Source: an uncultured Pseudomonadota bacterium | GTDB lineage: Bacteria; Myxococcota_A; UBA796; SXON01 | Assembly: GCA_903875225.1 (NCBI GenBank) | Contig: CAIQVJ010000027.1 | Location: forward strand, 62,001 to 126,000 | Direction of reading: 5' to 3' | DNA length: 64,000 bases | Shown here: positions 1-64,000 of the stretch, piece after piece | Numbering within the stretch: position 1 is the stretch's first letter | Layout of the letters: each line of letters opens with the position of its first letter | Translations under genes and position numbers: made by a program | The notes under the pieces: model-generated | What the model saw: only the letters and a program-made list of their open reading frames with translations | Databases searched by the model: none | What the model was told of the DNA's origin: nothing

Positions 1-65
1 CCATCCACGAGAAGGTCGCCGGCACAGACACGATGATGCTCGCCGCCGAAAAGTTGAAGGAGTAG
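1..65 (+). CDS. C-terminal end of an unidentified protein (partial)
   Basis: An open frame enters from the window edge and stops at 63-65. Only about 20 residues are visible, ending in EKLKE, which is too little to assign a family. It stops 3 bp before the exbD start and shares its strand, so it is probably the preceding gene of the same operon. ExbB or a second ExbD would be the usual neighbour, but that is inference. Confidence 0.5.
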   Translation, partial: IHEKVAGTDTMMLAAEKLKE

Positions 66-68
66 CCC

Positions 69-569
69 ATGGGCATGAGCGTAGGCCCCAAGAAAGCGGG
101 CGGTATGGATGAGATCAACGTCACGCCGCTGATCGACGTCGTGCTCGTCCTCCTGATCATCTTCATGGTGCTCACGCCGGTCACGGTGCAGAAGATGGCG
201 TCAAACCTGCCTCCGGTCGACGACACCCCGCCCGACCCGCCCGACGAGACGCCCCCCGACCAGCTCATGGTCGCGGTGTACCAGGATGGCACGCTGGCGC
301 TCAACCTCAAGGTCGAGACCGACGACGAGCTTCGCAAGGACATCACCAACCGACTCAAGGGGCGCGCGAAGAAGACGGTGTTCCTCGATGCCCACCCCGA
401 CGCCGTGTATGGCCGGGTGGTCGAGGTGCTCGACATGGTGCGGCAGTGCGGCGCGGAGCACGTCGGCTTCGCGGACATGAAGGACGCCGGCCCAGCCAAG
501 CTCGCGCCGGGCGCAGTCCTCCCGGGGGCCCCCGTCCCTGGCGCCCCCGCAGCACCCGCGCCCGGCTAG
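69..569 (+). CDS. exbD: ExbD/TolR family biopolymer transport protein
   Basis: This 166-residue protein has the classic ExbD layout. A short cytoplasmic N-terminus carries the family signature around EINVTPLIDVVLVLLIIF, one membrane segment follows (about residues 20-40) with the conserved Asp in PLIDVVLV, and then a periplasmic domain. The family uses proton flow through ExbB to energise TonB or Tol/Mot-like partners. The C-terminal tail is low-complexity Pro/Ala and unlikely to be structured. A GGAG ribosome site lies 6 bp before the chosen ATG; an ATG at 75 is a possible alternative. An ExbBD complex would be needed to power the TonB receptor at 46974-49187, though no direct link is shown. 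Confidence 0.9.
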   Translation: MGMSVGPKKAGGMDEINVTPLIDVVLVLLIIFMVLTPVTVQKMASNLPPVDDTPPDPPDETPPDQLMVAVYQDGTLALNLKVETDDELRKDITNRLKGRAKKTVFLDAHPDAVYGRVVEVLDMVRQCGAEHVGFADMKDAGPAKLAPGAVLPGAPVPGAPAAPAPG

Positions 570-612
570 GGCTTCCCGCAGCCGGGCGGCCTCGCTGCCT
601 CCTCGGCGCGCT

Positions 613-2202
613 TCACTCCCGCAGCGGAACGGCCGTGGACATCGACGCGTGGTCCGACGCCGCACGTAGCGCCGCGCGCAGCTCCCGGGTCACATTGGCG
701 TAGTTCGGCACGAGCGCCGCCGGGATGCGCATCTCGCGGGCATGGGCCTCATAGTGCGCGAGGGCGGCGCTCCAGCGGCGCTTGTGCGCGGCAAAATCGC
801 CGAGCACCTGCTCGCGGTTGGCCACCCGGTCCATGCGGTACGTGCTCACGATCCCGAGCGCCTTCACGTGGCGACAGAGCCGCTCGAAGCGCCCGAGGCG
901 GATCGCGAAGTCGTTGCCCTCGGCCTCCCAGAACCACGTGTTCTCCATCTCCGTGACGCCGTACACTTCGGCGCGCGCGAAGAGCTCCGTGCCCGGGATG
1001 ATCGCAGTGAAGGCATCGGAGGGAGACACCTGATCGATGTACCTTGCGTTCTCGGACAGGAAATCGAGCGTGAGCTGGAAATCCGCCTCGGTCTCCCCGG
1101 GAAAGCCGAACATCAGGTTGAGCTTCTGTCCGATGCCCGCCTCGTGGGTGTCCCGGATCACCCGCGCGGCGACCGACATGTCCACGTTCTTCTTCATCGC
1201 GTCCAGGACGCGCTGCGAGCCCGACTCGAACCCGTAGGTGATGAACCCACAGCCCGCGCGCTTGAGCTTCCCCAGGAGTCGGGGGCCCATCTCTGCGCGG
1301 ATCACCCCCTGCCCACCCCAGGACACCCGCATTCCATCGGCGATGACGAGGTCGCAGAGCTCCTCCAGCACGCGGATGTGCCCGTTGAAGAGCGAATCGT
1401 TGAACTCGAACTTCGTCGCGCCCCACCGCACGGTGCCCTGCTTCATCTCCGCGAACACGTTGGGCGCCGTGCGATAGCGGAACCGCTCCCAGATCGCCTG
1501 CTCGATGCAGAACACGCACTTCCGGACGCACCCGCGGCTCGCGAACAAGGGGATGCGCCCCCGGTCGAGGTACCGCGCGATGGGGAGCCCCGTGAAGTCG
1601 GGGAAGGGGATCCGATCGATGTCCCGGTCCAGCGGGCGTTCGGGCCCGCGCTCGCCCGCGTGTGTCATCACGCCTCCGGGCACCGGTCCCCGGCACCCCT
1701 CCCCGACCCACGCCAGCAGGTCCACCACCGCGTACTCGCCCTCGCCCACGACCACCCAGTCCACGTTGGGATCCGCCGCGATGACCGCAGGCTCGTACTG
1801 TGGAAAGCACTGCGGGCCACCCACGACCACCCGCCATGCGGGGCGCAGGGCCTTCACGCGGGCGGCGAGCCAGAGCCCGAACCCCTTCTGGGAGGCGAGC
1901 ATCGTGATGCCGACGATGCCCGGAGGGCCCACCAGCGCGGCGCCGAGCATCGCGTCGAGTGTGGCTCCAGCGCGGCGGATCAGGTCGAGGGCCTGCGCCC
2001 CCAGCGGGTGGTGCCACACGAACGCGTGCGACATCTCGAACCATGCGCGCTCGTCCGGTCGCGCGATCTCGTAGAGCGCGAGGTTGATGTCCAGCAGCGT
2101 CACGTCGTGACCCGCGGCCTTCACCGCGGCCTGCACGTAGGCGAGGCCCAGGGGGGGGACATCGGGTCGCCATGGGGCGGGCTGAAGCAGGACGACGCGC
2201 AT
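613..2202 (-). CDS. B12-binding-domain radical SAM protein
   Basis: The 529-residue product has a Rossmann-like N-terminal region typical of the cobalamin-binding domain in B12-type radical SAM enzymes, starting MRVVLLQPAP. A radical SAM domain follows, with the cluster motif C225-x3-C229-x2-C232 after ASRG. No DxHxxG motif is visible, as is common in this class, where cobalamin binds base-off without a lower His ligand. Such enzymes often act in methyl transfer or in tetrapyrrole, lipid or natural-product modification; the substrate here is unknown. I chose the ATG at 2202 because the family homology begins there, although the frame stays open further upstream. It is divergent from the molybdoenzyme at 2284, with 81 bp between them. 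Confidence 0.88.
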   Translation of the reverse strand: MRVVLLQPAPWRPDVPPLGLAYVQAAVKAAGHDVTLLDINLALYEIARPDERAWFEMSHAFVWHHPLGAQALDLIRRAGATLDAMLGAALVGPPGIVGITMLASQKGFGLWLAARVKALRPAWRVVVGGPQCFPQYEPAVIAADPNVDWVVVGEGEYAVVDLLAWVGEGCRGPVPGGVMTHAGERGPERPLDRDIDRIPFPDFTGLPIARYLDRGRIPLFASRGCVRKCVFCIEQAIWERFRYRTAPNVFAEMKQGTVRWGATKFEFNDSLFNGHIRVLEELCDLVIADGMRVSWGGQGVIRAEMGPRLLGKLKRAGCGFITYGFESGSQRVLDAMKKNVDMSVAARVIRDTHEAGIGQKLNLMFGFPGETEADFQLTLDFLSENARYIDQVSPSDAFTAIIPGTELFARAEVYGVTEMENTWFWEAEGNDFAIRLGRFERLCRHVKALGIVSTYRMDRVANREQVLGDFAAHKRRWSAALAHYEAHAREMRIPAALVPNYANVTRELRAALRAASDHASMSTAVPLRE

Positions 2203-2283
2203 GCGAGAAGTGTAGCGCAGGCGGCGTGGCCTTCGTCGTGGCCCGCGCCGAAAGCCGTCGCGCCCCGGGATAGGCCGCCCTTC

Positions 2284-4479
2284 ATGGCCGAACGAACCGC
2301 CACCCTCGCGCCCGTTCCCGGGGTCCAGGGGATCGCGTCGCTCGTGCCCTTCGGCCTCGACCTGCACCGCCCTCACCCGAGCGGCGTCGTGCTCGGGGCG
2401 CTCTGGGAGAACCGCGACAACCTGCCCTACGCCTGGCGGGTGCTCACCGACGGGGTCTGCGACGTCTGCGCACTCGGCCCCCGCGGCCTCGCCGACGACG
2501 TGATGCCCGGCGCACACCTGTGCTCCGCCCGGCTCGGAGCGTTGCGCCTCGAGACGATGCCCGCGCTCGCCCCGGCCGACGTCGTCGACATCGAGCGACT
2601 GCGCAGGATGCCCGACGCCGCGCTCGGGGCGCTCGGGCGCATCCCCTACCCGTTCGTCCACCGGCGCGGGGACCGCGGGTTCACCCGCATCACGTGGGAC
2701 GACGCGCTGGCCATCGCCGGTACCGCGCTGCGCGGGACCCCCGCCGACCGCCAGGCGTGGTGCGCCGGCGCGGAGGGGATCACCAACGAGGCGTACTACG
2801 CGTTCGCCAAGGCCGCGCGCCTGGCCGGTACCAACCACGTGGACGTCTGCGCCCGCCCCTGCCATCCGGTGAGCATCGCCGGGTTGAGGGCGACCATCGG
2901 GGTCGGCGCGGCGACGTGCTCGCTCAAGGACCTGATCGGCACGGACCTGCTGCTGCTCTGGGGCACGGCGCTGGTGGAGAACCATCCGGGCGCCGCCCGC
3001 TACCTTGCCCGGGCCAAGGAGAAGGGCACGCGCATCGTCGTCATCAACCCGGTGCGTGAGCCGGGCCTCGATCGGGCCTGGGTGCCCTCCCTCTTGAAGT
3101 CAGCGGCGTTCGGAACGCGGTTGCAGGACGATTTTGTGCAGGTGACAGCAGGCGGCGACGTCGCGCTCTCCCAGGGCGTCCTGAAGGTGCTGATCGAGCG
3201 CGGCGCGGTGGACGCCGCGTTCGTCGACGCCCACTGCACCGGTTGGGAGGGCGTGGCCAGCCAGGTCGACGCGACCTCCTGGGACCAGATCGAGCGTGAG
3301 AGCGGCGTGCCGCGCACGCAGATCGAGTGGCTGGGGGAGCTGGTCGGGCGCGCGCGATCGATGGTCACACTGTGGTCGACCGGGCTCACACAGCACGCAG
3401 ACGGCACGCAGAACATCGCAGGCGTGGTGAACCTCCATCTGGCCCGCGGGGCGTTCGGTCGGCCGCACTGCGGCGTCATCCCCATCCCGGGGTCGACCGG
3501 CGTGCAGGGGGCCGAGGACTGCGGTGTCGGCCCGGGCACCCTGCCGGGCGGCGTCCCGACGACCGAGGAGAACCTCGCGCGGTTCGAAGCGCACTGGGGC
3601 CATTCGCTCCCGAGGCACCCCGGCCGGACGACCCTCGCGATGCTCCGAGCGATGGCCGAGGGAAAGGTGGACCTGCTGTACGCCCTCGGCGCTGACCTCG
3701 CCGCGGCGCTGCCCGCCCCCTCGCGGCTCGAGTCAGCCTGCGCCGGCACGAAGCTGCGGGTCCACCAGGACGTCCGGTTCAACCGGTCCATGGTGCTCGA
3801 CGGCGAGACCGTGCTGGTCCTTCCCGCCCAGACCCGCCACGAACAGCGGGGCGGCGGCACCAGCACCTCCATCGAGCGCCGGATCCGGTTCTCTCCCGAG
3901 ATCCCCCAGCACCCGGTGGTCGGTGAGGCGCGCGCAGCCTACGAAATCCCCTGCCAGATGGCCATCGCCGCGTTCCCGCGGCTCGCCGGCGCCCTGACGT
4001 ACGCCTCCAGCCAGGCGATACGCGACGAGATGGCCATCACGATGCCGCTGTACGCGGGCGTCGAGACCCTGCGCAGCGCAGGGCACGCCGTGCAGTGGGG
4101 GGGCGAGATCCTGTGCACGGGCGGCGCGTTCCCCGACGGGAAGGCCAGGTTCACGCCCGTCCGGTCCACCCCGACCCGCGTCCCCGAGGGAGCGTTTCAG
4201 CTCACCACGCGTCGGCGAGGCCTGTCACGCAGGCTTGCCCGCGTTGACACAACCCACAATGATGTCCTGATCGCGGCCTCCGACCTGTACAGGTTGGGCT
4301 GCCATGACGGCCAAGCTGTGGTCGTGGTGTCGGAGGCCGGCCGCATGGCCGCTACCCTGCGGGAGGCGGACATCCGACCTGGTCTCCTGCAAGCATGTTG
4401 GCCCCACTGCAGCATCCTCGCCCCAGCCGGCGCCGCGGATCCCGGCCACACGACCCTGGTCCGGATCGAGCGGACATGA
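2284..4479 (+). CDS. FdhF/YdeP-family molybdopterin oxidoreductase (formate dehydrogenase-like alpha subunit)
   Basis: This 731-residue protein resembles the YdeP/FdhF branch of the bis-MGD molybdenum enzymes. An N-terminal C-x2-C...C cluster of cysteines (GVCDVCALG and AHLC) comes first. Then there is the region with CARPCHPVS, where family members carry the Mo-ligating Cys before His, a conserved INPVREPG segment, and a C-terminal MGD-binding region. Only three N-terminal cysteines are seen rather than the four of classical Fe4S4 formate dehydrogenases. The stop overlaps the start of fdhD by 4 bp (ATGA). FdhD delivers sulfur to this cofactor, which supports the formate-dehydrogenase-like assignment. 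The true substrate is not certain. The start at 2284 was chosen because similarity begins there. Confidence 0.85.
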   Translation: MAERTATLAPVPGVQGIASLVPFGLDLHRPHPSGVVLGALWENRDNLPYAWRVLTDGVCDVCALGPRGLADDVMPGAHLCSARLGALRLETMPALAPADVVDIERLRRMPDAALGALGRIPYPFVHRRGDRGFTRITWDDALAIAGTALRGTPADRQAWCAGAEGITNEAYYAFAKAARLAGTNHVDVCARPCHPVSIAGLRATIGVGAATCSLKDLIGTDLLLLWGTALVENHPGAARYLARAKEKGTRIVVINPVREPGLDRAWVPSLLKSAAFGTRLQDDFVQVTAGGDVALSQGVLKVLIERGAVDAAFVDAHCTGWEGVASQVDATSWDQIERESGVPRTQIEWLGELVGRARSMVTLWSTGLTQHADGTQNIAGVVNLHLARGAFGRPHCGVIPIPGSTGVQGAEDCGVGPGTLPGGVPTTEENLARFEAHWGHSLPRHPGRTTLAMLRAMAEGKVDLLYALGADLAAALPAPSRLESACAGTKLRVHQDVRFNRSMVLDGETVLVLPAQTRHEQRGGGTSTSIERRIRFSPEIPQHPVVGEARAAYEIPCQMAIAAFPRLAGALTYASSQAIRDEMAITMPLYAGVETLRSAGHAVQWGGEILCTGGAFPDGKARFTPVRSTPTRVPEGAFQLTTRRRGLSRRLARVDTTHNDVLIAASDLYRLGCHDGQAVVVVSEAGRMAATLREADIRPGLLQACWPHCSILAPAGAADPGHTTLVRIERT

Positions 4480-5231
4480 GTCGAGCGACCCGCACGATCC
4501 TCGTCGAAGGCTTCGAGGACATCGTCGCCGTCGAGGAGCCCCTCGAGATCCGGGTCGAGGGGAAGCCCACGGCCGTCACCATGCGCATGCCGGATGATGA
4601 CCTGGACCTCGTGGTCGGCTTTCTCACCACCGAAGGCGTCATCGGGCCCGACGACGCCATGGCCGACATCGCAGCGCTCGCGCAGATCTCCGAGAACGTG
4701 GTGGACGTCCGCCTGGCAGACGGTGTCAGCCCGAGCCGTGCCCGCTCCGCCGATCGGAGCCTCTACGCCACGAGCTCGTGCGGCATCTGCGGCAAGGCGA
4801 GCATCGACAGGATCCTCCGCGGGCGCCCGGGGCCCCTGGTCCCGACCGAGCCCGTCCCGGAGGTGCTGATGGCGTTGGCGACTGCATTCGAGGCCGCCCA
4901 GCGCCACACCCGTACGACCGGCTGCGCGCACGCCGCCGCGCTTTTCGACGGGGAGGGCCGGATCCTCGTCCTGCGGGAGGACGTGGGGCGCCACAACGCC
5001 GTGGACAAGGTGATCGGCGCGTGGCTGCGACGCGACGCGAGCTTCGACGGCCTCGGCCTCGTCGTGACGAGCCGCGCAGGCTTCGAGGTCGTGCAGAAGG
5101 CGATCACCGTCGGGGTCGCCCTCGTCTGCACGCTCGGCGCACCGACCTCGCTCGCCATCGAGGTGGCGTCCCAGTCGGGGTGCACCCTGGTCGGGTGGCT
5201 CCGCCCCGATCGACTGCGCCGTTTTGTGTAG
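4476..5231 (+). CDS. fdhD: FdhD sulfurtransferase/accessory protein for formate dehydrogenase
   Basis: FdhD transfers sulfur from the IscS persulfide to the Mo-bis-MGD cofactor of formate dehydrogenases. The 251-residue product contains the diagnostic SSCGICGK loop with C102 and C105, the catalytic C-x2-C. It also has the conserved REDVGRHNAVDKVIG and SRAGFE segments. The ATG sits inside the stop of the upstream oxidoreductase gene (ATGA), so the two are probably translationally coupled and made in fixed ratio. Length and motifs are normal for the family. Confidence 0.95.
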   Translation: MSRATRTILVEGFEDIVAVEEPLEIRVEGKPTAVTMRMPDDDLDLVVGFLTTEGVIGPDDAMADIAALAQISENVVDVRLADGVSPSRARSADRSLYATSSCGICGKASIDRILRGRPGPLVPTEPVPEVLMALATAFEAAQRHTRTTGCAHAAALFDGEGRILVLREDVGRHNAVDKVIGAWLRRDASFDGLGLVVTSRAGFEVVQKAITVGVALVCTLGAPTSLAIEVASQSGCTLVGWLRPDRLRRFV

Positions 5232-5288
5232 GCCACGCAAGACGTTTGGAGACAACACAGCTATAGTGCCGCACCTCCGGGGTTGTTC

Positions 5289-6431
5289 ATGCGCGCTCTC
5301 TATCTCCCGATCCTCGCCCTCACGCTCACCGGCTGCGCCGGGCACTACACCGACAAGACCCACGACACGTCGGACGCGGACACGGACGCCGACTCCGATG
5401 CGGACTCCGATGCGGACTCCGACACGGACACCGATACGGACACCGACACCGATACGGACACCGACACCGATACGGACACCGACACCGACACAGACACCGA
5501 CACCGACACCGACACCGATGCGGACACCGACACCGACACGGACACGGACCCCGCATTCGCATGCGCCGACGATGTCGATGGCGACGGCGTGACCGCAGCG
5601 GACGGCGACTGCCGTCCTCGCGATTCCGCGGCCTACCCGGGCGCCGCGGAGCGCTGCAACGGCCTCGACGACAACTGCGACGGCCAGATCGACGAGGACG
5701 CCGGCTGCGCCTACATGGACACCGCCCCGCCCGTCGACACGGCCCCACCCGTCGACACGACCGACACAGGCGGCATCGACACGAGCACCTGGATCCCCAG
5801 CGGCGACCCGGATGTGGACGACGACAGCGACGGGTACACGGAGAACGCCGGCGACTGCGACGACACGAACCGGCGCGTGAACCCCCACGCACCGATGGAC
5901 CCCTGCGATGGCATCGACAACGACTGCGACGGCATGATCGACGAGGACTGCGTCTCTGCAGACACCGCCGCGGCCCTGGTCGAGTACCACTTCGACGCCT
6001 CCGTATGCGACGGCCCCACATTCCTCGACGGGCACATCGGGTACGAGATCTACAGCAAGAGCAGCGGCGACCTCATCTGTGCAGCCATCAGCCAGTTCGT
6101 AGACACCGGCACCACCTTCCGGGCCGCCTGCCCGGGCTGCGAGTGGTCCTTCGACCTCAGCAGCTCCAACGGCGACTCGGCGGGCACCGCGTGCGCGGGC
6201 CTGGGCGTCACCGACGGCATGTGGGACGGCGCCGAGTTCGGCTTCGGCTTCGCGAGCACCTACACGGGCACCTATGGCACGTACACCAACACGCTGCTGT
6301 ACTACTACCCCGGGTACCGCGCGTGGATCCCGCTCGGCTACGAAGGCAGCACCCGCGGCTGGAACGTCGACGGTGACTTCACCTCCCTCGACGCTACCGG
6401 GACCTACGGGTACGTGTACTACTACTTGTAG
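5289..6431 (+). CDS. Lipoprotein with Asp/Thr linker and MopE-type metal-binding motifs
   Basis: The 380-residue product begins with a lipoprotein signal ending in LTLTGC (lipidation at C16). Next is a run of about 55 residues made almost only of Asp and Thr with a few Ala and Ser. Two copies of the 'putative metal-binding motif' seen in MopE-like proteins follow, of the form DxDGDG...GDC...CNGLDDNCDGxIDED. The C-terminal third (from about residue 230) is a Cys- and Tyr-rich domain I do not recognise. It is likely exported and anchored in the outer membrane, with the acidic linker as a spacer. The ATG at 5289 is preferred over an in-frame TTG at 5283. A TATAGT at 5262-5267 could be the -10 element, but no good -35 accompanies it. 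Confidence 0.8.
   Translation: MRALYLPILALTLTGCAGHYTDKTHDTSDADTDADSDADSDADSDTDTDTDTDTDTDTDTDTDTDTDTDTDTDTDTDADTDTDTDTDPAFACADDVDGDGVTAADGDCRPRDSAAYPGAAERCNGLDDNCDGQIDEDAGCAYMDTAPPVDTAPPVDTTDTGGIDTSTWIPSGDPDVDDDSDGYTENAGDCDDTNRRVNPHAPMDPCDGIDNDCDGMIDEDCVSADTAAALVEYHFDASVCDGPTFLDGHIGYEIYSKSSGDLICAAISQFVDTGTTFRAACPGCEWSFDLSSSNGDSAGTACAGLGVTDGMWDGAEFGFGFASTYTGTYGTYTNTLLYYYPGYRAWIPLGYEGSTRGWNVDGDFTSLDATGTYGYVYYYL
5376..5548 (+). repeat. Simple tandem repeat encoding the Asp/Thr linker
   Basis: This stretch is built from 6-bp units of the type GACACC, GATACG and GACTCC. It encodes alternating Asp-Thr, Asp-Ala and Asp-Ser pairs inside the lipoprotein at 5289-6431. Such repeats change length easily by slippage, in whole 6-bp steps, so the linker may vary between strains without loss of frame. 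Confidence 0.85.
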
Positions 6432-6443
6432 TCCGCTCCGCGG

Positions 6444-7352
6444 TCAGCGCACCCGCCACTGCCCCAGCAGCTCGCCGAGCGCATCGCGGTCGGCGAGCGC
6501 TCGTGGCAGTGCTGCGAGCATCGACGCCGTCGTGACCCCGCCGCCCTCCCCGTGCGACGCGAGCACGCGGTGGATGTCCCGCGTCCGGCGGTAGCTGCCG
6601 CGGAGGCTCGGCGCGTGGCTGTGAAGGACGGGCGCCTCCGCCACGAGACAGCAGCGATGTCGTGCGCCCCAGGCCCAATCCTCGGCGATGGGCACGTCAT
6701 CGAGCGGATCCGCTCGCAGGAGTCCGGTCCGGTGCAGCGCGCACACGTGGTCGAGGCGAGTGGCCGGCGCCTCACCGCCCGGGGGACACCAGGCGCGTAG
6801 CCGATCCCGTGTGCGGAGCGACGCGTCGGGCCAGGGTACCTGCCGGGCCCAGACGGCGTCGTGTCCCCCTCCCTCAAGCGCGTCCACCAGCGTCCGGACG
6901 AACCCCGCGCCCTGCGGGATCGCATCGTCCACGGTGAACAGCGTGTACTCGGTGGTCACCCCGGCCACCGCCGCTTGCCGGGTCGACCCGTGCCCCCGCC
7001 AGGGCACCCGCTCGACCTGTACGCCCGAGGGCGCCCGGGGCGCTGCACCGCCGTTCCACAGGAGTCGAACGAGCACGGGCTCATCCTGCCCGAGGAGCGC
7101 GGAGAGCCCAACAGGCGTCCCCCGGCTGCAGGGGATGACGACCGACACCCGGGGCCGCTCCCGGCGACGCGGCCGCGCCCCTGGCGCCAGCCACCTCCGC
7201 CAAGCCGGCGCGCTGGCGTCATGGCACAAGGGCACCACCTCTTCCGGGCGCCACGGGTCCGCCCCCCCGAGGTCCGTCGCGCGCAGATCCACGGGGTGCC
7301 CCTGCCGCAGCGCCTTCGCGAACGCGTGCCGATCCCAGCTGTGCAGGATCAT
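6444..7352 (-). CDS. Family 2-like glycosyltransferase
   Basis: The 302-residue product contains a GT-A fold start at about residue 68 (PRVSVVIPCSRGTP) and a later acidic motif in FTVDDA where the metal-binding DxD would be expected. It is thus a probable nucleotide-sugar glycosyltransferase. The first 65 residues are unrelated to the fold and unrecognised. It is the last gene of a three-gene unit with the epimerase/dehydratase and cupin genes upstream. Its ATG overlaps the upstream stop by 4 bp, so it probably uses a sugar made by those enzymes. The acceptor is unknown. Confidence 0.7.
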   Translation of the reverse strand: MILHSWDRHAFAKALRQGHPVDLRATDLGGADPWRPEEVVPLCHDASAPAWRRWLAPGARPRRRERPRVSVVIPCSRGTPVGLSALLGQDEPVLVRLLWNGGAAPRAPSGVQVERVPWRGHGSTRQAAVAGVTTEYTLFTVDDAIPQGAGFVRTLVDALEGGGHDAVWARQVPWPDASLRTRDRLRAWCPPGGEAPATRLDHVCALHRTGLLRADPLDDVPIAEDWAWGARHRCCLVAEAPVLHSHAPSLRGSYRRTRDIHRVLASHGEGGGVTTASMLAALPRALADRDALGELLGQWRVR

Positions 7353-8260
7353 CGCAGCTCGGCGAGCAATTCCCCCAGCCCCTGCTCGAGCTGGACCTCG
7401 GGGGCCCAGTGCAGGTCGGCCCGGGTGCCCGCATCATCGAGCGCGTACCGGGCGTCCTGGCCGGTGCGGTCCGCCACGAACTGGATGTCCGCGCCCCCAG
7501 CCAGTCTGGCGATCGTCTGCACCATCTCGAGGTTGGTCCGATGGCACTGCGCCGCCAGGTGGAACACCGAACGGGGCCCTTCGAACCTGAGCACCCGCCC
7601 CATCGCGCGCGCAAAATCCTCGACGTGAAGCCAGTCCCGCACCGCCTCGCCCGCACCGTGCACCAGCAGCGGCTCCCCCTGTACTGCGCGCTGGATCCAG
7701 CCCGAAACCGCCTTCTCGGGATGCTGTCTCGGTCCGTAGTTATTGACACATCTCACAATCCGGGCACGGAGCCCGAAGCAGCGCGCCCACACCCGCACCA
7801 GCGCCTCGGCCGAGGACTTGGTCACCGCGTAGGGATTTCCCGGAACGTGGGTATCCTCCTCGCGAAACCCGCCCACGGCGACGCTCCCGAACACCTCGTC
7901 GGTTGATACATATATCATTTGTATCAATGGGTGGCCGTGCCCGGCGCGGCAGGCCTCCAGGAGAACCCGGGTGCCCTCCACGTTCGTTCGGATGAACGGG
8001 CCCGCATCGTGGAGCGAGCGCTCCACGTGGGTCTCCGCAGCCATGTGTACGACCGTGTCCACGCCCGAGAGCGCGGCGCGCACTGCGGCAGCGTCGCACA
8101 CGTCTCCGAGGATCCGGGCGGCCCCCGTGCCATCGAGGTGCGCCCAGGAGCCGGCGTAGGTCAGCGCGTCGAGCACGCTCACCTCGTGGCCCTCGGCCTC
8201 GAGCTGACGAACCACCGCGGACCCCATGAACCCGGCGCCACCGGTCACGAGCACGTTCAT
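7349..8260 (-). CDS. rfbB: dTDP-glucose 4,6-dehydratase-like NAD-dependent sugar epimerase/dehydratase
   Basis: The 303-residue extended SDR protein shows the NAD-binding GGAGFMGS at residues 7-14, the STDEVFG motif with the Thr-Asp-Glu triad typical of dTDP-glucose 4,6-dehydratases, and the catalytic YAVTK. It would make the 4-keto-6-deoxy sugar intermediate for rhamnose-type sugars. It overlaps both neighbours by 4 bp: the RmlC-like cupin upstream and the glycosyltransferase downstream. It is somewhat shorter than typical RfbB (about 350 residues), so another nucleotide-sugar epimerase activity is possible. The ATG at 8260 was chosen because the Rossmann motif begins there. Confidence 0.8.
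   Translation of the reverse strand: MNVLVTGGAGFMGSAVVRQLEAEGHEVSVLDALTYAGSWAHLDGTGAARILGDVCDAAAVRAALSGVDTVVHMAAETHVERSLHDAGPFIRTNVEGTRVLLEACRAGHGHPLIQMIYVSTDEVFGSVAVGGFREEDTHVPGNPYAVTKSSAEALVRVWARCFGLRARIVRCVNNYGPRQHPEKAVSGWIQRAVQGEPLLVHGAGEAVRDWLHVEDFARAMGRVLRFEGPRSVFHLAAQCHRTNLEMVQTIARLAGGADIQFVADRTGQDARYALDDAGTRADLHWAPEVQLEQGLGELLAELR
7903..7927. repeat. Perfect AT-rich interrupted palindrome inside the dehydratase gene
   Basis: TTGATACA (7903-7910) and TGTATCAA (7920-7927) form a perfect 8-bp inverted repeat around a 9-bp AT-rich spacer. It lies in coding sequence for residues just before STDEVFG. It forces codons such as ATA and GTA that are rare in this GC-rich DNA. It could be an operator or simply a chance result. 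Confidence 0.5.
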
Positions 8261-8715
8261 CCGTCGTGCCGCTCCCAGTCGAAAGGCAAGGCACCGTGGG
8301 GCGCCATCCGCACCTCGTCCGGGTCCGCGACGTTGAATGGGTGGCTCACGACGTTCACCACCATCGCCTCCTCGTCCCCGATGTTCTTCAATCCGTGCCA
8401 GACCCCGGCAGGCACGCGCACGAGCGCGAAGTTGCGGTCGCCCAGCACGATCCGCATCTGCTCGCCCTCGGTGGGGGAGCCCGGGCGGCCATCCACGAGG
8501 CCCAGGAGCACGCGGCCACGCAGACACGCCATCCGGTCCCACTGAGCGCGGTGCAGGTGCCAGCCCTTCACCACCTCACGATACAGCGTGGTGACGTAGA
8601 CCTGCCCGAAGGGGACGCTCATCAGCTCCGGGTCGTCGGCCCGCACGAGCTCGGCTAGCGAGCCACGCTGGTCGGAGTGCCAGAGCAGGGGCCGAATGAG
8701 GACGCCGTCGATCAC
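8257..8715 (-). CDS. RmlC/WxcM-like cupin, dTDP-sugar 3,5-epimerase-related
   Basis: The 152-residue protein is a single small cupin of the RmlC-like type, with GWHLHRAQWDRM as the characteristic first cupin motif and a second histidine in PAGVWHGL. Family members epimerise or isomerise dTDP-4-keto-6-deoxy sugars. That fits the overlapping dehydratase gene downstream. It starts with GTG, with GGAG 7 bp before it. It is shorter than full RmlC (about 180 residues), so the precise reaction (epimerase versus isomerase) cannot be given. The gene is divergent from the rhodanese gene, with only 29 bp between starts. Confidence 0.75.
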   Translation of the reverse strand: MIDGVLIRPLLWHSDQRGSLAELVRADDPELMSVPFGQVYVTTLYREVVKGWHLHRAQWDRMACLRGRVLLGLVDGRPGSPTEGEQMRIVLGDRNFALVRVPAGVWHGLKNIGDEEAMVVNVVSHPFNVADPDEVRMAPHGALPFDWERHDG

Positions 8716-8744
8716 AAGGGGCTCCTATCGGGCTACCCTCTGAG

Positions 8745-9533
8745 ATGCCCGCCCCGCCGCCCCATCTGCCCCCGGTGGTCGAAGTCTCCGCCGCCCAGAC
8801 CCTGCTCTCCGCAGGGGCGATCGTGCTGGACACCCGCTCGTTCCTACGTTTCGTCAGCGATGGACACATCGCCCAGGCCACCCGGGTGTCGTGGCGGATC
8901 GGGACCAGCGGCGCCCTCACCGACGGCGCGCTGGGCGATCCGTCCGCCGCCGCCGCGTCCTTCGCCGCGCTCGGAGTGCAGTCGCGCCTCCCGGTCCTGA
9001 TCGTCGGGGACTGGGACCAGGGATGGGGCGAGGAGGGCCGCATCTACTGGGATCTTGAGTACCTGGGGCACACGGACGTGCACGTCCTCTCCGGAGGCAT
9101 GCAGGCCTGGACCGGCGAGCGGACACGGCTGCCGATCCGGCAGTTCTCCGGGACGGTCAGCCCCGCGGACTTTCTCGCCGAGCCCCACGCTTCCGACCGC
9201 ATCACGACGCCCGGGCTCGCCAGCGCGCTCGCGTCGTCGGCCCCGCCGCTGGTGCTCGACGTACGCGACCGCGACGAATTCCATGGCGCCACACCGTACG
9301 GGGAGCAACGGGGCGGGCACATCCCCGGCGCCGTGAACCTGCCGTGGCGGGAGCTGCTTGCTGGGGTCTCGCTTCCGACGACCCGCGCGGTCGTCGTGAC
9401 CTGCACCGGCGGCGTGCGCAGCGGCATGGCCTACCTGATGCTGCGGAACGCAAATGTTGTCACGGTTGCCAATCATGACGATGGGATGTGGGGTTGGGCC
9501 CGTTCTGGTCATGATGTCACGACAACCAAATAG
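8745..9533 (+). CDS. Tandem rhodanese-domain sulfurtransferase
   Basis: The 262-residue product contains two rhodanese folds. The N-terminal one (about residues 10-120) lacks a cysteine in its active loop, and the sequence there reads VGDWDQGWGE. The C-terminal one carries the catalytic loop TCTGGVRS with C220. This is the usual layout of thiosulfate or 3-mercaptopyruvate sulfurtransferases, with one inactive and one active domain. The donor and acceptor are unknown. It is probably cytoplasmic, as no signal peptide is visible. Confidence 0.85.
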   Translation: MPAPPPHLPPVVEVSAAQTLLSAGAIVLDTRSFLRFVSDGHIAQATRVSWRIGTSGALTDGALGDPSAAAASFAALGVQSRLPVLIVGDWDQGWGEEGRIYWDLEYLGHTDVHVLSGGMQAWTGERTRLPIRQFSGTVSPADFLAEPHASDRITTPGLASALASSAPPLVLDVRDRDEFHGATPYGEQRGGHIPGAVNLPWRELLAGVSLPTTRAVVVTCTGGVRSGMAYLMLRNANVVTVANHDDGMWGWARSGHDVTTTK

Positions 9534-9591
9534 CCGGACCACGCAACCGTCATTTCTGGCGCAGGGAAAACAAAGCTGTCCGGGCGGCGCG

Positions 9592-9607
9592 AGTTCCACG
9601 TGGAACA
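9592..9607. other. parS-like centromere site (intergenic)
   Basis: The core GTTCCACGTGGAAC at 9593-9606 is a perfect 14-bp palindrome. Read on the minus strand, the 16-mer matches the known parS form TGTTCCACGTGGAACA at 15 of 16 positions. ParB binds such sites to organise origin-proximal DNA. It lies in the 153-bp gap between the rhodanese and aminotransferase genes. A second copy is at 41621-41636. Confidence 0.7.
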
Positions 9608-9686
9608 CCCCAGCGAGGAACCTGCGCCGAACGGCCCCTCCGAATGCGCCGCGCCTTGTTAGCTCGCCGCCACACGGAGTCCCCGA

Positions 9687-10877
9687 ATGCACATCTCCCA
9701 ACGAGCCCGCGACATCCAGGAGTCGGCGATCCGCAAGCTGGACGCCGCCGTGGGCCGGGCAAGTGGCGTCACCTTCTTCCGCATGAACATCGGGCAGCCC
9801 GACGTCCCGACACCGAAGGCCATCCTCACGGCGCTCGCCACCGACGAGGGCCCCGTGCTCGCCTACGGGCCCGCTTCGGGCCTCCCAGAGTGCCGCGACG
9901 CTGCTGCGGCCTTCCACAGCCGCACGAGCCCCGGGCTCTCCCGCGAGCACGTCGTGGTCACGCAGGGGGGCTCCGAGGCCCTGCTCTTTGCGATGGTCGC
10001 GCTGTGTGACCCCGGGGACGAGATCCTCGTGCCCGAGCCGTACTACACCAACTACAACGGGTTCGCGACCTTCGCGGGCGCGAACGTGATCCCGGTGCCC
10101 ACCAGCCTCGACCAGGGGTTCGCGATCCCGGACGACGCCGTGCTCGACACGCTCGTGACGCCCCGCACGCGGATGTTCCTCTTTGCAAACCCGGGCAACC
10201 CCACGGGCGCGGTGTACGGCGCGGACCAACTGCGTCGCGTCGCGGCCTGGGCCAAGCGCAAGGGGCTCTGGCTGGTCGCCGACGAGGTGTACCGCGCGAT
10301 CTGGTTCAACGCCCCACCGCTCTCGGCGCTGAACATCGCAGGCCACGAAGACCATGTCATCGTCGTCGACTCCACGTCCAAGACATTCTCGGCGTGCGGG
10401 CTACGGGTCGGGTTCCTGATCAGCCGGAACCTCGAGCTCATGGAGCGCATCGAGCGGCTGGGACAGGCGCGCCTCGGGCCGCAGCCCCGGGGGCAGCGCG
10501 CAGCGATCGCCGCGCTCCAGCTCCCCGAGGCCTACTACGAGGAGGTCCGCCACATCTACAAGGCCCGGGTGGACGCCATGATGGACGCGCTGGCGCAGCT
10601 CCCCGGCGTGAGCTTTCACCGGCCCGAGGGAGCGTTCTACACCATGGCCCGGCTCCCGGTCCAGGACACCGAGCGGTTCGCGCGCTGGCTCGTCGAGGAA
10701 TTCCGGGACACGTCCACCGGTCGACCCGAGAGCGTCGTCGTCGCCCCGGGTCCGGGCTTCTACGCGGATCCGCGCAAGGGCCGGGACGAGATCCGCCTCG
10801 CCGCGGTGCGTGAGGAGTCCCAGCTCCGTCGCGCGGTCGAGCTGCTCGGCCTTGGGCTAAAGGCCTTCCGGGGGTAG
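9687..10877 (+). CDS. PLP-dependent aminotransferase, class I/II
   Basis: The 396-residue product has all fold-type I landmarks: the FANPGNPTG loop, VADEVYR with the Asp that contacts the pyridine nitrogen, and the Schiff-base Lys K232 in DSTSKTFSACGLRVG. It resembles the aspartate aminotransferase family. The specific amino donor cannot be read from sequence. It starts with ATG at 9687 and stands alone between a parS-like site and a terminator hairpin. Confidence 0.88.
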   Translation: MHISQRARDIQESAIRKLDAAVGRASGVTFFRMNIGQPDVPTPKAILTALATDEGPVLAYGPASGLPECRDAAAAFHSRTSPGLSREHVVVTQGGSEALLFAMVALCDPGDEILVPEPYYTNYNGFATFAGANVIPVPTSLDQGFAIPDDAVLDTLVTPRTRMFLFANPGNPTGAVYGADQLRRVAAWAKRKGLWLVADEVYRAIWFNAPPLSALNIAGHEDHVIVVDSTSKTFSACGLRVGFLISRNLELMERIERLGQARLGPQPRGQRAAIAALQLPEAYYEEVRHIYKARVDAMMDALAQLPGVSFHRPEGAFYTMARLPVQDTERFARWLVEEFRDTSTGRPESVVVAPGPGFYADPRKGRDEIRLAAVREESQLRRAVELLGLGLKAFRG

Positions 10878-10880
10878 ACC

Positions 10881-10904
10881 CTGATCCGCCGGACGGCGGA
10901 CCAG
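10881..10904. terminator. Bidirectional terminator hairpin between convergent genes
   Basis: The 24-bp sequence folds into a 10-bp stem (9 of 10 paired) with a GGAC loop: CTGATCCGCC pairs with GGCGGACCAG. It lies 3 bp after the aminotransferase stop and 10 bp from the convergent TPR gene stop. No U-tract follows, which is usual in GC-rich genomes. Confidence 0.6.
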
Positions 10905-10914
10905 GCCGGGTGCG

Positions 10915-11238
10915 CTACTCCATCTCGTCGATGGCGCTCTCGATCTCGGAGTGGGCGTGGTTGTCCCCCGAGAGGGCGGTCGCCGCGAGTCCCCGCCTCA
11001 GGATGGCGAGGCACCCGTCACGATCCCCAGACTCCCGGGTGGACATTCCGTAGTGGTACCAACCCGCGCCATACCCGGGGTTCAGCTCCAGGAGCCTCTG
11101 AAACGTACCGAAGCACTCCTCCCACTCCCCGGCCTTCCGGAGCTCCATCGCGAGGGTGTACAGCCCGAACCGGTCCTCGGGCTTTCGGGCCACATACGTC
11201 CGGGCTGCATCGAGGCGGGGGTTTGGCGCAGTAGACAT
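10915..11238 (-). CDS. Small TPR-repeat protein
   Basis: The 107-residue product has helical repeats of tetratricopeptide type, for example GLYTLAMELRKAGEWEECF followed by LLELNPGYGAGWYHYG. Such small TPR proteins act as binding adaptors. No partner is indicated. The start is divergent from the large lipoprotein gene at 11336. No signal peptide is seen, so it is probably cytoplasmic. Confidence 0.75.
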   Translation of the reverse strand: MSTAPNPRLDAARTYVARKPEDRFGLYTLAMELRKAGEWEECFGTFQRLLELNPGYGAGWYHYGMSTRESGDRDGCLAILRRGLAATALSGDNHAHSEIESAIDEME

Positions 11239-11335
11239 CCGGGCAACTCCTGCCTCCGGCCCTATCGCGCCTCGCCGGCGGGATCGTGTCGCAAGGGCTG
11301 AACTCGGCTACAATGGGCGACACTTTGGAGCCCCC

Positions 11336-13525
11336 GTGCGCCGTCCGCCCCCCATGCTTCCGGCCCTGCTCTCCCTCCTCGCTCTGGCAGGCTGTGGCGG
11401 GGGCATCATCAAGAACCAGCCGCACGACACGGGCACGCCGCAGGACGAGACCCCGCCGGACATCTACCTGAGCACGTCGTCCTACGACTTCGGCACGCTG
11501 ACCCTCGGCGACCGGGTGTCCACCGCGGTCAGCGTCGAGAACCTCGGCACCGAGGATCTGGTCATCTCCGAGGTCGCGTCCGAGGCGCCCTTCGAGGTCA
11601 CGCCCACGACCTTGACCGTGCAGGGCGGCTCCTCGTCCACCATCACGGTCACGGTCGCCACCTCCGACTACGCCCCGCACGCCGGCGACGTGGTGATCAG
11701 CTCGAACGACGCGGACAGCCCGACCGTCACGTTCACCGTCTCGGTGGCCACCGTCACGGACGCCGATGGTGACGGGCACGCGCTGATCGGCGCGGGCGGT
11801 GACGACTGCGACGACGAGAACGCGGACGTGAACCCCGACGCCGTCGAGATCTACTACGACGACATCGACGAGAACTGCGACGGTCGCTCGGACTGGGACC
11901 AGGACGGAGACGGCTACGAGACCGACACGCACAACGCCAACCCGGATGCCGGCGGCGGGGACTGCCAGGACCTCAACGTCGACTACCATCCGGGCGCAGC
12001 CGACGTGCCCTACGACAACCGCGACACCAACTGCGACAACGCAGACGACTACGACGCCGACGGGGACGGCTCCCGCTCCGACGACTACGGGGCTGGCACC
12101 GACTGCGACGACACCGACCCCACGGTGAACACGAGCGGTGTCGAGACCATGAACGCCAAGGACGACGACTGCGACGGCCTTGTCGACGTGGGTGCTTCCG
12201 GGGCAGGCGCGCCCTACCAGTACGAGGCGGTCGGCCGGTACGACCACGTCGGCTGGGCCACCGCGCTCGCCGACGTGGACGGCGACGGAAACGCCGACGT
12301 CGTCGTGGGCTCCCCCGACGTGGGTTCGTCCACCCCGAATGGCAGCGGCAAGGGCTCCGTCTCGGTCTTCCTGGCGGCGCCGCTCGCCGTGACCGGCTCG
12401 CAGATCAACGATGCGGACACCTACTTCACGGGCACCGGGGCGACCGACCTGCTCGGCTACGCCGTCAGCAAGGTCGGGGACTTCGACGCGGACGGGATCG
12501 ACGACATCGCCGTCTCCGCCCCGGGCACGAACTCTGGCGCCGGGACGGTCTACGTGATCTCCGGCACCGCGGCCGCCGCAGGGGGTGACACATCCTCTGC
12601 ATTGCTCACGCTCACGGGTGCCAGCGGCGAAGCCGCCGGCAGGGGCCTCGGGTCCGACATCGACCTGGACGGCGACGGCGTCGACGATCTCGTCACCTGC
12701 TACGCCAGCGGCACGGACAACGCGGTAGCGCTCGTGTACGGACCGGCCAGCGGCAGCATGGCCCTCTCCGCCGCAGACGCCGTGTACACGACAGACGGGA
12801 CCGGGACCGCGTTCTACCGCAACGCCCCTGTGGGCGGGGATCTGGACGGCGACGGCTACACCGACCTGCTGTTGGCCGACGGCGCCGCCGACTACGGCTA
12901 CACCGACAATGGTGCGCTCTGGGCGCTGTTCGGCCAGCCCCAGCGGTACGGGACCTCCGGCGCCGCCGATATCGAGATTGATGCCGACGTCCTCGTCTCC
13001 GGCACCGCGAACACCGAGGGCAACGCCTGGGCCGTCGGCCTCGGCGGCGATCTCGACGGCGACGGCGACCAGGAGCTCTGGGTCTATGCCGCGGGCGTCG
13101 CGCTCTACGGAATCGAGGGCGGCCCCAGCCGGCGCAGCTCCTTCAGTCCGGCAGCCGAGGCGGCTGTCACCTACACCTGGGGGACGAGCTCCGCCGACGT
13201 GGACATGATCCGGTCCATCGGGGACTGGACCGGTGATGGGCTGGCCGACATCCTCGTCGTCGCCGAGGACGCCTCGGGCAGCTATGGCCGCGCGGAGCTC
13301 TTCGGCTCCGAGATCTGGGACGGCGGCGTGTACAGCGAGCGCTCCGATCTGACGGCAAGCCTGCTCGGCACCTCGGACGACGGCAACGGGAACCTCGGGT
13401 ACGGGCAGTGCGCCGTGCCGGGAGACGTCGACGGAGACGGTGACCCGGACATCGTCAGCGGTGACCCAGAGGCGGACACCTTCGCGGGGCGCGCGTACGT
13501 CTTCCTGAACCAGCCGGCGGAGTGA
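11336..13525 (+). CDS. Large FG-GAP/MopE-motif surface lipoprotein
   Basis: The 729-residue product starts at GTG 11336, which gives a proper lipoprotein signal with two Arg and a lipobox LALAGC (C20); GGAG lies 8 bp upstream. An ATG at 11354 would remove the positive charge. After a short linker there is an Ig-like domain (about residues 40-140, YDFGTLTLGD...VSVENLG) of the ASPM/Hydin type. Next come three MopE-like metal-binding segments (GDDCDDENADVNPDAVE and similar). The rest, to the end, is a set of FG-GAP/VCBS repeats (ADVDGDGNADVVVG, GDFDADGIDDIAV) expected to form a seven-bladed calcium-binding propeller. It is likely displayed on the cell surface and binds an unknown ligand. A TACAAT at 11309-11314 may be the -10 element. 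Confidence 0.82.
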   Translation: MRRPPPMLPALLSLLALAGCGGGIIKNQPHDTGTPQDETPPDIYLSTSSYDFGTLTLGDRVSTAVSVENLGTEDLVISEVASEAPFEVTPTTLTVQGGSSSTITVTVATSDYAPHAGDVVISSNDADSPTVTFTVSVATVTDADGDGHALIGAGGDDCDDENADVNPDAVEIYYDDIDENCDGRSDWDQDGDGYETDTHNANPDAGGGDCQDLNVDYHPGAADVPYDNRDTNCDNADDYDADGDGSRSDDYGAGTDCDDTDPTVNTSGVETMNAKDDDCDGLVDVGASGAGAPYQYEAVGRYDHVGWATALADVDGDGNADVVVGSPDVGSSTPNGSGKGSVSVFLAAPLAVTGSQINDADTYFTGTGATDLLGYAVSKVGDFDADGIDDIAVSAPGTNSGAGTVYVISGTAAAAGGDTSSALLTLTGASGEAAGRGLGSDIDLDGDGVDDLVTCYASGTDNAVALVYGPASGSMALSAADAVYTTDGTGTAFYRNAPVGGDLDGDGYTDLLLADGAADYGYTDNGALWALFGQPQRYGTSGAADIEIDADVLVSGTANTEGNAWAVGLGGDLDGDGDQELWVYAAGVALYGIEGGPSRRSSFSPAAEAAVTYTWGTSSADVDMIRSIGDWTGDGLADILVVAEDASGSYGRAELFGSEIWDGGVYSERSDLTASLLGTSDDGNGNLGYGQCAVPGDVDGDGDPDIVSGDPEADTFAGRAYVFLNQPAE

Positions 13526-13526
13526 C

Positions 13527-14657
13527 GTGACGGGTACCGAGGGAGCAATCGTCGCGGCGTGTGAGGGCCTGGGCCCGGTTGCGGATCGGTGGGTGCTCAA
13601 CCGACGCCTCCGGGAGATCCATGCATCCACGACCGGAAGGCTCCGGCCCGACGAGCGGCTCCTCCACGCGGCGAACCTCGCGTACTCGGACGCCGCCGTC
13701 GATCGGGTGCTCGCCGAGGCGCGGGGGGGCGACGGAGACGTGCGGATTGTCCTCGAAGCGGCGGCGCTCGAGCCGATCCTCGCCCTGACCGGGGAGGCTC
13801 CAGCCTTCACCTACCTGCGCGGCGCGGGAGAAGGTGAGCTGACCACCCGGGCCGAAGCCGCCCCGACGCGCGTGGTGAACGTGAAGCAGACCGCCCTGCC
13901 CGGGTTCGCCCTGCCCGACGCAGAGCTGCAGGTCGTCGACCAGTGGGCGCTGCCCATCGGACACTGGGCGCAACTCCTGTGGGCCAACCTGCTCGCGCTG
14001 GGGCCGTCCCTGTGGCAGGCCCTCGGCGCCGGCCTCGGCGGGGCATGGCGGATCGCCTGGGCGGCAGTCTGCACCGGCAGCATCTCCCCCTACCGGCTCG
14101 CCCGCCGCGTGAACGTCCTGGGCTCCGGCGCCCGTGTGCACCCCAACGCGACGTTGGAGGGCTGCGTGCTCGGACCAGGGGTGGTGGTCGGCGCGGGGGC
14201 GGTGGTGCGGGGCTGTGTGGTCGGCGCCAACGCCCGAATCGAGGACCTCGCATTGGTGGAGGGGAGCGTGATCGGGGAGGGTGCGGTCGTGCAGCGCCTC
14301 GCGATGGTCAAGTTCAGCCTCGTGGAGCCGGGGGCCCATGCGGCCGGCATCCAGCAGCTCGGGGTGATCGGCGAGGGCGCGACGGTGAAGCACGGCGCGA
14401 CCCTGATGGATCAGAGCTTTGGCGGACCCGTGCGGGTCCGGGTCGGCGGCATCCTCGTCAATGCACCGCACGGCATGCTCGGCGTGTGCGTGGGCCCGGG
14501 GGCGGTGATCGGGAGCGGCATCCAGATTGCTGCTGGGCGAGCGATCCCACCAGGACTGACGATCGTCCCGGACCCCGCAAACCTCGTGCTCCGGATGGAC
14601 CTGCCGCCCGGGACCCTGCGTGCCCGCGCCTCGCAGGGAGGGCTGCAACCGCTATGA
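13527..14657 (+). CDS. Hexapeptide-repeat (left-handed beta-helix) protein with degenerate N-terminal domain
   Basis: The 376-residue product has two parts. From about residue 190 the sequence shows hexapeptide repeats (VHPNATLEGCVLGPGVVVGAGAVV and on), which form a left-handed beta-helix as in sugar-nucleotide transferases and acyltransferases. The first 130 residues resemble no domain I can name with confidence, though a decayed nucleotidyltransferase domain would fit the architecture. A hydrophobic stretch lies near residues 145-180. It starts with GTG just 1 bp after the preceding stop and overlaps the following glycosyltransferase start (ATGA). A role in glycan assembly is inferred from this coupling. 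Confidence 0.6.
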   Translation: MTGTEGAIVAACEGLGPVADRWVLNRRLREIHASTTGRLRPDERLLHAANLAYSDAAVDRVLAEARGGDGDVRIVLEAAALEPILALTGEAPAFTYLRGAGEGELTTRAEAAPTRVVNVKQTALPGFALPDAELQVVDQWALPIGHWAQLLWANLLALGPSLWQALGAGLGGAWRIAWAAVCTGSISPYRLARRVNVLGSGARVHPNATLEGCVLGPGVVVGAGAVVRGCVVGANARIEDLALVEGSVIGEGAVVQRLAMVKFSLVEPGAHAAGIQQLGVIGEGATVKHGATLMDQSFGGPVRVRVGGILVNAPHGMLGVCVGPGAVIGSGIQIAAGRAIPPGLTIVPDPANLVLRMDLPPGTLRARASQGGLQPL

Positions 14658-15865
14658 AGTGGGGAGACCCCGAGTTCTCGGAGCTGCTGCTGGGCGGCTA
14701 CCTCACGATGCTCACGCTCCTGTGGGGCGGACTGGCGGCCGGTGCCGGCCGCTGGGCAACCCGGTTCGCCATGCCAGAGGCGACGAGCCCCTCACCCCTG
14801 CCGAGCCTGTCGGTGTTGATCCCCGCACGGAACGAGGCGCAGAACATCGGCGCCTGCATCGAGGCCGTGCTCGCGAGCGACCACCCCGACCTGGAGGTGA
14901 TCGTCATCGACGACGGCTCGACGGACGGAACCGCGAGCATCGCGCTCGCGGCGGCGGCGGGAGACGGGCGGCTCCGCGTGGTGTCGGGGCGCCCCCTGCC
15001 GGAGGGCTGGGCCGGAAAGCCCTGGGCGTGCCATCAGGCGGCCGCCATGGCCAGGGGGGAGCACCTCCTGTTCATCGACGCGGACGTGCAGATCCATGCA
15101 TCCGCCGCGCGGCGTGCCTCGGCTGTGCTCCTGGCGGAGAAGCTGGACCTGCTCAGCGCCTTCGGCTCCTGGCTCCTGGGCTCCTTCTGGGAACGAGCGG
15201 CAATTCCCGTGATCGGCTGGTTCATCCGCGGGGCGACCGACATCGCCGCCGTGAACCAGGCCGGCCGCCCGGAGGCGTTTGCGAACGGCCAGTTCATCCT
15301 CGTGCGCGCAACGGCGTACCGCGAAGTAGGCGGACACGAGGCCGTGAGGTCGGAGGTGCTGGAGGATGTGCGGTTCGCCCGGGTGATGAAGCAACGCGCC
15401 CACAGGCTCGGGCTCTACTTCGCCCCGGACCTCTACCGGGTCCGGCTGTACCGGAACATCCGCGAGATCCTCGACGGGTACGGCAAGAACCTGTACGAAG
15501 GCATGGGGAGGAAGCCGCAGGTCGCCCTCATCGCGCTCCTTTTCCTGTTCATCACCGTGGGAGCGCCCTGGCTCGCCCTGGGCGTCGCGCTCCTGCACCC
15601 GCCGATGGTGCTCACCGCAATGGGAGCCCCCGCGCCGTGGCTCGCGTGGCTGTCCCTCACCTGCCTGCTGCCGATGGTGCTCCGGTTCCGCCTGGAGCGC
15701 ATCGAGGGACGCTCGGGGGCGCTCAGTTGGACCCAGCTCCTCGGAAACGGCGTGCTCGCGTTGGTGCTGCTTCGTGCGCTCACCACGGTGCGGACCACAT
15801 GGAAGGGGCGGGAGTTTCACGACGGGAAGGCTGTGTCCGACGGGCCAAAACCGGAAGGCAGCTAG
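14654..15865 (+). CDS. Membrane-bound family 2 glycosyltransferase (CrtQ/HpnB-like)
   Basis: The 403-residue product begins with one membrane segment (about residues 8-30). A GT2 catalytic domain follows with LSVLIPARNEAQNIG, DDGSTDGT, FIDADV and the acidic EVLEDVRFARVM. Two or three membrane segments lie near residues 295-345 and 370-390. This layout matches carotenoid/hopanoid-associated glycosyltransferases and similar polyprenyl or lipid glycosyltransferases. The acceptor is unknown. The ATG overlaps the upstream stop by 4 bp, linking it to the beta-helix protein. Confidence 0.78.
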   Translation: MKWGDPEFSELLLGGYLTMLTLLWGGLAAGAGRWATRFAMPEATSPSPLPSLSVLIPARNEAQNIGACIEAVLASDHPDLEVIVIDDGSTDGTASIALAAAAGDGRLRVVSGRPLPEGWAGKPWACHQAAAMARGEHLLFIDADVQIHASAARRASAVLLAEKLDLLSAFGSWLLGSFWERAAIPVIGWFIRGATDIAAVNQAGRPEAFANGQFILVRATAYREVGGHEAVRSEVLEDVRFARVMKQRAHRLGLYFAPDLYRVRLYRNIREILDGYGKNLYEGMGRKPQVALIALLFLFITVGAPWLALGVALLHPPMVLTAMGAPAPWLAWLSLTCLLPMVLRFRLERIEGRSGALSWTQLLGNGVLALVLLRALTTVRTTWKGREFHDGKAVSDGPKPEGS

Positions 15866-15957
15866 CGATGGGTGACCGGATTGAGGATCGGGTGGCGCGC
15901 GAGCCCACCTGGCCCGCGTGGCCTCGGGCACGCGCCTTCGTGACCCGGTAGCGGGCG

Positions 15958-17208
15958 GTGGACCTGACCGCGATTGTGGGCGACCAGACCTGGCAGACCC
16001 CCGGATGGCCACTGCTCCTTTCCGTTGGAAACGCCGGGCTGAGCCTGGTCTTGAGCGCGCTCCTCGTGCTGATGAGCCGACAGGGTGGTCTCGGGCAGCG
16101 GGCGGGCGGCATCACGCTGGCGGTGCTCACACCGCTGCTTGCAGCCCTCGCATGCGCCGTCCCCTTCGCCCTGGTGCCGGCGACGCTGCTCACCGAGAAC
16201 AAGTTCGCGCTCGAGGTGTTCCTCGCCCCGCTCTGTGGCGAGGTCGCGGCGTCGGCCGTCGCGCTCTGCGCCCTCGGTCTCGGCTTCGCCGCCTGGCTGC
16301 ACGCCCCGCACCCCCTGGACGAGACGCCCAACCCGATCCCCATCCTCCCGCTGCTCCTGTTCCCGGTGCTCGGTGCCATCGGCCTCGGCGGGCCAGCCCA
16401 CCTGCTCGCGTTGAACGCACAGGGCCCGCTCCCGGAGCTCGATGTCCAGCTCGGACCCCGAGTCCACGTCGGGACCGACACCATCCTGCCCGTGCTCCTG
16501 AACGACGAGGCCCTGCACGGGTGGTACGCCCCCCCCGTGCACGTGGCGCCGAAAGCAACCGGCCCGTTTGCACTCGAGCTTCGAGCCGAACGGGTCGGCC
16601 TGAAGGGCACTCGCGTGGTCACCCGTGAGGCCGGCGAGGACAAGGGGAGCCCGTTCCTGCCCCTGGCAGAGCGAAACAGCTGGGACCTCCAGGAGAGCGT
16701 CTCGCACAAGGCCCAGTACATGTGGTTCCTGAGCTCCGACAACACGACTGTGTCGGGCAGCATCCACATCTCGGTGACCGCCGGGGCCACCGGGCCGCTG
16801 CGAACCTGGCTCGTCACCCGGAGGGATGACGGGGAGGCACCGACGACCTGGACCGTGTACAACTGGAACGGAGCGGTGATCGACGCGGCCACGGACACGC
16901 CGTTCCTGAACGTCGCGCCGGAGAGCGCGCCCGGGGAGGACGGCCTCCGCCCCTGCACCCTGAAGGTGCTCGACGCGTGGTCGTGCGAGTGCGGCAAGCC
17001 CCCGCCTCCGCCGCGTGACCTCGCAAAGGGCTGGACCGACCCCTGGCTGCTGCAGGGTCCCGCGCGCTGCGCCAGGGACGAACAGCCTGGCGCCCTGCGC
17101 ACGGGCTTCGGCGCACTGCTCGCCATGGTGACCGTGGGGTTGGTCATCGACATGGGAGACGCGCACCACACGGTGGTGCTGGTGCGCTCAGGCGTGGAGC
17201 CGAAGTGA
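15958..17208 (+). CDS. Membrane protein of unknown function with large extracytoplasmic domain
   Basis: The 416-residue product starts at GTG. The N-terminal 150 residues hold about four membrane segments (for example LLLSVGNAGLSLVLSALLVLM and ILPLLLFPVLGAIGL). The remaining 250 residues are hydrophilic with several cysteines (AWSCECGK) and a hydrophobic patch near the end (GFGALLAMVTVGLVIDMG). I do not recognise a family. Its stop overlaps the start of the next gene by 4 bp. Confidence 0.6.
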   Translation: MDLTAIVGDQTWQTPGWPLLLSVGNAGLSLVLSALLVLMSRQGGLGQRAGGITLAVLTPLLAALACAVPFALVPATLLTENKFALEVFLAPLCGEVAASAVALCALGLGFAAWLHAPHPLDETPNPIPILPLLLFPVLGAIGLGGPAHLLALNAQGPLPELDVQLGPRVHVGTDTILPVLLNDEALHGWYAPPVHVAPKATGPFALELRAERVGLKGTRVVTREAGEDKGSPFLPLAERNSWDLQESVSHKAQYMWFLSSDNTTVSGSIHISVTAGATGPLRTWLVTRRDDGEAPTTWTVYNWNGAVIDAATDTPFLNVAPESAPGEDGLRPCTLKVLDAWSCECGKPPPPPRDLAKGWTDPWLLQGPARCARDEQPGALRTGFGALLAMVTVGLVIDMGDAHHTVVLVRSGVEPK

Positions 17209-17777
17209 GACTTGCAACAGGGGTCTCGTTTCCGATCCTGCTCCTTGCCCTGGTGGTCGTGCTCTGGGACCCCGTCTCACCGCTCGCGATGGACCGGGCG
17301 AACCGAGCCTACCTGCTGGGCGACCACGGCCAGGCCCTCCGTATCTACAGCGAGGTCGTCGATGGCTGGCACCCCCGCACGACCAGGAAGACCGCGGCCG
17401 AGCGCGCTGCACTGCTGGCCCTGGAGGCGGGGGAGCCGGTGGAGGCCGTGAACCGGATGCGCGAGTCCATCTCGAGCGCCACCGGCGACGAGCGAACACG
17501 CCTCCAGGTGCGCCTCGCTGCGATCTACGCCGAGCAGTTCCTCGATCAGCGGCGCGCCGCCGAGCTGCTGCAGGAGGCGAGCGACGGGGGGAGACGCGTG
17601 GACCTCGCGGTGGCTGCAGCCCGCGGATACGAACGCGCAGAGGCGTGGCCGGAGGCCGCCGCGGCGTGGACCAGCGCCCTGCCCGGACTCACGGAGCGTG
17701 ACGCGCGGGCCGAAGCGGAAGCCGGCCTGCTCCGCGCGGGGCGCCACGACGATACGACCACCAAGGAGAGCGAATGA
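17205..17777 (+). CDS. Membrane-anchored TPR-like protein
   Basis: The 190-residue product has an N-terminal hydrophobic segment (about residues 4-22) that is either a membrane anchor or a signal peptide. The rest is Ala-rich helical hairpins like TPR repeats ([20 protein letters not shown] and [20 protein letters not shown]). It starts with GTG inside the upstream stop and ends inside the start of the radical SAM gene. It is therefore part of one coupled unit. The role is unknown. Confidence 0.65.
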
Positions 17778-18622
17778 GACCCAGGCGCCTCACCTTCACG
17801 GACCACCGGCGAGAGCTCGGGGCGAACCGCTACGTCTACGCGGTCGTGTCCAGGAGGGCGCAGGGCCTGTCGATCGGCATCAACCTGAACCCCGACAAGG
17901 TCTGCAACTTCGACTGCCCCTACTGCCAGGTGGACCGCACCCCCGCCGGGCTCGCAGGGCTCTCGCGGGGCGTGGTGGTGGCAGACCTCATCACCGAGCT
18001 GGACACGCTCCTCGACTGGGTGGCAGACGGGACGCTGTGGAGCCGTCCGCCGTTCGACACCACGCCAGCACCGCTCCGCCGCGTGGCCGACATCGCGTTT
18101 GCGGGAGACGGCGAACCCACCTCCTCCCGCGCTTTCGCCGCTGCGGCAGAGCAGGTGAAGGTCGCGCGCTCCCGTCACAGGCTCGACGCCACACCGATCC
18201 GGCTGCTCACCAACGCCACCCTGCTCCACCGGGCGAGCGTTCGCCGCGGCCTCCCGCACATCGACGACATCTGGGCGAAGCTGGACGCCGGCACCGAGGC
18301 CTGGTTTCGACGGGTGGACGGCACCACCTTCCCGTTCGCCCGCATCCTCGAGAACCTGACGGCGCTCGCCTGCGAGCGGCCAATCACGCTGCAGTCCATG
18401 TTTCCGGCGATCTCGGGAGAAGGCCCATCGGAGGCGGAGATCGACGCCTGGCTCGAGCGGATCTGCGCGATTCGCCTGACCGGAGGCACCATCCAGGCCA
18501 TCCAGGTCTACACCGTGGCCCGCGACCCGAGCGACCCGACGTTCGGCGCACTCCCGGCGGGTCGCCTGGAGCAGATCGCCGCCCGGGCGCGCGCGCTGGG
18601 GTTCCACGCACAGGTGTACTGA
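17774..18622 (+). CDS. Radical SAM protein
   Basis: The 282-residue product carries the radical SAM cluster motif C44-x3-C48-x2-C51 (CNFDCPYC) early in the chain. It also has the family's glycine-rich SAM-binding strand region around [10 protein letters not shown]. The size and the [13 protein letters not shown] context resemble short radical SAM proteins of unassigned function related to wybutosine-type or activase enzymes. It ends the coupled run starting at 13527. Confidence 0.85.
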
Positions 18623-18828
18623 AGCCCACAGCCTGCGTGGGAACAGAGGCGTTGTACCGCGTGTCCAAGAAAGTGATCGCGCCCTCGTCCGCACCGTGCA
18701 AGAATGAACCCATAGCTCTTTCTCCTCTCCAACTTCCCCGTACAGACGGCGAGCCGAGAATGAGCCGCTCCCAGCAGCGATCATCGGTGCCGCCGAGGTT
18801 TCCCACTCCAGCCATCAGGAGGCTTCCG

Positions 18829-20883
18829 ATGCCCAACAACCCCGCAAACCCGTCCGGCATCCTTGGCATGATCGCAGGCCTCCAGGACCTCCAGACCTAT
18901 CGTGAGCAGAACTGGGAAGGGTCATTCTCCGACTACCTGGACCTCGTCAAGGAGCGCCCGGCGATTTGCAGAAACGCATACCAGCGCCTGTATGACATGA
19001 TCCTGTCTTTTGGGACAGAAAACTACACCGAGTACAAGAAACCGATCGTCCGGTACAAATTCTTCGACGATCCGATCGACAACGGAAAGGACGCGGTGTT
19101 CGGCATCGACGTCCACTTGATGAAGTTGCTGAACACCCTGAAATCTGCGGCGCTCGGCCTCGGCCCGGAAAAGCGGGTCATCCTGCTCCACGGGCCTGTG
19201 GGAAGCGCGAAATCGAGCATCGTCCGCCTGTTCAAGAAAGGCGTGGAGTGGTACTCCCGGCAGCCGGAGGGCGCGCTCTACACGTTCTCATGGCACCTCC
19301 CGACCGGCGAGGTCGTGCCGTCTCCGCTGCACGAGGATCCGCTTCGACTGATCCCGATCGAGATGCGCAAGCCGGTCCTGGACGAGATCAACAAGGCTGC
19401 GGCCGGTCGGGCAAAGTACCGGATCGAGGTGGAGGGCGATCTCGACCCCGTCTCCAGGTTCCTGTTCCGGGAGGGGCTCAAGGAGTGCAGCGGCGACTGG
19501 CTCCAGATGGTCGAACGGATCCGGGTTCGCCGCCTGCTGCTCTCCGAGAAGGACCGTATGGGCATCGGCACGTTCCAACCGAAGGACGAAAAGAACCAGG
19601 ACTCCACCGAACTGACGGGCGACATCAACTACCGCAGGATCGCAGAGCTGGGCAGCGACTCAGACCCCCGGGCGTTCAACTTCGACGGAGAGTTCTGTGT
19701 AGCGAACCGTGGCATCATCGAGTTCGTCGAGATGCTCAAGCTCGACGTCGCGTTCTTGTACGACCTGCTCGGTGCCAGTCAGGAGCACGTGATCAAACCC
19801 AAGAAGTTCGCGCAGACCGCGATCGACGAGGTCATCATCGGGCACACGAACGAGCCCGAGTACAAGCGCCTGCAGTCGAATGAGTTCATGGAGGCCCTGC
19901 GGGACCGCACGATCAAGATCGACGTCCCCTACATCACCCGGTGGTCGGACGAGTCCCGCATCTACAAGCGCGACTTCAACAAGCACCGGGTCCACAAGCA
20001 CATCGCGCCGCACACCCTGGAGATGGCCGCGATGTGGGCGGTGCTCACCCGACTGGAAGATCCCAAGAAGGCCAACCTGTCGGTGCTCCAGAAGCTCAAG
20101 CTCTACGACGGACGCACCCTCGCCGGGTACACCGAGGACAACGTGAAGGAGCTCCGGAAGACGGCCGTCCGCGAGGCGCTCGAGGGCATCTCGCCGCGGT
20201 TCGTCCAGGACAAGATCAGCAACGCGCTGGTTCGTGACACGGGGGCACCGAGCATCAACGCGTTCATGGTCCTCAACGAGCTGGAGAGCGGGCTGCGCAG
20301 CCATTCGCTGATCAACGACGAGGACCGGAAGAAGCGGTACCGGGAGCTCATCGGCGTCGTGAAGAAGGAGTACGAGGACATCGTGAAGAACGAGGTCCAG
20401 AAGGCGATCGCCTCGGACGAGAACGCCATCATGCGGCTCTGCGGCAACTACATCGACAACGTGAAGGCGTTCACCCAGAAGGAGCGCGTGAAGAACGCGT
20501 TCACCGGCGGGTACGAGGAGCCGGACGAGCGGATGATGAGGTCGATCGAAGAGAAGATCGACATCCCGGTCGCCAGGAAGGAGGACTTCCGGCGCGAACT
20601 CATGAACTACATCGGAGCGCTCGCCATCGACGGGAAGCAATTCAACTTCCGGATGAACGAGCGGTTGTACCGCGCACTGGAGCTCAAGCTCTTCGAAGAC
20701 CAGAAGGACAGCATCCAGCTCTCCTCCCTGGTCTCCCAGGTCGTCGATCCGGAGACACAGGCCAAGATCGACGTCGTGAAGCAACGGCTCATCGACCAGT
20801 ACGGCTACGACGAGTACTCCGCCACGGACGTACTGCACTACGTGGCCAGCATCTTCGCCCGGGGCGACGCGAAGGAAGGATAG
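18829..20883 (+). CDS. prkA: PrkA-type AAA+ serine protein kinase
   Basis: The 684-residue product matches PrkA/YeaG. The AAA+ ATPase half carries Walker [10 protein letters not shown] at residues 122-130, and the C-terminal half is the PrkA kinase-like domain. Family members respond to starvation or sporulation signals and have been described as kinases and as Lon-like AAA+ proteins. The start at 18829 is preceded by AGGAGG 6 bp upstream, better than the in-frame ATG at 18760. The usual partners YeaH (DUF444) and SpoVR are not next to it. The 206-bp gap before it holds only this ribosome site and a weak CCCAC/GTGGG hairpin at 18625-18641. Confidence 0.92.
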
Positions 20884-20940
20884 GCCGTCGGCACGACGAC
20901 GGGGCGTGCGCCCCTTGATAGGAGTCGTGCGAGGTGCTGA

Positions 20941-21603
20941 ATGGCTGATCGCCAGAGAACCGCCGCGGTAGTGTTGGCTGGGTGCGGACACCAGGATGGG
21001 TCTGAGATCCGGGAAGCCGTACTGGCCCTGCTCGCGCTGGACCGGGAGGGTGTCGCCGTGCGCTGCTTCGCACCCGACGTCGCCCAGACCGGCGTGGTGA
21101 ACCACCTGACCGGGAAACCCGCCGCCGAGAACCGAAACGTGCTCGTGGAAGCCGCGCGCATCGCGCGGGGGCAGGTGCGCCCCCTCGCGACGCTGGAAGC
21201 GGCGGAATTCGATCTGCTGGTGTGCCCGGGCGGGTTCGGCGTGGCGAAGAACCTCTCCAACCTCGCCAGCGCGGGTCGGGACGCCGTGGGGATCCCCGAC
21301 TTCGAACGGGTCGTCCGAGCGTTCCGCTCGGCGAACAAGCCAATATGTGTCATCTGCATCGCGCCCGCAGTCCTCGTGGCGGTGCTGCGGGAGGGCGAGG
21401 TGACCATCGGCGACGACGAGGGAACGGCGGGCCTGATCCGCTCCCTGGGCGGAACCCACGTGAACAAGGCGGTGACCGGGTGCCACGTCGACACGGCGCG
21501 CCGTATCGTCTCGACCCCGGCATACATGTACGGAGACGCGGCGATAGCACAGGTATGTAAAGGAATAGATGCCGCAGTTCACGCGGCACTGGACCTGCTG
21601 TGA
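20941..21603 (+). CDS. elbB: ElbB/glyoxalase III-like DJ-1/PfpI-family protein
   Basis: The 220-residue product matches the isoprenoid-biosynthesis-associated ElbB family of the DJ-1/PfpI superfamily. The nucleophile-elbow Cys is in the ICVICIAPAVL segment, and family landmarks include VVLAGCGHQDGSE and PGGFGVAKNLS. ElbB proteins have weak glyoxalase activity in E. coli. The gene overlaps the downstream SDR gene by 4 bp (GTGA), suggesting that the two share a role in carbonyl detoxification or metabolism, which is inference. Confidence 0.9.
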   Translation: MADRQRTAAVVLAGCGHQDGSEIREAVLALLALDREGVAVRCFAPDVAQTGVVNHLTGKPAAENRNVLVEAARIARGQVRPLATLEAAEFDLLVCPGGFGVAKNLSNLASAGRDAVGIPDFERVVRAFRSANKPICVICIAPAVLVAVLREGEVTIGDDEGTAGLIRSLGGTHVNKAVTGCHVDTARRIVSTPAYMYGDAAIAQVCKGIDAAVHAALDLL

Positions 21604-22367
21604 AACACAACACACCCCCGCGTCGTGTTGTATGTATCACCGGTGCTGGGCGCGGGCTCGGCGCCGCTCTCGCGGAGCGCTTCGGGACAGGCGGCTTCGA
21701 CGTGGTGCTCGGCGCCCGGACCGCTCCGGAGATCGACGCGCTTGCGGAGGCCCTGGCAGACCGCGGTGTAGGCACCCTGGCGGTCCAGACAGACGTCCGA
21801 CTCGCCGTCGAGTGCGAGCGTCTCGTCGACGCGGCCCTGGCCGAATTCGGGCGACTGGACGTCATGATCAACAATGCGGGAGTCGCGGTGTACGGGTCGG
21901 CGGCGGACGCGACAGCCGCGGATGTCGACCTGATGGTGGACACGAACCTGAAGGGCGCGATCTTTGGCAGCCTCGCGGCGCTGAGGGCCATGAAGTTGCA
22001 GCCCCCCGACCCCATCCGCGGACGTATCATAAACATCTCATCGATCGCCGGAAAACGCCTTCTGCCCAATGAGTCTGTGTATTGCGCGACGAAGTGGGGA
22101 CTGAACGGCTTCACGGGCACGTTGGCGATGGAGGCCGCACAGTGGGGCATCCACGTCACCGCGGTGTGCCCGGGCGGGATCGACACGCCGTTCTGGCGAA
22201 CCATGGACACATTGCCCTTCCCCGACCACATCCAGCCGGACCGGGACTTCCTCGACCCAGCCGAGGTTGCCGAGGGAATCTGGCAGATCGCCAACACCTC
22301 CGCGCACTACATGGTCCCCGAGGTGGTCATGTTGCCCATGATCCCCGAGCCGGGCAGCAAGCTGTAG
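21600..22367 (+). CDS. Short-chain dehydrogenase/reductase
   Basis: The 255-residue classical SDR has the cofactor loop TGAGRGLG near residue 14, NNAG near residue 90, a catalytic Ser in INISSIAG and the YCATK active-site motif. An Arg in the second strand (LGARTAPE) suggests NADP preference. The substrate is not predictable. It starts with GTG within the elbB stop, so the two are probably co-translated. Confidence 0.88.
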   Translation: MKHNTPPRRVVCITGAGRGLGAALAERFGTGGFDVVLGARTAPEIDALAEALADRGVGTLAVQTDVRLAVECERLVDAALAEFGRLDVMINNAGVAVYGSAADATAADVDLMVDTNLKGAIFGSLAALRAMKLQPPDPIRGRIINISSIAGKRLLPNESVYCATKWGLNGFTGTLAMEAAQWGIHVTAVCPGGIDTPFWRTMDTLPFPDHIQPDRDFLDPAEVAEGIWQIANTSAHYMVPEVVMLPMIPEPGSKL

Positions 22368-22431
22368 CTCTCGTCACGAAGGGTACCACTGCTCGCACCA
22401 GAACCGGCGGGGGTGATAAGGGGCCGCCCCC

Positions 22432-24102
22432 ATGCGCTACGTCCCCGAAAATCCCCTCATCGTCCAATCGGACCACACCCTGCTCCTGGAGACGATGAGC
22501 GTTCACTTCCGTGGCGCCCGGGATGCGCTCGTGCGCTTCGCGGAGCTGGTGAAGTCGCCGGACTACATCCACACCTACAAGGTCACGCCGCTCTCGCTGT
22601 GGAACGCAGCGAGCGCCGGGATGACCGTCGATGACGTCGTCGCCGCGCTGAACCAGTGGGCCAAGTACGACGTGCCGCCCAACGTGCCCGTCTCGATCCG
22701 CGAGACCATGAGCCGCTACGGGCGCCTCAAGCTCTACAAGGACCCCCGGGGGCTGCGGCTGGAGGCCGACGACCCGGTGCTGATGACCGAGATCACCCGG
22801 CTGAAGCCGGTGATTCCGCTGCTCGGAACCAAGATCTCTCCGACGGCAGTGCTCGTGGACCCCGCCAACCGCGGCGACCTCAAGCAAACGCTCACCCACG
22901 CGGGCCACCCGGTCGAGGATCTGGCCGGCTACCGCGATGGTGACGAGCTCCTCCTCTCCATGCTCCCCGAGACGAAGAGCGGGAGCGCCTGGGCGCTGCG
23001 CGAGTACCAGACCGAGGCGATCGACGCGTTCTACGGAGACGGCGTCGTGCACGGCGGCTCCGGAGTCATCGTCCTGCCCTGCGGTGCCGGAAAGACCATG
23101 GTCGGCATCGGCGTGATGTCGAAGCTCTCCATGCGCACGCTGATCCTGTGCACCAACATCACCGCACTGCGGCAGTGGAAGGCCGAGATCCTGGAGCGGA
23201 CGACCATCACCGAGGACCAGATCGGCGAGTACTCGGGCGAGACCAAGGACATCCGTCCGATCACCCTCGCGACGTACCAGATCATCACCTTCCGGAAGTC
23301 CAAGAACGACATCTTCATCCACTTCGGCATTTTTGACCGGGAGAACTGGGGGCTCGTCATCTACGACGAGGTCCATCTGCTCCCCGCCCCGGTGTTCCGG
23401 GCGGTCGCTCACCTCCAGGCCCGGCGGCGCCTCGGGCTCACGGCCACACTCGTGCGAGAGGACGGGAAGGAGGAGGACGTGTTCTCCCTCATCGGCCCGA
23501 AGCGCTTCGACGTCCCCTGGAAGGATCTGGAGCACCAGGGCTGGATCGCGGCGGCCTCATGCACCGAGATCCGCTGCGGCTTCAGCGACGAGGACCGCAT
23601 CCGCTACGCCACCGCCGATGACCGCGAGAAGTTTCGCGTGGCGAGCTGCAATGCGATGAAGACCCCGATCATCGAGCGCCTGCTCCGCGAGCACGAAGGC
23701 GACCGGGTGCTCATCCTGGGCATGTACATCGACCAGCTCGAGTTCATGGCCCATCGCCTGCAGCTGCCGATCATCGACGGGCGCACGCCGCAGAAGCAGC
23801 GGGACGACCTGTTTGCACGGTTCCGCCGCGGCGACGACAAGGTGCTCGTCATCTCCAAGGTCGGGAATTTCTCCGTCGACCTTCCGGATGCCAACGTCGC
23901 GATCCAGATCAGCGGCACCTGGGGCAGCCGGCAGGAGGAGGCCCAGCGGCTCGGGCGCATCCTGCGGCCCAAGGCCGGGGACAACAAGGCGAGCTTCTAC
24001 ACCATCATCACGCGCGACACGATCGAGCAGACCTACGGGGAGCGCCGCCAGCTGTTCCTCACCGAACAGGGCTACGCGTACCGCATCGAGAGCGCCGCGT
24101 GA
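22432..24102 (+). CDS. XPB/Rad25-type DNA repair helicase
   Basis: The 556-residue superfamily 2 helicase has an N-terminal domain, then Walker A PCGAGKT (residues 216-222), the XPB-type Walker B DEVH at 312-315, the RED motif at 342-344 (LVREDGKEED) and a C-terminal helicase domain with GRILRP. DEVH together with RED identifies XPB, known from eukaryotic TFIIH, archaea and some bacteria. It probably opens or translocates on DNA in repair or transcription. The archaeal nuclease partner Bax1 is not encoded next to it. The downstream 73-residue gene overlaps it by 4 bp. A small GC-rich hairpin (GGGG-CCG-CCCC) sits directly before the ATG. Confidence 0.93.
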   Translation: MRYVPENPLIVQSDHTLLLETMSVHFRGARDALVRFAELVKSPDYIHTYKVTPLSLWNAASAGMTVDDVVAALNQWAKYDVPPNVPVSIRETMSRYGRLKLYKDPRGLRLEADDPVLMTEITRLKPVIPLLGTKISPTAVLVDPANRGDLKQTLTHAGHPVEDLAGYRDGDELLLSMLPETKSGSAWALREYQTEAIDAFYGDGVVHGGSGVIVLPCGAGKTMVGIGVMSKLSMRTLILCTNITALRQWKAEILERTTITEDQIGEYSGETKDIRPITLATYQIITFRKSKNDIFIHFGIFDRENWGLVIYDEVHLLPAPVFRAVAHLQARRRLGLTATLVREDGKEEDVFSLIGPKRFDVPWKDLEHQGWIAAASCTEIRCGFSDEDRIRYATADDREKFRVASCNAMKTPIIERLLREHEGDRVLILGMYIDQLEFMAHRLQLPIIDGRTPQKQRDDLFARFRRGDDKVLVISKVGNFSVDLPDANVAIQISGTWGSRQEEAQRLGRILRPKAGDNKASFYTIITRDTIEQTYGERRQLFLTEQGYAYRIESAA

Positions 24103-24320
24103 GCGAACCAGCGCCCCTCGTCCACAAGAACGTCGCCGTGCTCCGCGTGAGCGACGCCGAAGCCCTGCGCGAGATGGAGCTGGTGGTCTCGATCGACGAT
24201 TTCGTGATCGGGAGGATCTCGGAGACAGAGATCGTCGTCGATCCGTCGCGAGTGAAGGCCCTCGTGGAGCTGCTCGAGTCCCGCGGGATCGCTCCGCTTG
24301 TCCGGCGCATCGGGGAATAG
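24099..24320 (+). CDS. Small protein coupled to XPB helicase
   Basis: The 73-residue product starts with GTG inside the XPB stop (GTGA) and is otherwise free-standing. It is mixed alpha/beta with no signal peptide or cysteine. I do not recognise it. The tight overlap and good codon usage support a real gene, and a partner role with XPB is an inference. Confidence 0.6.
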   Translation: MSEPAPLVHKNVAVLRVSDAEALREMELVVSIDDFVIGRISETEIVVDPSRVKALVELLESRGIAPLVRRIGE

Positions 24321-24353
24321 CCCAGGCGGGGGAATACGCGTCCCACGCGACCG

Positions 24354-24920
24354 CTATTCCTCGTCGTCGGCTCCTTCTTCGTCGGACTCCTCGTCCTCGT
24401 CGTGGCCCTTCGGAAGCGGAATCGGGGGACCGAAGCGACGATATTCGGGAAGGAACGCGAGGGATCCCGGGGCGGCCTTGTCCACGTAGAGCACACCGTC
24501 GAGGTGGTCGACCTCGTGCTGCACGATCCGGGCCGGCCAGCCGTGGGCCTCGAAGGCGAAGGGCTTTCCCTCGCGGTTCAGCCCATCTACGCGGATGTCC
24601 AGCCACCGGGTGACCTTTCCACGAAGGCCCGGCACGGACAAGCAGCCCTCGTAACCCTCCCGTGTCTCGTCCGATATCGGTGTGACAACCGGATTTATCA
24701 AGAAGATCGGGTCTCCGCCCTCGAACGAGAAGACGACGACACGAACGCTCTCGAACACCTGGGGCGCGGCGAGCCCCGAGCCATCATGTTCGAACATGCT
24801 CTCCAACAGGTCGTCGCAGAACTGCTGGAAAGACCTCGACCGGATCACCTCTGCAGGTACGGTCTTGGCCACAGCGCGGAGCAGAGGGTTGCCCATTCGG
24901 GCGACGTGGAGGACAGCCAT
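24354..24920 (-). CDS. def: Peptide deformylase
   Basis: The enzyme removes the formyl group from new N-terminal Met. All three signature motifs are present: GSGLAAPQV (residues 47-55), EGCLS with metal ligand C93, and QHEVDHLDG with H135, E136 and H139. The product is 188 residues from the ATG at 24920. An in-frame ATG at 24956 would add 12 residues with no family similarity. The tail after about residue 170 is very acidic (Asp/Glu) and not part of the core fold. The gene is divergent from the ferredoxin gene. Confidence 0.95.
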   Translation of the reverse strand: MAVLHVARMGNPLLRAVAKTVPAEVIRSRSFQQFCDDLLESMFEHDGSGLAAPQVFESVRVVVFSFEGGDPIFLINPVVTPISDETREGYEGCLSVPGLRGKVTRWLDIRVDGLNREGKPFAFEAHGWPARIVQHEVDHLDGVLYVDKAAPGSLAFLPEYRRFGPPIPLPKGHDEDEESDEEGADDEE

Positions 24921-24996
24921 GCAAAATGGTTTATGCGGGGTGGCTTGCGCATGCACGGGGGTAGGGGATACCGGGCCCTCCCTTTTGGAGGCTCAC

Positions 24997-25257
24997 GTGG
25001 CGGATTGGAAAAATCGCTGGGAAGACAACGCAGGCGGCACGGCCGTCATCTCTGGCAAGAAGGTTGGCTTCTTCGTGGACAAGGAATGCATCCTCTGCTC
25101 GGTCTGCTCGGACGCAGCCCCGAACAACTTCAGGATGTCCGACGCCGAAGATCACGACATCTGCTACAAGCAGCCGGATTCGGACGAGGAACTTTCGCAG
25201 TGCAACGAGGCGATGGAGAACTGCCCCGTCGAGGCGATCGGCGACAGCGGCGAGTAG
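24997..25257 (+). CDS. Single-cluster 4Fe-4S ferredoxin
   Basis: The 86-residue protein carries the ligands of one [4Fe-4S] cluster as C-x2-C-x2-C (CILCSVC) plus a distal Cys before Pro (NCPVEAIG). It is a small, acidic electron carrier of the Thermotoga/Desulfovibrio type. The start is GTG at 24997 with GGAGG 5 bp before it. No nearby partner enzyme is obvious. Confidence 0.88.
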   Translation: MADWKNRWEDNAGGTAVISGKKVGFFVDKECILCSVCSDAAPNNFRMSDAEDHDICYKQPDSDEELSQCNEAMENCPVEAIGDSGE

Positions 25258-25272
25258 CGCCCGTCCCCGGCC

Positions 25273-26334
25273 TCACCCGCCTGGCCCAGCGGACTCGGGC
25301 CAGGTCGCGGTCTGGCCCTGGCAGACGGCTTCCATGTCCGCGGCGAGAGGCGCGGACACGCGGAGCGTCTGCCCGCTGAACGGATGTGGAAACGCGATGG
25401 ATCGCGCGTGCAGACAATGGCGCGGGAAGCCGATGCTCGAGCGGACGCGAGCGGTCGGTCCCTTTCGCAGGGCCTCCAGGAACACGTCGTCTGGCTGGCC
25501 ATAGAGCTTGTCGCCGAGGATCGGGAATCCGAGGCACTCCAGGTGGGCCCGGATCTGGTGCGTTCGCCCTGTCTCCGGATGGCACTCCACCAGCGCGTGG
25601 CCGGAGAACCGCTGCAGGACGGAGAACCGTGTGCGCGCGGAGGACCCGGCAGGAACATGGCCCTGACGCAGTTCGACGGTTTCGGCCTTGCCGGTGGCCA
25701 CCGTCATCTCGACCTTCGGGTTCAGGGTGCCGAGGGGCAGCTCACACACCTCCGTCTCCCACGACGGATCTCCGCGGACGATCGCCTGATAGGTCTTGCT
25801 TACGTATCGATCCTGGAACAACTCCCGCATCCTCCGGTTGGCGTCGAGCGTCTTGACGAGGATCACCACGCCGGACGTCTCCCGGTCGAGCCGATGTGCG
25901 ATGTCGATCTCGTGCCCCGGACGCGCCTCACGCGCCAGGCCGACCACGCTGTACGACCACCGCTGCCCGACCGCATGCATGAGGAGGCCCGCGGGCTTGT
26001 CGAGGACCATGATGTGCTCATCTTCGTACAGGATCGGTGGGAGCGGCGGCGGCGCACCCTCCGGCGCGATCCCCGGAACGAAGATCCGGATCACCTCCCC
26101 CTCTGCGATCGTGCTGGAAGGCTTGAGCTGGCGCATGTCGGAGTGCACCATTCCGTCCCGAATCCAGCGGACGAACTGCGCTCTCGACCAGTCCGAGAAT
26201 CGCAGCGCGAGGTAGGCGTCGATGCGGCGGCCGGTGCCTCGAGGCCCGACCACGAGCACCCTGTGCGGGCGGGAGAGATCGGTTCCTTCGAGGAGGGGGT
26301 TCACATCCGCACCGGTATCGCACTGGTTAGTCAA
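25273..26334 (-). CDS. RluA-family pseudouridine synthase
   Basis: The enzyme converts uridine to pseudouridine in rRNA or tRNA. The 353-residue product has an S4-like N-terminal RNA-binding region (RIDAYLALRFSDWSRAQF) and the catalytic HRLDRETSG motif with the active Asp. The later PETGRTHQIRAHL and GDKLYG motifs are also present. The longest frame starts at TTG 26334 without a good ribosome site. A GTG at 26304 is an alternative. The target base is not predictable. Confidence 0.9.
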   Translation of the reverse strand: MTNQCDTGADVNPLLEGTDLSRPHRVLVVGPRGTGRRIDAYLALRFSDWSRAQFVRWIRDGMVHSDMRQLKPSSTIAEGEVIRIFVPGIAPEGAPPPLPPILYEDEHIMVLDKPAGLLMHAVGQRWSYSVVGLAREARPGHEIDIAHRLDRETSGVVILVKTLDANRRMRELFQDRYVSKTYQAIVRGDPSWETEVCELPLGTLNPKVEMTVATGKAETVELRQGHVPAGSSARTRFSVLQRFSGHALVECHPETGRTHQIRAHLECLGFPILGDKLYGQPDDVFLEALRKGPTARVRSSIGFPRHCLHARSIAFPHPFSGQTLRVSAPLAADMEAVCQGQTATWPESAGPGG

Positions 26335-26344
26335 GAGGTGACCG

Positions 26345-26581
26345 GTGGTGAAACGAATGGGTTTTCGTCCGATGAAGGTGCTCGCCCTCGCATGGTTGCT
26401 CGTCGGAGCCGGGCTCGCCGTCCTGATCGGGCCCCGACTCGGCTGGCGAGGCTGGATCTGGCTGGGTGCCCACGAGGCACTGTGTCTCGTCGGCGCGGGC
26501 TGGGAGCTGTGGGGGGCCTGGGCCGAGCCCTTCGCCGAGCGCCTGGAGAGCCGGCTCCTGCGGCGCCCGGGTCACACATGA
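26345..26581 (+). CDS. Small two-segment membrane protein
   Basis: The 78-residue product contains two hydrophobic segments (about residues 10-28 and 35-55), so it is probably an inner-membrane hairpin. It overlaps the start of the pseudokinase gene by 4 bp (ATGA). An ATG at 26357 gives a slightly shorter form. It has no recognised family. The coupling suggests that it serves the same complex as the downstream kinase-like protein. Confidence 0.6.
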   Translation: MVKRMGFRPMKVLALAWLLVGAGLAVLIGPRLGWRGWIWLGAHEALCLVGAGWELWGAWAEPFAERLESRLLRRPGHT

Positions 26582-28143
26582 ACGATGTCCCGCTGCAGCC
26601 CGGAGATGTGGTCGGCCGCTACAAGGTCATGGAGCAGCTCGGCAACGGCAGGTGGGGAGCGCTCTACAAGGCGCGCAGCCTGGCTGCCCAGACCTACCAC
26701 GTGCTGCGCCTCCCCTCCGGTCTCGGGCCCGCAGCGCGCGAGGCGCTCCGCCGGGAAGTCCGGCTGCAGCAGGCGCTCACCCACCCCAACGTGGTGCCCA
26801 TCGCTGAGATCGTGGAGACCGGAACCATCTTCGCGCTGGTGACCGAGTGGGTGGAGGGCACCTGCCTGCGCGACGTGCTCGCCGACGCCGACGGCATGGA
26901 CCTGGGCGACGTGATGCCGCTCTTCCTGGAGATCCTCGACGCCGTTCGGACCGCGCACACAATGGGCCTCGTGCACGAGTCGCTCACCCCAGGGGATGTG
27001 CTCCTCGCCGTCACCCAGGGCGGGGTGACCGCGCGGGTCACGGAGTTTGGCCTGTGGCGAGCGCTCGGCGGAGCCGACGGGACCGGGCAGCCCCCCCCCT
27101 CCTACGCGCGGTACCTCGCCCCGGAGCTCTTCGTTCCAGGGGCGCGGCTGGATGCCAGGACCGATGTCTTCTCGCTGGGTTGCGTGCTGTACGAGATGCT
27201 GACCGGCCACGCTCCATTCGCCGAGCAGCCGAGGTTGGATCCGCGCGGCGGGCCCGCGTACGAGCCCCTCGCGGCGGTCATGGCGGACTGCCCGCTCGCC
27301 CTGGCGGCGGCGGTCGAGCGGGCGCTCGAGCTCGACCCCGAGTACCGGTACCCGGACATCGCCAGTTTTGCGCGCGGACTTTTTGGGACCGAGGAGCCGG
27401 AGTCGGAGCCACAGGATGCCGCCCGGGAGAGCTTTGCAGACGAAGAGACCGAGGAGGCGACCGGAGCGCAGCGTGCTCCCGAGCAGGCACCACCTCCGAA
27501 CGAACCGATGGGGTCGAGCCCGCCCGCCCCACTGCCCACGCCCCCCGTCGCGCCCGCGCCCCCCGTCACGCCCGCGCCCGTTCCCGCGGCAGCCACGCCA
27601 GCCCCGCCCGTGAGAGCCGAGCAGGCCGAGCCCGACCCGGCCTGGCAAGGGGTGAGCTGGGCGGTGCGCTTCGTGATCGCGCCCGCCGGGTTGATCGGCG
27701 GCGTCGTCCTGCTGGGCGCCTACCTGGACGGCGCGCAGGTCCGCGCGGCGAGGGGGGGCGCCGAGCTGGCGGCGAAGAGCGTGGAGGCAGACCTGGAAGA
27801 GCAGATCGCCAGCGCGCAGCAACTGGTGGCCTGGGGGGCGCCTGAAGCATCGATCAAGGTCGCCGTCGAGGCCGCCGAGGCCGCAACCACGCCCGCGGCA
27901 CGCCTCGAAGCCGATGACAAGCTCTCCGAGGTACTCCTGCGTGATCTCAAGCTGCTTCCGCCGCCACCGACCCAGGCCGAGGAGCTCACGCACAGAGCAA
28001 TCGAGCGGATGCTCATCACCGACCGGGAGCACCTCCAGGGCTACCGTGAGGCGCTCGCAGCTCAGGATGCGGCCGAGTCCCGACCCTTCGCCGGGATCGC
28101 GAGCGGCCTGGGATTCGCGGGTCCGCCGCGAACCGACCGATGA
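26578..28143 (+). CDS. Ser/Thr kinase-like protein with substituted catalytic residues (probable pseudokinase)
   Basis: The 521-residue product has a Hanks-type kinase fold (residues 14-270), a Pro/Ala linker, one membrane segment (about 361-382) and a coiled, helical extracytoplasmic tail. The glycine loop GNGRWG and the APE segment (APELF) remain. The key residues are changed: the VAIK lysine position reads HVLRL (Arg44), HRDLKPxN reads HESLTPGD (Ser135 for Asp, Asp140 for Asn), and DFG reads EFG (Glu156). This points to a pseudokinase that binds ligands or scaffolds partners, not an active kinase. Its ends overlap both neighbours by 4 bp. Confidence 0.85.
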   Translation: MNDVPLQPGDVVGRYKVMEQLGNGRWGALYKARSLAAQTYHVLRLPSGLGPAAREALRREVRLQQALTHPNVVPIAEIVETGTIFALVTEWVEGTCLRDVLADADGMDLGDVMPLFLEILDAVRTAHTMGLVHESLTPGDVLLAVTQGGVTARVTEFGLWRALGGADGTGQPPPSYARYLAPELFVPGARLDARTDVFSLGCVLYEMLTGHAPFAEQPRLDPRGGPAYEPLAAVMADCPLALAAAVERALELDPEYRYPDIASFARGLFGTEEPESEPQDAARESFADEETEEATGAQRAPEQAPPPNEPMGSSPPAPLPTPPVAPAPPVTPAPVPAAATPAPPVRAEQAEPDPAWQGVSWAVRFVIAPAGLIGGVVLLGAYLDGAQVRAARGGAELAAKSVEADLEEQIASAQQLVAWGAPEASIKVAVEAAEAATTPAARLEADDKLSEVLLRDLKLLPPPPTQAEELTHRAIERMLITDREHLQGYREALAAQDAAESRPFAGIASGLGFAGPPRTDR

Positions 28144-30434
28144 TCCCCCTCGAAGCCTCCGAGCGGGCGGGTGACCTCGGGGGCAAGGCTGCGGCCCTCG
28201 CGCGGCTGGTCCGGCTGGGGTTCGACGTACCCCGCGCCTGGGTGATCCCGCCCTCGGTATTCAAGGCCTTCCTTCTCGAGAACAACCTCGACGCCAGTAC
28301 CCCGGGGCTTCCGGCGAGGATCTCCAGCGGCCGCATGCCGCTCCCGCTCGTCAGCCCCGCTCCGTGCGTGGCAGTCCGCTCGAGCGGAACCGATGAAGAC
28401 CGCGCAGACCACGCCGCTGCCGGCCGATACGCCACTGTCCTCGCGGTCGGTCCGGCTGGGTTCGAGCAGGCCGTACGCGACGTGTGGCGGAGCTGGGTGG
28501 AGGCGCGCTCCCCGGGTGAGCCCCTGCATGGGATGGCCGTGCTCATCCAGGAGATGATCGATGCGCGGCTGGCGGGCGTCCTGTTCACCACGAACCCCGT
28601 GAGCGGGAGCTGGGGAGAGATGGTGATCGAAGCGGTGTGGGGTCTGGGAGAGCCGCTCGTGAGCGGCAAGGCGGTGCCGGACCGATATGTATTGACCCGA
28701 GACCGACGCATGGGCACGCGAAAGACGCCCGTGATCACCGAGGAAGGAGTCCGGTCACAGGCCACCGAGCTGGTGCTCGACCGGGGAGGCCTCCAGACGA
28801 GGGCGACCGCAGCGCCACACGCCAGAAAGTTGCTTCGGGAGGACCTTGTGGCGCTCGGGGAGCTCGGGCTCGCCATCGAGCGGGCGTTCGGCGGCCCGCA
28901 GGACGTGGAGTGGGTTCAGGACCGCGCTGGAAAATTCTGGGTGCTGCAGGCGCGACCCATCACGACGCAGCGGAGGCTGCCCCGTGGCGACGCCACGCTG
29001 TGGACGCGGCGCTTCATCGGAGAGCGCTTTCCCGGCGGCGTCACGCCGCTCACCTGGTCGATCGTCGGGCCGGCGCTCACCTGGTTCATCTCCTACCCGG
29101 AGACGTCGCGGCAATACCTGGGTGGCGAACCCCCGTTGCGCGTCGTCAACGGCCACCCGTACCTCAACGTCACGGTGTTCCGCCACCTCGTGTTCAAGGC
29201 CCCGGGAGCCGCCCCTCCCCGGTTCATGGTGGACTTCTTTCCACCTGAGGAGGAGGCGGCCTTCACCCGCCGCCACGCGGCAGCCCCGGACCTCGCCGTG
29301 TACGCGAGCATCTTCAAGACCACCTTCGCCGAGCGCCGCTGGCGCCGCTTTCGCTGGAACCCCGCGACGAACGTCCGGGCCTGGGACACCTTCCGCAAGG
29401 GCCTCCCCGCGCGCCTGCGCACCCTCGAAACGAGCGACCTGCCGCAGGTCCTCTCGCTCACGAGCGAGCTTCTGCGCGAGTACATCAAGATCCACGTCAC
29501 TTCGCTCCTCTTCGCGAACATGAGTTTTGAGCTGCTCGGCCCCACGCTCACCGAGGCGCAGCGAGAACTGGTCCTGCGACCGTGGGGCGGCTCCATCACC
29601 CGGCGTGTCGATGCCGCGCTGGGCGACGTGGGACGCGGCATGCTCCCGATGTCGACATTCCTGGCAGAGCACGGCCACCGATCCCGCGCGAGCTGGGAGA
29701 TCTGGGCCCCGCGGCTGGTCGAGGACGAAGCGGGCACCTGGAACACGGCGAGGGCGCTCGCGCTCGAGCCCCGCCCGGATGTGCCGGCCGAGGTGGTGGA
29801 GACCGAGCGCGCCGCCGCCGCGCTGCACCCCGTCCACCGCCGCCTGACCCACCTCGCGAGTGAATACCTGCGCTTGCGTGAGGAGCAACGCTATGCGCTG
29901 GACAGGTTCTTCTGGACCGTGAAGCGCAGACTCTCCGCTCTCGCTCCGGCGATGGGGTTGCGGCCCGACGAGGTTCCGTGGCTGACGGCCGAGGAGCTGC
30001 TCCACCTGCCGGAACACCCGGACCAACGGGCAGCGCAGCGCCGCCGGATAGGCGCCGACCCGAACCCCCCCGACTTCTTCCGGGGAGACGCCCCGGTGGC
30101 CCCCCCACCGGCCACACGCCGCCTTCAGGGCCTGGGGGTCTCTCCCGGCACGGCACGAGGGCCTGCGCGCGTGCTCCACCATGCAGCGGACGCCTCGGCC
30201 CTGCGTGCCGGCGAGATCCTTGTCACGCACTCGACCGATCCGGCATGGACGTCGGCATTCGGGCGCGCTGCGGGGCTCGTCCTGGAGCTCGGGAGCCAGC
30301 TGTCCCACGGCGCCGTGGTCGCCCGCGAGTGCCGCCTCCCGGCAGTCGCGAACATCAGCGGCGCGACCCAGCACATCCAGGACGGGGCCGAGATCCTGAT
30401 CGATGGTCGCGCAGGAACGGTGTGGATCCTCTGA
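28140..30434 (+). CDS. PEP synthase/pyruvate phosphate dikinase-like phosphotransferase
   Basis: The 764-residue product joins an N-terminal ATP-grasp half (GGKAAALARL, AVRSSGTDEDR, IEAVWGLGEP, VLQARPIT) to a C-terminal swivelling domain with the phosphohistidine motif SQLSHGAVVARE (H723). Between them lies a family-unusual middle region (residues 285-650). This layout matches PpsA, and also Rph-type rifampicin phosphotransferases in which the swivelling domain moves phosphate to a small molecule. There is no classical PEP-binding TIM-barrel at the C-terminus, which favours the Rph-like type. It overlaps the pseudokinase stop by 4 bp. Confidence 0.8.
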   Translation: MIPLEASERAGDLGGKAAALARLVRLGFDVPRAWVIPPSVFKAFLLENNLDASTPGLPARISSGRMPLPLVSPAPCVAVRSSGTDEDRADHAAAGRYATVLAVGPAGFEQAVRDVWRSWVEARSPGEPLHGMAVLIQEMIDARLAGVLFTTNPVSGSWGEMVIEAVWGLGEPLVSGKAVPDRYVLTRDRRMGTRKTPVITEEGVRSQATELVLDRGGLQTRATAAPHARKLLREDLVALGELGLAIERAFGGPQDVEWVQDRAGKFWVLQARPITTQRRLPRGDATLWTRRFIGERFPGGVTPLTWSIVGPALTWFISYPETSRQYLGGEPPLRVVNGHPYLNVTVFRHLVFKAPGAAPPRFMVDFFPPEEEAAFTRRHAAAPDLAVYASIFKTTFAERRWRRFRWNPATNVRAWDTFRKGLPARLRTLETSDLPQVLSLTSELLREYIKIHVTSLLFANMSFELLGPTLTEAQRELVLRPWGGSITRRVDAALGDVGRGMLPMSTFLAEHGHRSRASWEIWAPRLVEDEAGTWNTARALALEPRPDVPAEVVETERAAAALHPVHRRLTHLASEYLRLREEQRYALDRFFWTVKRRLSALAPAMGLRPDEVPWLTAEELLHLPEHPDQRAAQRRRIGADPNPPDFFRGDAPVAPPPATRRLQGLGVSPGTARGPARVLHHAADASALRAGEILVTHSTDPAWTSAFGRAAGLVLELGSQLSHGAVVARECRLPAVANISGATQHIQDGAEILIDGRAGTVWIL

Positions 30435-30437
30435 CCG

Positions 30438-31574
30438 TCACCGCCGGCGCGGGTTCCTGCGCTGATCCTCGGTCACGACGACCTCGATCCCTTCGAGGTC
30501 CTTCTCACTCACGGGCAAGCCCTCGAGGAAGCCCGATGCGGTGAGCAGGTCCTGGAACCCATCACCCGATGGCCCCACTGCGCCCGGCGGCAGGGTCCGG
30601 CCTGGCTGCCCAGCGTCCCGTCGGACAGCCTGGTTGGAGAGCTTGATTTGCGTCGCGAGCGCCCCGAGCATGCTCTCGCGCCACCACAGTCGGGTATCGC
30701 CGGCAAGGCGCTCATACACCTCCACGTCGAGTCGATACAGCCACCCCCTGGTCACAGGGACACAACTCGCGGTCCGGGGACCTGGGAGGATCAGGGTGTT
30801 GATCCCGAGCACGTCCCCGGACTTGAGCGTCGCGAGGCGCTCCGCACGGTCACCCCGAACGTGCCGGAACACATCCACCATCCCCGAGGCGATCAGAAAG
30901 GCGCTCGAAGCCTGCTCGCCCTCGAGGAAGAGCGGCTTTCCCTCCTGCATCGACTGGGCGGTGAACGCGGCGGCAAACGGCGCCAACACCTCGTCGCTGG
31001 CCTGGGCCAGACCGGGCAGGCCCTTGAGGAGCGGAAGGAGCTCGGGACACGGCTCGAGCGCGGCGCCAGGCGCCAGACTCTTCCAGATCCGCTGGAAGAA
31101 CGCTGGTTCTACCCGCGCCGGCGCAGACTCCCTGCCGGTCGCCATCGCGGCGATCCGCTGGTTCGCGTTCTGGATGCGACGCGCCAGCGTGACCAGGGCG
31201 GTATCGAGCAGCGCGCCGTAGATCGGGCTTCGCTGCCACCGGAGCGTCCGCAAGCCGGACACGGGGAGGATCGCGACCTTCGAGGTACTCCGCGCCACCA
31301 GCGACGCGGTGCGGACGTTGCCGGCAAAGAACCCTGCAGCCTCTCCGATGACCTCGCCCGGGAGCACGCGACCCACCTCCGCCTCACTGACGAGCGCCCG
31401 GAGGTCACCGGCCAGCACGATCCCGATCTCGTCGACCGGGGCTCCCGCTCGCCAGAGCACCTCCCCCACATGCACATCCCGCACCGACCACAACGCCGAG
31501 GCGCTGCCTACGGCCGCGGCCGGGACCCGCTGAAAGATGGGGAGCATTCGCAATTCATCGGCCAACGACAACAT
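30438..31574 (-). CDS. Protein with two cyclic-nucleotide-binding domains
   Basis: The 378-residue product carries two CRP-like beta-barrel sensor domains (about residues 10-120 and 215-330), each with the PGEVIGE / SGDVLG glycine region seen before the phosphate-binding cassette. No helix-turn-helix DNA-binding domain is evident, so it is probably a regulatory or scaffolding sensor rather than a CRP-type transcription factor. The start at ATG 31574 is divergent from the DUF1015 gene. It converges with the phosphotransferase gene with only 3 bp between stops. Confidence 0.75.
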   Translation of the reverse strand: MLSLADELRMLPIFQRVPAAAVGSASALWSVRDVHVGEVLWRAGAPVDEIGIVLAGDLRALVSEAEVGRVLPGEVIGEAAGFFAGNVRTASLVARSTSKVAILPVSGLRTLRWQRSPIYGALLDTALVTLARRIQNANQRIAAMATGRESAPARVEPAFFQRIWKSLAPGAALEPCPELLPLLKGLPGLAQASDEVLAPFAAAFTAQSMQEGKPLFLEGEQASSAFLIASGMVDVFRHVRGDRAERLATLKSGDVLGINTLILPGPRTASCVPVTRGWLYRLDVEVYERLAGDTRLWWRESMLGALATQIKLSNQAVRRDAGQPGRTLPPGAVGPSGDGFQDLLTASGFLEGLPVSEKDLEGIEVVVTEDQRRNPRRR

Positions 31575-31649
31575 GCCCCCATCATATCCCTGATCCCCCG
31601 GGGTATCCGCAGTCCCGCGCGCGTTAGATGCCGCTCCCCCGGAGCACCC

Positions 31650-32861
31650 ATGTCGCAGATCCGCCCCTTCCGCGCTGTACACGCACCAAACGCCCTCGCC
31701 GCCGACGTGATCGCGCCGCCGTACGACGTCATGAGCGAATCGGAGGCCCGCGCGATCGTGGCAGCCAACCCCAGGTCGTTCGTGCGGGTGAGCCGCCCCG
31801 AGGCCGTGCTGCCCGAGGGCACCGACTCGCACTCGCGACTCGCCTATGACACCGTGCGAAACGAGTACCTGGGCCTGAAGGCCGCGGGCCTGCTCGTCCA
31901 GGACCCGACCGAGAGCTACTACCTCTATGGCCAGAAGATGGGGGACCACTTCCAGGTCGGCCTCGTCGCCTGCTTCTCCTGCGAGGAGTACGACGAGGGC
32001 CTCATCAAGAAGCACGAGCACACACGGCCGGACAAGGAGAAGGACCGTGTCGAGCACATCAATGCCTCCAACGCCCAGACCGGCATGGTGTTCCTCGCCT
32101 ACAGGGACACCCCGGCGCTCAATGCGCTCATCGCATCCCACGCACAGCGCACGCCCGAGTGGCGGGTGACGACCGAGGACGACGTCGAGCACACCCTCTG
32201 GCGGCTGGCAGATCCCTCCGACGTCGCCGCCGTGACTGCGGCAGCGGCGGAGCTCCCTGCAACCTATGTCGCAGATGGCCATCACCGCTCCGCCGCAGCG
32301 TCGATCATCCACCGGATGCGAGCAGGCACTCCCGGGCGCCACGGGTGGTTCCTCGCAGGCCTGTTCCCCTCATCCGCGCTGCAGATCCTGGCCTACAACC
32401 GGGCAGTGAAGGACCTCTACGGCCACACCCCCGAGTCGCTGCTCGCTGCTGTTCGTGCGCACTTCGACGTCGCCGCCACGACCGAGCCGGTGCCCCCCGG
32501 CCGCAGCCACTACACCATGTATCTCGGCGGGGTGTGGTATTCGCTGAAGGCGAGGAACATCCCGAACGATCCTGTCGCAGGACTCGATGTGTCGCTGCTC
32601 CAGGATCGCGTTCTCCGCCCGCTGCTCGGGATCGAGAACCCGCGCACCGACAAGCGCATCGACTTCATCGGCGGCATCCGCGGCTGGCAGGAGCTCAAGC
32701 GGCTCGTCGACAGCGGCTCCCACGCCGTGGCGTTCCACATGCACCCGACGTCGATGGACCAGCTGCTGGCCGTTGCCGACGCCGGCGAGGTGATGCCACC
32801 GAAGTCCACCTGGTTCGAGCCGAAGCTTCGGGACGCCGTGGCGATGCACGAACTGGAATAG
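31650..32861 (+). CDS. DUF1015 family protein
   Basis: The 403-residue product matches the DUF1015 family from its N-terminus (IRPFRAVHAPNALAADVIAPPYDV). It also has the conserved HEHTRPDKEKDR and ADGHHR segments. The family is widespread but without a settled function, and a SerC/serine-metabolism or kinase-like link has been proposed from gene context elsewhere. GGAG lies 6 bp before the ATG at 31650. It precedes lpdA by 67 bp on the same strand. Confidence 0.9.
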   Translation: MSQIRPFRAVHAPNALAADVIAPPYDVMSESEARAIVAANPRSFVRVSRPEAVLPEGTDSHSRLAYDTVRNEYLGLKAAGLLVQDPTESYYLYGQKMGDHFQVGLVACFSCEEYDEGLIKKHEHTRPDKEKDRVEHINASNAQTGMVFLAYRDTPALNALIASHAQRTPEWRVTTEDDVEHTLWRLADPSDVAAVTAAAAELPATYVADGHHRSAAASIIHRMRAGTPGRHGWFLAGLFPSSALQILAYNRAVKDLYGHTPESLLAAVRAHFDVAATTEPVPPGRSHYTMYLGGVWYSLKARNIPNDPVAGLDVSLLQDRVLRPLLGIENPRTDKRIDFIGGIRGWQELKRLVDSGSHAVAFHMHPTSMDQLLAVADAGEVMPPKSTWFEPKLRDAVAMHELE

Positions 32862-32928
32862 CCCGCGCATCGAGCCGCGCGCCGGGGACCCCCTGACGGG
32901 ATAGAACGCGCCCCTTCGGAGAGTCCCC

Positions 32929-34335
32929 ATGTCTGCAGCCTCGCACTATCAGGCCATCGTCCTAGGAGCCGGCCCCGGCGGCTACCCCTGCGCCATCCGC
33001 CTCGGGCAACTCGGAGTGAAGACGTTGGTGATCGAACGGGAGTACTGGGGCGGGGTGTGCCTCAACGTCGGTTGCATCCCCTCCAAGGCGCTGATCACTG
33101 CGGGCAAGCGGATGGAGGAATTCCAGCACGCCGAGGCGATGGGCATCGAGTTCACCGGCGAGCTCAAGATGAACATGTCCAAGCTGCAGGCCTGGAAGAA
33201 CAGCGTCACCAGCAAGCTCTCCGGGGGCGTCCGCACCCTCCTCAAGGGGAACAAGGTCGAGATGCTCGAAGGAAGCGCCATGTTCGTCGGCCCGAACGAA
33301 CTGGAGGTGACGACGAAGGACGGGCCCAGGCGCGTGACCGCGGACCACATCGTGATCGCTACGGGTTCCCGCCCCGTGGAGGTTCCGGGCTTCTCGTTCA
33401 AGGACGCCCGGATCCTGGACTCCACCAAGGCGCTGGCGCTGCCGGAGATCCCCGCGCGCCTCGCCGTGATCGGCGGCGGCTACATCGGGCTGGAGATGGG
33501 CAGCATGTACCGCAAGCTCGGCAGCGCGGTCACGGTGATCGAGATGGCCGACCAGGTCCTCCCGGGCTTCGACACCGACGTCGTCAAGCTCATCCACCGG
33601 AGGCTCAAGAAGTCCGGGATCGCCGTGGAGCTCTCGTCCCAGGCGCTCGGCTGGGAGGAATCGGGCGAGGGTGCCGTGCTCCGGTACAAGACCCCGACCG
33701 GAGAGAAGTCCGTGACCGTGGACAGCATCCTCGTCACCGTGGGACGCCGCCCGAACACGGACAACATGGACCTGGAGAAGACCGGCGTCGCCATGGTCGG
33801 GCGGTTCATCCAGACCGACAAGCAGCTCAAGACGAGCGTGCCTGGGTTGTACGCGATCGGCGACTGCACCACGGGGCTGATGCTCGCACACAAGGCCACC
33901 CACGACGGCGAGGTGTGCGCCGAGGTCATCGCCGGCCACAAGGTCTACAACGACGCCAGGACCGTGCCCGCCGTGGTGTTCACCGACCCGGAGATCGCGA
34001 CCGCGGGGCTTCAGGAGCCCGAGGCAAGGGCCGCCGGCATGGACATCAAGGTCGGGAAGGTTCCGTTCGCCGCGATCGGACGCGCGCTCACCACCAACGA
34101 GACCGACGGGTTCATCAAGGTGATCGCAGACAAGGCCAGCAACCGGATCATCGGTGTCACGATCGTCGGCCCCCACGCCTCCGACCTCATCAGCGAGTGC
34201 GTTCTCGCCGTCGAGATGGAGTGCGAGCTCCACGACATCGGGCTCTCGATCCATCCCCACCCGACCTTGAGCGAGGGCATCATGGAGGCCTGCAAGGCCG
34301 CGTTGGGCGAGGCGATCCACGTCCTGAACGCGTAG
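32929..34335 (+). CDS. lpdA: Dihydrolipoamide dehydrogenase
   Basis: This flavoenzyme is the E3 component that reoxidises lipoamide in the pyruvate and 2-oxoglutarate dehydrogenase and glycine cleavage complexes. The 468-residue protein has the FAD motif GAGPGG, the redox-active disulfide GGVCLNVGCIPSK and a second NAD-binding GGGYIGLEMG. The C-terminal His-Glu pair lies in IHPHPTLSEG. The E1 and E2 partners are not in this window. Confidence 0.96.
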   Translation: MSAASHYQAIVLGAGPGGYPCAIRLGQLGVKTLVIEREYWGGVCLNVGCIPSKALITAGKRMEEFQHAEAMGIEFTGELKMNMSKLQAWKNSVTSKLSGGVRTLLKGNKVEMLEGSAMFVGPNELEVTTKDGPRRVTADHIVIATGSRPVEVPGFSFKDARILDSTKALALPEIPARLAVIGGGYIGLEMGSMYRKLGSAVTVIEMADQVLPGFDTDVVKLIHRRLKKSGIAVELSSQALGWEESGEGAVLRYKTPTGEKSVTVDSILVTVGRRPNTDNMDLEKTGVAMVGRFIQTDKQLKTSVPGLYAIGDCTTGLMLAHKATHDGEVCAEVIAGHKVYNDARTVPAVVFTDPEIATAGLQEPEARAAGMDIKVGKVPFAAIGRALTTNETDGFIKVIADKASNRIIGVTIVGPHASDLISECVLAVEMECELHDIGLSIHPHPTLSEGIMEACKAALGEAIHVLNA

Positions 34336-34356
34336 CGGCCCGGGGCGGGGAGCGGA

Positions 34357-37161
34357 TCAGCGGGCCCGCAGGGCCTCGAGGACCCGTTCGGGCGTGAACG
34401 GCATCCGCCGGAGCCGGGCGCCGACGGCGTCGAAGATCGCGTTGCCGATCGCCGGAATGATCGGGTGCAGCGGCCCTTCGCCGGCCTCCTTGGCCCCGTA
34501 CGGCCCGCCCGGATCGATGGTCTCGATGATCTTCGCGAAGAACTCCGGGCACTCCCGGCTGGTCGGGATGCGGTAGTCGAGCAGGTTGGGCCCCCGGTGC
34601 AGACCGCGCTCGTCGAAGGTGTGTGCCTCCATGAGCGCCTCGGCGTACCCCATGTACACGCTCCCCTCGATCTGGCCCTCCACCAGCTGCGGGTTGAGGG
34701 CCCGCCCGCAGTCGTGCGCGGCCCAAACCCGCTCCACGCGAACGATGCCGGTCTCCTGGTCCACCGTGACCTCCGCCACGTGCGCCGTGGTGGAGTACGC
34801 AGGAGACGCCCCGATGGTGCCCCCCCGGTAGTTCCCGCCAACCTTGCGCGTCCGATACCCGCCGACCGTGCACAGCGGCACTCCGGCGGCCGCCTCGGCG
34901 AGAACAAGCGCATCGCGAACCGCGCAGGTGCGGGTCGGGTCGGCAACGTCGACAAGGGCGCCCAGGATGACCACGACCTGCTCGACCGGCACGGCCCACT
35001 TTACCGCGACCGCGGCGACCATTCGGGCGCGCATCTCCCGCGCGGCCTCCTGGGCGGCGATTCCACACATGTAGGTCACGCGTGAGCTGTAGCTGCCGAG
35101 GTCCACCGGTGTGAGTTCGGTATCGCCGGAGATCACGGAGATGTCGTCCGGCAACACCCCGGTCTCCTCCGCGACGATGGTCGCGAGCACGCCGTCGGAG
35201 CCCTGACCGATGTCGTTCGCCCCGCAGAACACGGTGATCTTGCCGCTGCGATCCGCGCGCAACATCACGCCCGACTGCGGCATGTCGTTCGGGTAGATCG
35301 GGTAGGCGGTGCCCGAGATGTACATCGAACAGGCGACGCCGAGCCCACGCCCCGGCCCCAGCTTGCCGTGTCGCGCCGCCCAGCCCGAGGCGTCGGCCAC
35401 CGAGTCCAGACAGGCGAGCAGCCCCGTGGAGGGAAGGACCTGCCCGTTCACCGTCGTCTCCCCGGAGCGCATCGCGTTGCGACGGCGGATCTCGATCGGA
35501 TCGATGCCGAGGGTGTGGGCGACGTCATCCAGCGCGCACTCGAACGCGAACCGGGGCTGTACGGACCCATGGCCCCGCTTCGGCCCGCAGCATGGCTTGT
35601 TCGTGTAGACGCGCCGCGACCGGAAGTGGTAGCTCTCGAAGGCGACGGGCCCCGTGAGGATCTGGCCCGAGTAGTAGGCGGTGACGAGCCCGAAGGAGTG
35701 GTATGCGCCCCCATCGATGATGATGTCGCTCTCGACGGCCTTGATGCGACCGTCAGCATCGCACCCCACCCTGAACATCATCTCCATGGGATGACGGCCG
35801 CGGTGGCTGTAGAACACCTCCTCCCGGGTGTAGAGGATCTTCACGGGACGCCCGGCGCGCCGACTGAGGAACGCGACGCAGAACTCCAGGTCGAAGGGTT
35901 CGGACTTCCCGCCGAACGCCCCCCCGATCGCGGGCTGGATGACCCGAACCTTCTCCTCGGGCACGCCGATCACCTTCGCGATCTCGCGATGCAGGTAGTG
36001 TGTCACCTGGCTCGCAGACCACACGGTGAGCTGACCATCGGGGGACCAGGAGGCCACCGCGCAATGCGGCTCGATCGCAGCGTGGTTCGAGCCCTCGTAG
36101 AACCATGTGGCTTCGGAGACTGCAGAGGAGGCAGCAAACCCGGCATCTACGTCGCCGAAAGCCAGATCGACCTCCTTGCAGACGTTCGACTCCCACGGCC
36201 GTCCCTTCCAGTCGACTTCGTGCACGAGCGGGGCGCCCGGGGCCAACGCAGCGGACGGCTCGACAACGGCGGGAAGCACCTCATAGACGATGGCGATGAG
36301 GTCGAGCGCCGAGATGGCGGTCTCCTCGTCGACAGCCGCGACCGCAGCCACGCCCTCCCCGACGTACCGCACCTTCTCGATCGCCAACGCGGTCTCGTCG
36401 GGGGTCCAGGGGATGACGCAGTAGCGGACGGGGAGGTCGGCCCCGGTCATCACGGCGAGCACGCCCGGGAGCGCCTCGGCCGCAGAGGTGTCGATCGAGA
36501 GGATCCGTGCGTGAGCGTGGGGCGAACGCAAGATCTTACCGTGTGCGAGGCGCGCGGGGAGCAGATCGTCCGTGTAGATCGTCTCGCCCGTGGCCTTCTG
36601 GATGCTGTCCGCCTTCCGCATCCGCGCGCCGATCACGTTGAACCCGGGCGCCGCATCGCCGTACTTGATGGGCACGGGGCCGTGCACGTTCGGTTGGGCG
36701 TTGTCGTTCGCCGCGAGCCGCACGGCCTCGATGATCTTTGTGTACCCCGTGCATCGACACAGGTTGCCGGAGAGCGCTTCGCGGATCGCATCGTCCGATG
36801 GGTGCGGGTCCTTCTCCAGCAGTGCCCGCGCGGAGAGGATCATCCCCGGCTGGCAGAAGCCGCACTGGAGGGCCCCGCTCACGTCAAATGCGCGCTGAAG
36901 AGCGTCGGGTCCATCGGGCGTCGCCACGCCCTCGATCGTCGTGACCCGGCGGCCCGAGCAGGCATGAGCCAGGGTAAGGCAGGAGAGAACTGGCTTCCCG
37001 TCGAGGAGCACGGTGCACGCCCCACAATCGCCCTTGTCACAGCCCTGCTTGGTCCCGGTGAGTCTGGCCTCGTAGCGAATGGCTTCGAGCAGCGTCCAGT
37101 GGTCCGGCACGGCCAGCTCGACATCGGCCCCGTTGAGGTTGAGCGCGAGGATGGATTTCAT
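34357..37161 (-). CDS. Fused [2Fe-2S]/molybdenum xanthine dehydrogenase-family oxidoreductase
   Basis: The 934-residue single chain begins with a plant-type [2Fe-2S] domain (CDKGDCGAC), then a helical [2Fe-2S] domain (CGFCQPG and CRCTG). It continues into a long molybdenum domain ending in GAKEAGEGP, which holds the catalytic Glu. No FAD domain is present, so the overall order matches Desulfovibrio aldehyde oxidoreductase (MOP). The CGPKRGHG region also recalls HcrA-type 4-hydroxybenzoyl-CoA reductases. The substrate is therefore open (aldehyde, purine or aromatic acyl-CoA). The ATG at 37161 was chosen because Fe-S homology begins there. No CoxM-like FAD subunit is encoded next to it. Confidence 0.88.
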   Translation of the reverse strand: MKSILALNLNGADVELAVPDHWTLLEAIRYEARLTGTKQGCDKGDCGACTVLLDGKPVLSCLTLAHACSGRRVTTIEGVATPDGPDALQRAFDVSGALQCGFCQPGMILSARALLEKDPHPSDDAIREALSGNLCRCTGYTKIIEAVRLAANDNAQPNVHGPVPIKYGDAAPGFNVIGARMRKADSIQKATGETIYTDDLLPARLAHGKILRSPHAHARILSIDTSAAEALPGVLAVMTGADLPVRYCVIPWTPDETALAIEKVRYVGEGVAAVAAVDEETAISALDLIAIVYEVLPAVVEPSAALAPGAPLVHEVDWKGRPWESNVCKEVDLAFGDVDAGFAASSAVSEATWFYEGSNHAAIEPHCAVASWSPDGQLTVWSASQVTHYLHREIAKVIGVPEEKVRVIQPAIGGAFGGKSEPFDLEFCVAFLSRRAGRPVKILYTREEVFYSHRGRHPMEMMFRVGCDADGRIKAVESDIIIDGGAYHSFGLVTAYYSGQILTGPVAFESYHFRSRRVYTNKPCCGPKRGHGSVQPRFAFECALDDVAHTLGIDPIEIRRRNAMRSGETTVNGQVLPSTGLLACLDSVADASGWAARHGKLGPGRGLGVACSMYISGTAYPIYPNDMPQSGVMLRADRSGKITVFCGANDIGQGSDGVLATIVAEETGVLPDDISVISGDTELTPVDLGSYSSRVTYMCGIAAQEAAREMRARMVAAVAVKWAVPVEQVVVILGALVDVADPTRTCAVRDALVLAEAAAGVPLCTVGGYRTRKVGGNYRGGTIGASPAYSTTAHVAEVTVDQETGIVRVERVWAAHDCGRALNPQLVEGQIEGSVYMGYAEALMEAHTFDERGLHRGPNLLDYRIPTSRECPEFFAKIIETIDPGGPYGAKEAGEGPLHPIIPAIGNAIFDAVGARLRRMPFTPERVLEALRAR

Positions 37162-37214
37162 GGGCCCCGCTAATTCGGACCGCCCGTGGCGTCGCCGCGC
37201 GGAGGACACGGTAC

Positions 37215-37243
37215 TTGACCCCCGTTTGCCGCGCCGCTATGCT
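37215..37243 (+). promoter_or_regulatory. Sigma70-type promoter of the lipoprotein gene
   Basis: TTGACC (37215-37220) and TATGCT (37238-37243) are separated by 17 bp. They lie about 52 bp before the ATG at 37295, in the divergent gap with the molybdenum enzyme gene. This is one of the clearest -35/-10 pairs in the window. Confidence 0.5.
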
Positions 37244-37294
37244 GATGCGGCGCTTGTTTTTCGCAGCACACTCTTGACAGCGCAACGAGGCCCC

Positions 37295-37849
37295 ATGCAG
37301 AAGGTTCTGTTTCCCACCACTCTCGCTCTCGGCTTTGCTCTCGCTTGCGGCGGCTCGACATCCTCCACGACCCCGCCGCCGCCGCCGCCGCCCACCGCCG
37401 CCGCCGCCACCGATGGGTCCATCGGGGTTCCGGAGTGCGACGACTACATCAAGAAGATGGACAGCTGCATGGCCTCGATGGACCCGACGATGAAGTCCCA
37501 GTACGAGTCGGCGTTCAAGTCCACCCGGGATGCGTGGGCCCAGGCCGCGGCAACCCCGCAGGGCAAGGAGGGCCTGAAGATGGGGTGCCAGTCTGCGCTC
37601 AGCAGCATGCCGCCCACCTGCAGTGGAAGCGCCACTGCAGCGGCCCCGGCCGGCACCGCCGCAACCGTGGTTCCGAGCCCGAGCGGCACCACCGCGGTGG
37701 CTACGGCGCCCGCCACCGCCACGACGCCGGCGACGACTGCGACCGTAGCCACCCCCGCGCCCGCGCCTGCGCCCGCGAGCCACCCAACGGAGTTCCGGAC
37801 CAACAAGAAGTCCCCTTCGTTGGAGGAAATCCGGAAGGCGCATCACTAG
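37295..37849 (+). CDS. Pro/Ala/Thr-rich lipoprotein
   Basis: The 184-residue product has a lipoprotein signal ending in FALAC (C18). The central part (about residues 45-110) is a small helical domain with four cysteines (ECDDYIKKMDSC, MGCQ, PPTC). The rest is low-complexity Pro, Ala and Thr. It is probably anchored in the outer or inner membrane facing the periplasm. No family was recognised. Confidence 0.75.
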   Translation: MQKVLFPTTLALGFALACGGSTSSTTPPPPPPPTAAAATDGSIGVPECDDYIKKMDSCMASMDPTMKSQYESAFKSTRDAWAQAAATPQGKEGLKMGCQSALSSMPPTCSGSATAAAPAGTAATVVPSPSGTTAVATAPATATTPATTATVATPAPAPAPASHPTEFRTNKKSPSLEEIRKAHH

Positions 37850-37949
37850 CCCCACACGGATCGTCCCCGCCGAGATCCAGGCGCTGGACGCAGCGCTCTT
37901 CGCCGCGCACCATGCGCTCGACCCCGCACGGCTGCTCAACCCGCTGAAC

Positions 37950-38939
37950 GTGGCGGAGGCGCAGGCGGCGTTCTTCGCCGGCACGGCGCAGCCGCCTTTC
38001 CGCTACGCCCAGCCGGGAGAGCTGCACGCGTGGCAGGAGCGCCTTCGGGCGATGCCCGTGCCCCGGATGCACTCGTTCAGCGGTCTGCTGGCCGACGCTC
38101 TCGCCTCATTTCACCGCATGGCGGAGGCCCTCCTCCGGCGCGACGCCGAGCACTTCGACCTGTGGGCGGCGCACGAGCGCTGGGAGGACGGCACCATCCC
38201 GGAGTCCCCCGGCGCCGACACCCCCTCGCCGCCCGAGCCCGCCATGGGCGCGGCTGCCATGCGACAGTCGCTGGAGTCCGGCCTCGCCGCGCGCGGCCTG
38301 GACACCTGGCATGTTCGCTGGGACGAGGTGATGAGCGCGCGAATCCTCGTGGAGTCCACGCGACAGGAGATCCGGGTGAACCCCGCCGCCCAGTTTCGGG
38401 CGAGCGACGTCCGGCGCCTGGTCGCGCACGAGATCGACGTCCATGTCGCCCGGTCCGAGAACGGCAAACGCCAGCCCCTGCAGATGTTCTCGACCGGGCT
38501 TCCCGGTAGCCTGCAGACGGAGGAGGGCCTGGCGATGTACGCGGAGCAGCACGTGGGCACCCTGTCCTTCGCCGCCGTGGAGCGCCAGCGCCGCGTGAGC
38601 GCGATCATCACGCTCGCCCGCCGCCAGGGGTTCCGGGACCTCTGGGAGCAGCTCAAGCCCGAATACGGAGCGCGGGGTGCGTTTGCCGTGGTGCTGCGGA
38701 TCAAGCGCGGCCTTGGCGACCCGGGCCGCCCGGGCGCCTATGCGAAGGACGCCGTGTATGGCCTCGGCTGGGCGGCGGTCCAGCGCTGGCTCTCGGCTGG
38801 CGGAGCGCTGGCCAACCTGTACGTCGGCAAGGTCGGCATGCACCACCCCATCGACGAGTGGATCCGGGAGGGGTGGGTGACCCCCCGCGAGGTCCCTGCA
38901 ATGTGGGGCTCCGGGGAGCGGCGCCCGCTGCAGAGGTGA
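37950..38939 (+). CDS. DUF1704/MATCAP-like metallopeptidase-family protein
   Basis: The 329-residue product matches the DUF1704 ('QEGLA motif') family, related to eukaryotic MATCAP tubulin tyrosine carboxypeptidases. It has the metal-site motif HEIDVH (H160, E161, H165) and the downstream TEEGLA (T190-A195), with conserved FSTGLPG between. The substrate in bacteria is unknown. The only standard start is GTG 37950, but the frame is open upstream back to 37749, and the family-like segment LDPARLLNPLN lies before the GTG. A rare start (for example ATC 37842, after GGAAGG) is therefore possible. Confidence 0.82.
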   Translation: MAEAQAAFFAGTAQPPFRYAQPGELHAWQERLRAMPVPRMHSFSGLLADALASFHRMAEALLRRDAEHFDLWAAHERWEDGTIPESPGADTPSPPEPAMGAAAMRQSLESGLAARGLDTWHVRWDEVMSARILVESTRQEIRVNPAAQFRASDVRRLVAHEIDVHVARSENGKRQPLQMFSTGLPGSLQTEEGLAMYAEQHVGTLSFAAVERQRRVSAIITLARRQGFRDLWEQLKPEYGARGAFAVVLRIKRGLGDPGRPGAYAKDAVYGLGWAAVQRWLSAGGALANLYVGKVGMHHPIDEWIREGWVTPREVPAMWGSGERRPLQR

Positions 38940-38971
38940 GTGTCCCCCCCCTCGACCCGGCGGGAGCACTG

Positions 38972-39009
38972 CTCCTCGAGGGGTGCGGAAGTCGGGCCGA
39001 CTCGAGGAG
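38972..39009. terminator. Terminator hairpin between convergent genes
   Basis: CTCCTCGAG (38972-38980) and CTCGAGGAG (39001-39009) form a perfect 9-bp inverted repeat with a 20-nt loop. It lies in the 120-bp gap between the convergent DUF1704 and NifU-like genes. No U-run is present. Confidence 0.5.
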
Positions 39010-39059
39010 GTCGGGGATGTTGCCGTGCCACGCGTCGCTGCGGAACGGAGCGATCCGGT

Positions 39060-39557
39060 TCAGTCGACCTGGATCAAGCTGTTCATCGCCGGGAATTCCT
39101 CCTTGAGGAGCGCCTCGACCCCCATCTTCATGGTCAGGATCGACGACGGGCACGTGGAGCAGGAGCCCACGAGCTTCACATAGATGTCGTTGTTCTCGAT
39201 CCGAAGCAGCGTGATGTCGCCACCGTCGCCCTGCAGCGCGGGGCGGACCATCTCGTCCATGATCTCCTGGACGGCATCGAACGTGAACGCGGCGCCCGCG
39301 GTGTCGTCGGATGGCAGCACGACAGTCTCTGCGGGCAGGGGCACCTGCTCCACCTCGCTCGCCACGACGGCAGGCGGCGCCTCGGCTTCGGTCCTCGGGG
39401 TCACCGGGCCCTCGGCCTCGACCGGAGCAGGGCTGGCAACCGCCGGGGCTTCCTGAACCGGGACACGCCAGACCGGTGCCGGCACAGGAGCCGCCGCCGG
39501 AGCGGCCTCCATCCCCAACACCTTCTTGATGCCACGTTTGAGCGCAGAACGAATCAC
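39060..39557 (-). CDS. NifU-like C-terminal-domain Fe-S scaffold protein
   Basis: The 165-residue product ends in a NifU-type scaffold domain (about residues 90-165) with LQGDGGDI and the cluster-binding GSCSTCPSS, a C-x2-C. Such proteins carry and deliver Fe-S clusters. Residues 15-85 are a Pro/Ala-rich linker that is unusual for the family. It starts with GTG at 39557, with GGAGG 5 bp before it. The gene is divergent from the Nudix gene. Confidence 0.85.
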   Translation of the reverse strand: MIRSALKRGIKKVLGMEAAPAAAPVPAPVWRVPVQEAPAVASPAPVEAEGPVTPRTEAEAPPAVVASEVEQVPLPAETVVLPSDDTAGAAFTFDAVQEIMDEMVRPALQGDGGDITLLRIENNDIYVKLVGSCSTCPSSILTMKMGVEALLKEEFPAMNSLIQVD

Positions 39558-39681
39558 CTTGCCTCCACTGCCATCCGGTCATTGTACCCGCGGTCGACCG
39601 GAAGACCACCCGCAGACTGTATGCCACCACCCAGGAGCGGCGACTGGGCCGGACAGGATACACACAGCCATCGGAGTGAGC

Positions 39682-40077
39682 ATGACAGGCCTTCCCCACA
39701 TTCGTGTCGTCGCAGCGGAGATCGAGCGCGACGGGCGCTACCTGATCACCCAGCGTCGGCCCGAGGCCGCGCTGCCGCTCCTCTGGGAGTTTCCCGGAGG
39801 GCGCGTGCAGGAGGGCGAGAGTGACACCGACGCACTGCGGCGCACGGTGCGGGACCGGCTTGACGTGGGCGCGCAGGTCGGCCACCGCGTGCTCCACGTC
39901 ACGCACACCTACGACCGGTACGCGCTCGACATGGTCGTCTACCGCTGCGCGCTGGTCGGGACCCCGCGCGCGGCGCGTGTGAACGAATTCCGCTGGGTTC
40001 GCCCTGACGAATTCTCACAGTACCGCTTTCCCGGAGCGGATCAGCTGACGGTCGACGCGCTGCTCGCCGGCGGCTAG
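39682..40077 (+). CDS. Nudix-fold protein with degenerate catalytic box
   Basis: The 131-residue product has the MutT/Nudix fold (VVAAEIERDGRYLITQRRP, WEFPGG). The Nudix box should read GX5EX7REUXEEXGU. Here it runs G40-x5-E46-x7-R54 and then T55, D58, R59 and D61, so the three Glu that bind metal and catalyse are Thr, Asp and Arg. Hydrolase activity is probably lost or changed. A ligand-binding or regulatory role is an inference. The ATG at 39682 was chosen because the fold begins there. Confidence 0.8.
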   Translation: MTGLPHIRVVAAEIERDGRYLITQRRPEAALPLLWEFPGGRVQEGESDTDALRRTVRDRLDVGAQVGHRVLHVTHTYDRYALDMVVYRCALVGTPRAARVNEFRWVRPDEFSQYRFPGADQLTVDALLAGG

Positions 40078-40104
40078 AATGCGCCACGCGGGCCCGGCCG
40101 ACCG

Positions 40105-42273
40105 CTACAGCCAGGCCCGCACGAACCCGTAGATGGGTCGCAATCCCGAGTGATACCAGACATCTGCGGTGTACAACCCGTAGATGCCACGCATCGCCGT
40201 GACAAGCGCGAGCACCACCACGGCCACCGTCAGGACCGCCGAGTCGCGAGCGCGCCAGGCGAGCGGGACCACCTCCGCACGTTGCGCCGCCGCATCAAAG
40301 CCTCGCGTGTCCAGCGACTCGGCGAGCATCCGGGCCCGCCGGATGCACCGGGCCATCACCGGGCGCAGGAGCGCGACCTCGAGCAACAACCAGCGTTGCG
40401 GGGGCCTCCGCCAGATCGGGCGCCCGCGAGACCGACGCGCGGCCCGGACCAGCCCCCACTCGCCGGCCACCAGCGGAACGAACCGGACCATGGCTGCGAT
40501 CATGATCACCAGCGGGTACGGCAACCGCACGGGACCGATGGGAGACCGGAGCGCCGTGACCACTCGATCTGTCGGCGTCGACGCAGCGAGCAGCAGGCCG
40601 GCTGCAGCGAGCGAGATGAACCGGGTGGACTGCGCGAGGCCATGGAGCGCGCCCTCCCGCCAAAGGTGAACGGGTCCGACCTGCAGGAGCGACGTCCTCG
40701 GCCAGTCCGACCAGAACAGCGCCTGGGAGAACGCCGTCGACCATGCGACGAGCAGCGCCCCGAACAGCAGACCCCGTCGCCATGGCTGCACCCGCGGATG
40801 GACGAACGCCACGCCCAGCAGGGACGCAGCGAGCACGCCGAGGGGTACCGCGCCCTCGAGCAGGATCACCACGACACCCAACATGCCGACGAGCCCGAGG
40901 CGCAACCGCGCGTCGAGGCCGCGATCACTCGCCGCGGCCGCCGCGATGGCCGGGGCGCGGGCCGCGCGGGCGGCTCCTCCCCACGTGCTCTGCTCCACCG
41001 GACAATCCTCCACGATGCGCCCCTGGTCCAGCCACACGACTCGGGTAGCCCAGGCGGAGACGAGGGCCGGGTCATGACTGGAAAACACCGTTGCCTTTGC
41101 GGTTCGCGCGATTGCCGCGAACAACCTCCCAAGATTGGCGGGGTCCTGGCCACTCCCCGCCTCGTCCAGCAACAGCACTCCCGGGTCGTCAGCCACCGAG
41201 GCGGCCACAGCGAGCCGGAGCCGCTGCCCGCGAGACAGCGCCTGGGGTGCCCGGTGGCCGAGTCCGTCCAGCCCAAATGCAGCAAGGAGTGCGGAGCTCT
41301 CCACCACGCGCCCCCACTCCTCGGGGCCGTACCGGATCTCTTCGACAGCGGTGGCCGAAAACAGCACAAGATCAGCGTTCTGGGGCACCTCCACCACCGA
41401 GCAGGAGCGCTCCACCCGGCCACTCGAGGGCGCGAGTCGCCCGCTCAGCAGCCCGAGCATCGTCGACTTTCCCGCCCCGTTACCGCCCACGATGGCCACG
41501 CGTTCTCCGTCTTTGACCTCGATCGAAAGGTCATGGACGCCGCGGGCGCCGCCCCCTGGGTGCGTGAACCGAACCTGGTCCGCGCGGAGCATCGTCGCTC
41601 CGGGCGCCGGCGCGGGGACGCGTTCCACGTGGAACATCTCCGCCACCGGGCCGAGCCGCACGACGCGGTCCGCGAGGTCCAGCAGGTTCAGCCGATGCTC
41701 CACGAGCAGCACCGCGACCCCCTCGTCGGCGATCTCACGCAGCAGGCTCACGATCTCGCGGGCCCCTGCCGGGTCGAGTTGGCTCAGCGGCTCGTCGAGC
41801 ACCAGGACCCGAGGGCGGGCCGCCAACGCGGCCGCGATCACCAGTCGCTGACGCTCCCCGCCAGAGATGCCCAACGGATCACGTTCCTCGAACCCCCCGA
41901 GTCCAACCCGCGCAAGGGCGGGCGCGACATCTGACGGCGAGAGCCCGGCGCTCTCCAGCGCGAATGCGACCTCCCCCGCGCAGCTGCCGGCGAGCACACA
42001 GTCGTCGACCTCCTGCCCCACGAAGCCGATCAGCGCGACACGCTCCGCACCGCTGAGGCCCCCGGGGTCTCGTCCCCCGACATGCACCTCTCCTCGCACC
42101 CGCCCGTGTCCGTGCCGCTGGGCGAGTCCCACCACCATGCGCGCGACCGTCGACTTCCCCGAGCCCGTCGGTCCCGCGAGGACCACCAGCTCCCCGGCGC
42201 CAACATGCAGGTCGAGGGGCCCGACCTCCCCTCCGGACGGAAACACATATTGAGCCTTCTCAAGATGTATCAT
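40105..42273 (-). CDS. Fused ECF transporter energy module (two ATPases plus EcfT)
   Basis: This 722-residue chain combines two ABC ATPases and a membrane protein. ATPase 1 (residues 1-215) has Walker A GPTGSGKST, signature ISGGERQRL and Walker B VLVLDEP. ATPase 2 (228-430) has GGNGAGKST, a modified signature LSRGQRLRL and Walker B VLLLDEA. Residues 458-722 form an EcfT-like domain with four to six membrane segments and the coupling motif ARMLAESLDTRGF. ECF modules drive S-components that bind vitamins or metals. This is the last gene of the cobalamin-riboswitch unit and overlaps the S-component candidate by 4 bp, so a B12 role is inferred. Confidence 0.9.
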   Translation of the reverse strand: MIHLEKAQYVFPSGGEVGPLDLHVGAGELVVLAGPTGSGKSTVARMVVGLAQRHGHGRVRGEVHVGGRDPGGLSGAERVALIGFVGQEVDDCVLAGSCAGEVAFALESAGLSPSDVAPALARVGLGGFEERDPLGISGGERQRLVIAAALAARPRVLVLDEPLSQLDPAGAREIVSLLREIADEGVAVLLVEHRLNLLDLADRVVRLGPVAEMFHVERVPAPAPGATMLRADQVRFTHPGGGARGVHDLSIEVKDGERVAIVGGNGAGKSTMLGLLSGRLAPSSGRVERSCSVVEVPQNADLVLFSATAVEEIRYGPEEWGRVVESSALLAAFGLDGLGHRAPQALSRGQRLRLAVAASVADDPGVLLLDEAGSGQDPANLGRLFAAIARTAKATVFSSHDPALVSAWATRVVWLDQGRIVEDCPVEQSTWGGAARAARAPAIAAAAASDRGLDARLRLGLVGMLGVVVILLEGAVPLGVLAASLLGVAFVHPRVQPWRRGLLFGALLVAWSTAFSQALFWSDWPRTSLLQVGPVHLWREGALHGLAQSTRFISLAAAGLLLAASTPTDRVVTALRSPIGPVRLPYPLVIMIAAMVRFVPLVAGEWGLVRAARRSRGRPIWRRPPQRWLLLEVALLRPVMARCIRRARMLAESLDTRGFDAAAQRAEVVPLAWRARDSAVLTVAVVVLALVTAMRGIYGLYTADVWYHSGLRPIYGFVRAWL
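41621..41636. other. parS-like centromere site inside the ECF transporter gene
   Basis: The palindrome GTTCCACGTGGAAC (41622-41635) lies in codons for MFHVER between the two ATPase domains of the ECF protein. Read on the coding strand, the 16-mer TGTTCCACGTGGAACG matches the known parS TGTTCCACGTGGAACA at 15 of 16 positions. It is the second such site in the window, 32 kb from the first. Confidence 0.7.
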
Positions 42274-43961
42274 GCGTCCACCTCACCCAGGCTGCGCGCG
42301 AATGGCACGGCCAACCAGCATGCCAGCAGCACGTACAGGAACCCGGGCAGGGCGACCTGGAGCAGGATGTACCAGTTTGCGAAGTGGAGCCGGTAGAGCA
42401 CCGTGTGGAGCCACAGGCCGGCGACCGTGAGCAGGGCGTTCGCGGGCGCGAAGGCGACCACCAGTCGGCCGAACCCGATCGGCCGCCCGCGGGTGATCCC
42501 CGAGAGCCACCCGAAGGCCTCACCGAGGGCGATCGCGGCGCCGGTGTAGATCAGGTCCGGCGGGCCGATGGTGCCCATCAGGACCCCGCGCCCGAGCCAC
42601 GAGCAAAGGATCGAGAGGGCGATCGTGCCCGGGCGGGGCTGCAGTTGGAGCAGCGTCGCCAGGAGGACCGTGCGACCGGCGTCGTAGAGCACACCCGTGA
42701 GCAGCGTGGCGAACGGACCCAGCACGGCGCCCACGGACATGGCCAGGATGTCTGTTGCCGTCGAGACGACGAACAAGGTGGTCCCGAACAACGCGTTTAC
42801 CATGAGATCGGTCGTGGAGGCAGCCCGCAGCCACCGCGGCAGCCTTCGCAGGGTCCACCCGAGGCCGAGAGCGCTCGTCATCAGCGTGGCGAAGAACCCC
42901 GAGGAGGCCACGGCATCGCCACGTCGGACGACGAGCGGAGTCGACGTCCCGAGGAGCGGCGCGTCGGACCCGAGCGGGGCCGCAGACACGGACAGACGAT
43001 ACTCCCCAGCCACCGCGGCGGCGACATCCACGAAGACGGGCAACACGGCGTCCACCCGCCCGCCCGCAGGGACACGGACGAGCGCAACGACGCGATCCGA
43101 GCCCCCGTCCGCCGAGCGCAGGCGCGGGCGCATGGCCGCCACGGGCTGGCCCGCGGTGTCCTCCACCACCGCGGACACCACCAGGTCGATCGGGTCTGCC
43201 GAGGCGTTGCTGAGCGGGACTGCGACGAACGCCCATGGCTCGCCGTCCGCCCGGATGCGCGCGCCCCAGCCGAGCCGCGCCAGGGCCGACTCCCAGATCG
43301 GGGACGGCAGGGGGACGGCGTCGATGGGGCGTCCGAGATCACGCAGCCCGCCCGCGTCCGCGGGAAACACGAGACCCTCGATGTGCAGCCCCGCAGAGAC
43401 GACCTCCGGGTCGCGTCGCACCGGAACCAGCGTCAGGACGTCGTCGCCGATCCGGAGCGTGCGTTCGGTGGTCAGCTCGATCGGCACGAGGCTCCGACTT
43501 CCGGCCGAGGCGAGGTGCACGGGGCCGAGGTCCGACGGAACGTCGACGCCGCTCGGCCCTGCAGTGAATCGCACGAAGATGGACGCGCTCGCGCCCCAGA
43601 CGGGCACCTCCACGCGGCCCCGCGCCGGTACCCAGGCGGAGCCCGGCGCAGGCTGCACCTCCGCGCTCCAGGGGCGGCGCAAGGGCACCACCAGCGTGGT
43701 CTGTGCCGCGCCGGAGGGCCCGGTGACGGCGATCTGCACCGCGCCGACTGGGCCGTCGAGCGCGACAAAGACGTCCCCCGCGGGCGCTGCGAGCGCCTGC
43801 CGGAGGATGGGAACCCCGGTCGCATCCAGGACGGTCAGGGTGTCCACGGGTGCAGAGGCGTGAAGCTCAACGCCGTCGCCGACCCACTCGGCCTGCACCG
43901 ACAAGGGCACGGGTTGGGCGCAGGCCAGGCCCCACAGCCCGACGCCGACCGCTCCGTTCAC
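42270..43961 (-). CDS. Membrane protein with large N-terminal beta domain and S-component-like C-terminus
   Basis: The 563-residue product starts at GTG, overlapping the upstream stop by 4 bp. Residues 1-16 may be a short signal (WGLAC). About 330 residues of beta-rich, Ig-like sequence follow, expected outside the cytoplasm. From residue 353 to 563 there are about six membrane segments. They include FVVSTATDILAMSVGAVLGP and LLTGVLYDAGR, which have the small-residue and Gly-Pro pattern of ECF S-components. Placed next to a fused ECF module and under a cobalamin riboswitch, it is a good candidate for the B12-specific subunit. The large extra domain is not known for S-components, and no family was recognised. 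Confidence 0.65.
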   Translation of the reverse strand: MNGAVGVGLWGLACAQPVPLSVQAEWVGDGVELHASAPVDTLTVLDATGVPILRQALAAPAGDVFVALDGPVGAVQIAVTGPSGAAQTTLVVPLRRPWSAEVQPAPGSAWVPARGRVEVPVWGASASIFVRFTAGPSGVDVPSDLGPVHLASAGSRSLVPIELTTERTLRIGDDVLTLVPVRRDPEVVSAGLHIEGLVFPADAGGLRDLGRPIDAVPLPSPIWESALARLGWGARIRADGEPWAFVAVPLSNASADPIDLVVSAVVEDTAGQPVAAMRPRLRSADGGSDRVVALVRVPAGGRVDAVLPVFVDVAAAVAGEYRLSVSAAPLGSDAPLLGTSTPLVVRRGDAVASSGFFATLMTSALGLGWTLRRLPRWLRAASTTDLMVNALFGTTLFVVSTATDILAMSVGAVLGPFATLLTGVLYDAGRTVLLATLLQLQPRPGTIALSILCSWLGRGVLMGTIGPPDLIYTGAAIALGEAFGWLSGITRGRPIGFGRLVVAFAPANALLTVAGLWLHTVLYRLHFANWYILLQVALPGFLYVLLACWLAVPFARSLGEVDA

Positions 43962-45475
43962 CGGAACACCGTCACCCGGTACGCGCCGGCGACCGCCCCG
44001 TCCGCGGCCCGGAACGGCGCCTCTCCAACCGCGATCCAACCGCCGTCGGGCGCCCAGACGGGCCGGAAGTCCACCGGCGAAGCCGTGGAGCAGGTGGTCA
44101 CCACCTGGCCACTGCTCGCGGAGAGCACCACGGCGCCGAACAGGTCGGTCCGGGTGTCGGACTCCCGCGGCCCTGCCCCGACGAGGAGCTCGGTTCCATC
44201 GGGCGAGGCCACGATCCCGGCGACGGACTGCCGCAGCGCGCGATCCCACCGGGGGCTGCCGTCCGGCCCGAGCGCATGCACCGTGTTCTCGGCGGGATGC
44301 GCCTCGGGCGGGCGGGCGGAGGGATCCGCGCTCCCCCATGGGATGTTGGTGCTCGTGGTCAGGTACCAGATCCCCTCGGCACGCGCGGTGGCGAAGCCCA
44401 CCCCGACGCCCACCGGAACGCCCCCCGCGACGATCGGAACCCCGGGCTGCAGCGTGGCACGGATCTGGCCCTCGTCGTCGAGTACGAACGCACGACCGTC
44501 GCCGAGCCCGGCAAAGGCGAAACGGGGACCGCGTGTGACCGCCTCCCAGAAGAACACCGTCTTGAAGTACGGCAGCAGCGGTTCGAAGGCCCGCGTCCAG
44601 CGCGGCGTCAGGTCGGGCAACGCCAGATCGACGACACCGCCGACCGGAAGATCCCCCGGGTCCGGCCCTGCGGCCGAGCGCGAGATGCCGAGCAGCACGT
44701 CGCCCGCCCCCGCGTCTGCCTGCGCGACCGACGGGTACATGAAGATGGCGTCCGCAGCGTGATCCTTCGGGAACGCCGCGAGCACGGACCCATCCGCGGC
44801 CAGCACCCACAACCGGGACCGGTTCCTGCGCGCTCCCTCCACCCCCCATCCGTGTGCGCCGGCGATGATCACCCGCCCGTCGGCCAGCGCCGTGATCCCG
44901 AACGCGCCCGGCAGCGAGTACCGACCGTACATCGGGTCCCCCGCCGGCATGGCGCTGGACTCGAGATCGTCGGCCAGCCGGAACTTCCACCTCTCGGTGA
45001 GCGTCGCAGGATCGAGCGCGTACAGGTACGCATCGGGGGATTGCTCCCCGACGTAGAGCACGGTGCCGTCCACGCTGAAGCGGAGATCCTTCACGGCCCC
45101 TTCGGCGAGCTGTCGGCGCCCGATCACCTCCCCCCCGGGCACCTTCACCAGCGCGACCAGCCCGCCCGCCGAGCCGATCGCAAGCGCGTGCCCATCGGGG
45201 CTGAACGCCAGGGCCATGCCAGCAGGAGGCAACCCCTGCTCGGCGTCGGCCCGGCGGTCCTCGAGGTCCACGGAGAACTGCGGGCGGCACTCCGGCAACA
45301 ACGGGGCCACCGCGCCCCGGACGGCCTCGCCGGGGCTCCAGGCCAACGGCTCCACCGGCCCGCCGTCCTCCTGGACGGCGTCACGCAGAAAATGAACCGT
45401 TGATCCTACGTGCTTTTCGACACGCTCGGTGCAGCCGAGCGCCGTCATCACCACGATGTATCGATACTGTATCAC
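43958..45475 (-). CDS. Beta-propeller lipoprotein in the B12 operon
   Basis: The 505-residue product starts at GTG 45475 within the upstream stop (GTGA). The short signal VVMTALGC supplies a lipobox (C15). The rest has WD40/PQQ-like propeller repeats, for example GMALAFSPDGHALAIGSAGG, DLRFSVDGTVLYVGEQ and GIVASPDGTELLVG. It is likely periplasmic or surface-anchored. Binding of a ligand or a partner in cobalamin uptake is inferred from position alone. Confidence 0.7.
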   Translation of the reverse strand: MIQYRYIVVMTALGCTERVEKHVGSTVHFLRDAVQEDGGPVEPLAWSPGEAVRGAVAPLLPECRPQFSVDLEDRRADAEQGLPPAGMALAFSPDGHALAIGSAGGLVALVKVPGGEVIGRRQLAEGAVKDLRFSVDGTVLYVGEQSPDAYLYALDPATLTERWKFRLADDLESSAMPAGDPMYGRYSLPGAFGITALADGRVIIAGAHGWGVEGARRNRSRLWVLAADGSVLAAFPKDHAADAIFMYPSVAQADAGAGDVLLGISRSAAGPDPGDLPVGGVVDLALPDLTPRWTRAFEPLLPYFKTVFFWEAVTRGPRFAFAGLGDGRAFVLDDEGQIRATLQPGVPIVAGGVPVGVGVGFATARAEGIWYLTTSTNIPWGSADPSARPPEAHPAENTVHALGPDGSPRWDRALRQSVAGIVASPDGTELLVGAGPRESDTRTDLFGAVVLSASSGQVVTTCSTASPVDFRPVWAPDGGWIAVGEAPFRAADGAVAGAYRVTVFR

Positions 45476-45780
45476 AACGTTTCGCCCCAGGCCGTGTACC
45501 ACGCGGCGCAGTCCCCCTCATCGATCACCGCTTGCCGCTCGTCGCACTGGTCCGCCCGGCCGAGCTCCTCCTCCTCCCAGGTGAAGGTGGAGCACCAGTT
45601 GGCGAAGTCCGCCTCGGAGGTGAACCCCACCGAGGTGCCCCAGCTCGTCCCGCCCTCATCCAGGCAAGACGAGAACTTCTCCTCGGCACGCGCGCACAGC
45701 TGCTCGCAGCCGTCCGGCTCCTGCTGGCAGGCCGGGAGCAGGAGCAGCGTGAGCAGCGCCATGTGCGAGGAAAACGTCAT
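45472..45780 (-). CDS. Small Cys-rich lipoprotein in the B12 operon
   Basis: The 102-residue product has a clear signal with lipobox LLPAC (C18). The mature part is small with six further cysteines that could form three disulfides, plus several Trp and Glu (FTWEEEELG, CAAWYTAWG). No family was recognised. It sits 14 bp after the propeller lipoprotein and overlaps the next gene by 4 bp. Confidence 0.7.
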   Translation of the reverse strand: MTFSSHMALLTLLLLPACQQEPDGCEQLCARAEEKFSSCLDEGGTSWGTSVGFTSEADFANWCSTFTWEEEELGRADQCDERQAVIDEGDCAAWYTAWGETL

Positions 45781-45794
45781 GCGGGGGCCAGGGC

Positions 45795-46970
45795 CTATTG
45801 CACGACGACGGCGATGGAGCTCGGACCGAGCGCGGTCGGGATGGCGGTGCCCGGCACGCAGCCCACCGGGTCCACCGGGGTGAACCCGACGGACGGCCCG
45901 GCGCCGGAGCTGGCGTAGCCGTATCCGACGGCGGCCCAGACGCTCCCGTCCGGGGCGGACGTCATCGCGCCGATGTACGCGTTGCCGAGATCGACCTCCA
46001 CCATCGACCAGTCCGTCCTGTCGAGGCAGACCAGCGACCAGACGTACCCGTCGTTGATCGTGGTGACGAGGTGGCCATCCTCGCTGCCCACCACCCCGCC
46101 CAGGTTCGCGCCCAGATCCACCTCGGTGAGGAACGGTCCGGTGAGCGCATCGGAGGCGGTGTCGAAGAGCCAGAGGCCCCCGTCGAGCGCCGGAGCGCTG
46201 TAGTCCGCGTTGAAGTAGTCCCCGCCGGTGAGGATGAGGCCGTCCGGGCTCGTGGGATCGGGCTGCAGCATCGGGTCGGGCCCGACGTCCCAGGAGTCCA
46301 CGACCTGCCACGTCGAGCAGTCGACCTTCGCGAGCGTGCCGCTCCCGTCGGCGGAGACGTAGTAGGCGAGCTGGTTCAGGGCGACGTACAGGAACCCGTT
46401 CGGGGCGACGAACATGCTGTCCGGCTCGGGGCTGCCATCACCATCATCGAACGCGGAGAGGTCCACCGAACCGGTCTGGAGGCCCGTGGCCGGATCCACC
46501 ACCATCAGCGCGTCGCCTGCAAACAGTGACACCACCAGGGAGCCGCCGCACTCCGCCACGTCGTGCGGGTTGGAGCCGTCGCCGGTGGAGAACTCGACCG
46601 CGGGAGCCGAGAAGTCCAGGTCGTCGAAGCGCTGTACGGTGCTCTCTGCGGAGCGGTTCAACACATAGGTCCTGCTCCCGAACGCGCGGACCGCAGAATC
46701 GCCGGAGACCGGGATCACGCTGTCCGTCAGCACGCCCTCGGAGGAGATGGTGACAAGCGCGCCGGTGGTGTAGTCGGTGGTCGTACCCACCAGTGTGAAG
46801 TTCACGTCGACGTCCGTGTCCGTGTCACTGTCCGCATCGGTGTCTGTATCACTGTCCGCATCGGTGTCCGTGTCCGTGTCAGCGGACGGACCGGTGTCGT
46901 CGCCGACCTTGGGGTCGCACGCAGCGAGGAGTGGTAGCAGGGCAAGCGCGGGGAGGATGAAGAGACGCAT
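45795..46970 (-). CDS. BtuG-like beta-propeller surface lipoprotein (putative)
   Basis: The 391-residue product has a lipobox LLAAC (C18), an Asp/Thr/Ser linker of about 28 residues and a propeller of YncE/DUF5074 type. It shows repeated units such as SNPHDVAECGGSLVVSLFAG, DALMVVDPATG and DSMFVAPNGFLYVALNQ. In Bacteroides, BtuG is a surface lipoprotein propeller that binds B12 beside BtuB. Here the gene lies directly after the BtuB-like receptor (3 bp gap) and under a cobalamin riboswitch. Function by analogy is an inference, because direct sequence similarity could not be tested. Confidence 0.7.
   Translation of the reverse strand: MRLFILPALALLPLLAACDPKVGDDTGPSADTDTDTDADSDTDTDADSDTDTDVDVNFTLVGTTTDYTTGALVTISSEGVLTDSVIPVSGDSAVRAFGSRTYVLNRSAESTVQRFDDLDFSAPAVEFSTGDGSNPHDVAECGGSLVVSLFAGDALMVVDPATGLQTGSVDLSAFDDGDGSPEPDSMFVAPNGFLYVALNQLAYYVSADGSGTLAKVDCSTWQVVDSWDVGPDPMLQPDPTSPDGLILTGGDYFNADYSAPALDGGLWLFDTASDALTGPFLTEVDLGANLGGVVGSEDGHLVTTINDGYVWSLVCLDRTDWSMVEVDLGNAYIGAMTSAPDGSVWAAVGYGYASSGAGPSVGFTPVDPVGCVPGTAIPTALGPSSIAVVVQ
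46804..46884 (-). repeat. Asp/Thr/Ser linker repeat in the propeller lipoprotein
   Basis: Tandem 6-bp units encode alternating Asp-Thr, Asp-Ala and Asp-Ser just after the lipid anchor. A near-identical unit reading CACTGTCCGCATCGGTGTC on the + strand occurs twice. It is the same kind of linker as at 5376-5548. Confidence 0.7.
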
Positions 46971-46973
46971 GGT

Positions 46974-49187
46974 TTACTCCTTTGAGAATTCTTCCCAGCG
47001 AACCGTGACCATCACGGTGCGTCCAGGGAGGGGGTAGCCGACGAAATCGGTGAGAGGCTTGACGACGAGGGTGTTGTCACCCGGATCCAACGGGTTCCGG
47101 TCGACCGCGATCCCGCGGACGTCGAAGAGGTTCAGGACGGAGGCCTCCACCGTCGGGAACCCCGCCGCTGGCCGCACGGATGCGCTGATGCCGTGCAGGT
47201 CACGGGGCGCTGTCGGCATCTGGTTGGCCGCGTCCTGGAACGTGGCGGAGGTGTAGGACCAGGTGTGGGACAACGTCAGCCTGTCCAACCAAGGCGCAGA
47301 TATGGACAACGATGTTGTCTGTGACACGTCGAGCGAGGGCAGGTTGGGCAGCGCGTTGTTGGCGTAGGTGGGGGCGGGGTCGAGGTTTCGAGCCAGCAGT
47401 TGCGTGACCGCCGACGAGGAGTGCAAGGCGAGATCTGAACCCGCGACGTGCGCCGCGAGGCCGAAGGCGAGGGCTCCCTCGAGGCTCCGCAGGTAGGCTT
47501 CGTCCAGGTTGACCGCCTGCTCGGTCTGCTGGGAGTTCGGGGCGTAGGTGATGAGATCGTGCGCCCGCTGCCGTGCGTACGCCACGTCCCCGCCGAGGGT
47601 GAGCGGCCCGACAGCCGTCTCGGCCACGTGCGCCCCGACCTCCACCCCGAAGCCATGTTCAGCGACGAGGTCGGTGTTTCCCGTGATCACCCCCTGATCC
47701 CCAAAGAGCTCCGTCAACTCCGGCGGGCGCGCGTAGAGGCCGGCGCTGCCGCGAAGGGTGAGCGGTCCGTAGACGTTCCAGCTCAGCGAACCCCGAGGCA
47801 ATACGTAGACGCCGAGATCGTCGGTGCCCGGTGAGACGGCCATGTCCTGGAACGGCACGTCGCCGAGCAGGTGGTTGTCGAGTACGTCGAGCTGCACCAC
47901 GGGGGAGACTGTGACCGTGCCGACCCCGGGCTTGATCCACGCGTCGGCCGAAAGGGCGGCGGTGAGCCCGCGGCGGATGCGCTCGCCGTCCGCCCCCCCA
48001 CCCAGCCCCGAGACATCGCTCGAATCAAGAAGGTCGAAGGGACGGAAATTGTCCTCTCGCGCGCGGAGGAGCAGGCTCGTGCTCAACCACCGCACCGGCA
48101 ACGTGACAGCGTCGACCTGTGCACCCGCGGTGTTCCAGACCCCGCGGTTCCACCTCGTGCCCACCGAGAGCTCGCCGGCCAGGTCCTTCACCGTCTCGTC
48201 CCGATAGGTCCACCACAGCCGCGGCTGCAGCCGCAGGCCCGGGATGAAGCCGTCGCGACGGCGATCCCCCGCGTGCCGGACCTCCGCGTCGAGCACGAGC
48301 AGGTTTCGCAGCCCCTCCCACGTGGCCTCGGAGGCGGGGCGGTAGATCGTGCCGGTCAGCTCCTCGGAGGTCCAGCTCGGGACGTCGAGCAACGAGAGCG
48401 TCGCGCCGAGGTCGGGGAGCCGAGTCCGCGCTCGCGCCACCCCGCTGGCCCGGTCGATGCGGTTGTGCACCCGGAGCGGCGTGCGGTCGTCGAAGCGGTT
48501 GAATTCGGTGCCCTGGTCGTCGAAGTAGGGCCAGTCGCCGTTGGTGTGCAGCTGATCGAACGCCAGCAGGACGTCGGTGCGCCCGAGGCAGGGTTGAGCC
48601 TCGCCGAAGGTGTGGAGCGTGCCCCACGAACCCCCGGAGGCCCCGATCGAGGCCGGGGCGTGGGTAGAGGTGAGGAGGTCGATCACGCCCCCCATGGCCG
48701 CGGACCCGTACCTCGCGGGCGCGAACCCCCTGTAGACGAGCATCTCCGAGAAGGTCGAGACCGGGAGGGTCGAGAGATCGACGACCGAGTCGCCGTTGGG
48801 GTTCAGCGGCACGCCATCGAGGAAGAGCTCGACCTGCTGGAACGTCGAGCCGCGCAGGCGCACGGCCGCGAAGTCGCCGAGCCCACCGAGGCGCCGGACT
48901 GTCGCGCCCGGCACGACGTCGAGCACCCCGGCCAGATCCGTACGCCCGGCGACATCGGCGCCGAGTGGCACATCGGTCAGGGTCGCCGAGGCCGAGCCCG
49001 GCGGCGCAGCGGCGACATCCACGGTCACGCGCGCTCCCGGCGGATCGTCGGCGGCGTCTGCCACGGGCACGGCGAGCCCGGAGGGATCGGCGGCGAGGGC
49101 GGCGGTGAGGAGAAAAAGCACGGACCATCCGGCCATCCCTGTGGAGAGGGACGGGCCAGACGGAGACCGCACGGCACGCCCCATCAC
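46974..49187 (-). CDS. btuB: TonB-dependent outer-membrane cobalamin receptor (BtuB-like)
   Basis: The 737-residue product has a signal sequence (GWSVLFLLTAALA), a plug domain (about residues 70-170, RLRGSTFQQVELFLDG, ARYGSAAMGGVIDL) and a C-terminal 22-strand-type barrel ending TVMVTVRWEEF. TonB receptors import large, scarce ligands across the outer membrane. A cobalamin riboswitch 25 bp upstream identifies B12 or a related corrinoid as the likely ligand. The first candidate start is GTG 49187 with ATG at 49184; an ATG at 49136 would still leave the signal peptide. It heads the operon that ends at 40105. Confidence 0.88.
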   Translation of the reverse strand: MMGRAVRSPSGPSLSTGMAGWSVLFLLTAALAADPSGLAVPVADAADDPPGARVTVDVAAAPPGSASATLTDVPLGADVAGRTDLAGVLDVVPGATVRRLGGLGDFAAVRLRGSTFQQVELFLDGVPLNPNGDSVVDLSTLPVSTFSEMLVYRGFAPARYGSAAMGGVIDLLTSTHAPASIGASGGSWGTLHTFGEAQPCLGRTDVLLAFDQLHTNGDWPYFDDQGTEFNRFDDRTPLRVHNRIDRASGVARARTRLPDLGATLSLLDVPSWTSEELTGTIYRPASEATWEGLRNLLVLDAEVRHAGDRRRDGFIPGLRLQPRLWWTYRDETVKDLAGELSVGTRWNRGVWNTAGAQVDAVTLPVRWLSTSLLLRAREDNFRPFDLLDSSDVSGLGGGADGERIRRGLTAALSADAWIKPGVGTVTVSPVVQLDVLDNHLLGDVPFQDMAVSPGTDDLGVYVLPRGSLSWNVYGPLTLRGSAGLYARPPELTELFGDQGVITGNTDLVAEHGFGVEVGAHVAETAVGPLTLGGDVAYARQRAHDLITYAPNSQQTEQAVNLDEAYLRSLEGALAFGLAAHVAGSDLALHSSSAVTQLLARNLDPAPTYANNALPNLPSLDVSQTTSLSISAPWLDRLTLSHTWSYTSATFQDAANQMPTAPRDLHGISASVRPAAGFPTVEASVLNLFDVRGIAVDRNPLDPGDNTLVVKPLTDFVGYPLPGRTVMVTVRWEEFSKE

Positions 49188-49212
49188 GCACCCCGAAGGA
49201 CGGCGGCAAAGA

Positions 49213-49397
49213 ACGTCGAGGCCGGTCTCCTGACTCTCGGATCGTCCGTGCGCTCTACCGCCTTCCCAGGGTCACCCGGTGGCGTATGCAGCTTGAAGCT
49301 GCATTTTGAGAGGCACGTACCCGATTACAGTGGCGGGGGCCATGCTGGAATTCCACCAGCTTCCCGTTTCACCGCGCGTTGCGCGGCACCTGGACGT
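49213..49397 (-). promoter_or_regulatory. Cobalamin (adenosylcobalamin) riboswitch
   Basis: Read on the minus strand, the 185-nt element has all the landmarks. There is GGTGCC followed by GGTGAAACGGGAAGC, then the core CCCGCCACTGT (49327-49337), CCTGGGAAGGCGG, and the B12 box GAGTCAGGAGACCGGCC (49220-49236). Outer stem P1 is ACGTC with GACGT (49393-49397 and 49213-49217). A variable arm is a 19-nt perfect hairpin at 49286-49304 (ATGCAGCTT/AAGCTGCAT). It ends 25 nt before the btuB start, which favours control of translation. The rest of the 316-bp gap (49398-49503) should hold the promoter, but I see no clear -35/-10 pair. Confidence 0.95.
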
Positions 49398-49503
49398 CAC
49401 GTACAAGAAAGAAAGAACAGCCGTGCGGTAACGTGGGGCGGGGATTGCGCAAGCCCGCATGGCCCGACGGGCGCCGGCACCCGCGCGGCCTGATGCGGTG
49501 GCG

Positions 49504-50808
49504 TCAGGGCGAGGCGCCCAACCCCCAGGGATCGGCCCCCACGGCGTGCGCGAGCGCAGCCTCCGCCCGGCGGGCATCGAAGAGCGCGCTGGTGCGCGTG
49601 GACTGCGCGCGGACGAGCGCAAGGTTCGCGTCGAGCACCTCCTGCATCGTCCCGGTACCCGCCTGCTGCCGACGCTCCTGGATCGTGAGGTTCTCGGTGG
49701 CCTGGACGATGGTATCCGCCGCCAACGCCCAGGTGGAGGCCGCCGTGCTCAGCGCCTGCACGCGCGCGAGCACATCCATCCGGATACCGGACTGCAGCAC
49801 CCGAACCTGCGCATCGAGCTGATCGGCCTGCGCGGCGGCCGCAGTGACCCCCGCGGCGGCCCGGCCCCAGGACCAGACGTTCCAGTTCAGGGTTGCACCC
49901 AGGTATGCGGTGTCCGGCGTGCCGAAGAGCCCCTGGCCGGTCTGGTGCTGGTACACGCCCATCCCCGAGATCGCGGGCAGGCGGGCCCACGACGCCGCTG
50001 CCGCGTTCGCCCGCGCGGACGCTGCAGTGGCGCGAAGCGCGAGGAGCTCCGGCCGGGATCCGAATGCATGGTCGACGAGCGCCTCGGTCGGGGGCGGAAC
50101 CCGGGGAGGATCCTCGTTCGCGCCAATGGGGCGGACCGGCACGCCCTCCGACCCGGTCGCGCTCCCGAGGCGCGCCCACGCCAGATCACGAAGGCCCTGG
50201 AGCTGGATCACCGCCTGGTTTGCCTGCGCGAGCGCGATCCGGACGAGCAGGAGGTCGTTCCGGGTGAGCGAACCCGAGGTGAACGCCACCTCCGCCACCC
50301 GCGCCCGCTCCGCCAGGCCCTTTGCCTGTTCCGTCGCGATCCCGAGCTGCCCCTCCATCTGGGCGGCGGTGAACCAGGCGTCGTTGGCCTCGAATTCAGC
50401 ATCCGCGATCGCGGCGACCTCCGAGGCCCGCGCGGCGTCCATCCCGTACCGCGCCGCCGCCACCTGCCGATCGGTCGCGATCTGGCCCGTGACGGGCACG
50501 CTCACCTGTGCGGTGAAGCTGCTCGTCACCTGATCACGCATGACGATCGGCTGGCCGGTCCCGAAGGGATCGATGCTCTGCGCCTCGTTGTACACGACCA
50601 CGTTTCCCTGCGCCGCGACACTGGGCAGACGCCCCGGCCACGCTGCCGCATAGCCGGCCCGCGCCGCCTCCCGCGCGCTGCCTGCCGCCTGGACCGAGGG
50701 GGATCGATCCGCCTGCCGGACCGCGTCTTCCAGCGTGATCCCGACGGGCTCCGGGCCCGGATCGGCATGCGCCTGCGAGAACATGAGCACGAACGTCAAA
50801 GTCAGCAT
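49504..50808 (-). CDS. TolC-type outer-membrane efflux protein
   Basis: The 434-residue product has a signal peptide ending in AHA|D and the repeated long-helix and strand layout of TolC/OprM channels (LEDAVRQADRSPSVQA, LQSGIRMDVLARVQ, AGTGTMQEVLDANLALV). It would form the outer-membrane duct for the adaptor and RND pump encoded divergently at 51529-55793. The ATG at 50808 was chosen because it begins the signal peptide; the frame remains open to 50874. It shares an 88-bp divergent control region with the tetR gene. Confidence 0.9.
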   Translation of the reverse strand: MLTLTFVLMFSQAHADPGPEPVGITLEDAVRQADRSPSVQAAGSAREAARAGYAAAWPGRLPSVAAQGNVVVYNEAQSIDPFGTGQPIVMRDQVTSSFTAQVSVPVTGQIATDRQVAAARYGMDAARASEVAAIADAEFEANDAWFTAAQMEGQLGIATEQAKGLAERARVAEVAFTSGSLTRNDLLLVRIALAQANQAVIQLQGLRDLAWARLGSATGSEGVPVRPIGANEDPPRVPPPTEALVDHAFGSRPELLALRATAASARANAAAASWARLPAISGMGVYQHQTGQGLFGTPDTAYLGATLNWNVWSWGRAAAGVTAAAAQADQLDAQVRVLQSGIRMDVLARVQALSTAASTWALAADTIVQATENLTIQERRQQAGTGTMQEVLDANLALVRAQSTRTSALFDARRAEAALAHAVGADPWGLGASP

Positions 50809-50847
50809 GATGGTTCCAGAGTGGGAGAACGTCGTCGCCAATGAAGC

Positions 50848-50877
50848 TTGACGTATCAATACATGAATATACATTCA
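50848..50877 (+). promoter_or_regulatory. tetR/efflux promoter with overlapping operator palindrome
   Basis: TTGACG (50848-50853) and TACATT (50870-50875) with a 16-bp spacer form a promoter for tetR. The imperfect palindrome TGAATAT-ACATTCA (50864-50877; 6 of 7 paired) covers the -10 region, as expected for a TetR-type self-repression site. The whole region is AT-rich against a GC-rich background. It also lies upstream of the divergent tolC gene. Confidence 0.5.
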
Positions 50878-50896
50878 CATCACGAATGGCAAGCTC

Positions 50897-51532
50897 ATGA
50901 CTGAACCCGCATCGAAAGTCCCCCGCCGCGAACGAGAGCGGCTCCGGCATCGCCAGGAGATCCTCCACGCCGCGCGGCACCTCGTCGGCGCCCGGGGCAT
51001 CGAAGGCCTCACGGTGGAGCAGGTGGCGCGCGAGGCGGAGTTCGCCGTTGGCTCGATCTACCGGCACTTCAGCTCCAAGGAGGAGCTGATCGTCGCGGTG
51101 GTGGGCGATTTCGCGGACGACATCATCGAGGAGATGTCCGAGATCGTGGCCGAGCCCTCGCCCTACCTCGATCGGCTGGAGCGGTTCGTCCGCCTCTCGC
51201 TCCAGCACCAGGCGGAGTGCCAGCCGCTGTTCGAGGCGCTGCTCACGCTCCCCGGCCAGTTTCCCGTGCCGGGCACCACGACGGGAGACCAGATGATGGA
51301 GATGCACCGCCGCTACCTGACCGTGCTCGAGGCGATCATCGCGGCGGGAGAGGCGGAGGGCGTCCTTCGGCCCGGCGCGCGGTTGAGCCACGCGGTCGCG
51401 TTGGCGGCCCTGCTGCAGGGGTATGCAAAGGTGTGCTGGATGGGCGGCGTGGCGTTGGCGACCGACCCGGCGAGCGAGGTCCTCGCCTCGTTCCTGGATG
51501 GGTCACGCGCACGCACGGGAGGTGCCACGTGA
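50897..51532 (+). CDS. TetR-family transcriptional regulator
   Basis: The 211-residue product has an N-terminal helix-turn-helix (LTVEQVAREAEFAVGSIYRHFSSKEEL, about residues 40-65) and a helical ligand-binding C-terminus. It is the first gene of the efflux operon and overlaps the adaptor gene by 4 bp (GTGA), so it probably represses its own unit. The inducer is likely a pump substrate, but its identity is unknown. Confidence 0.92.
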   Translation: MTEPASKVPRRERERLRHRQEILHAARHLVGARGIEGLTVEQVAREAEFAVGSIYRHFSSKEELIVAVVGDFADDIIEEMSEIVAEPSPYLDRLERFVRLSLQHQAECQPLFEALLTLPGQFPVPGTTTGDQMMEMHRRYLTVLEAIIAAGEAEGVLRPGARLSHAVALAALLQGYAKVCWMGGVALATDPASEVLASFLDGSRARTGGAT

Positions 51533-52644
51533 AGCGTCTTGCGGCCCTCCTCGCCGGACTCGTGATCCTGGTGGTGCTCTGTGGCCTCACGACGTGGCGC
51601 GTCGTGCAGGCCATCACGCGGCGGTCGGAGGCCGAAGCGGCGAGCGCGATGCCGACCAGCACCCCGGTGGAGGTGCTCGTCGCCGGGCCGCGGGACCTCG
51701 TCGACAAGGTCGCCGTGGCAGGCACGCTCCGCGCGCTCCACGAAGCGGACGTACCGGCAGAGGTGCCCGGGCGGGTCGCCGCCGTGTTCGTGGACGTCGG
51801 CGCCAACGTGTCCAACGGTCAGGCCCTCGCGCGGCTGGACGACGAGGACCTCCGACTGCAGGTCCGCCAGGCCGAGGCCGGCCTGGCCGCAGCCAGGGCG
51901 GGAAGCGAGGGTGCCACCCGCGATTTTGCAGGGGCGACCTCGGTTGCGGAGGTCGGCGGGGTGACCGACGCCCAGCTCGTGGGCGCCCGGAGCCGAGCCG
52001 CCGCCGCGGAGGCACAGGTACAGCAGGCGGGCGCGGCGCTCGCGATGGCGGCGGCACGCCAGGCGCACGCCATCATCCGCGCGCCCTTCGCGGGCGTGGT
52101 GGTGCGACGCAGCACCGACATCGGCAGTCAGCTCATGCCTGGAACCCCCGTGTTCGGCATCGCCGACCTCTCCGAGCTGGAGCTGGTGCTCGAGGTGGAC
52201 GAGCGGGTCGCCGCTGCCATCCAGCCCGGGCAGGCGGTGGGCGTGAGCAGCGACACCGTCGCGAACCTGCCGGATGGTGTGGTGAAGACCGTGGCACCGA
52301 TGCTCGACGCGGCGTCGCACAAGGCGCAGGTCGTCGTCGGGCTGAAGGCCACGCCCGGGCTCTTCGGTCACGGCGGCGCGACGGCGACGTTCCGGCTCGG
52401 CCACGCGGAGGGGGTGATCGCGGTGCCCACCGGCGCCATCCTCGACGACAACGGCGAGCAGGTCGTGTACGTGGTGACCGGCACCACCGCCCAGCGCACG
52501 GTGGTGCAGAAAGGGGTCCGCGACGGCGACTGGGTCGAGGTCCGGGGCCTGAAGCCCGGATCCCAGGTTGTCGTGACCGGTGGCGCCTACTTGAGTGACG
52601 GCGCCGCGGTGGCCGTGCGCACGCCCGGCAAGGACCCGTCATGA
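51529..52644 (+). CDS. RND efflux periplasmic adaptor (membrane fusion protein)
   Basis: The 371-residue product starts at GTG. It has an N-terminal membrane anchor (about residues 5-25), a lipoyl/barrel-sandwich domain (PGRVAAVFVDVGANVSNGQALARL), a helical hairpin (residues 105-170), then beta-barrel and membrane-proximal domains. It links the RND pump with TolC. It overlaps both tetR and the pump gene by 4 bp. Confidence 0.92.
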   Translation: MKRLAALLAGLVILVVLCGLTTWRVVQAITRRSEAEAASAMPTSTPVEVLVAGPRDLVDKVAVAGTLRALHEADVPAEVPGRVAAVFVDVGANVSNGQALARLDDEDLRLQVRQAEAGLAAARAGSEGATRDFAGATSVAEVGGVTDAQLVGARSRAAAAEAQVQQAGAALAMAAARQAHAIIRAPFAGVVVRRSTDIGSQLMPGTPVFGIADLSELELVLEVDERVAAAIQPGQAVGVSSDTVANLPDGVVKTVAPMLDAASHKAQVVVGLKATPGLFGHGGATATFRLGHAEGVIAVPTGAILDDNGEQVVYVVTGTTAQRTVVQKGVRDGDWVEVRGLKPGSQVVVTGGAYLSDGAAVAVRTPGKDPS

Positions 52645-55600
52645 GCGACGGCTTCAACCTCTCGGACATCGCGATCCGACGACCGGTCTTCACCACGATG
52701 GTGATGGTCGCGATGATGGTGCTCGGGTTCGTGGCGTTCAACCGGCTCCCGGTCGAGCTCTTCCCGGACATGTCGTTCCCGCTGATCACGGTGAACACCG
52801 CCTACCCGGGCGCTGGACCCGAGGAGGTCGAGAAGCTCGTGACCCGACCGATCGAGGACGCCGTCAACTCCCTCGGCGGCATCGACACCGTGCGGTCCTA
52901 CTCTCGCGAAGGGTTCTCCAGCGTGGTGATCATGTTCCGCATCGGCACCGACACCAAGGTGGCGAACATGGATGTGCGCGACCGGGTCTCCGATGCGCGC
53001 CGCTCGATGCCATCGGAGGTGATGGAATCCTCCTACATGAAGCTCGACCCGTCTGCGACGCCCGTGGAGACGCTCGTGCTCTCCGGGAGCGCGGATCCGC
53101 TGGTGATCCGCAGGCTGGCCGAGGACGTCGTGCGCCCCGCGTTGGAGCATGCCGAGGGCGTTGCGGCCGTGACGGTGCGCGGCGGTGAGGAGCGGGAGAT
53201 CGAGGTGCAGCTCTCGGCCGAGAAGCTCGCCCGATACGGGATGTCCATCGCCCAGGTGAGCCAGGCGCTCGGGCTGCAGAACGTGAACGTGCCGACCGGG
53301 CGCGTGGACTCGGGGACCAAGGAGGCCACCCTGCGGCTGCAGGGGGAGGTCACGCGCGTGGACGATCTCGCGGCGATCGTGGTCACGAACGCGGCAGGCG
53401 CACCGGTCACGGTCGGCGACCTCGGTCAGGTGGTCGACACCGTGAAGGAGCGCAGGACGCTCGTGCGCGTGAACGGCAAGGATGCCGTCGCGATCGACGT
53501 GCTCAAGCAGAGCGGGGGCAACACCGTCGCCGTCGCCGACGCGCTGCTCGAGCCCATCGCAGAGCTGCAGGCCGCGCTGCCCCCGGGCGTCCACCTGGAC
53601 AACATCATCGACTCCTCCGTGTTCGTGCGTGAGAACACCGAGCACGTCCAGGAAGAGCTCACGCTGGGCGCCCTCGCGGCGATCGCCGTCATCTTCCTGT
53701 TCATGCTCGACTGGCGCTCCACGCTGATCTCGGCGCTTGCGCTCCCGACGTCGATCGTCACCACGTTCTTCGGCATGTACCTGGCCGGGTTCTCGCTCAA
53801 CATGATGTCGCTGATGGGGCTCTCGCTCTCGGTCGGCTTCCTCGTGGACGACGCGATCGTCGTCCGGGAGAACATCTTCCGGCACATCGAGGCCGGGGAG
53901 GATCCGTTCACCGCGGCCAGTCTGGGCACCAAGGAGATAGCGCTCGCCGTACTCGCCACGACGTGCACGATCCTCGCCGTGTTCGTGCCCGTGGGGTTCA
54001 TGGGCGGGATGATGGGGCAGATGTTCCGCCAGTTCGCGCTGACAGTGTCGATCGCCGTCGCCGTCTCCCTGTTCGTCGCGTTCACCGTGGACCCGATGCT
54101 CTCGGCCCGCCTGGTCAAGCCGCACACGGAGCACAAGCGCGCGTGGGGACCGCTGGGGCTCTGGCAGGACGCCCTCGCGGCGCTCGACTCCGGCTACCGC
54201 GTGGCGCTGCACTGGGCGCTGCATCACCGTTGGCTGACCGTCGCGGGGGCCACCGTGGTCTTCTTCTCGAGCTTCGGCGCAGTGGCGCTGATGGGCACCG
54301 AGTTCACCCCCAAGATGGACCGCGGACAGTTCGTGGTGAACGCCACGCTCCCTCCCGGCACCGCGCTCGACCACACGACCGAGGTGGCCGGAGAGCTGGA
54401 GACCATCCTGCGGGCCGACCCCGACATCACGCTGGTGTACACCACGATCGGTGTGAACCAGGAGGCGCGCAAGATCGCGATGCGCGTCACCGCCGTGGAC
54501 AAGTCCGCACGCGCCCGGGGCCTGCAGCAGATCACCTCGGATCTGCGAAGGAAATTCGCGGACGTCCCGGGGATCCGCTTCTCGTTCAGCGAGGCGGGCA
54601 TCATCGAGAACGACTCCGACTTCCGCCAGGCGGACATCGTCCTGAACCTCCGCGGCCCTGAATTCCGGACGCTCGGCCTCCTGTCGGATCAACTGGAGGC
54701 GGCGGTGGCCACCACGCCGGGCGTGACGGACCCCGACACCAGCTTCGCGCCAGGGCTCCCGGAGCTGCATGTCGTGCTGAACCAACAGCAGGCCGCCGAG
54801 CTGGGCGTCACCTCCGTGCAGGCCGGCATGGCGCTCCGCAGCGCGATGGTGGGCGACATCGCCACACGCTTTCGCGACGGCGAACACCAGACGGACGTGC
54901 GGGTTCGGCTCCGCTCCGGGGACCGCTCCGATCTGGCCTCGATCGGCTCGATCCCGCTGATGACGTTTGCCGGGCTCACGCCCCTGCGTCAGTTGGCGAC
55001 CATCGAGCAGACCAGCGGTCCCGCGACGATTGAGCGGGAAGCTCGTCAGCGCCAGATCACGATCAGCGCCGGCGTGACCGGTCGTTCACTCGGAGAGGTC
55101 GTCGCCGAGATCCAGGCCAGGATCGACAAGATGAGCCTGCCCCCGGGCTACACGACCTCGTTCTCTGGCCAGGCGAAGCAGATGGCCGAGACAAGCCAGG
55201 CCTTCGGCGTCGCGATGGCGCTTGCGATCATCTTCATCTACGTCGTGCTCGCCAGCCAGTTCGAGAGCTTCGTGCATCCGGTCACCATCATGGTCTCGCT
55301 GCCATTGGCGATCATCGGTGCATTCCTGGGGCTGTTCCTCACCGGAAAGGCGCTCGGAATGGCCTCGATGATCGGGGTGGTGCTGCTGATGGGCCTCGTG
55401 ACCAAGAACGCGATCCTGCTCGTCGATCGGGCGAACCAGGTCCGCGAGGAGCAGGGCGTGGGCGCCATCGAGGCCCTGCTGGAGGCGGGACCGACCCGGC
55501 TCCGCCCGATCGTGATGACCTCGTTGACCATCGTGCTCGGCATGCTGCCGACGGCGTTGAGCCACTCCTCCGGGTCGGAGTTCCGGTCGCCGATGTCGAT

Positions 55601-55793
55601 CGCCGTCATCGGGGGGGTCATCACCTCCACGGTGCTCACGCTCGTGGTGGTGCCCGTGGTCTACACGTTCCTGGACGCGCTCACCCTGAAGGGCCGGGCC
55701 GAGCGGAGGGCCGCGGAGGCGGCCCTCCGCTCCGAGGCCGACGAGACCTCGGGGGCTGCATTGACAACCGCAGACGCGGCCGGGGCGAAGTGA
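52641..55793 (+). CDS. RND multidrug efflux pump (AcrB/HAE1-like)
   Basis: The 1050-residue protein has twelve membrane segments in two halves, with large periplasmic loops after TM1 and TM7. The proton-relay Asp pair is in SVGFLVDDAIVVREN of TM4. The N-terminus (IRRPVFTTMVMVAMMVLG) is typical of the family. With the adaptor and TolC it forms a tripartite pump exporting drugs or lipids, driven by proton influx. The substrates are unknown. Confidence 0.95.
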   Translation: MSDGFNLSDIAIRRPVFTTMVMVAMMVLGFVAFNRLPVELFPDMSFPLITVNTAYPGAGPEEVEKLVTRPIEDAVNSLGGIDTVRSYSREGFSSVVIMFRIGTDTKVANMDVRDRVSDARRSMPSEVMESSYMKLDPSATPVETLVLSGSADPLVIRRLAEDVVRPALEHAEGVAAVTVRGGEEREIEVQLSAEKLARYGMSIAQVSQALGLQNVNVPTGRVDSGTKEATLRLQGEVTRVDDLAAIVVTNAAGAPVTVGDLGQVVDTVKERRTLVRVNGKDAVAIDVLKQSGGNTVAVADALLEPIAELQAALPPGVHLDNIIDSSVFVRENTEHVQEELTLGALAAIAVIFLFMLDWRSTLISALALPTSIVTTFFGMYLAGFSLNMMSLMGLSLSVGFLVDDAIVVRENIFRHIEAGEDPFTAASLGTKEIALAVLATTCTILAVFVPVGFMGGMMGQMFRQFALTVSIAVAVSLFVAFTVDPMLSARLVKPHTEHKRAWGPLGLWQDALAALDSGYRVALHWALHHRWLTVAGATVVFFSSFGAVALMGTEFTPKMDRGQFVVNATLPPGTALDHTTEVAGELETILRADPDITLVYTTIGVNQEARKIAMRVTAVDKSARARGLQQITSDLRRKFADVPGIRFSFSEAGIIENDSDFRQADIVLNLRGPEFRTLGLLSDQLEAAVATTPGVTDPDTSFAPGLPELHVVLNQQQAAELGVTSVQAGMALRSAMVGDIATRFRDGEHQTDVRVRLRSGDRSDLASIGSIPLMTFAGLTPLRQLATIEQTSGPATIEREARQRQITISAGVTGRSLGEVVAEIQARIDKMSLPPGYTTSFSGQAKQMAETSQAFGVAMALAIIFIYVVLASQFESFVHPVTIMVSLPLAIIGAFLGLFLTGKALGMASMIGVVLLMGLVTKNAILLVDRANQVREEQGVGAIEALLEAGPTRLRPIVMTSLTIVLGMLPTALSHSSGSEFRSPMSIAVIGGVITSTVLTLVVVPVVYTFLDALTLKGRAERRAAEAALRSEADETSGAALTTADAAGAK

Positions 55794-55812
55794 GGGATTA
55801 GCCTCTCCCCCG

Positions 55813-56361
55813 ATGGACTCCGTCCTCTCCGCCCTCGTGATCAGCCTGGTCGGCTCAGCGGTCGCCTTTGCGATCTACCGGCGGTTTCGCCGGAACTTCG
55901 GCCGCCAGCCGGTGAACCGCAACGGGATGCTCGCGCGGGTCGCCATCTTCGGCGTGGCGGCGCCGGTCCTGCTCCACGCCTGCTCGAGCCCCTGGGGGTT
56001 CGCGGCAGCAGCCTGCGGCGCGTTGACCGGCAGCGCGCTCGCCTGGCTCGGGCTGCGGCTGACCGCGCACGAATCGACCCCGGAGGGGCAGTTCTACACC
56101 ACCAACGCCTGGATCGCCGCGACCGTGTCCGTGCTCTTCCTGGGGCGCATCGCGAGTCGCTTCCTCGCGCTGTACACGCTGGCGGAGGCGGGTGACGCGG
56201 GGGGGATCAGCGCCGGCGACCTGCAGACGAGCCCGCTCACCCTGGGCAGCTCGTTCGTCCTGGTCGGGTACTACGTCGTGTATTTCGGGGGGGTGCTGTG
56301 GCGGGTGCGAGGGGTGACCAGACTCGCGACCGACCCGGCGCCAACCCAAGCAGCGCGGTGA
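55813..56361 (+). CDS. Integral membrane protein of unknown function
   Basis: The 182-residue product has about four membrane segments (LVISLVGSAVAFAIYRRF, LARVAIFGVAAPVLLHAC, AWIAATVSVLFLGRIASRF, SSFVLVGYYVVYFGGVLW). The arrangement resembles CcdC/DUF1453-like proteins, but this is not certain. It lies 19 bp after the RND pump on the same strand and may be co-transcribed with it. Confidence 0.6.
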   Translation: MDSVLSALVISLVGSAVAFAIYRRFRRNFGRQPVNRNGMLARVAIFGVAAPVLLHACSSPWGFAAAACGALTGSALAWLGLRLTAHESTPEGQFYTTNAWIAATVSVLFLGRIASRFLALYTLAEAGDAGGISAGDLQTSPLTLGSSFVLVGYYVVYFGGVLWRVRGVTRLATDPAPTQAAR

Positions 56362-56420
56362 GGGGGCGGGCATTGCGGCCCTCGCGCGCGCGCCACCCCG
56401 GCGGGCTCCACGGGCGGTCG

Positions 56421-56447
56421 GCGGGGGATCCCGACCGCGATCCCCGC
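56421..56447 (+). terminator. Possible terminator hairpin after the efflux operon
   Basis: GGGGATC (56424-56430) and GATCCCC (56439-56445) make a perfect 7-bp stem with an 8-nt loop, extended by two pairs across a bulge. It lies 60 bp after the membrane-protein stop. A second GC-rich hairpin (CCCCGC-CTGG-GCGGGG, 56487-56502) precedes the next gene and could act on its leader. No U-tract is seen in either. Confidence 0.45.
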
Positions 56448-56524
56448 GACGATAGCCCGCCATCGGAGCAGACAACAGGACGATGGCCCCGCCTGGGCGG
56501 GGTCCAGCCCGGTTAGGCGCGATC

Positions 56525-57274
56525 ATGCGTCCCAAGCTCCTCGCGCTCCTGGCCCTGCTGCTGCTCCCCATCGCCGGAGCCCAGGCCGCCCGGAGCCACA
56601 GCCTGTACCAGTTCGCGTACCTGCCCGGCACGGATGTGTACCAGTGGGGCGCCATGGACGCGATCCCCCACCAGGTGACAGGCGCCCCGGCCGACGCGGA
56701 CTGGTCGCGGTGGTCCATGCTGCATGACCACGACGCATACCGCCTCTACGTGTACAGGAAGGGCTCCTCCTCGCTCTACCAGTTCGCCTTTGACGGACAG
56801 GCCTATGCGTGGGGCTACCACTCCATCCCGGAGATCACGATCGCAGGGCTCCCTGCGGATGCAGACACCTCCCACTTCGCGATGCTGTGGGACGGCGCCG
56901 ACTACCGTTTCTACGTGCGGCGCGCAGGGGTCTCCTCGTTGTACCAGGCAGCCTGGGTCGCCGGCACGGACCGCTACCAGTACGCCTACCACTCGATCGC
57001 CGAGATTCCCATCGCCGGGTTCCCGACCGACACCGACTGGTCAGGCTGGAGCATGCTGCATGACGGCACGAGCTATCGCCTGTACGCGATGCGGTCCGAC
57101 TCGCGGTTGGTGCTGTACCAGGGGGCGTTCGACGCGGGAAGCTCGCGCTACGTGTACGGTCACGACTCGATTCCGCGGCTGACGGTGGTCGGGACCCCGC
57201 AGGCGGCCTCCCACAAGGACTTCGCGATGTTGTTCGGGGAAGGGGTCTACAGGTTGTACCTGATGGGGAAGTGA
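56525..57274 (+). CDS. Secreted protein with four tandem ~57-residue repeats
   Basis: The 249-residue product has a signal peptide (LLALLALLLLPIAGAQA). Four repeats follow, each beginning near LYQ(F/A/G) and containing Y-H/D-SIP, a G-x-P turn and (S/A)ML..(D/G)..YR(L/F)Y. The regular spacing and aromatic positions suggest a small four-bladed propeller-like fold. No Cys is present. No known family was identified. Confidence 0.7.
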   Translation: MRPKLLALLALLLLPIAGAQAARSHSLYQFAYLPGTDVYQWGAMDAIPHQVTGAPADADWSRWSMLHDHDAYRLYVYRKGSSSLYQFAFDGQAYAWGYHSIPEITIAGLPADADTSHFAMLWDGADYRFYVRRAGVSSLYQAAWVAGTDRYQYAYHSIAEIPIAGFPTDTDWSGWSMLHDGTSYRLYAMRSDSRLVLYQGAFDAGSSRYVYGHDSIPRLTVVGTPQAASHKDFAMLFGEGVYRLYLMGK

Positions 57275-57382
57275 GCGGTGCAGCGAGGACCACGGATGGG
57301 TGTCGCTGGACGCGGCACCCCGCCGCGGCTAGGAACATGGACGGTTGCGTACCCACGCCGCCTGGTCCAGTCTGGTGATGCG

Positions 57383-57700
57383 ATGCAGTTCGTGAGTCGT
57401 TCCGAGATCACAGTTCCACTCCCCGCCGCCGAGGCGCTGGAACGCGCATTCGTCGAGCGCGCACGCCTGGTCGACACCCACCCGGGGTTCCTGGGGCTGC
57501 AGTTGCTGCGGGACGTCCGGGAGAATGGCCGCTATGTGCTGCTCACGCAGTGGCGGAGTCGGGCCGACTTCACGGCCTACATGAAGAGCGGCGACCACGC
57601 GCGCGCCCACGATCGTCCTCATCCGGGCCTGGGCCCCGTCGGGGAGGGCGGCAAGCTCGAGCAGTTCCACGTCGTGGTCCAGACCCGTGAACCCGTTTAA
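57383..57700 (+). CDS. Antibiotic biosynthesis monooxygenase (ABM)-domain protein
   Basis: The 105-residue product matches the dimeric ferredoxin-like ABM fold, with HPGFLGLQLLRD and YVLLTQWRSRADFTAYM as typical segments. Relatives include HmoA-type heme-degrading and quinone monooxygenases. No heme-binding residue can be assigned, so the activity is open. The downstream gene starts inside it (14-bp overlap), linking it to the cobalamin-binding protein two genes later. Confidence 0.8.
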   Translation: MQFVSRSEITVPLPAAEALERAFVERARLVDTHPGFLGLQLLRDVRENGRYVLLTQWRSRADFTAYMKSGDHARAHDRPHPGLGPVGEGGKLEQFHVVVQTREPV

Positions 57701-58313
57701 CCCCGACGCCGGGAGCACCCCGGCCCCGGTGGACCCTGCCGACATCGCGCTGGTGGAGGACGCCGCGCGCGCGATGTGGCGTGCCGTCCCCTACTTCGCC
57801 TCGCGGTACGGGGAGCGCGGCCGGGCGTTCGGGCGCAGCGACGCGGGCTACCTCGTGACGCTCTCCGGGATGGACGAGGCGACCGCTCGCGCCCAGGTCG
57901 CCTGGCTGGCGGGTGTGCTCGCCCCCCGGGGCATGCCGAGCCTCCTGCTCGAGATCCAACTCGAGATCCTCGGGCGCATCGCGACCCGACGCGAGGCCCC
58001 AGGCGCGGGGCGCTTCCTCGGTCTCGCCGCAGAGCTGCGCGCGAAGCGGCTCGGTGCGCTCGACGCCCTGACGGCGCAGGCATGCGAGGATCGGTGCCGC
58101 CGGGCCGGGCCGGGCCAACGGCGCCGCGGCGCGGGGCTCCTGATTGCCGCGGCCGTCGCCGACCGGGCGACGGGGCTCGGCGACCACGACGAAGCGCTGG
58201 TGCGGTGGCTGGCAGAGGCGGAGCCCGGGGACTCCGCCTGGGCGACTGCATGCACGGAGGCTCGGGCGCTCGCGATCTCGCGCTGCCCGCGGCTCGGGGG
58301 GGTGGGCCGGTGA
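57687..58313 (+). CDS. Helical protein of unknown function
   Basis: The 208-residue product starts at GTG within the ABM gene. It is Ala/Arg/Leu-rich and helical, with an unusual Tyr-containing N-terminal region (FASRYGERGRAFGRSDAGYL). I recognise no family. Its stop overlaps the start of the cobalamin-binding gene by 4 bp (GTGA), so the two are probably made together. Confidence 0.6.
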   Translation: MNPFNPDAGSTPAPVDPADIALVEDAARAMWRAVPYFASRYGERGRAFGRSDAGYLVTLSGMDEATARAQVAWLAGVLAPRGMPSLLLEIQLEILGRIATRREAPGAGRFLGLAAELRAKRLGALDALTAQACEDRCRRAGPGQRRRGAGLLIAAAVADRATGLGDHDEALVRWLAEAEPGDSAWATACTEARALAISRCPRLGGVGR

Positions 58314-59095
58314 TCCGCTGGTGCAGCTACTGCCAGGCCTTCATGGGTGAGAAGCCGCCGTTCGACGAGCCGACGTTCACCCACACGATGTGCAGCCGGT
58401 GTGACCGCCGGCTCGAGCAGGGCGAGGCGCTGGACGCATCGACCGTGCCCCTTCGCGCGCTGATGAACCGTGTGCTCGCGAGCGCTCGCGCGGGCGACGA
58501 GACCGCCTGCGCCGACATCGTCGCCAGGGCACGGGAGCTGGGGCTCCGGCCGGACTCGGTGCTCGTCGGGTTGCTCCAGCCCGCGCTCTATCAGGCGGGA
58601 CTGGACTGGCAGGGCGGGCGGATGTCCGTCGCGGCGGAGCACCGCCTGACCAGCTGGTGCGAGCGGGCGTTCAACCTGCTGGTGACCGGATCCCACCCGA
58701 CTCCGCCGATCGACCTGCTCATCCTGCAGACCTCGGGAAACGAGCACACCGTGGGTCCGCGCTTTGCGGCAGCGTCGCTGGCATCGCAGGGGATCTCGGT
58801 GGAGGTCGTCGTACCCGCGCTCCCGCTCTCCGAGATCAAGGACCTCGTGAGGGAGCTTCGTCCTCGAGTCATCGGGTTTTCGTGCGCGCTGCCCGAGTCC
58901 GTGCGGGTAGCCACCGACCTCGTCGAGCAGCTGCGAGCCGAGCCCGACCCGGTGTTCCACTGTCGGTACCTGCTCTCCGGCTTTGCCTTCCGGATGCCCG
59001 GCGCGGACTGTGCGGCGATGGTCTCGCCGGGCATCGAGATCGCGCTCACGTTGGACCCGGGCATGTTCGCGAGACCGGACGCCTCCGCCGCCTGA
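58310..59095 (+). CDS. Cobalamin-binding protein with CarH-type W-x9-EH motif and N-terminal zinc ribbon
   Basis: The 261-residue product has three parts. Residues 1-35 form a zinc-ribbon-like element (C5-x2-C8, C28-x2-C31), of the kind seen in signalling proteins. Residues 45-125 form a helical cap with W100 followed by E110 and H111, the W-x9-EH signature of CarH/CarA/LitR B12 photoreceptors. Residues 130-255 form a B12-binding Rossmann domain with N144-E-H146-x2-G149, where the lower-ligand His is kept and the usual Asp is Asn. No MerR-type DNA-binding domain is present, so light- or B12-dependent signalling to a partner protein is an inference. It starts with GTG. Confidence 0.8.
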   Translation: MIRWCSYCQAFMGEKPPFDEPTFTHTMCSRCDRRLEQGEALDASTVPLRALMNRVLASARAGDETACADIVARARELGLRPDSVLVGLLQPALYQAGLDWQGGRMSVAAEHRLTSWCERAFNLLVTGSHPTPPIDLLILQTSGNEHTVGPRFAAASLASQGISVEVVVPALPLSEIKDLVRELRPRVIGFSCALPESVRVATDLVEQLRAEPDPVFHCRYLLSGFAFRMPGADCAAMVSPGIEIALTLDPGMFARPDASAA

Positions 59096-59149
59096 GCCGG
59101 CAAGAACCCGTCAGGACGCGGCCATCCTCGGCAGTTCGATCCGCTGCGC

Positions 59150-61066
59150 TCACACCCCCCGGCACAACTCCAGGATCTCCGCCACCACCCCCGGGTCCGC
59201 CAGCGTCGCCAGATCCCCGAAGTTCCCGGTCTCCCCCTCCGCGATCTTCCGTAGGATCCGTCGCATGATCTTTCCCGAGCGCGTCTTGGGCAGGCCCGGG
59301 ACGATCACGATCTGGTCGGGGGTGGCGAACGCGCCGATGGACACGCGGACCTGCGCCTGCAGCTCCGCGATGCCGACCTCCACGTCGGCCCGTGTCACGA
59401 CGTAGGCGCGAATCCCCGTGCCCTTCAGGTCGTGGGGGTAGCCGACCACGGCCGCCTCGACGACCGCGGGGTGCTCCACGAGCGCGCTCTCGACCTCGGC
59501 GGTGCCGATCCGGTGCCCCGAGACGTTGAGCACGTCGTCCACCCGACCGGTGATCCAGTAGTTGCCGTCGGCGTCCCGCCGGCACCCGTCCCCGGTGAAA
59601 TAGTAGCCGGGGTAGGTCGAGAAGTACGTCTGTACGAAACGCGCGTGGTCTCCGAAGATCGTGCGCGCCTGCCCGGGCCAGGTGCCCGCGAGACACAGGT
59701 TCCCCGACACGCCGTTTCCGATGATCTCGGTTCCGGTCTCGTCCACCAACACGGGTCGCACCCCGAACATCGGCAGGGTCGCGGAGCCAGGCTCCATCGG
59801 GGTCGCGCCCGGCAGCGGGCTGATGAGGATGCCGCCCGTCTCGGTCTGCCACCACGTGTCGACCACCGCGCAGCGGCTCGACCCACACACGTCGTGGAAC
59901 CACCGCCACACCTCGGGGTTGATCGGCTCCCCGACCGAGCCGAGGATCCGCAACGACGCACGCGAGTACCGGGTGACAGGCTCGTCGCCGTAGCGCATGA
60001 GCGCCCGCAGCGCCGTGGGCGCGGTGTAGAGCGTCGTGGCCTGCAGATCGTCGACGATCTGCCAGTACCGGCCGGCGTCGGGGAAGGTGGGGATGGACTC
60101 GAAGATCACGCTGGGAACGGCGTTGCAGAGCGGCCCGTAGAGGATGTAGCTGTGGCCGGTGACCCAGCCGATGTCGGCGGCACAGAAGTGCACGTCGTCC
60201 GGGTGGGCGTCGAACACGTAGTGGAACGTGCGGGCCGCGTAGAGGAGGTAGCCGGCGGTCGTGTGCAGGACGCCCTTGGGTTTGCCCGTGGAGCCGGAGG
60301 TGTAGAGGATGAACAGGGGGTCTTCGGCGTCCATCCACACGACGGGGCAGTACGGACGCTGGCGGGACAGCTCCTCGTCCAGCCAGCGGTCCCGGGTGGG
60401 ATCCATGTGCACGGCCGCATCTGTGCGACGGGCGACGAGCACGTGCTGGACGAGCGAGAGCCCCTCGACCGCTCGATCCACGATCGCCTTGAGCAGGAGC
60501 GTCTTGTCGCCGCGCAGGCCTTCGTTGGCGGTGACGACGACGGCCGAGCGGGCGTCGAGGATGCGATCCCGCAACGCCTCGGCAGAGAAGCCCGCGAACA
60601 CGACGGAGTGCACCGCCCCGATGCGGGCACACGCCAGCACGGCGAACGCCAGCTCGGGGATCATCGGCAGGTACAGACACACCCTGTCGCCCTTCTTCAC
60701 GCCAAGCTCGGTGAGCAGGTTCGCGAACCGGGAGACCTCGATGAGGAGCTCGCGGAACGAGATGTGGCGGTACTCGCCGGGCGCGTTGGCCGCCCAGATC
60801 AGGGCCGTCCGGGCGGGCGTGCTCGCGGCATGGCGGTCCACGCAGTTGTAGCAGGCGTTGAGCTTCGCGCCGCGAAACCAGACGATGTCGGCGGTGATCG
60901 GGTCGAAGTGCAGGATCTCGTCGGCGGGGCGGAACCAGTCGAGCGCCTGCGCCTCCTCGGCCCAGAACCCGGCCGGGTCCTCCACGCTGCGGTGGTAGAG
61001 CGCCCTGTAGGCCGCGAGGCTCGGAACGTGGGCGCGTGCGGAGAGATCGGGCTTGGGGGGCAGCAT
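59150..61066 (-). CDS. acs: Acetyl-CoA synthetase (AMP-forming)
   Basis: The enzyme activates acetate to acetyl-CoA via acetyl-AMP. The 638-residue protein has the AMP-binding core [29 protein letters not shown] and the catalytic Lys region [11 protein letters not shown] near the C-terminus. The conserved Lys could be regulated by acetylation. The ATG at 61066 is the first codon with family similarity. It is divergent from glpD with 42 bp between starts. A short-chain acyl-CoA synthetase of related specificity cannot be excluded. Confidence 0.94.
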
Positions 61067-61108
61067 GTACTCGATTGTACACACCCGTCGGCGCGATAAG
61101 CCCCCGCC

Positions 61109-62716
61109 ATGCTCGACGTACTCATCATCGGTGGCGGAATCGTGGGTTGTGGCGCGGCGCGGGACGCTGCCATGCGCGGACTGAAGGTGGGGCTGGTGGA
61201 GGCGAGCGACATCGCCTCGGGCACCTCGTCGCGGTCGTCCAAGCTGGTGCACGGAGGCCTTCGCTACCTCGAACAGGGCGAGTTCTCGCTGGTGTTCGAG
61301 GCGGTGAGCGAGCGACGGGTGCTGATGGACATCGCCCCCCACCTCGTGAACCCGCTGGGGTTCGTGTTCCCGGTGTACAAGCGCTCCCGCCGCGGAGTGT
61401 TCACCGTGAACCTCGGGATGTGGCTCTACGACGGGCTCTCGCTCTTCCGGTCGCCGAAGATCCACCGCAACCTCTCCTCGGCCGACGTGGCAAAAGAGGA
61501 GCCCGCGCTCGACCAGACGGACCTCAAGGGGGCGCCGCTCTACTACGACTGCTCGACGGACGACGCCCGCCTCACGCTGGAGAACGCGCTCGACGCGAAG
61601 GCCGAAGGTGCGGAGATCCACACCTGGACGAAGATGGTCGGGCTTCGGCGTGACGCCGCGGGCCGGGTGACCGGCGCCCGGGTGCGCGACATGCTCAACG
61701 GGGAGGAGCGCGACATCGACGCGCGGGTGGTCATCAACGCGACGGGCCCGTGGTCCGACACCGTTCGGCAGGGCCCCAAGCCGCTGCTGCGCACGACCAA
61801 GGGCGTTCACATCGTCGTGGAGCACGCACGCCTGCCGGTGAAGAACGCCGTGGTGTGCTTCCACCCGACGGACGGACGGGTGCTCTTCGCGATCCCCTGG
61901 GGCGACCGGACCTACGTCGGCACGACGGACACCGACTACGTCGGAGATCCCGCAGACGTCGCAGCCGACGCCGCGGACGTGCGCTACCTGCTCGACGCGG
62001 CGAACGTGTACTTCCCAGCCTCGAAGCTACTGGAGGCAGACGTCATCTCCACCTGGGCAGGGCTGCGGCCCCTGATCTCGAGCGAGGGCAGCGAGAGCTC
62101 CGTCTCCCGGGAGCACGAGATCATGGTGGGGAACGACGGGCTCATCACCATCGCCGGAGGCAAGCTCACCACCTACCGCAAGATGGCGAAGGAGGTGGTT
62201 GGCCAGGCGATCGCGCTGCTCCGGCTGACGGCCATGGCGACGAAGGGGGTGCCCGCCGACTATCGGGACGCGCACACCTCCCGCAAGCCGCTGCCCGGCG
62301 CCCTCGGCTGGCCCGAGGACGACGACGTGGAGCGCGTCGTGAAGCAGATCTGCGCGGCCGGACCCGTGGACGCGGAGACGGCACGGCTGTTCGCCAACAC
62401 GTACGGCATGCGGGGCGTCGAGGTCGCCGCGAGCATCCAGGCCAACCCGGAGTTGGGGGCAGCGCTTGTCGCCGGGCGACCCGAGCGGCTCGCGCAGGTG
62501 GACTTCGCCGTGGAGCATGAGCTCGCGAAGACCGTGCGCGACGTGCTGATCCGGCGGACCCAGCTGTACTACCGCGATGTCGATCAGGGCCTCGGCGCGA
62601 CCGACGTGGTGGCGGACCGCATGGCGAAGCTGCTCGGCTGGGACGACGCCCGCAGGACGGCCGAGGTGCTGGCGTGGCAGCACGAGGTGGCGCGCAGCCG
62701 GGCATGGCGCGGCTAG
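61109..62716 (+). CDS. glpD: Aerobic glycerol-3-phosphate dehydrogenase
   Basis: The 535-residue flavoprotein oxidises sn-glycerol 3-phosphate to dihydroxyacetone phosphate and passes electrons to quinone. It has the FAD motif [14 protein letters not shown] at the N-terminus, [20 protein letters not shown], and the conserved [11 protein letters not shown] near residue 350. No glpK or glpF is next to it. Its 3' end overlaps the following methyltransferase gene by 13 bp. Confidence 0.95.
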
Positions 62717-64000
62717 GGCGACCGGCCCCGGACGGGCCCGCCGATCGGACGACACAGCGCGAGCACGGCGCGTACTACACCCCCCCGGCGCTCGTGCAAT
62801 TCCTCGTGGACGTGGCCACGCTGCTCGGGGCGGGGGGTTCGGCGCGGTTCGCACCACGCCGGATCCTGGACCCCTCGTGCGGCGACGGGCGCGTGCTCGC
62901 CGCCTGCCGGGGGCGCTGGCCCGGGGCCGCCCTCCAGGGCTGGGACATCGACCCCGCGGCGGTGGAGGCCACACGCGCACTGGGCATCCCGGCGGAGCTT
63001 CGGGACGGGCTGCTGGGCCCGGATGACGGGGTGCGGCACGATCTGGTCATCGGGAACCCGCCCTTCCTGGGCCAACTGCAGGGCTCCACGGTTCAGACGC
63101 CGGACCGCGCGAAGGCGCTGCGGGAGCGGTTTTCCGGCATGCTCGGGGCGTACACCGACACGGCGGCGATGTTCCTGCTGCGGGCCTCGGAGGTGGGGCA
63201 GGTGGTGGTGCTGGTGCAGCCGATCTCCACGCTGGCGGCCCGCGACGCTGCGGACATCCGCGGTGCGCTGGGCCCGAGGTTGGGGGCGCTGTGGGTGTCC
63301 CGCGCGAGGATGTTCGAGGATGCGGGGGTGGAGGTCTGCGTCGTGGGGCTGAACCCGGCGGGGGCGCCCGCCTCGCCCCTGCTCCGCTGGGTCGGGCCCG
63401 ACTTCGCGGCCCTGCCGCCGCTCCTCGAATGCCCGCCAGGCGCCACCTGGAGCCCGCTGATCCCCGAGGGGTTCGGGCTCCCCGCCTTCGAGCCGGTGAC
63501 GTCCAGCACCCTCGCGGATCTCGCAACGGCGACCGCCGACTTTCGGGACGAGTACTACGCCCTCTCGGAGCACGTGCGCGAGGCCGAACCCGGCGACCAG
63601 CCGGTGATCGTCTCGGGGCACATCGATCCCGGCCTGTGCCTCTGGGGCGAGGCGACCGTGCGGTTGAACAAGCGCGCATGGGTCAGACCCGCAGTCCCGC
63701 CGGGCACCGTCCTGCCTGGGCGGCTCGGCGGCTGGGTGGCCCGTCGCAGCGTGCCCAAGGTCCTGCTCGCAGCACAGAGCCGCGTGCTGGAGGCGTTCGC
63801 CGACCCGGACGGGCGCTACCTGCCCGTCACCCCGGTCGTGACCGTGCAGCCGCGGAACCGGGCAGATGTCTGGCGGGTGCTCGCGGTGCTGCTCTCACCC
63901 TTTGCGACAGCCTGGGCGCTGCGGGAGTACGGCGGGACCGGCATGAGCGGCGGGGCGATCAAGCTGGCGGCGAAGCAGGTGTGCCGCATGCCGTTGCCCG
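62704..64000 (+). CDS. N6-adenine DNA methyltransferase (partial, runs off the window)
   Basis: The frame is open from ATG 62704 to the window end (432 codons). It carries the gamma-class order: GAYYTP (residues 22-27), motif I LDPSCGDG (residues 55-62) and motif IV NPPF (residues 118-121). A C-terminal part resembling a TaqI/Eco57I-type target-recognition region ends in KLAAKQVCRMPLP. It is probably a type II or IIG enzyme; whether a nuclease or a restriction partner follows lies beyond the window. The start overlaps glpD. Confidence 0.85.
   Translation, partial: MARLGRPAPDGPADRTTQREHGAYYTPPALVQFLVDVATLLGAGGSARFAPRRILDPSCGDGRVLAACRGRWPGAALQGWDIDPAAVEATRALGIPAELRDGLLGPDDGVRHDLVIGNPPFLGQLQGSTVQTPDRAKALRERFSGMLGAYTDTAAMFLLRASEVGQVVVLVQPISTLAARDAADIRGALGPRLGALWVSRARMFEDAGVEVCVVGLNPAGAPASPLLRWVGPDFAALPPLLECPPGATWSPLIPEGFGLPAFEPVTSSTLADLATATADFRDEYYALSEHVREAEPGDQPVIVSGHIDPGLCLWGEATVRLNKRAWVRPAVPPGTVLPGRLGGWVARRSVPKVLLAAQSRVLEAFADPDGRYLPVTPVVTVQPRNRADVWRVLAVLLSPFATAWALREYGGTGMSGGAIKLAAKQVCRMPLP

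Follow-up and report, generated by a model that had tools for sequence, protein, structure and literature searches.

The usual pump for vitamin B12 at the inner membrane is BtuCDF, and ECF pumps are known mostly from Gram-positive bacteria. ECF transporters are not known to require a substrate-binding protein, whether soluble or lipid-anchored. For the many Gram-negatives that are auxotrophic for B12 and possess BtuB without BtuCDF, the inner-membrane route of the vitamin is largely open (PMC6072759). An ATP-driven ECF system has been assigned to cobalamin in Lactobacillus and other Gram-positives (ECF-CbrT, CbrTUV), where BtuCDF is missing, and BtuM of Proteobacteria represents an S-component-like B12 protein of Gram-negatives which is linked to BtuB. 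At the outer membrane, the BtuB–BtuG loci of Bacteroides, which go with BtuCDF, combine a cobalamin riboswitch, BtuB beside a lipid-anchored propeller of the BtuG fold, and further small surface lipoproteins (PMC10404256, PMC6143338), BtuG having been reported, by BLAST criteria, only from Bacteroidetes (PMC6143338).

The DNA analysed here is a window of 64,000 nt, within which all positions are given, from a Gram-negative relative of the Myxococcota whose draft genome comprises 7.19 Mb and is 94.8% complete. Its minus strand carries, at 49408–40105, a cobalamin riboswitch followed by six tightly packed genes, and this operon resembles each of the known systems in part. The features listed above for the Bacteroides loci are found again, but in Myxococcota relatives, with an ECF pump in the place of BtuCD and with a second, WD40-like propeller. 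In Lactobacillus, the ECF module of CbrT also serves other S-components, FolT2 among them, whereas the module found here is single, dedicated and a fused A-A'-T protein; moreover, its S protein has no sequence relation to CbrT and carries an extracytoplasmic domain. BtuM is solitary, has about 22 kDa and depends on an essential Cys, while the present operon includes an ECF module and an S protein of 563 aa without an invariant Cys. YkoEDC (group I ECF, 5EDL) provides the closest solved S-component fold, although YkoE, which is short and lacks a lipoprotein domain, differs in ligand and regulation. BtuCDF, in turn, also moves B12 over the inner membrane behind BtuB, but belongs to an unrelated ABC type. 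The parts are therefore of known kinds, while their combination, the S family, the fused extracytoplasmic domain and the BtuG-type protein outside Bacteroidetes appear to be new; no earlier description of a BtuB–ECF operon for B12 was found in the open-access literature, where ECF-CbrT and the solitary BtuM are described. We hold it to be very probable that the operon imports corrinoids by ECF in place of BtuCDF, transport and B12 binding being inferred. For the Myxococcota relatives, it would represent a concrete and testable answer to the question of the inner-membrane route, namely an ECF pump whose S-component belongs to a new family.

A preliminary description had read this stretch as one minus-strand unit of six open reading frames, with gaps of 3 and 14 bp and otherwise 4-bp overlaps, headed by a full cobalamin riboswitch. 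The coordinates bear this out, only the extent of the riboswitch having been corrected to 49408. The aptamer (RF00174, 49203–49408, minus strand) matches the whole model, positions 1–189, with 109.3 bits against a gathering cut-off of 31.5 (E 1.8e-26), is the only such match in the 7.19-Mb genome, and has its 3' end 15 bases ahead of the start codon of the receptor gene. The receptor and propeller-1 genes are separated by 3 bp and the latter is 14 bp away from the gene of the Cys-rich lipoprotein, while the junctions Cys-rich/propeller-2, propeller-2/S and S/ECF are the 4-bp overlaps. A promoter and terminator scan gave no convincing terminator inside the operon (one match, with 2.8 expected by chance), and no clear expression platform emerged from the folding of the riboswitch 3' region (z = +1.0). 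From the riboswitch family and its position, scarce cobalamin would be expected to permit expression of the operon; repression by B12 has not been shown.

The first gene (46974–49187, minus strand) encodes a TonB-dependent receptor of 737 aa with the plug (PF07715) and beta-barrel (PF00593) domains, both above the Pfam cut-off. When a profile of 23 relatives was searched against all PDB sequences, E. coli BtuB came first (E 8.7e-40), followed by BtuB1, BtuB2 and BtuB3 of Bacteroides, and these ahead of PqqU, CirA and FepA. The NCBIfam equivalogs for BtuB, TIGR01779 and PRK10641, were not met, with 56 and 63 bits against cut-offs of 599.7 and 836, and for this reason the protein is called BtuB-like and not a BtuB ortholog by the NCBIfam standard, a putative assignment based on profile ranking and context.

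Its neighbour, propeller-1, is a lipoprotein of 391 aa (45795–46970, minus strand) with the lipobox LLAAC and an Asp/Thr-rich linker, and its likeness to BtuG had been missed in the earlier reading. A confident AF2 model was obtained (pLDDT 93.1); among its 17 best fold matches in the PDB, 16 were BtuG or its homologue 3dsm (TM 0.71–0.77), non-BtuG propellers ranking after them with lower scores; 8BMX, 8BMY, 8OKV, 8P97 and 8P98 are BtuG or BtuB–BtuG structures (PMC10404256). Identity to BtuG was only 13–15% in the fold alignments, and in profile searches of the PDB the BtuG chains stood near the top without reaching significance (E 0.007–0.08). The protein itself had no Pfam match, and one relative touched DUF5074 marginally (E 0.0099). 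Propeller-1 meets the description of a lipoprotein with a beta-propeller of BtuG type whose gene lies next to btuB, and would have been missed by the BLAST criteria of PMC6143338. By its predicted fold it may be regarded as BtuG-like, cobalamin binding and surface exposure being inferred, which would extend the BtuG-type surface catcher of B12, earlier called 'exclusive' to Bacteroidetes (PMC6143338), to a further phylum. The small lipoprotein that follows (102 aa, 45472–45780, minus strand) shows, in an alignment of 16 members, six conserved cysteines besides that of the lipobox, and no Pfam match above the cut-off.

The distribution of the operon was followed through its S protein, which a single-sequence search detected in 41 of the 63 genomes of the order. 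A profile added two genomes of the order and six of other families in the class, so that, of the 379 genomes sampled from the phylum, 49 have the protein, all of them within the class; searching genome contigs with an 8-row subset of the alignment gave 9 loci. The named relatives are metagenome bins, mostly titled Myxococcales, Myxococcota, Deltaproteobacteria, Pseudomonadota or proteobacterium. Two public bins of the lineage (L133, L134) bear the titles Klebsiella pneumoniae and Bifidobacterium breve, evidently a labelling error in these metagenome records.

The preliminary description had proposed a search for the same gene order behind cobalamin riboswitches, and this order does recur, both in the order of the source organism and in a second one. 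Within the former, 37 neighbourhoods were examined, the core of which is propeller-2–S–ECF; the riboswitch heads the receptor gene in 14 of them, mostly as riboswitch–receptor–propeller-1–Cys-rich–propeller-2–S–ECF, and lies in one locus (L041) between ECF and receptor. In the second order of the class, two loci (L167, L168) show riboswitch–receptor–propeller-1–propeller-2–S–ECF. Elsewhere the halves are split: riboswitches head receptor–propeller-1, with or without the Cys-rich gene, in L173, L178, L183, L188 and L190, or further lipoproteins, and many genomes outside the window's family have propeller-2–S–ECF without a riboswitch detected by Rfam nearby. In two relatives, the riboswitch directly heads propeller-2–S–ECF (L043) or propeller-2–S (L045), without a receptor gene. 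Since it stands directly on propeller-2–S there, the riboswitch does not act only on btuB; action on btuB alone, with the operon serving another ligand, would have spoken against the original reading. Content and order thus recur in dozens of related genomes, far beyond chance, and this conservation, together with L043 and L045, rules out a chance placement of the ECF half. As a separate observation, two families of lipoproteins that match nothing in Pfam also stand behind cobalamin riboswitches in the order (L172:2163-3328, L173:11514-13399, L174:1802-3033, L176:10740-12463); one is marked by ...SRFDW...WYCQ, the other by ...VFENPF..., and both are probably further surface corrinoid binders.

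The gene content of the genome bears on whether such a route is needed. The B12-dependent MetH is present, while the B12-independent MetE and CbiC (corrin synthesis) are absent, as they are in 60 and 59, respectively, of the 63 genomes of the order, and therefore methionine synthesis should need imported corrinoid. In the family of the window's genome (G000:C19:5024-5746 and other f1 genomes), the MetH activation domain has diverged much further (E about 1e-36) than elsewhere, where it mostly reaches E 1e-100 or better, and the matches often have an internal stop codon; the reactivation domain is possibly shortened or split in this family.

As to alternative importers, the genome gave no match to the BtuF family (Peripla_BP_2) and none to an SbmA/BacA-type importer. 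The sole FecCD match is weak (45 bits) and was rejected as BtuC on account of its ZnuA-like metal-binding neighbour and its ABC-3-type metal permease frame. The absence of btuCDF, which the preliminary description could state only for the window, thus extends to the genome at the level of gene content, as far as its roughly 95% completeness allows, and the operon is the only candidate corrinoid import route found. Moreover, the genome has no second CbiQ/T component beyond the operon's own, from which it follows that the ECF module is dedicated. The earlier inference that ECF replaces BtuCDF is supported by these two findings and by the riboswitch on propeller-2–S in relatives.

Across the order, the S protein and strong FecCD permeases tend to occur in place of one another. 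Strong FecCD was missing from 33 and present in 10 of the genomes with S, and was missing from 6 and present in 14 of those without it (Fisher p=0.0007); with stratification, p was 0.016 by permutation within families and 0.020 by genus. None of the 34 genomes with a completeness of at least 90% lacked both. The strong permeases in 10 of the 43 genomes with S may be siderophore or B12 systems.

On these grounds, a dedicated uptake system for corrinoid (vitamin B12) across both membranes is proposed. The BtuG-like surface lipoprotein would catch cobalamin and hand it to the BtuB-like receptor, which would bring it into the periplasm, both steps being inferred from structure and neighbourhood. 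There, propeller-2, the extracytoplasmic domain of S or both may take it over, and the S domain, powered by the fused A-A'-T module, would finally move it over the inner membrane at the expense of ATP; these later steps are likewise inferences.

It could also be that only the receptor, propeller-1 and the Cys-rich lipoprotein handle B12, and that propeller-2–S–ECF is merely co-transcribed with them and serves another nutrient, such as cobalt, a haem-like tetrapyrrole or a precursor of thiamine. The two halves are indeed separate loci in many genomes, and the closest fold of the S domain is that of 5EDL, which we take to be YkoE, a thiamine-related S-component and not a B12 protein. Nevertheless, this explanation is unlikely, although it cannot be set aside entirely, given that the riboswitch of L043 and L045 sits directly on the half in question, that the presence of S trades off with FecCD, and that the genome would be left with MetH, no MetE, no corrin synthesis and no B12 importer; cobalt, in particular, is not needed for B12 synthesis when CbiC is absent.

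Import of corrinoid by the ECF system is also to be weighed against a conventional B12 importer hidden in the unassembled 5% or so of the genome, with ECF as an extra or low-affinity route. The draft state of the assembly and the 10 relatives that carry both S and strong FecCD leave room for it; however, strong FecCD is missing as well from four more genomes belonging to the genus and from nearly all S-bearing genomes of the family, and no riboswitch-linked btuCDF was found in the genome, so that we give this explanation very little credit.

The inner-membrane proteins themselves were resolved further. The last gene (40105–42273, minus strand) encodes the fused ECF energy module of 722 aa, recognized as such from the beginning, in which two ABC_tran domains (PF00005) and one CbiQ/EcfT domain (PF02361, 64 bits) are joined; its best NCBIfam match is an ECF ATPase. 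Both Walker A and both Walker B motifs are present, with the signatures ISGGE and a slightly degenerate LSRGQ. The T part is a separate gene in some relatives, and L039 and L041 have a fusion of the two ATPases with T apart, presumably as in YkoD/YkoC.

The S protein (563 aa, 42270–43961, minus strand) had been described as an S-component-like membrane protein, which holds for its C-terminal six-helix domain, from about residue 345; most of the protein is a large, probably lipid-anchored extracytoplasmic domain that had been overlooked; it spans about 340 aa and is preceded by a lipobox-like signal, WGLAC. Of the 38 family members, 24 have a lipobox, and several of those without it have truncated or wrongly called starts. 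The membrane domain was modelled by AF2 with a pLDDT of 91.4, and its best PDB fold match was the ECF S-component 5EDL (probability 1.00, TM 0.66/0.72), with a Foldseek E of only 0.047; the next matches had probabilities of at most 0.57. Pfam and PDB searches revealed no Pfam family for this domain and no sequence link to any known one. Profile matches to designed Ig-like proteins were discarded, as they concern the N-terminal region alone. In the absence of a sequence link by any method, the protein is, by predicted fold and context, an S-component of a new family, its substrate binding being inferred. That it might be a divergent CbrT or BtuM, a known B12 S-component arrived in a Gram-negative, is hardly credible despite the shared general fold and the Gram-negative origin and genetic link to BtuB of BtuM, since a 41-sequence profile searched against the PDB gave no match at E up to 10, CbrT and BtuM included, neither name appears among the 50 best fold matches, the family has no invariant cysteine as in BtuM, and BtuM organisms are almost always without an ECF module (PMC6072759), which is here encoded in the same operon.

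The most constant neighbour of the new S family, usually directly upstream, is propeller-2, a WD40-like lipoprotein propeller of 505 aa (43958–45475, minus strand) with the conserved motif TNIPWG..P..RPP..HP and present in 32 of the 37 loci of the order. That it acts with the extracytoplasmic domain of S as a capture module is conceivable, the chances being nearly balanced and leaning slightly against it. Together, the two may break the rule that ECF transporters need no substrate-binding protein, a rule which the operon calls into question. Equally tentative, and just short of an even bet, is the wider proposal that the new S family is a hybrid between ECF and binding-protein ABC systems, with its own in-built replacement for BtuF and linked to a BtuG–BtuB gate which would have arisen or spread outside Bacteroidetes. 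The weak points of corrinoid import by ECF in general are the lack of any experiment, the E of 0.047 for the S fold, the missing sequence link to known S-components, the 10 genomes with both S and strong FecCD, the units without a nearby riboswitch outside the window's family and the draft genome.

Propeller-2 is tied to corrinoids independently of ECF, since in another genome (L184:6594-13355, G059:C85) a homologue follows a cobalamin riboswitch next to a 1400-aa CobN-like protein. This locus, which also includes an ExbB/MotA-type protein and DUF2149, represents a second corrinoid locus employing the propeller-2 family.

Next to the operon, at 49504-53000, lies an efflux unit, with a TolC-type outer membrane protein on the minus strand and a TetR regulator, an HlyD/CusB-type adaptor and the beginning of an RND-type pump on the plus strand. 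On the other side, at 37950-38939, lies a bacterial protein with a MATCAP domain (PF08014), whose name derives from microtubule tyrosine carboxypeptidase, accompanied by NifU-like and NUDIX proteins (39060-40077).

Follow-up and report, generated by a model that had tools for sequence, protein, structure and literature searches.

Photocobilins bind both adenosylcobalamin (AdoCbl) and biliverdin, as described for SasPcob and AbDPcob (PDB 8J2W, 8J2X, and 8J2Y; PMC10979010; Zhang et al.). BBAG-2 globins likewise bind biliverdin and adjoin B12-binding proteins, and Rockwell et al. described BBAG globins of Myxococcales that neighbor B12-binding proteins in heme oxygenase-bearing genomes (PMC10151467). 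For light-responsive B12-binding domains (CBDs), a signature of four elements has been given (GxxW, EH, GxxH, and GxxxP), in the last of which the Gly makes no obvious contact with the cofactor and the Pro makes a hydrophobic one (PMC11796333). Here, we compare with these systems a locus in a 64,000-nucleotide stretch of DNA, hereafter called the window, in which three overlapping genes form an operon. An ABM-domain gene comes first, followed by a gene for a 208-amino-acid globin, and the last gene encodes a B12 protein with an N-terminal zinc ribbon, here called the ribbon-B12 protein (Table 1). We conclude that the three-gene system is real, conserved, and probably photosensory.

Table 1. 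Features of the three-gene operon (positions in the window)
Feature	Position	Strand	Evidence
ABM-domain gene, 105 aa, MhuD/IsdG type, candidate heme-degrading (bilin-producing) enzyme	57383..57700	+	PF03992, E=4.9e-17; best PDB matches MhuD, E about 1e-13
Overlap of ABM and globin genes, 14 nt	57687..57700	+	Coordinates
Globin gene, 208 aa, photoglobin/BBAG-2 (phycobiliprotein-like) class	57687..58313	+	Heme oxygenase-globin fusions; hhalign; AF2 pLDDT 89.8
Globin Asp52, invariant, aligned to the Asp of the phycobiliprotein CxRD motif	57840..57842	+	Family alignment and hhalign/profile chain
Overlap of globin and B12 genes, 4 nt	58310..58313	+	Coordinates
Ribbon-B12 protein gene, 261 aa	58310..59095	+	Domain, CarH-model, PDB, and homologue-alignment evidence; AF2 fold
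Zinc ribbon, C5-x2-C8 ... H25 ... C28-x2-C31	58322..58402	+	All four Cys identical across the 16 homologues
Helical B12 cap domain bearing W100 and E110-H111	58466..58681	+	PF02607, E=4.3e-12; AF2 helices 46-124
Rossmann B12-binding domain; codon of lower-ligand His146 at 58745-58747	58718..58942	+	PF02310, E=2.9e-7; photocobilin/CarH fold match, E=2e-11

The ribbon-B12 protein and its family

An earlier note on this DNA, made from the letters alone, had read the last gene as a CarH-like cobalamin light sensor with a zinc ribbon in place of its DNA-binding domain. All the residues that it named (W100, E110, H111, N144-E145-H146-x2-G149, and C5/C8/C28/C31) were present in the open frame. The core is not a chance resemblance because the matches to B12-binding domains were significant, both for Pfam B12-binding_2 (residues 53 to 124) and for PF02310 (residues 137 to 211), the latter at 30.8 bits and slightly under the cut-off of 32.1. 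Moreover, homologues begin with M[IL]xWCxYC, in support of the GTG start at 58310. Domain-model searches found neither an HTH nor any other N-terminal domain in the protein, and replacement of the DNA-binding domain by the ribbon was thus borne out. The best relatives by sequence in the PDB were photocobilins 8j2x and 8j2w (E about 1.5e-12), followed by CarH (E about 1e-10), and the AF2 model (pLDDT 86.3) gave photocobilin 8j2w as its first structural match, again ahead of CarH. The nearest solved relatives are the Saccharothrix photocobilins. The claim of a CarH-type core that carries a ribbon and no DNA-binding domain therefore stands, but in both sequence and fold the core is closest to photocobilins and not to CarH. 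Membership in the CarH equivalog family (NF052513) was ruled out by a score of 50.9 bits against a cut-off of 400 and by the lack of a MerR domain.

Homologues with the same ribbon, for which the note had suggested a search, do exist: genome scans yielded 16 intact proteins with ribbon and core from several phyla. In all, 17 loci were identified when genomes from 84,980 species were scanned; they came from Myxococcales, Elusimicrobia, Acidobacteria, Spirochaetia, Leptospiraceae, Oligoflexales, and Bacteriovoracales, and three full-length ribbon-bearing relatives were present among 379 genomes of the same phylum. The closest ribbon-B12 gene, at locus L038, matched at 51%. A search of a plasmid collection returned distant B12 domains only.

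The globin partner

The 4-nucleotide overlap between the globin and ribbon-B12 genes likely gives translational coupling. A search for sigma-70 promoters found none. Directly upstream of the operon, positions 56483-57274 encode a 263-amino-acid protein with repeated SLYQFAY/YHSIPEI-type units and a likely signal peptide, for which a Pfam search gave no family over the cut-off.

The 208-amino-acid protein had no Pfam match, a direct sequence search of the PDB returned nothing at E<=10, and a Foldseek search with the globin model alone was not significant (8j2x; probability 0.60, E=3.6). Its class was determined from profiles. A profile called A6 was built exclusively from photoglobins at other B12 loci in the phylum, with no member of the partner family among them. 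By sequence, it matched allophycocyanin (E=2e-8) as well as photocobilin 8j2x (E=1e-6), and hhalign of the 208-amino-acid globin family against A6 gave 94.5% (E=7.9e-8). From these results, we conclude that the partner is a photoglobin of the BBAG-2 type. Consistent with this assignment, an HMM of CBD-fused photoglobins found the window globin at E=3e-4. The chromophore Cys of the CxRD motif is absent, its place being taken by Gly49. Several photoglobins that are linked to ABM genes (L072, L073, L081, and L130) differ from published photocobilins in having C-x-x-D at the position of the phycobiliprotein chromophore Cys, and covalent attachment of a bilin is possible in these. The window globin itself is, on the evidence of its class, likely to bind a bilin.

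At L044 (the contig of L018) and L050, the gene directly before the ribbon-B12 gene encodes a heme oxygenase fusion whose C-terminal half is a homologue of the window globin. The same layout occurs at L043 (the contig of L017) with a broken heme oxygenase frame, and at L066:1-3158 the heme oxygenase-globin fusion is followed by a PAS-PAS-ribbon-B12 protein. In these four fusions, the globin family shows the association with B12 and bilin-biosynthesis genes that characterizes BBAG-2 globins. At L043:6592-8007, a single stop interrupts the heme oxygenase part, indicating either a pseudogene or an assembly error, and L050 comes from a genome labelled as a Klebsiella pneumoniae MAG, a label that is probably a binning error. 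The globin domain was found in 11 of the 379 genomes of the phylum sample. Four large-genome relatives of one genus (L067-L070) have the globin and no recognisable B12 gene next to it, and L075:3867-6213 presents another split layout, in which successive genes encode a B12 protein, a histidine-kinase-like protein, and a photoglobin-like protein.

One alternative is that the ribbon-B12 protein is self-sufficient as an AdoCbl sensor of green light and acts on two-component partners; the globin would then be a bilin protein in its own right and the ABM protein an unrelated monooxygenase. Consistent with self-sufficiency, 12 of the 16 intact ribbon-B12 members, the closest one (L038) among them, have no adjacent globin, and response-regulator or kinase genes adjoin the ribbon-B12 genes of L039, L046, L051, and L053. 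Self-sufficiency is at odds, however, with the overlap of the genes in the window, with the heme oxygenase-globin fusions beside the ribbon-B12 gene in three relatives, and with the photocobilin precedents, in which both domains are fused (PMC10979010). We consider this alternative unlikely and think it moderately probable that the globin and the ribbon-B12 protein are functionally paired.

The ABM gene

Relative to the IsdG family, the ABM protein has lost two of three catalytic positions (N7 to S and W66 to Y) and has kept H75. Alanine changes at the Asn and Trp positions of that family reduced LFO1 activity (PMC5557675). The Ser replacement is common to the ABM proteins of six other B12 loci of the phylum, which come from three families and each of which has a photoglobin. 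Of 11 globin-bearing B12 loci, 6 had an adjacent ABM gene, as did none of the 50 others (Fisher p=8e-6, uncorrected for relatedness, and p=5e-5 without L072, which was a search query). At two loci (L130:4020-5406 and L133:3196-4534), B12, ABM, and photoglobin proteins are encoded by three separate adjacent genes and there is no ribbon, a split arrangement that is independent of the window operon.

Searches of the host genome found neither a PF01126 heme oxygenase nor a PF05996 bilin reductase. Heme oxygenase was present elsewhere in three of seven ABM-linked genomes and absent from the other four, and it was also absent from four of five photoglobin genomes that lack the ABM gene. Because ABM-linked and other photoglobin loci are not told apart by whether the genome has a heme oxygenase, the survey did not discriminate whether ABM replaces heme oxygenase. 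Among the bilin-reductase loci of the phylum, a search found neither a globin of the 208-amino-acid type nor a ribbon-B12 gene, and none of these loci represented the published pre-2 cluster of three genes. The ABM protein may make a bilin, which we regard as possible rather than probable, and its role is the weakest link of the scheme because catalytic residues are lost.

Light, B12 status, and output

Among the 16 aligned homologues, C5, C8, C28, C31, E110, N144, and H146 are invariant, and H111 (15/16), W100 (14/16), and H25 are nearly so. The His of N-E-H-x2-G, which the earlier note had taken as a hallmark of photoreceptors such as CarH, is thus confirmed as H146, but its surroundings are not those of the hallmark, as CarH and photocobilins have E/D-x-H and the ribbon-B12 homologues have N-x-H without exception. 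Three of the four signature elements were found (G97-x2-W100, E110-H111, and G143-x2-H146), and GxxxP is absent, with VPALP at that place. The host genome has one ribbon-B12 gene, as well as a MerR-B12 (CarH-type) protein, a corrinoid-protein-like gene, and a 1358-amino-acid frame with a strong B12-cap match, which is probably, from its length, methionine synthase. A PduO-type adenosyltransferase is also encoded there (E=3e-57), so the host can make AdoCbl. We conclude that the predicted AdoCbl core of the ribbon-B12 protein is very likely genuine and that a response of the protein to light is fairly likely.

The protein might instead sense B12 status or redox, either as an AerR-type antirepressor or as a corrinoid methyl carrier. 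AerR is a B12-binding regulator that acts without a DNA-binding domain, and its structure (7te2) was a weak PDB match (E=0.026); absence of GxxxP is also consistent with such a role. The photosensor residues argue otherwise, however, being retained in 14 (W100), 15 (H111), or all 16 (E110 and H146) of the homologues, as does the finding that no sequence or fold came closer than those of photocobilin and CarH. We know of no AerR-type antirepressor with a ribbon. Identity as a corrinoid methyl carrier was rejected, as no carrier model matched the protein and the photosensor residues are conserved. Overall, sensing of B12 status or redox is improbable.

The ribbon was found in other signalling contexts. 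The same type occurs on a weakly PAS-like protein at L012, a longer form lies within the PAS-PAS-ribbon-B12 protein of L066 (PAS assigned by eye), and a related C-x2-C...HGxC-x2-C ribbon ends an ABM protein just before a photoglobin-B12 gene at L081 and L084. In the latter two, a single protein (L081:2174-3511 and L084:2742-3707) joins ABM, a middle region, and the ribbon (ICLRCHKVKD...SHGYCEPC), and the gene for the photoglobin-B12 protein follows immediately, such that the modules of the operon appear recombined in another order. A ribbon profile search found no second copy in the host's own genome. Taking the PAS-type and ABM contexts together with the two-component neighbours described above, we infer that the ribbon may be a protein-docking element of signalling proteins. 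The proposal of the earlier note that the protein controls a partner and not DNA gains indirect support from these contexts, but the note missed the immediate genetic partner, the phycobiliprotein-like globin. Zinc ribbons often bind nucleic acid, and the protein could on that general ground be a direct light-dependent transcription regulator, but we consider this highly improbable, as PAS modules and ABM proteins carry a ribbon of this or a related type.

A proposed light-sensing system spread over separate proteins

On balance, we favor the reading that the genes at 57383-59095 specify a photocobilin-like system for light sensing whose parts are separate proteins. This reading builds on the observed domains, motifs, family, operon, fusions, and gene association, and it would extend them to AdoCbl and bilin binding, a light response, complex formation, ABM activity, and output. 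The ribbon-B12 protein would bind AdoCbl as CarH and photocobilins do, with His146 as the lower ligand and with the adenosyl group surrounded by W100 and E110-H111. Light would cleave the Co-C bond and change the assembly state of the protein. The globin, with Asp52 and no Cys, would bind a linear tetrapyrrole non-covalently and, like the globin domain that photocobilins carry in fused form, would dock on the B12 protein, here in trans, such that the action spectrum would widen to the red. The bilin would come from the ABM protein of the operon, which would stand in for the globin-fused heme oxygenase of relatives. Finally, the zinc ribbon, in place of a DNA-binding domain, would serve to dock the sensor on a partner in signalling, which would probably be a PAS/histidine-kinase or a receiver protein. 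The most specific version, a two-chromophore photoreceptor assembled in trans from the AdoCbl protein and the bilin globin, with the divergent ABM (Asn to Ser) making a bilin that is maybe not biliverdin IXalpha and with output via the ribbon shared with PAS proteins, is doubtful as a whole.

Fused B12/bilin photoreceptors are known, and a natural split, if true, would show how two pigments came together and would offer ready-made two-part light switches. If the proposed ABM role is true, a class mostly annotated as antibiotic monooxygenases would be tied to the supply of a photoreceptor chromophore. The zinc ribbon, in turn, offers a testable output route for B12 photoreceptors without DNA-binding or enzyme domains.

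Comparison with known systems

AerR-type antirepressors are B12-binding regulators that, like the window protein, have no DNA-binding domain, but the sequence match is weak (E=0.026). The operon ABM is closest to MhuD among the MhuD/IsdG-family heme oxygenases and keeps the axial His but differs from them in its catalytic triad (Asn to Ser and Trp to Tyr). With CarH/LitR, the window protein shares the cap and Rossmann B12 domains, W-x9-EH, and the lower His, but it has no MerR domain and scores below the family cut-off. Like the BBAG-2 clusters of Myxococcales, the operon has a globin gene beside a B12-binding-protein gene and a link to bilin biosynthesis, but its genome has no bilin reductase or heme oxygenase and the operon has an MhuD-like ABM gene instead; the main text of PMC10151467 makes no mention of a zinc ribbon. 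Photocobilins, which respond to both green and red light, are the closest relatives, sharing the CarH-type AdoCbl core and a phycobiliprotein-like globin partner. Whereas they combine CBD and globin in one polypeptide, the window globin is a separate overlapping gene, and the B12 protein further differs in its N-terminal zinc ribbon, in having N-x-H and not E/D-x-H, and in the missing GxxxP. Globin-B12 pairs and fused photocobilins are already known (PMC10151467 and PMC10979010), and priority for the ABM link is uncertain. As far as we found, what is new relative to the published photocobilin and BBAG accounts is the presence and spread of a ribbon on the B12 protein, the adjacent heme oxygenase-globin fusion, the ABM association, and the split.
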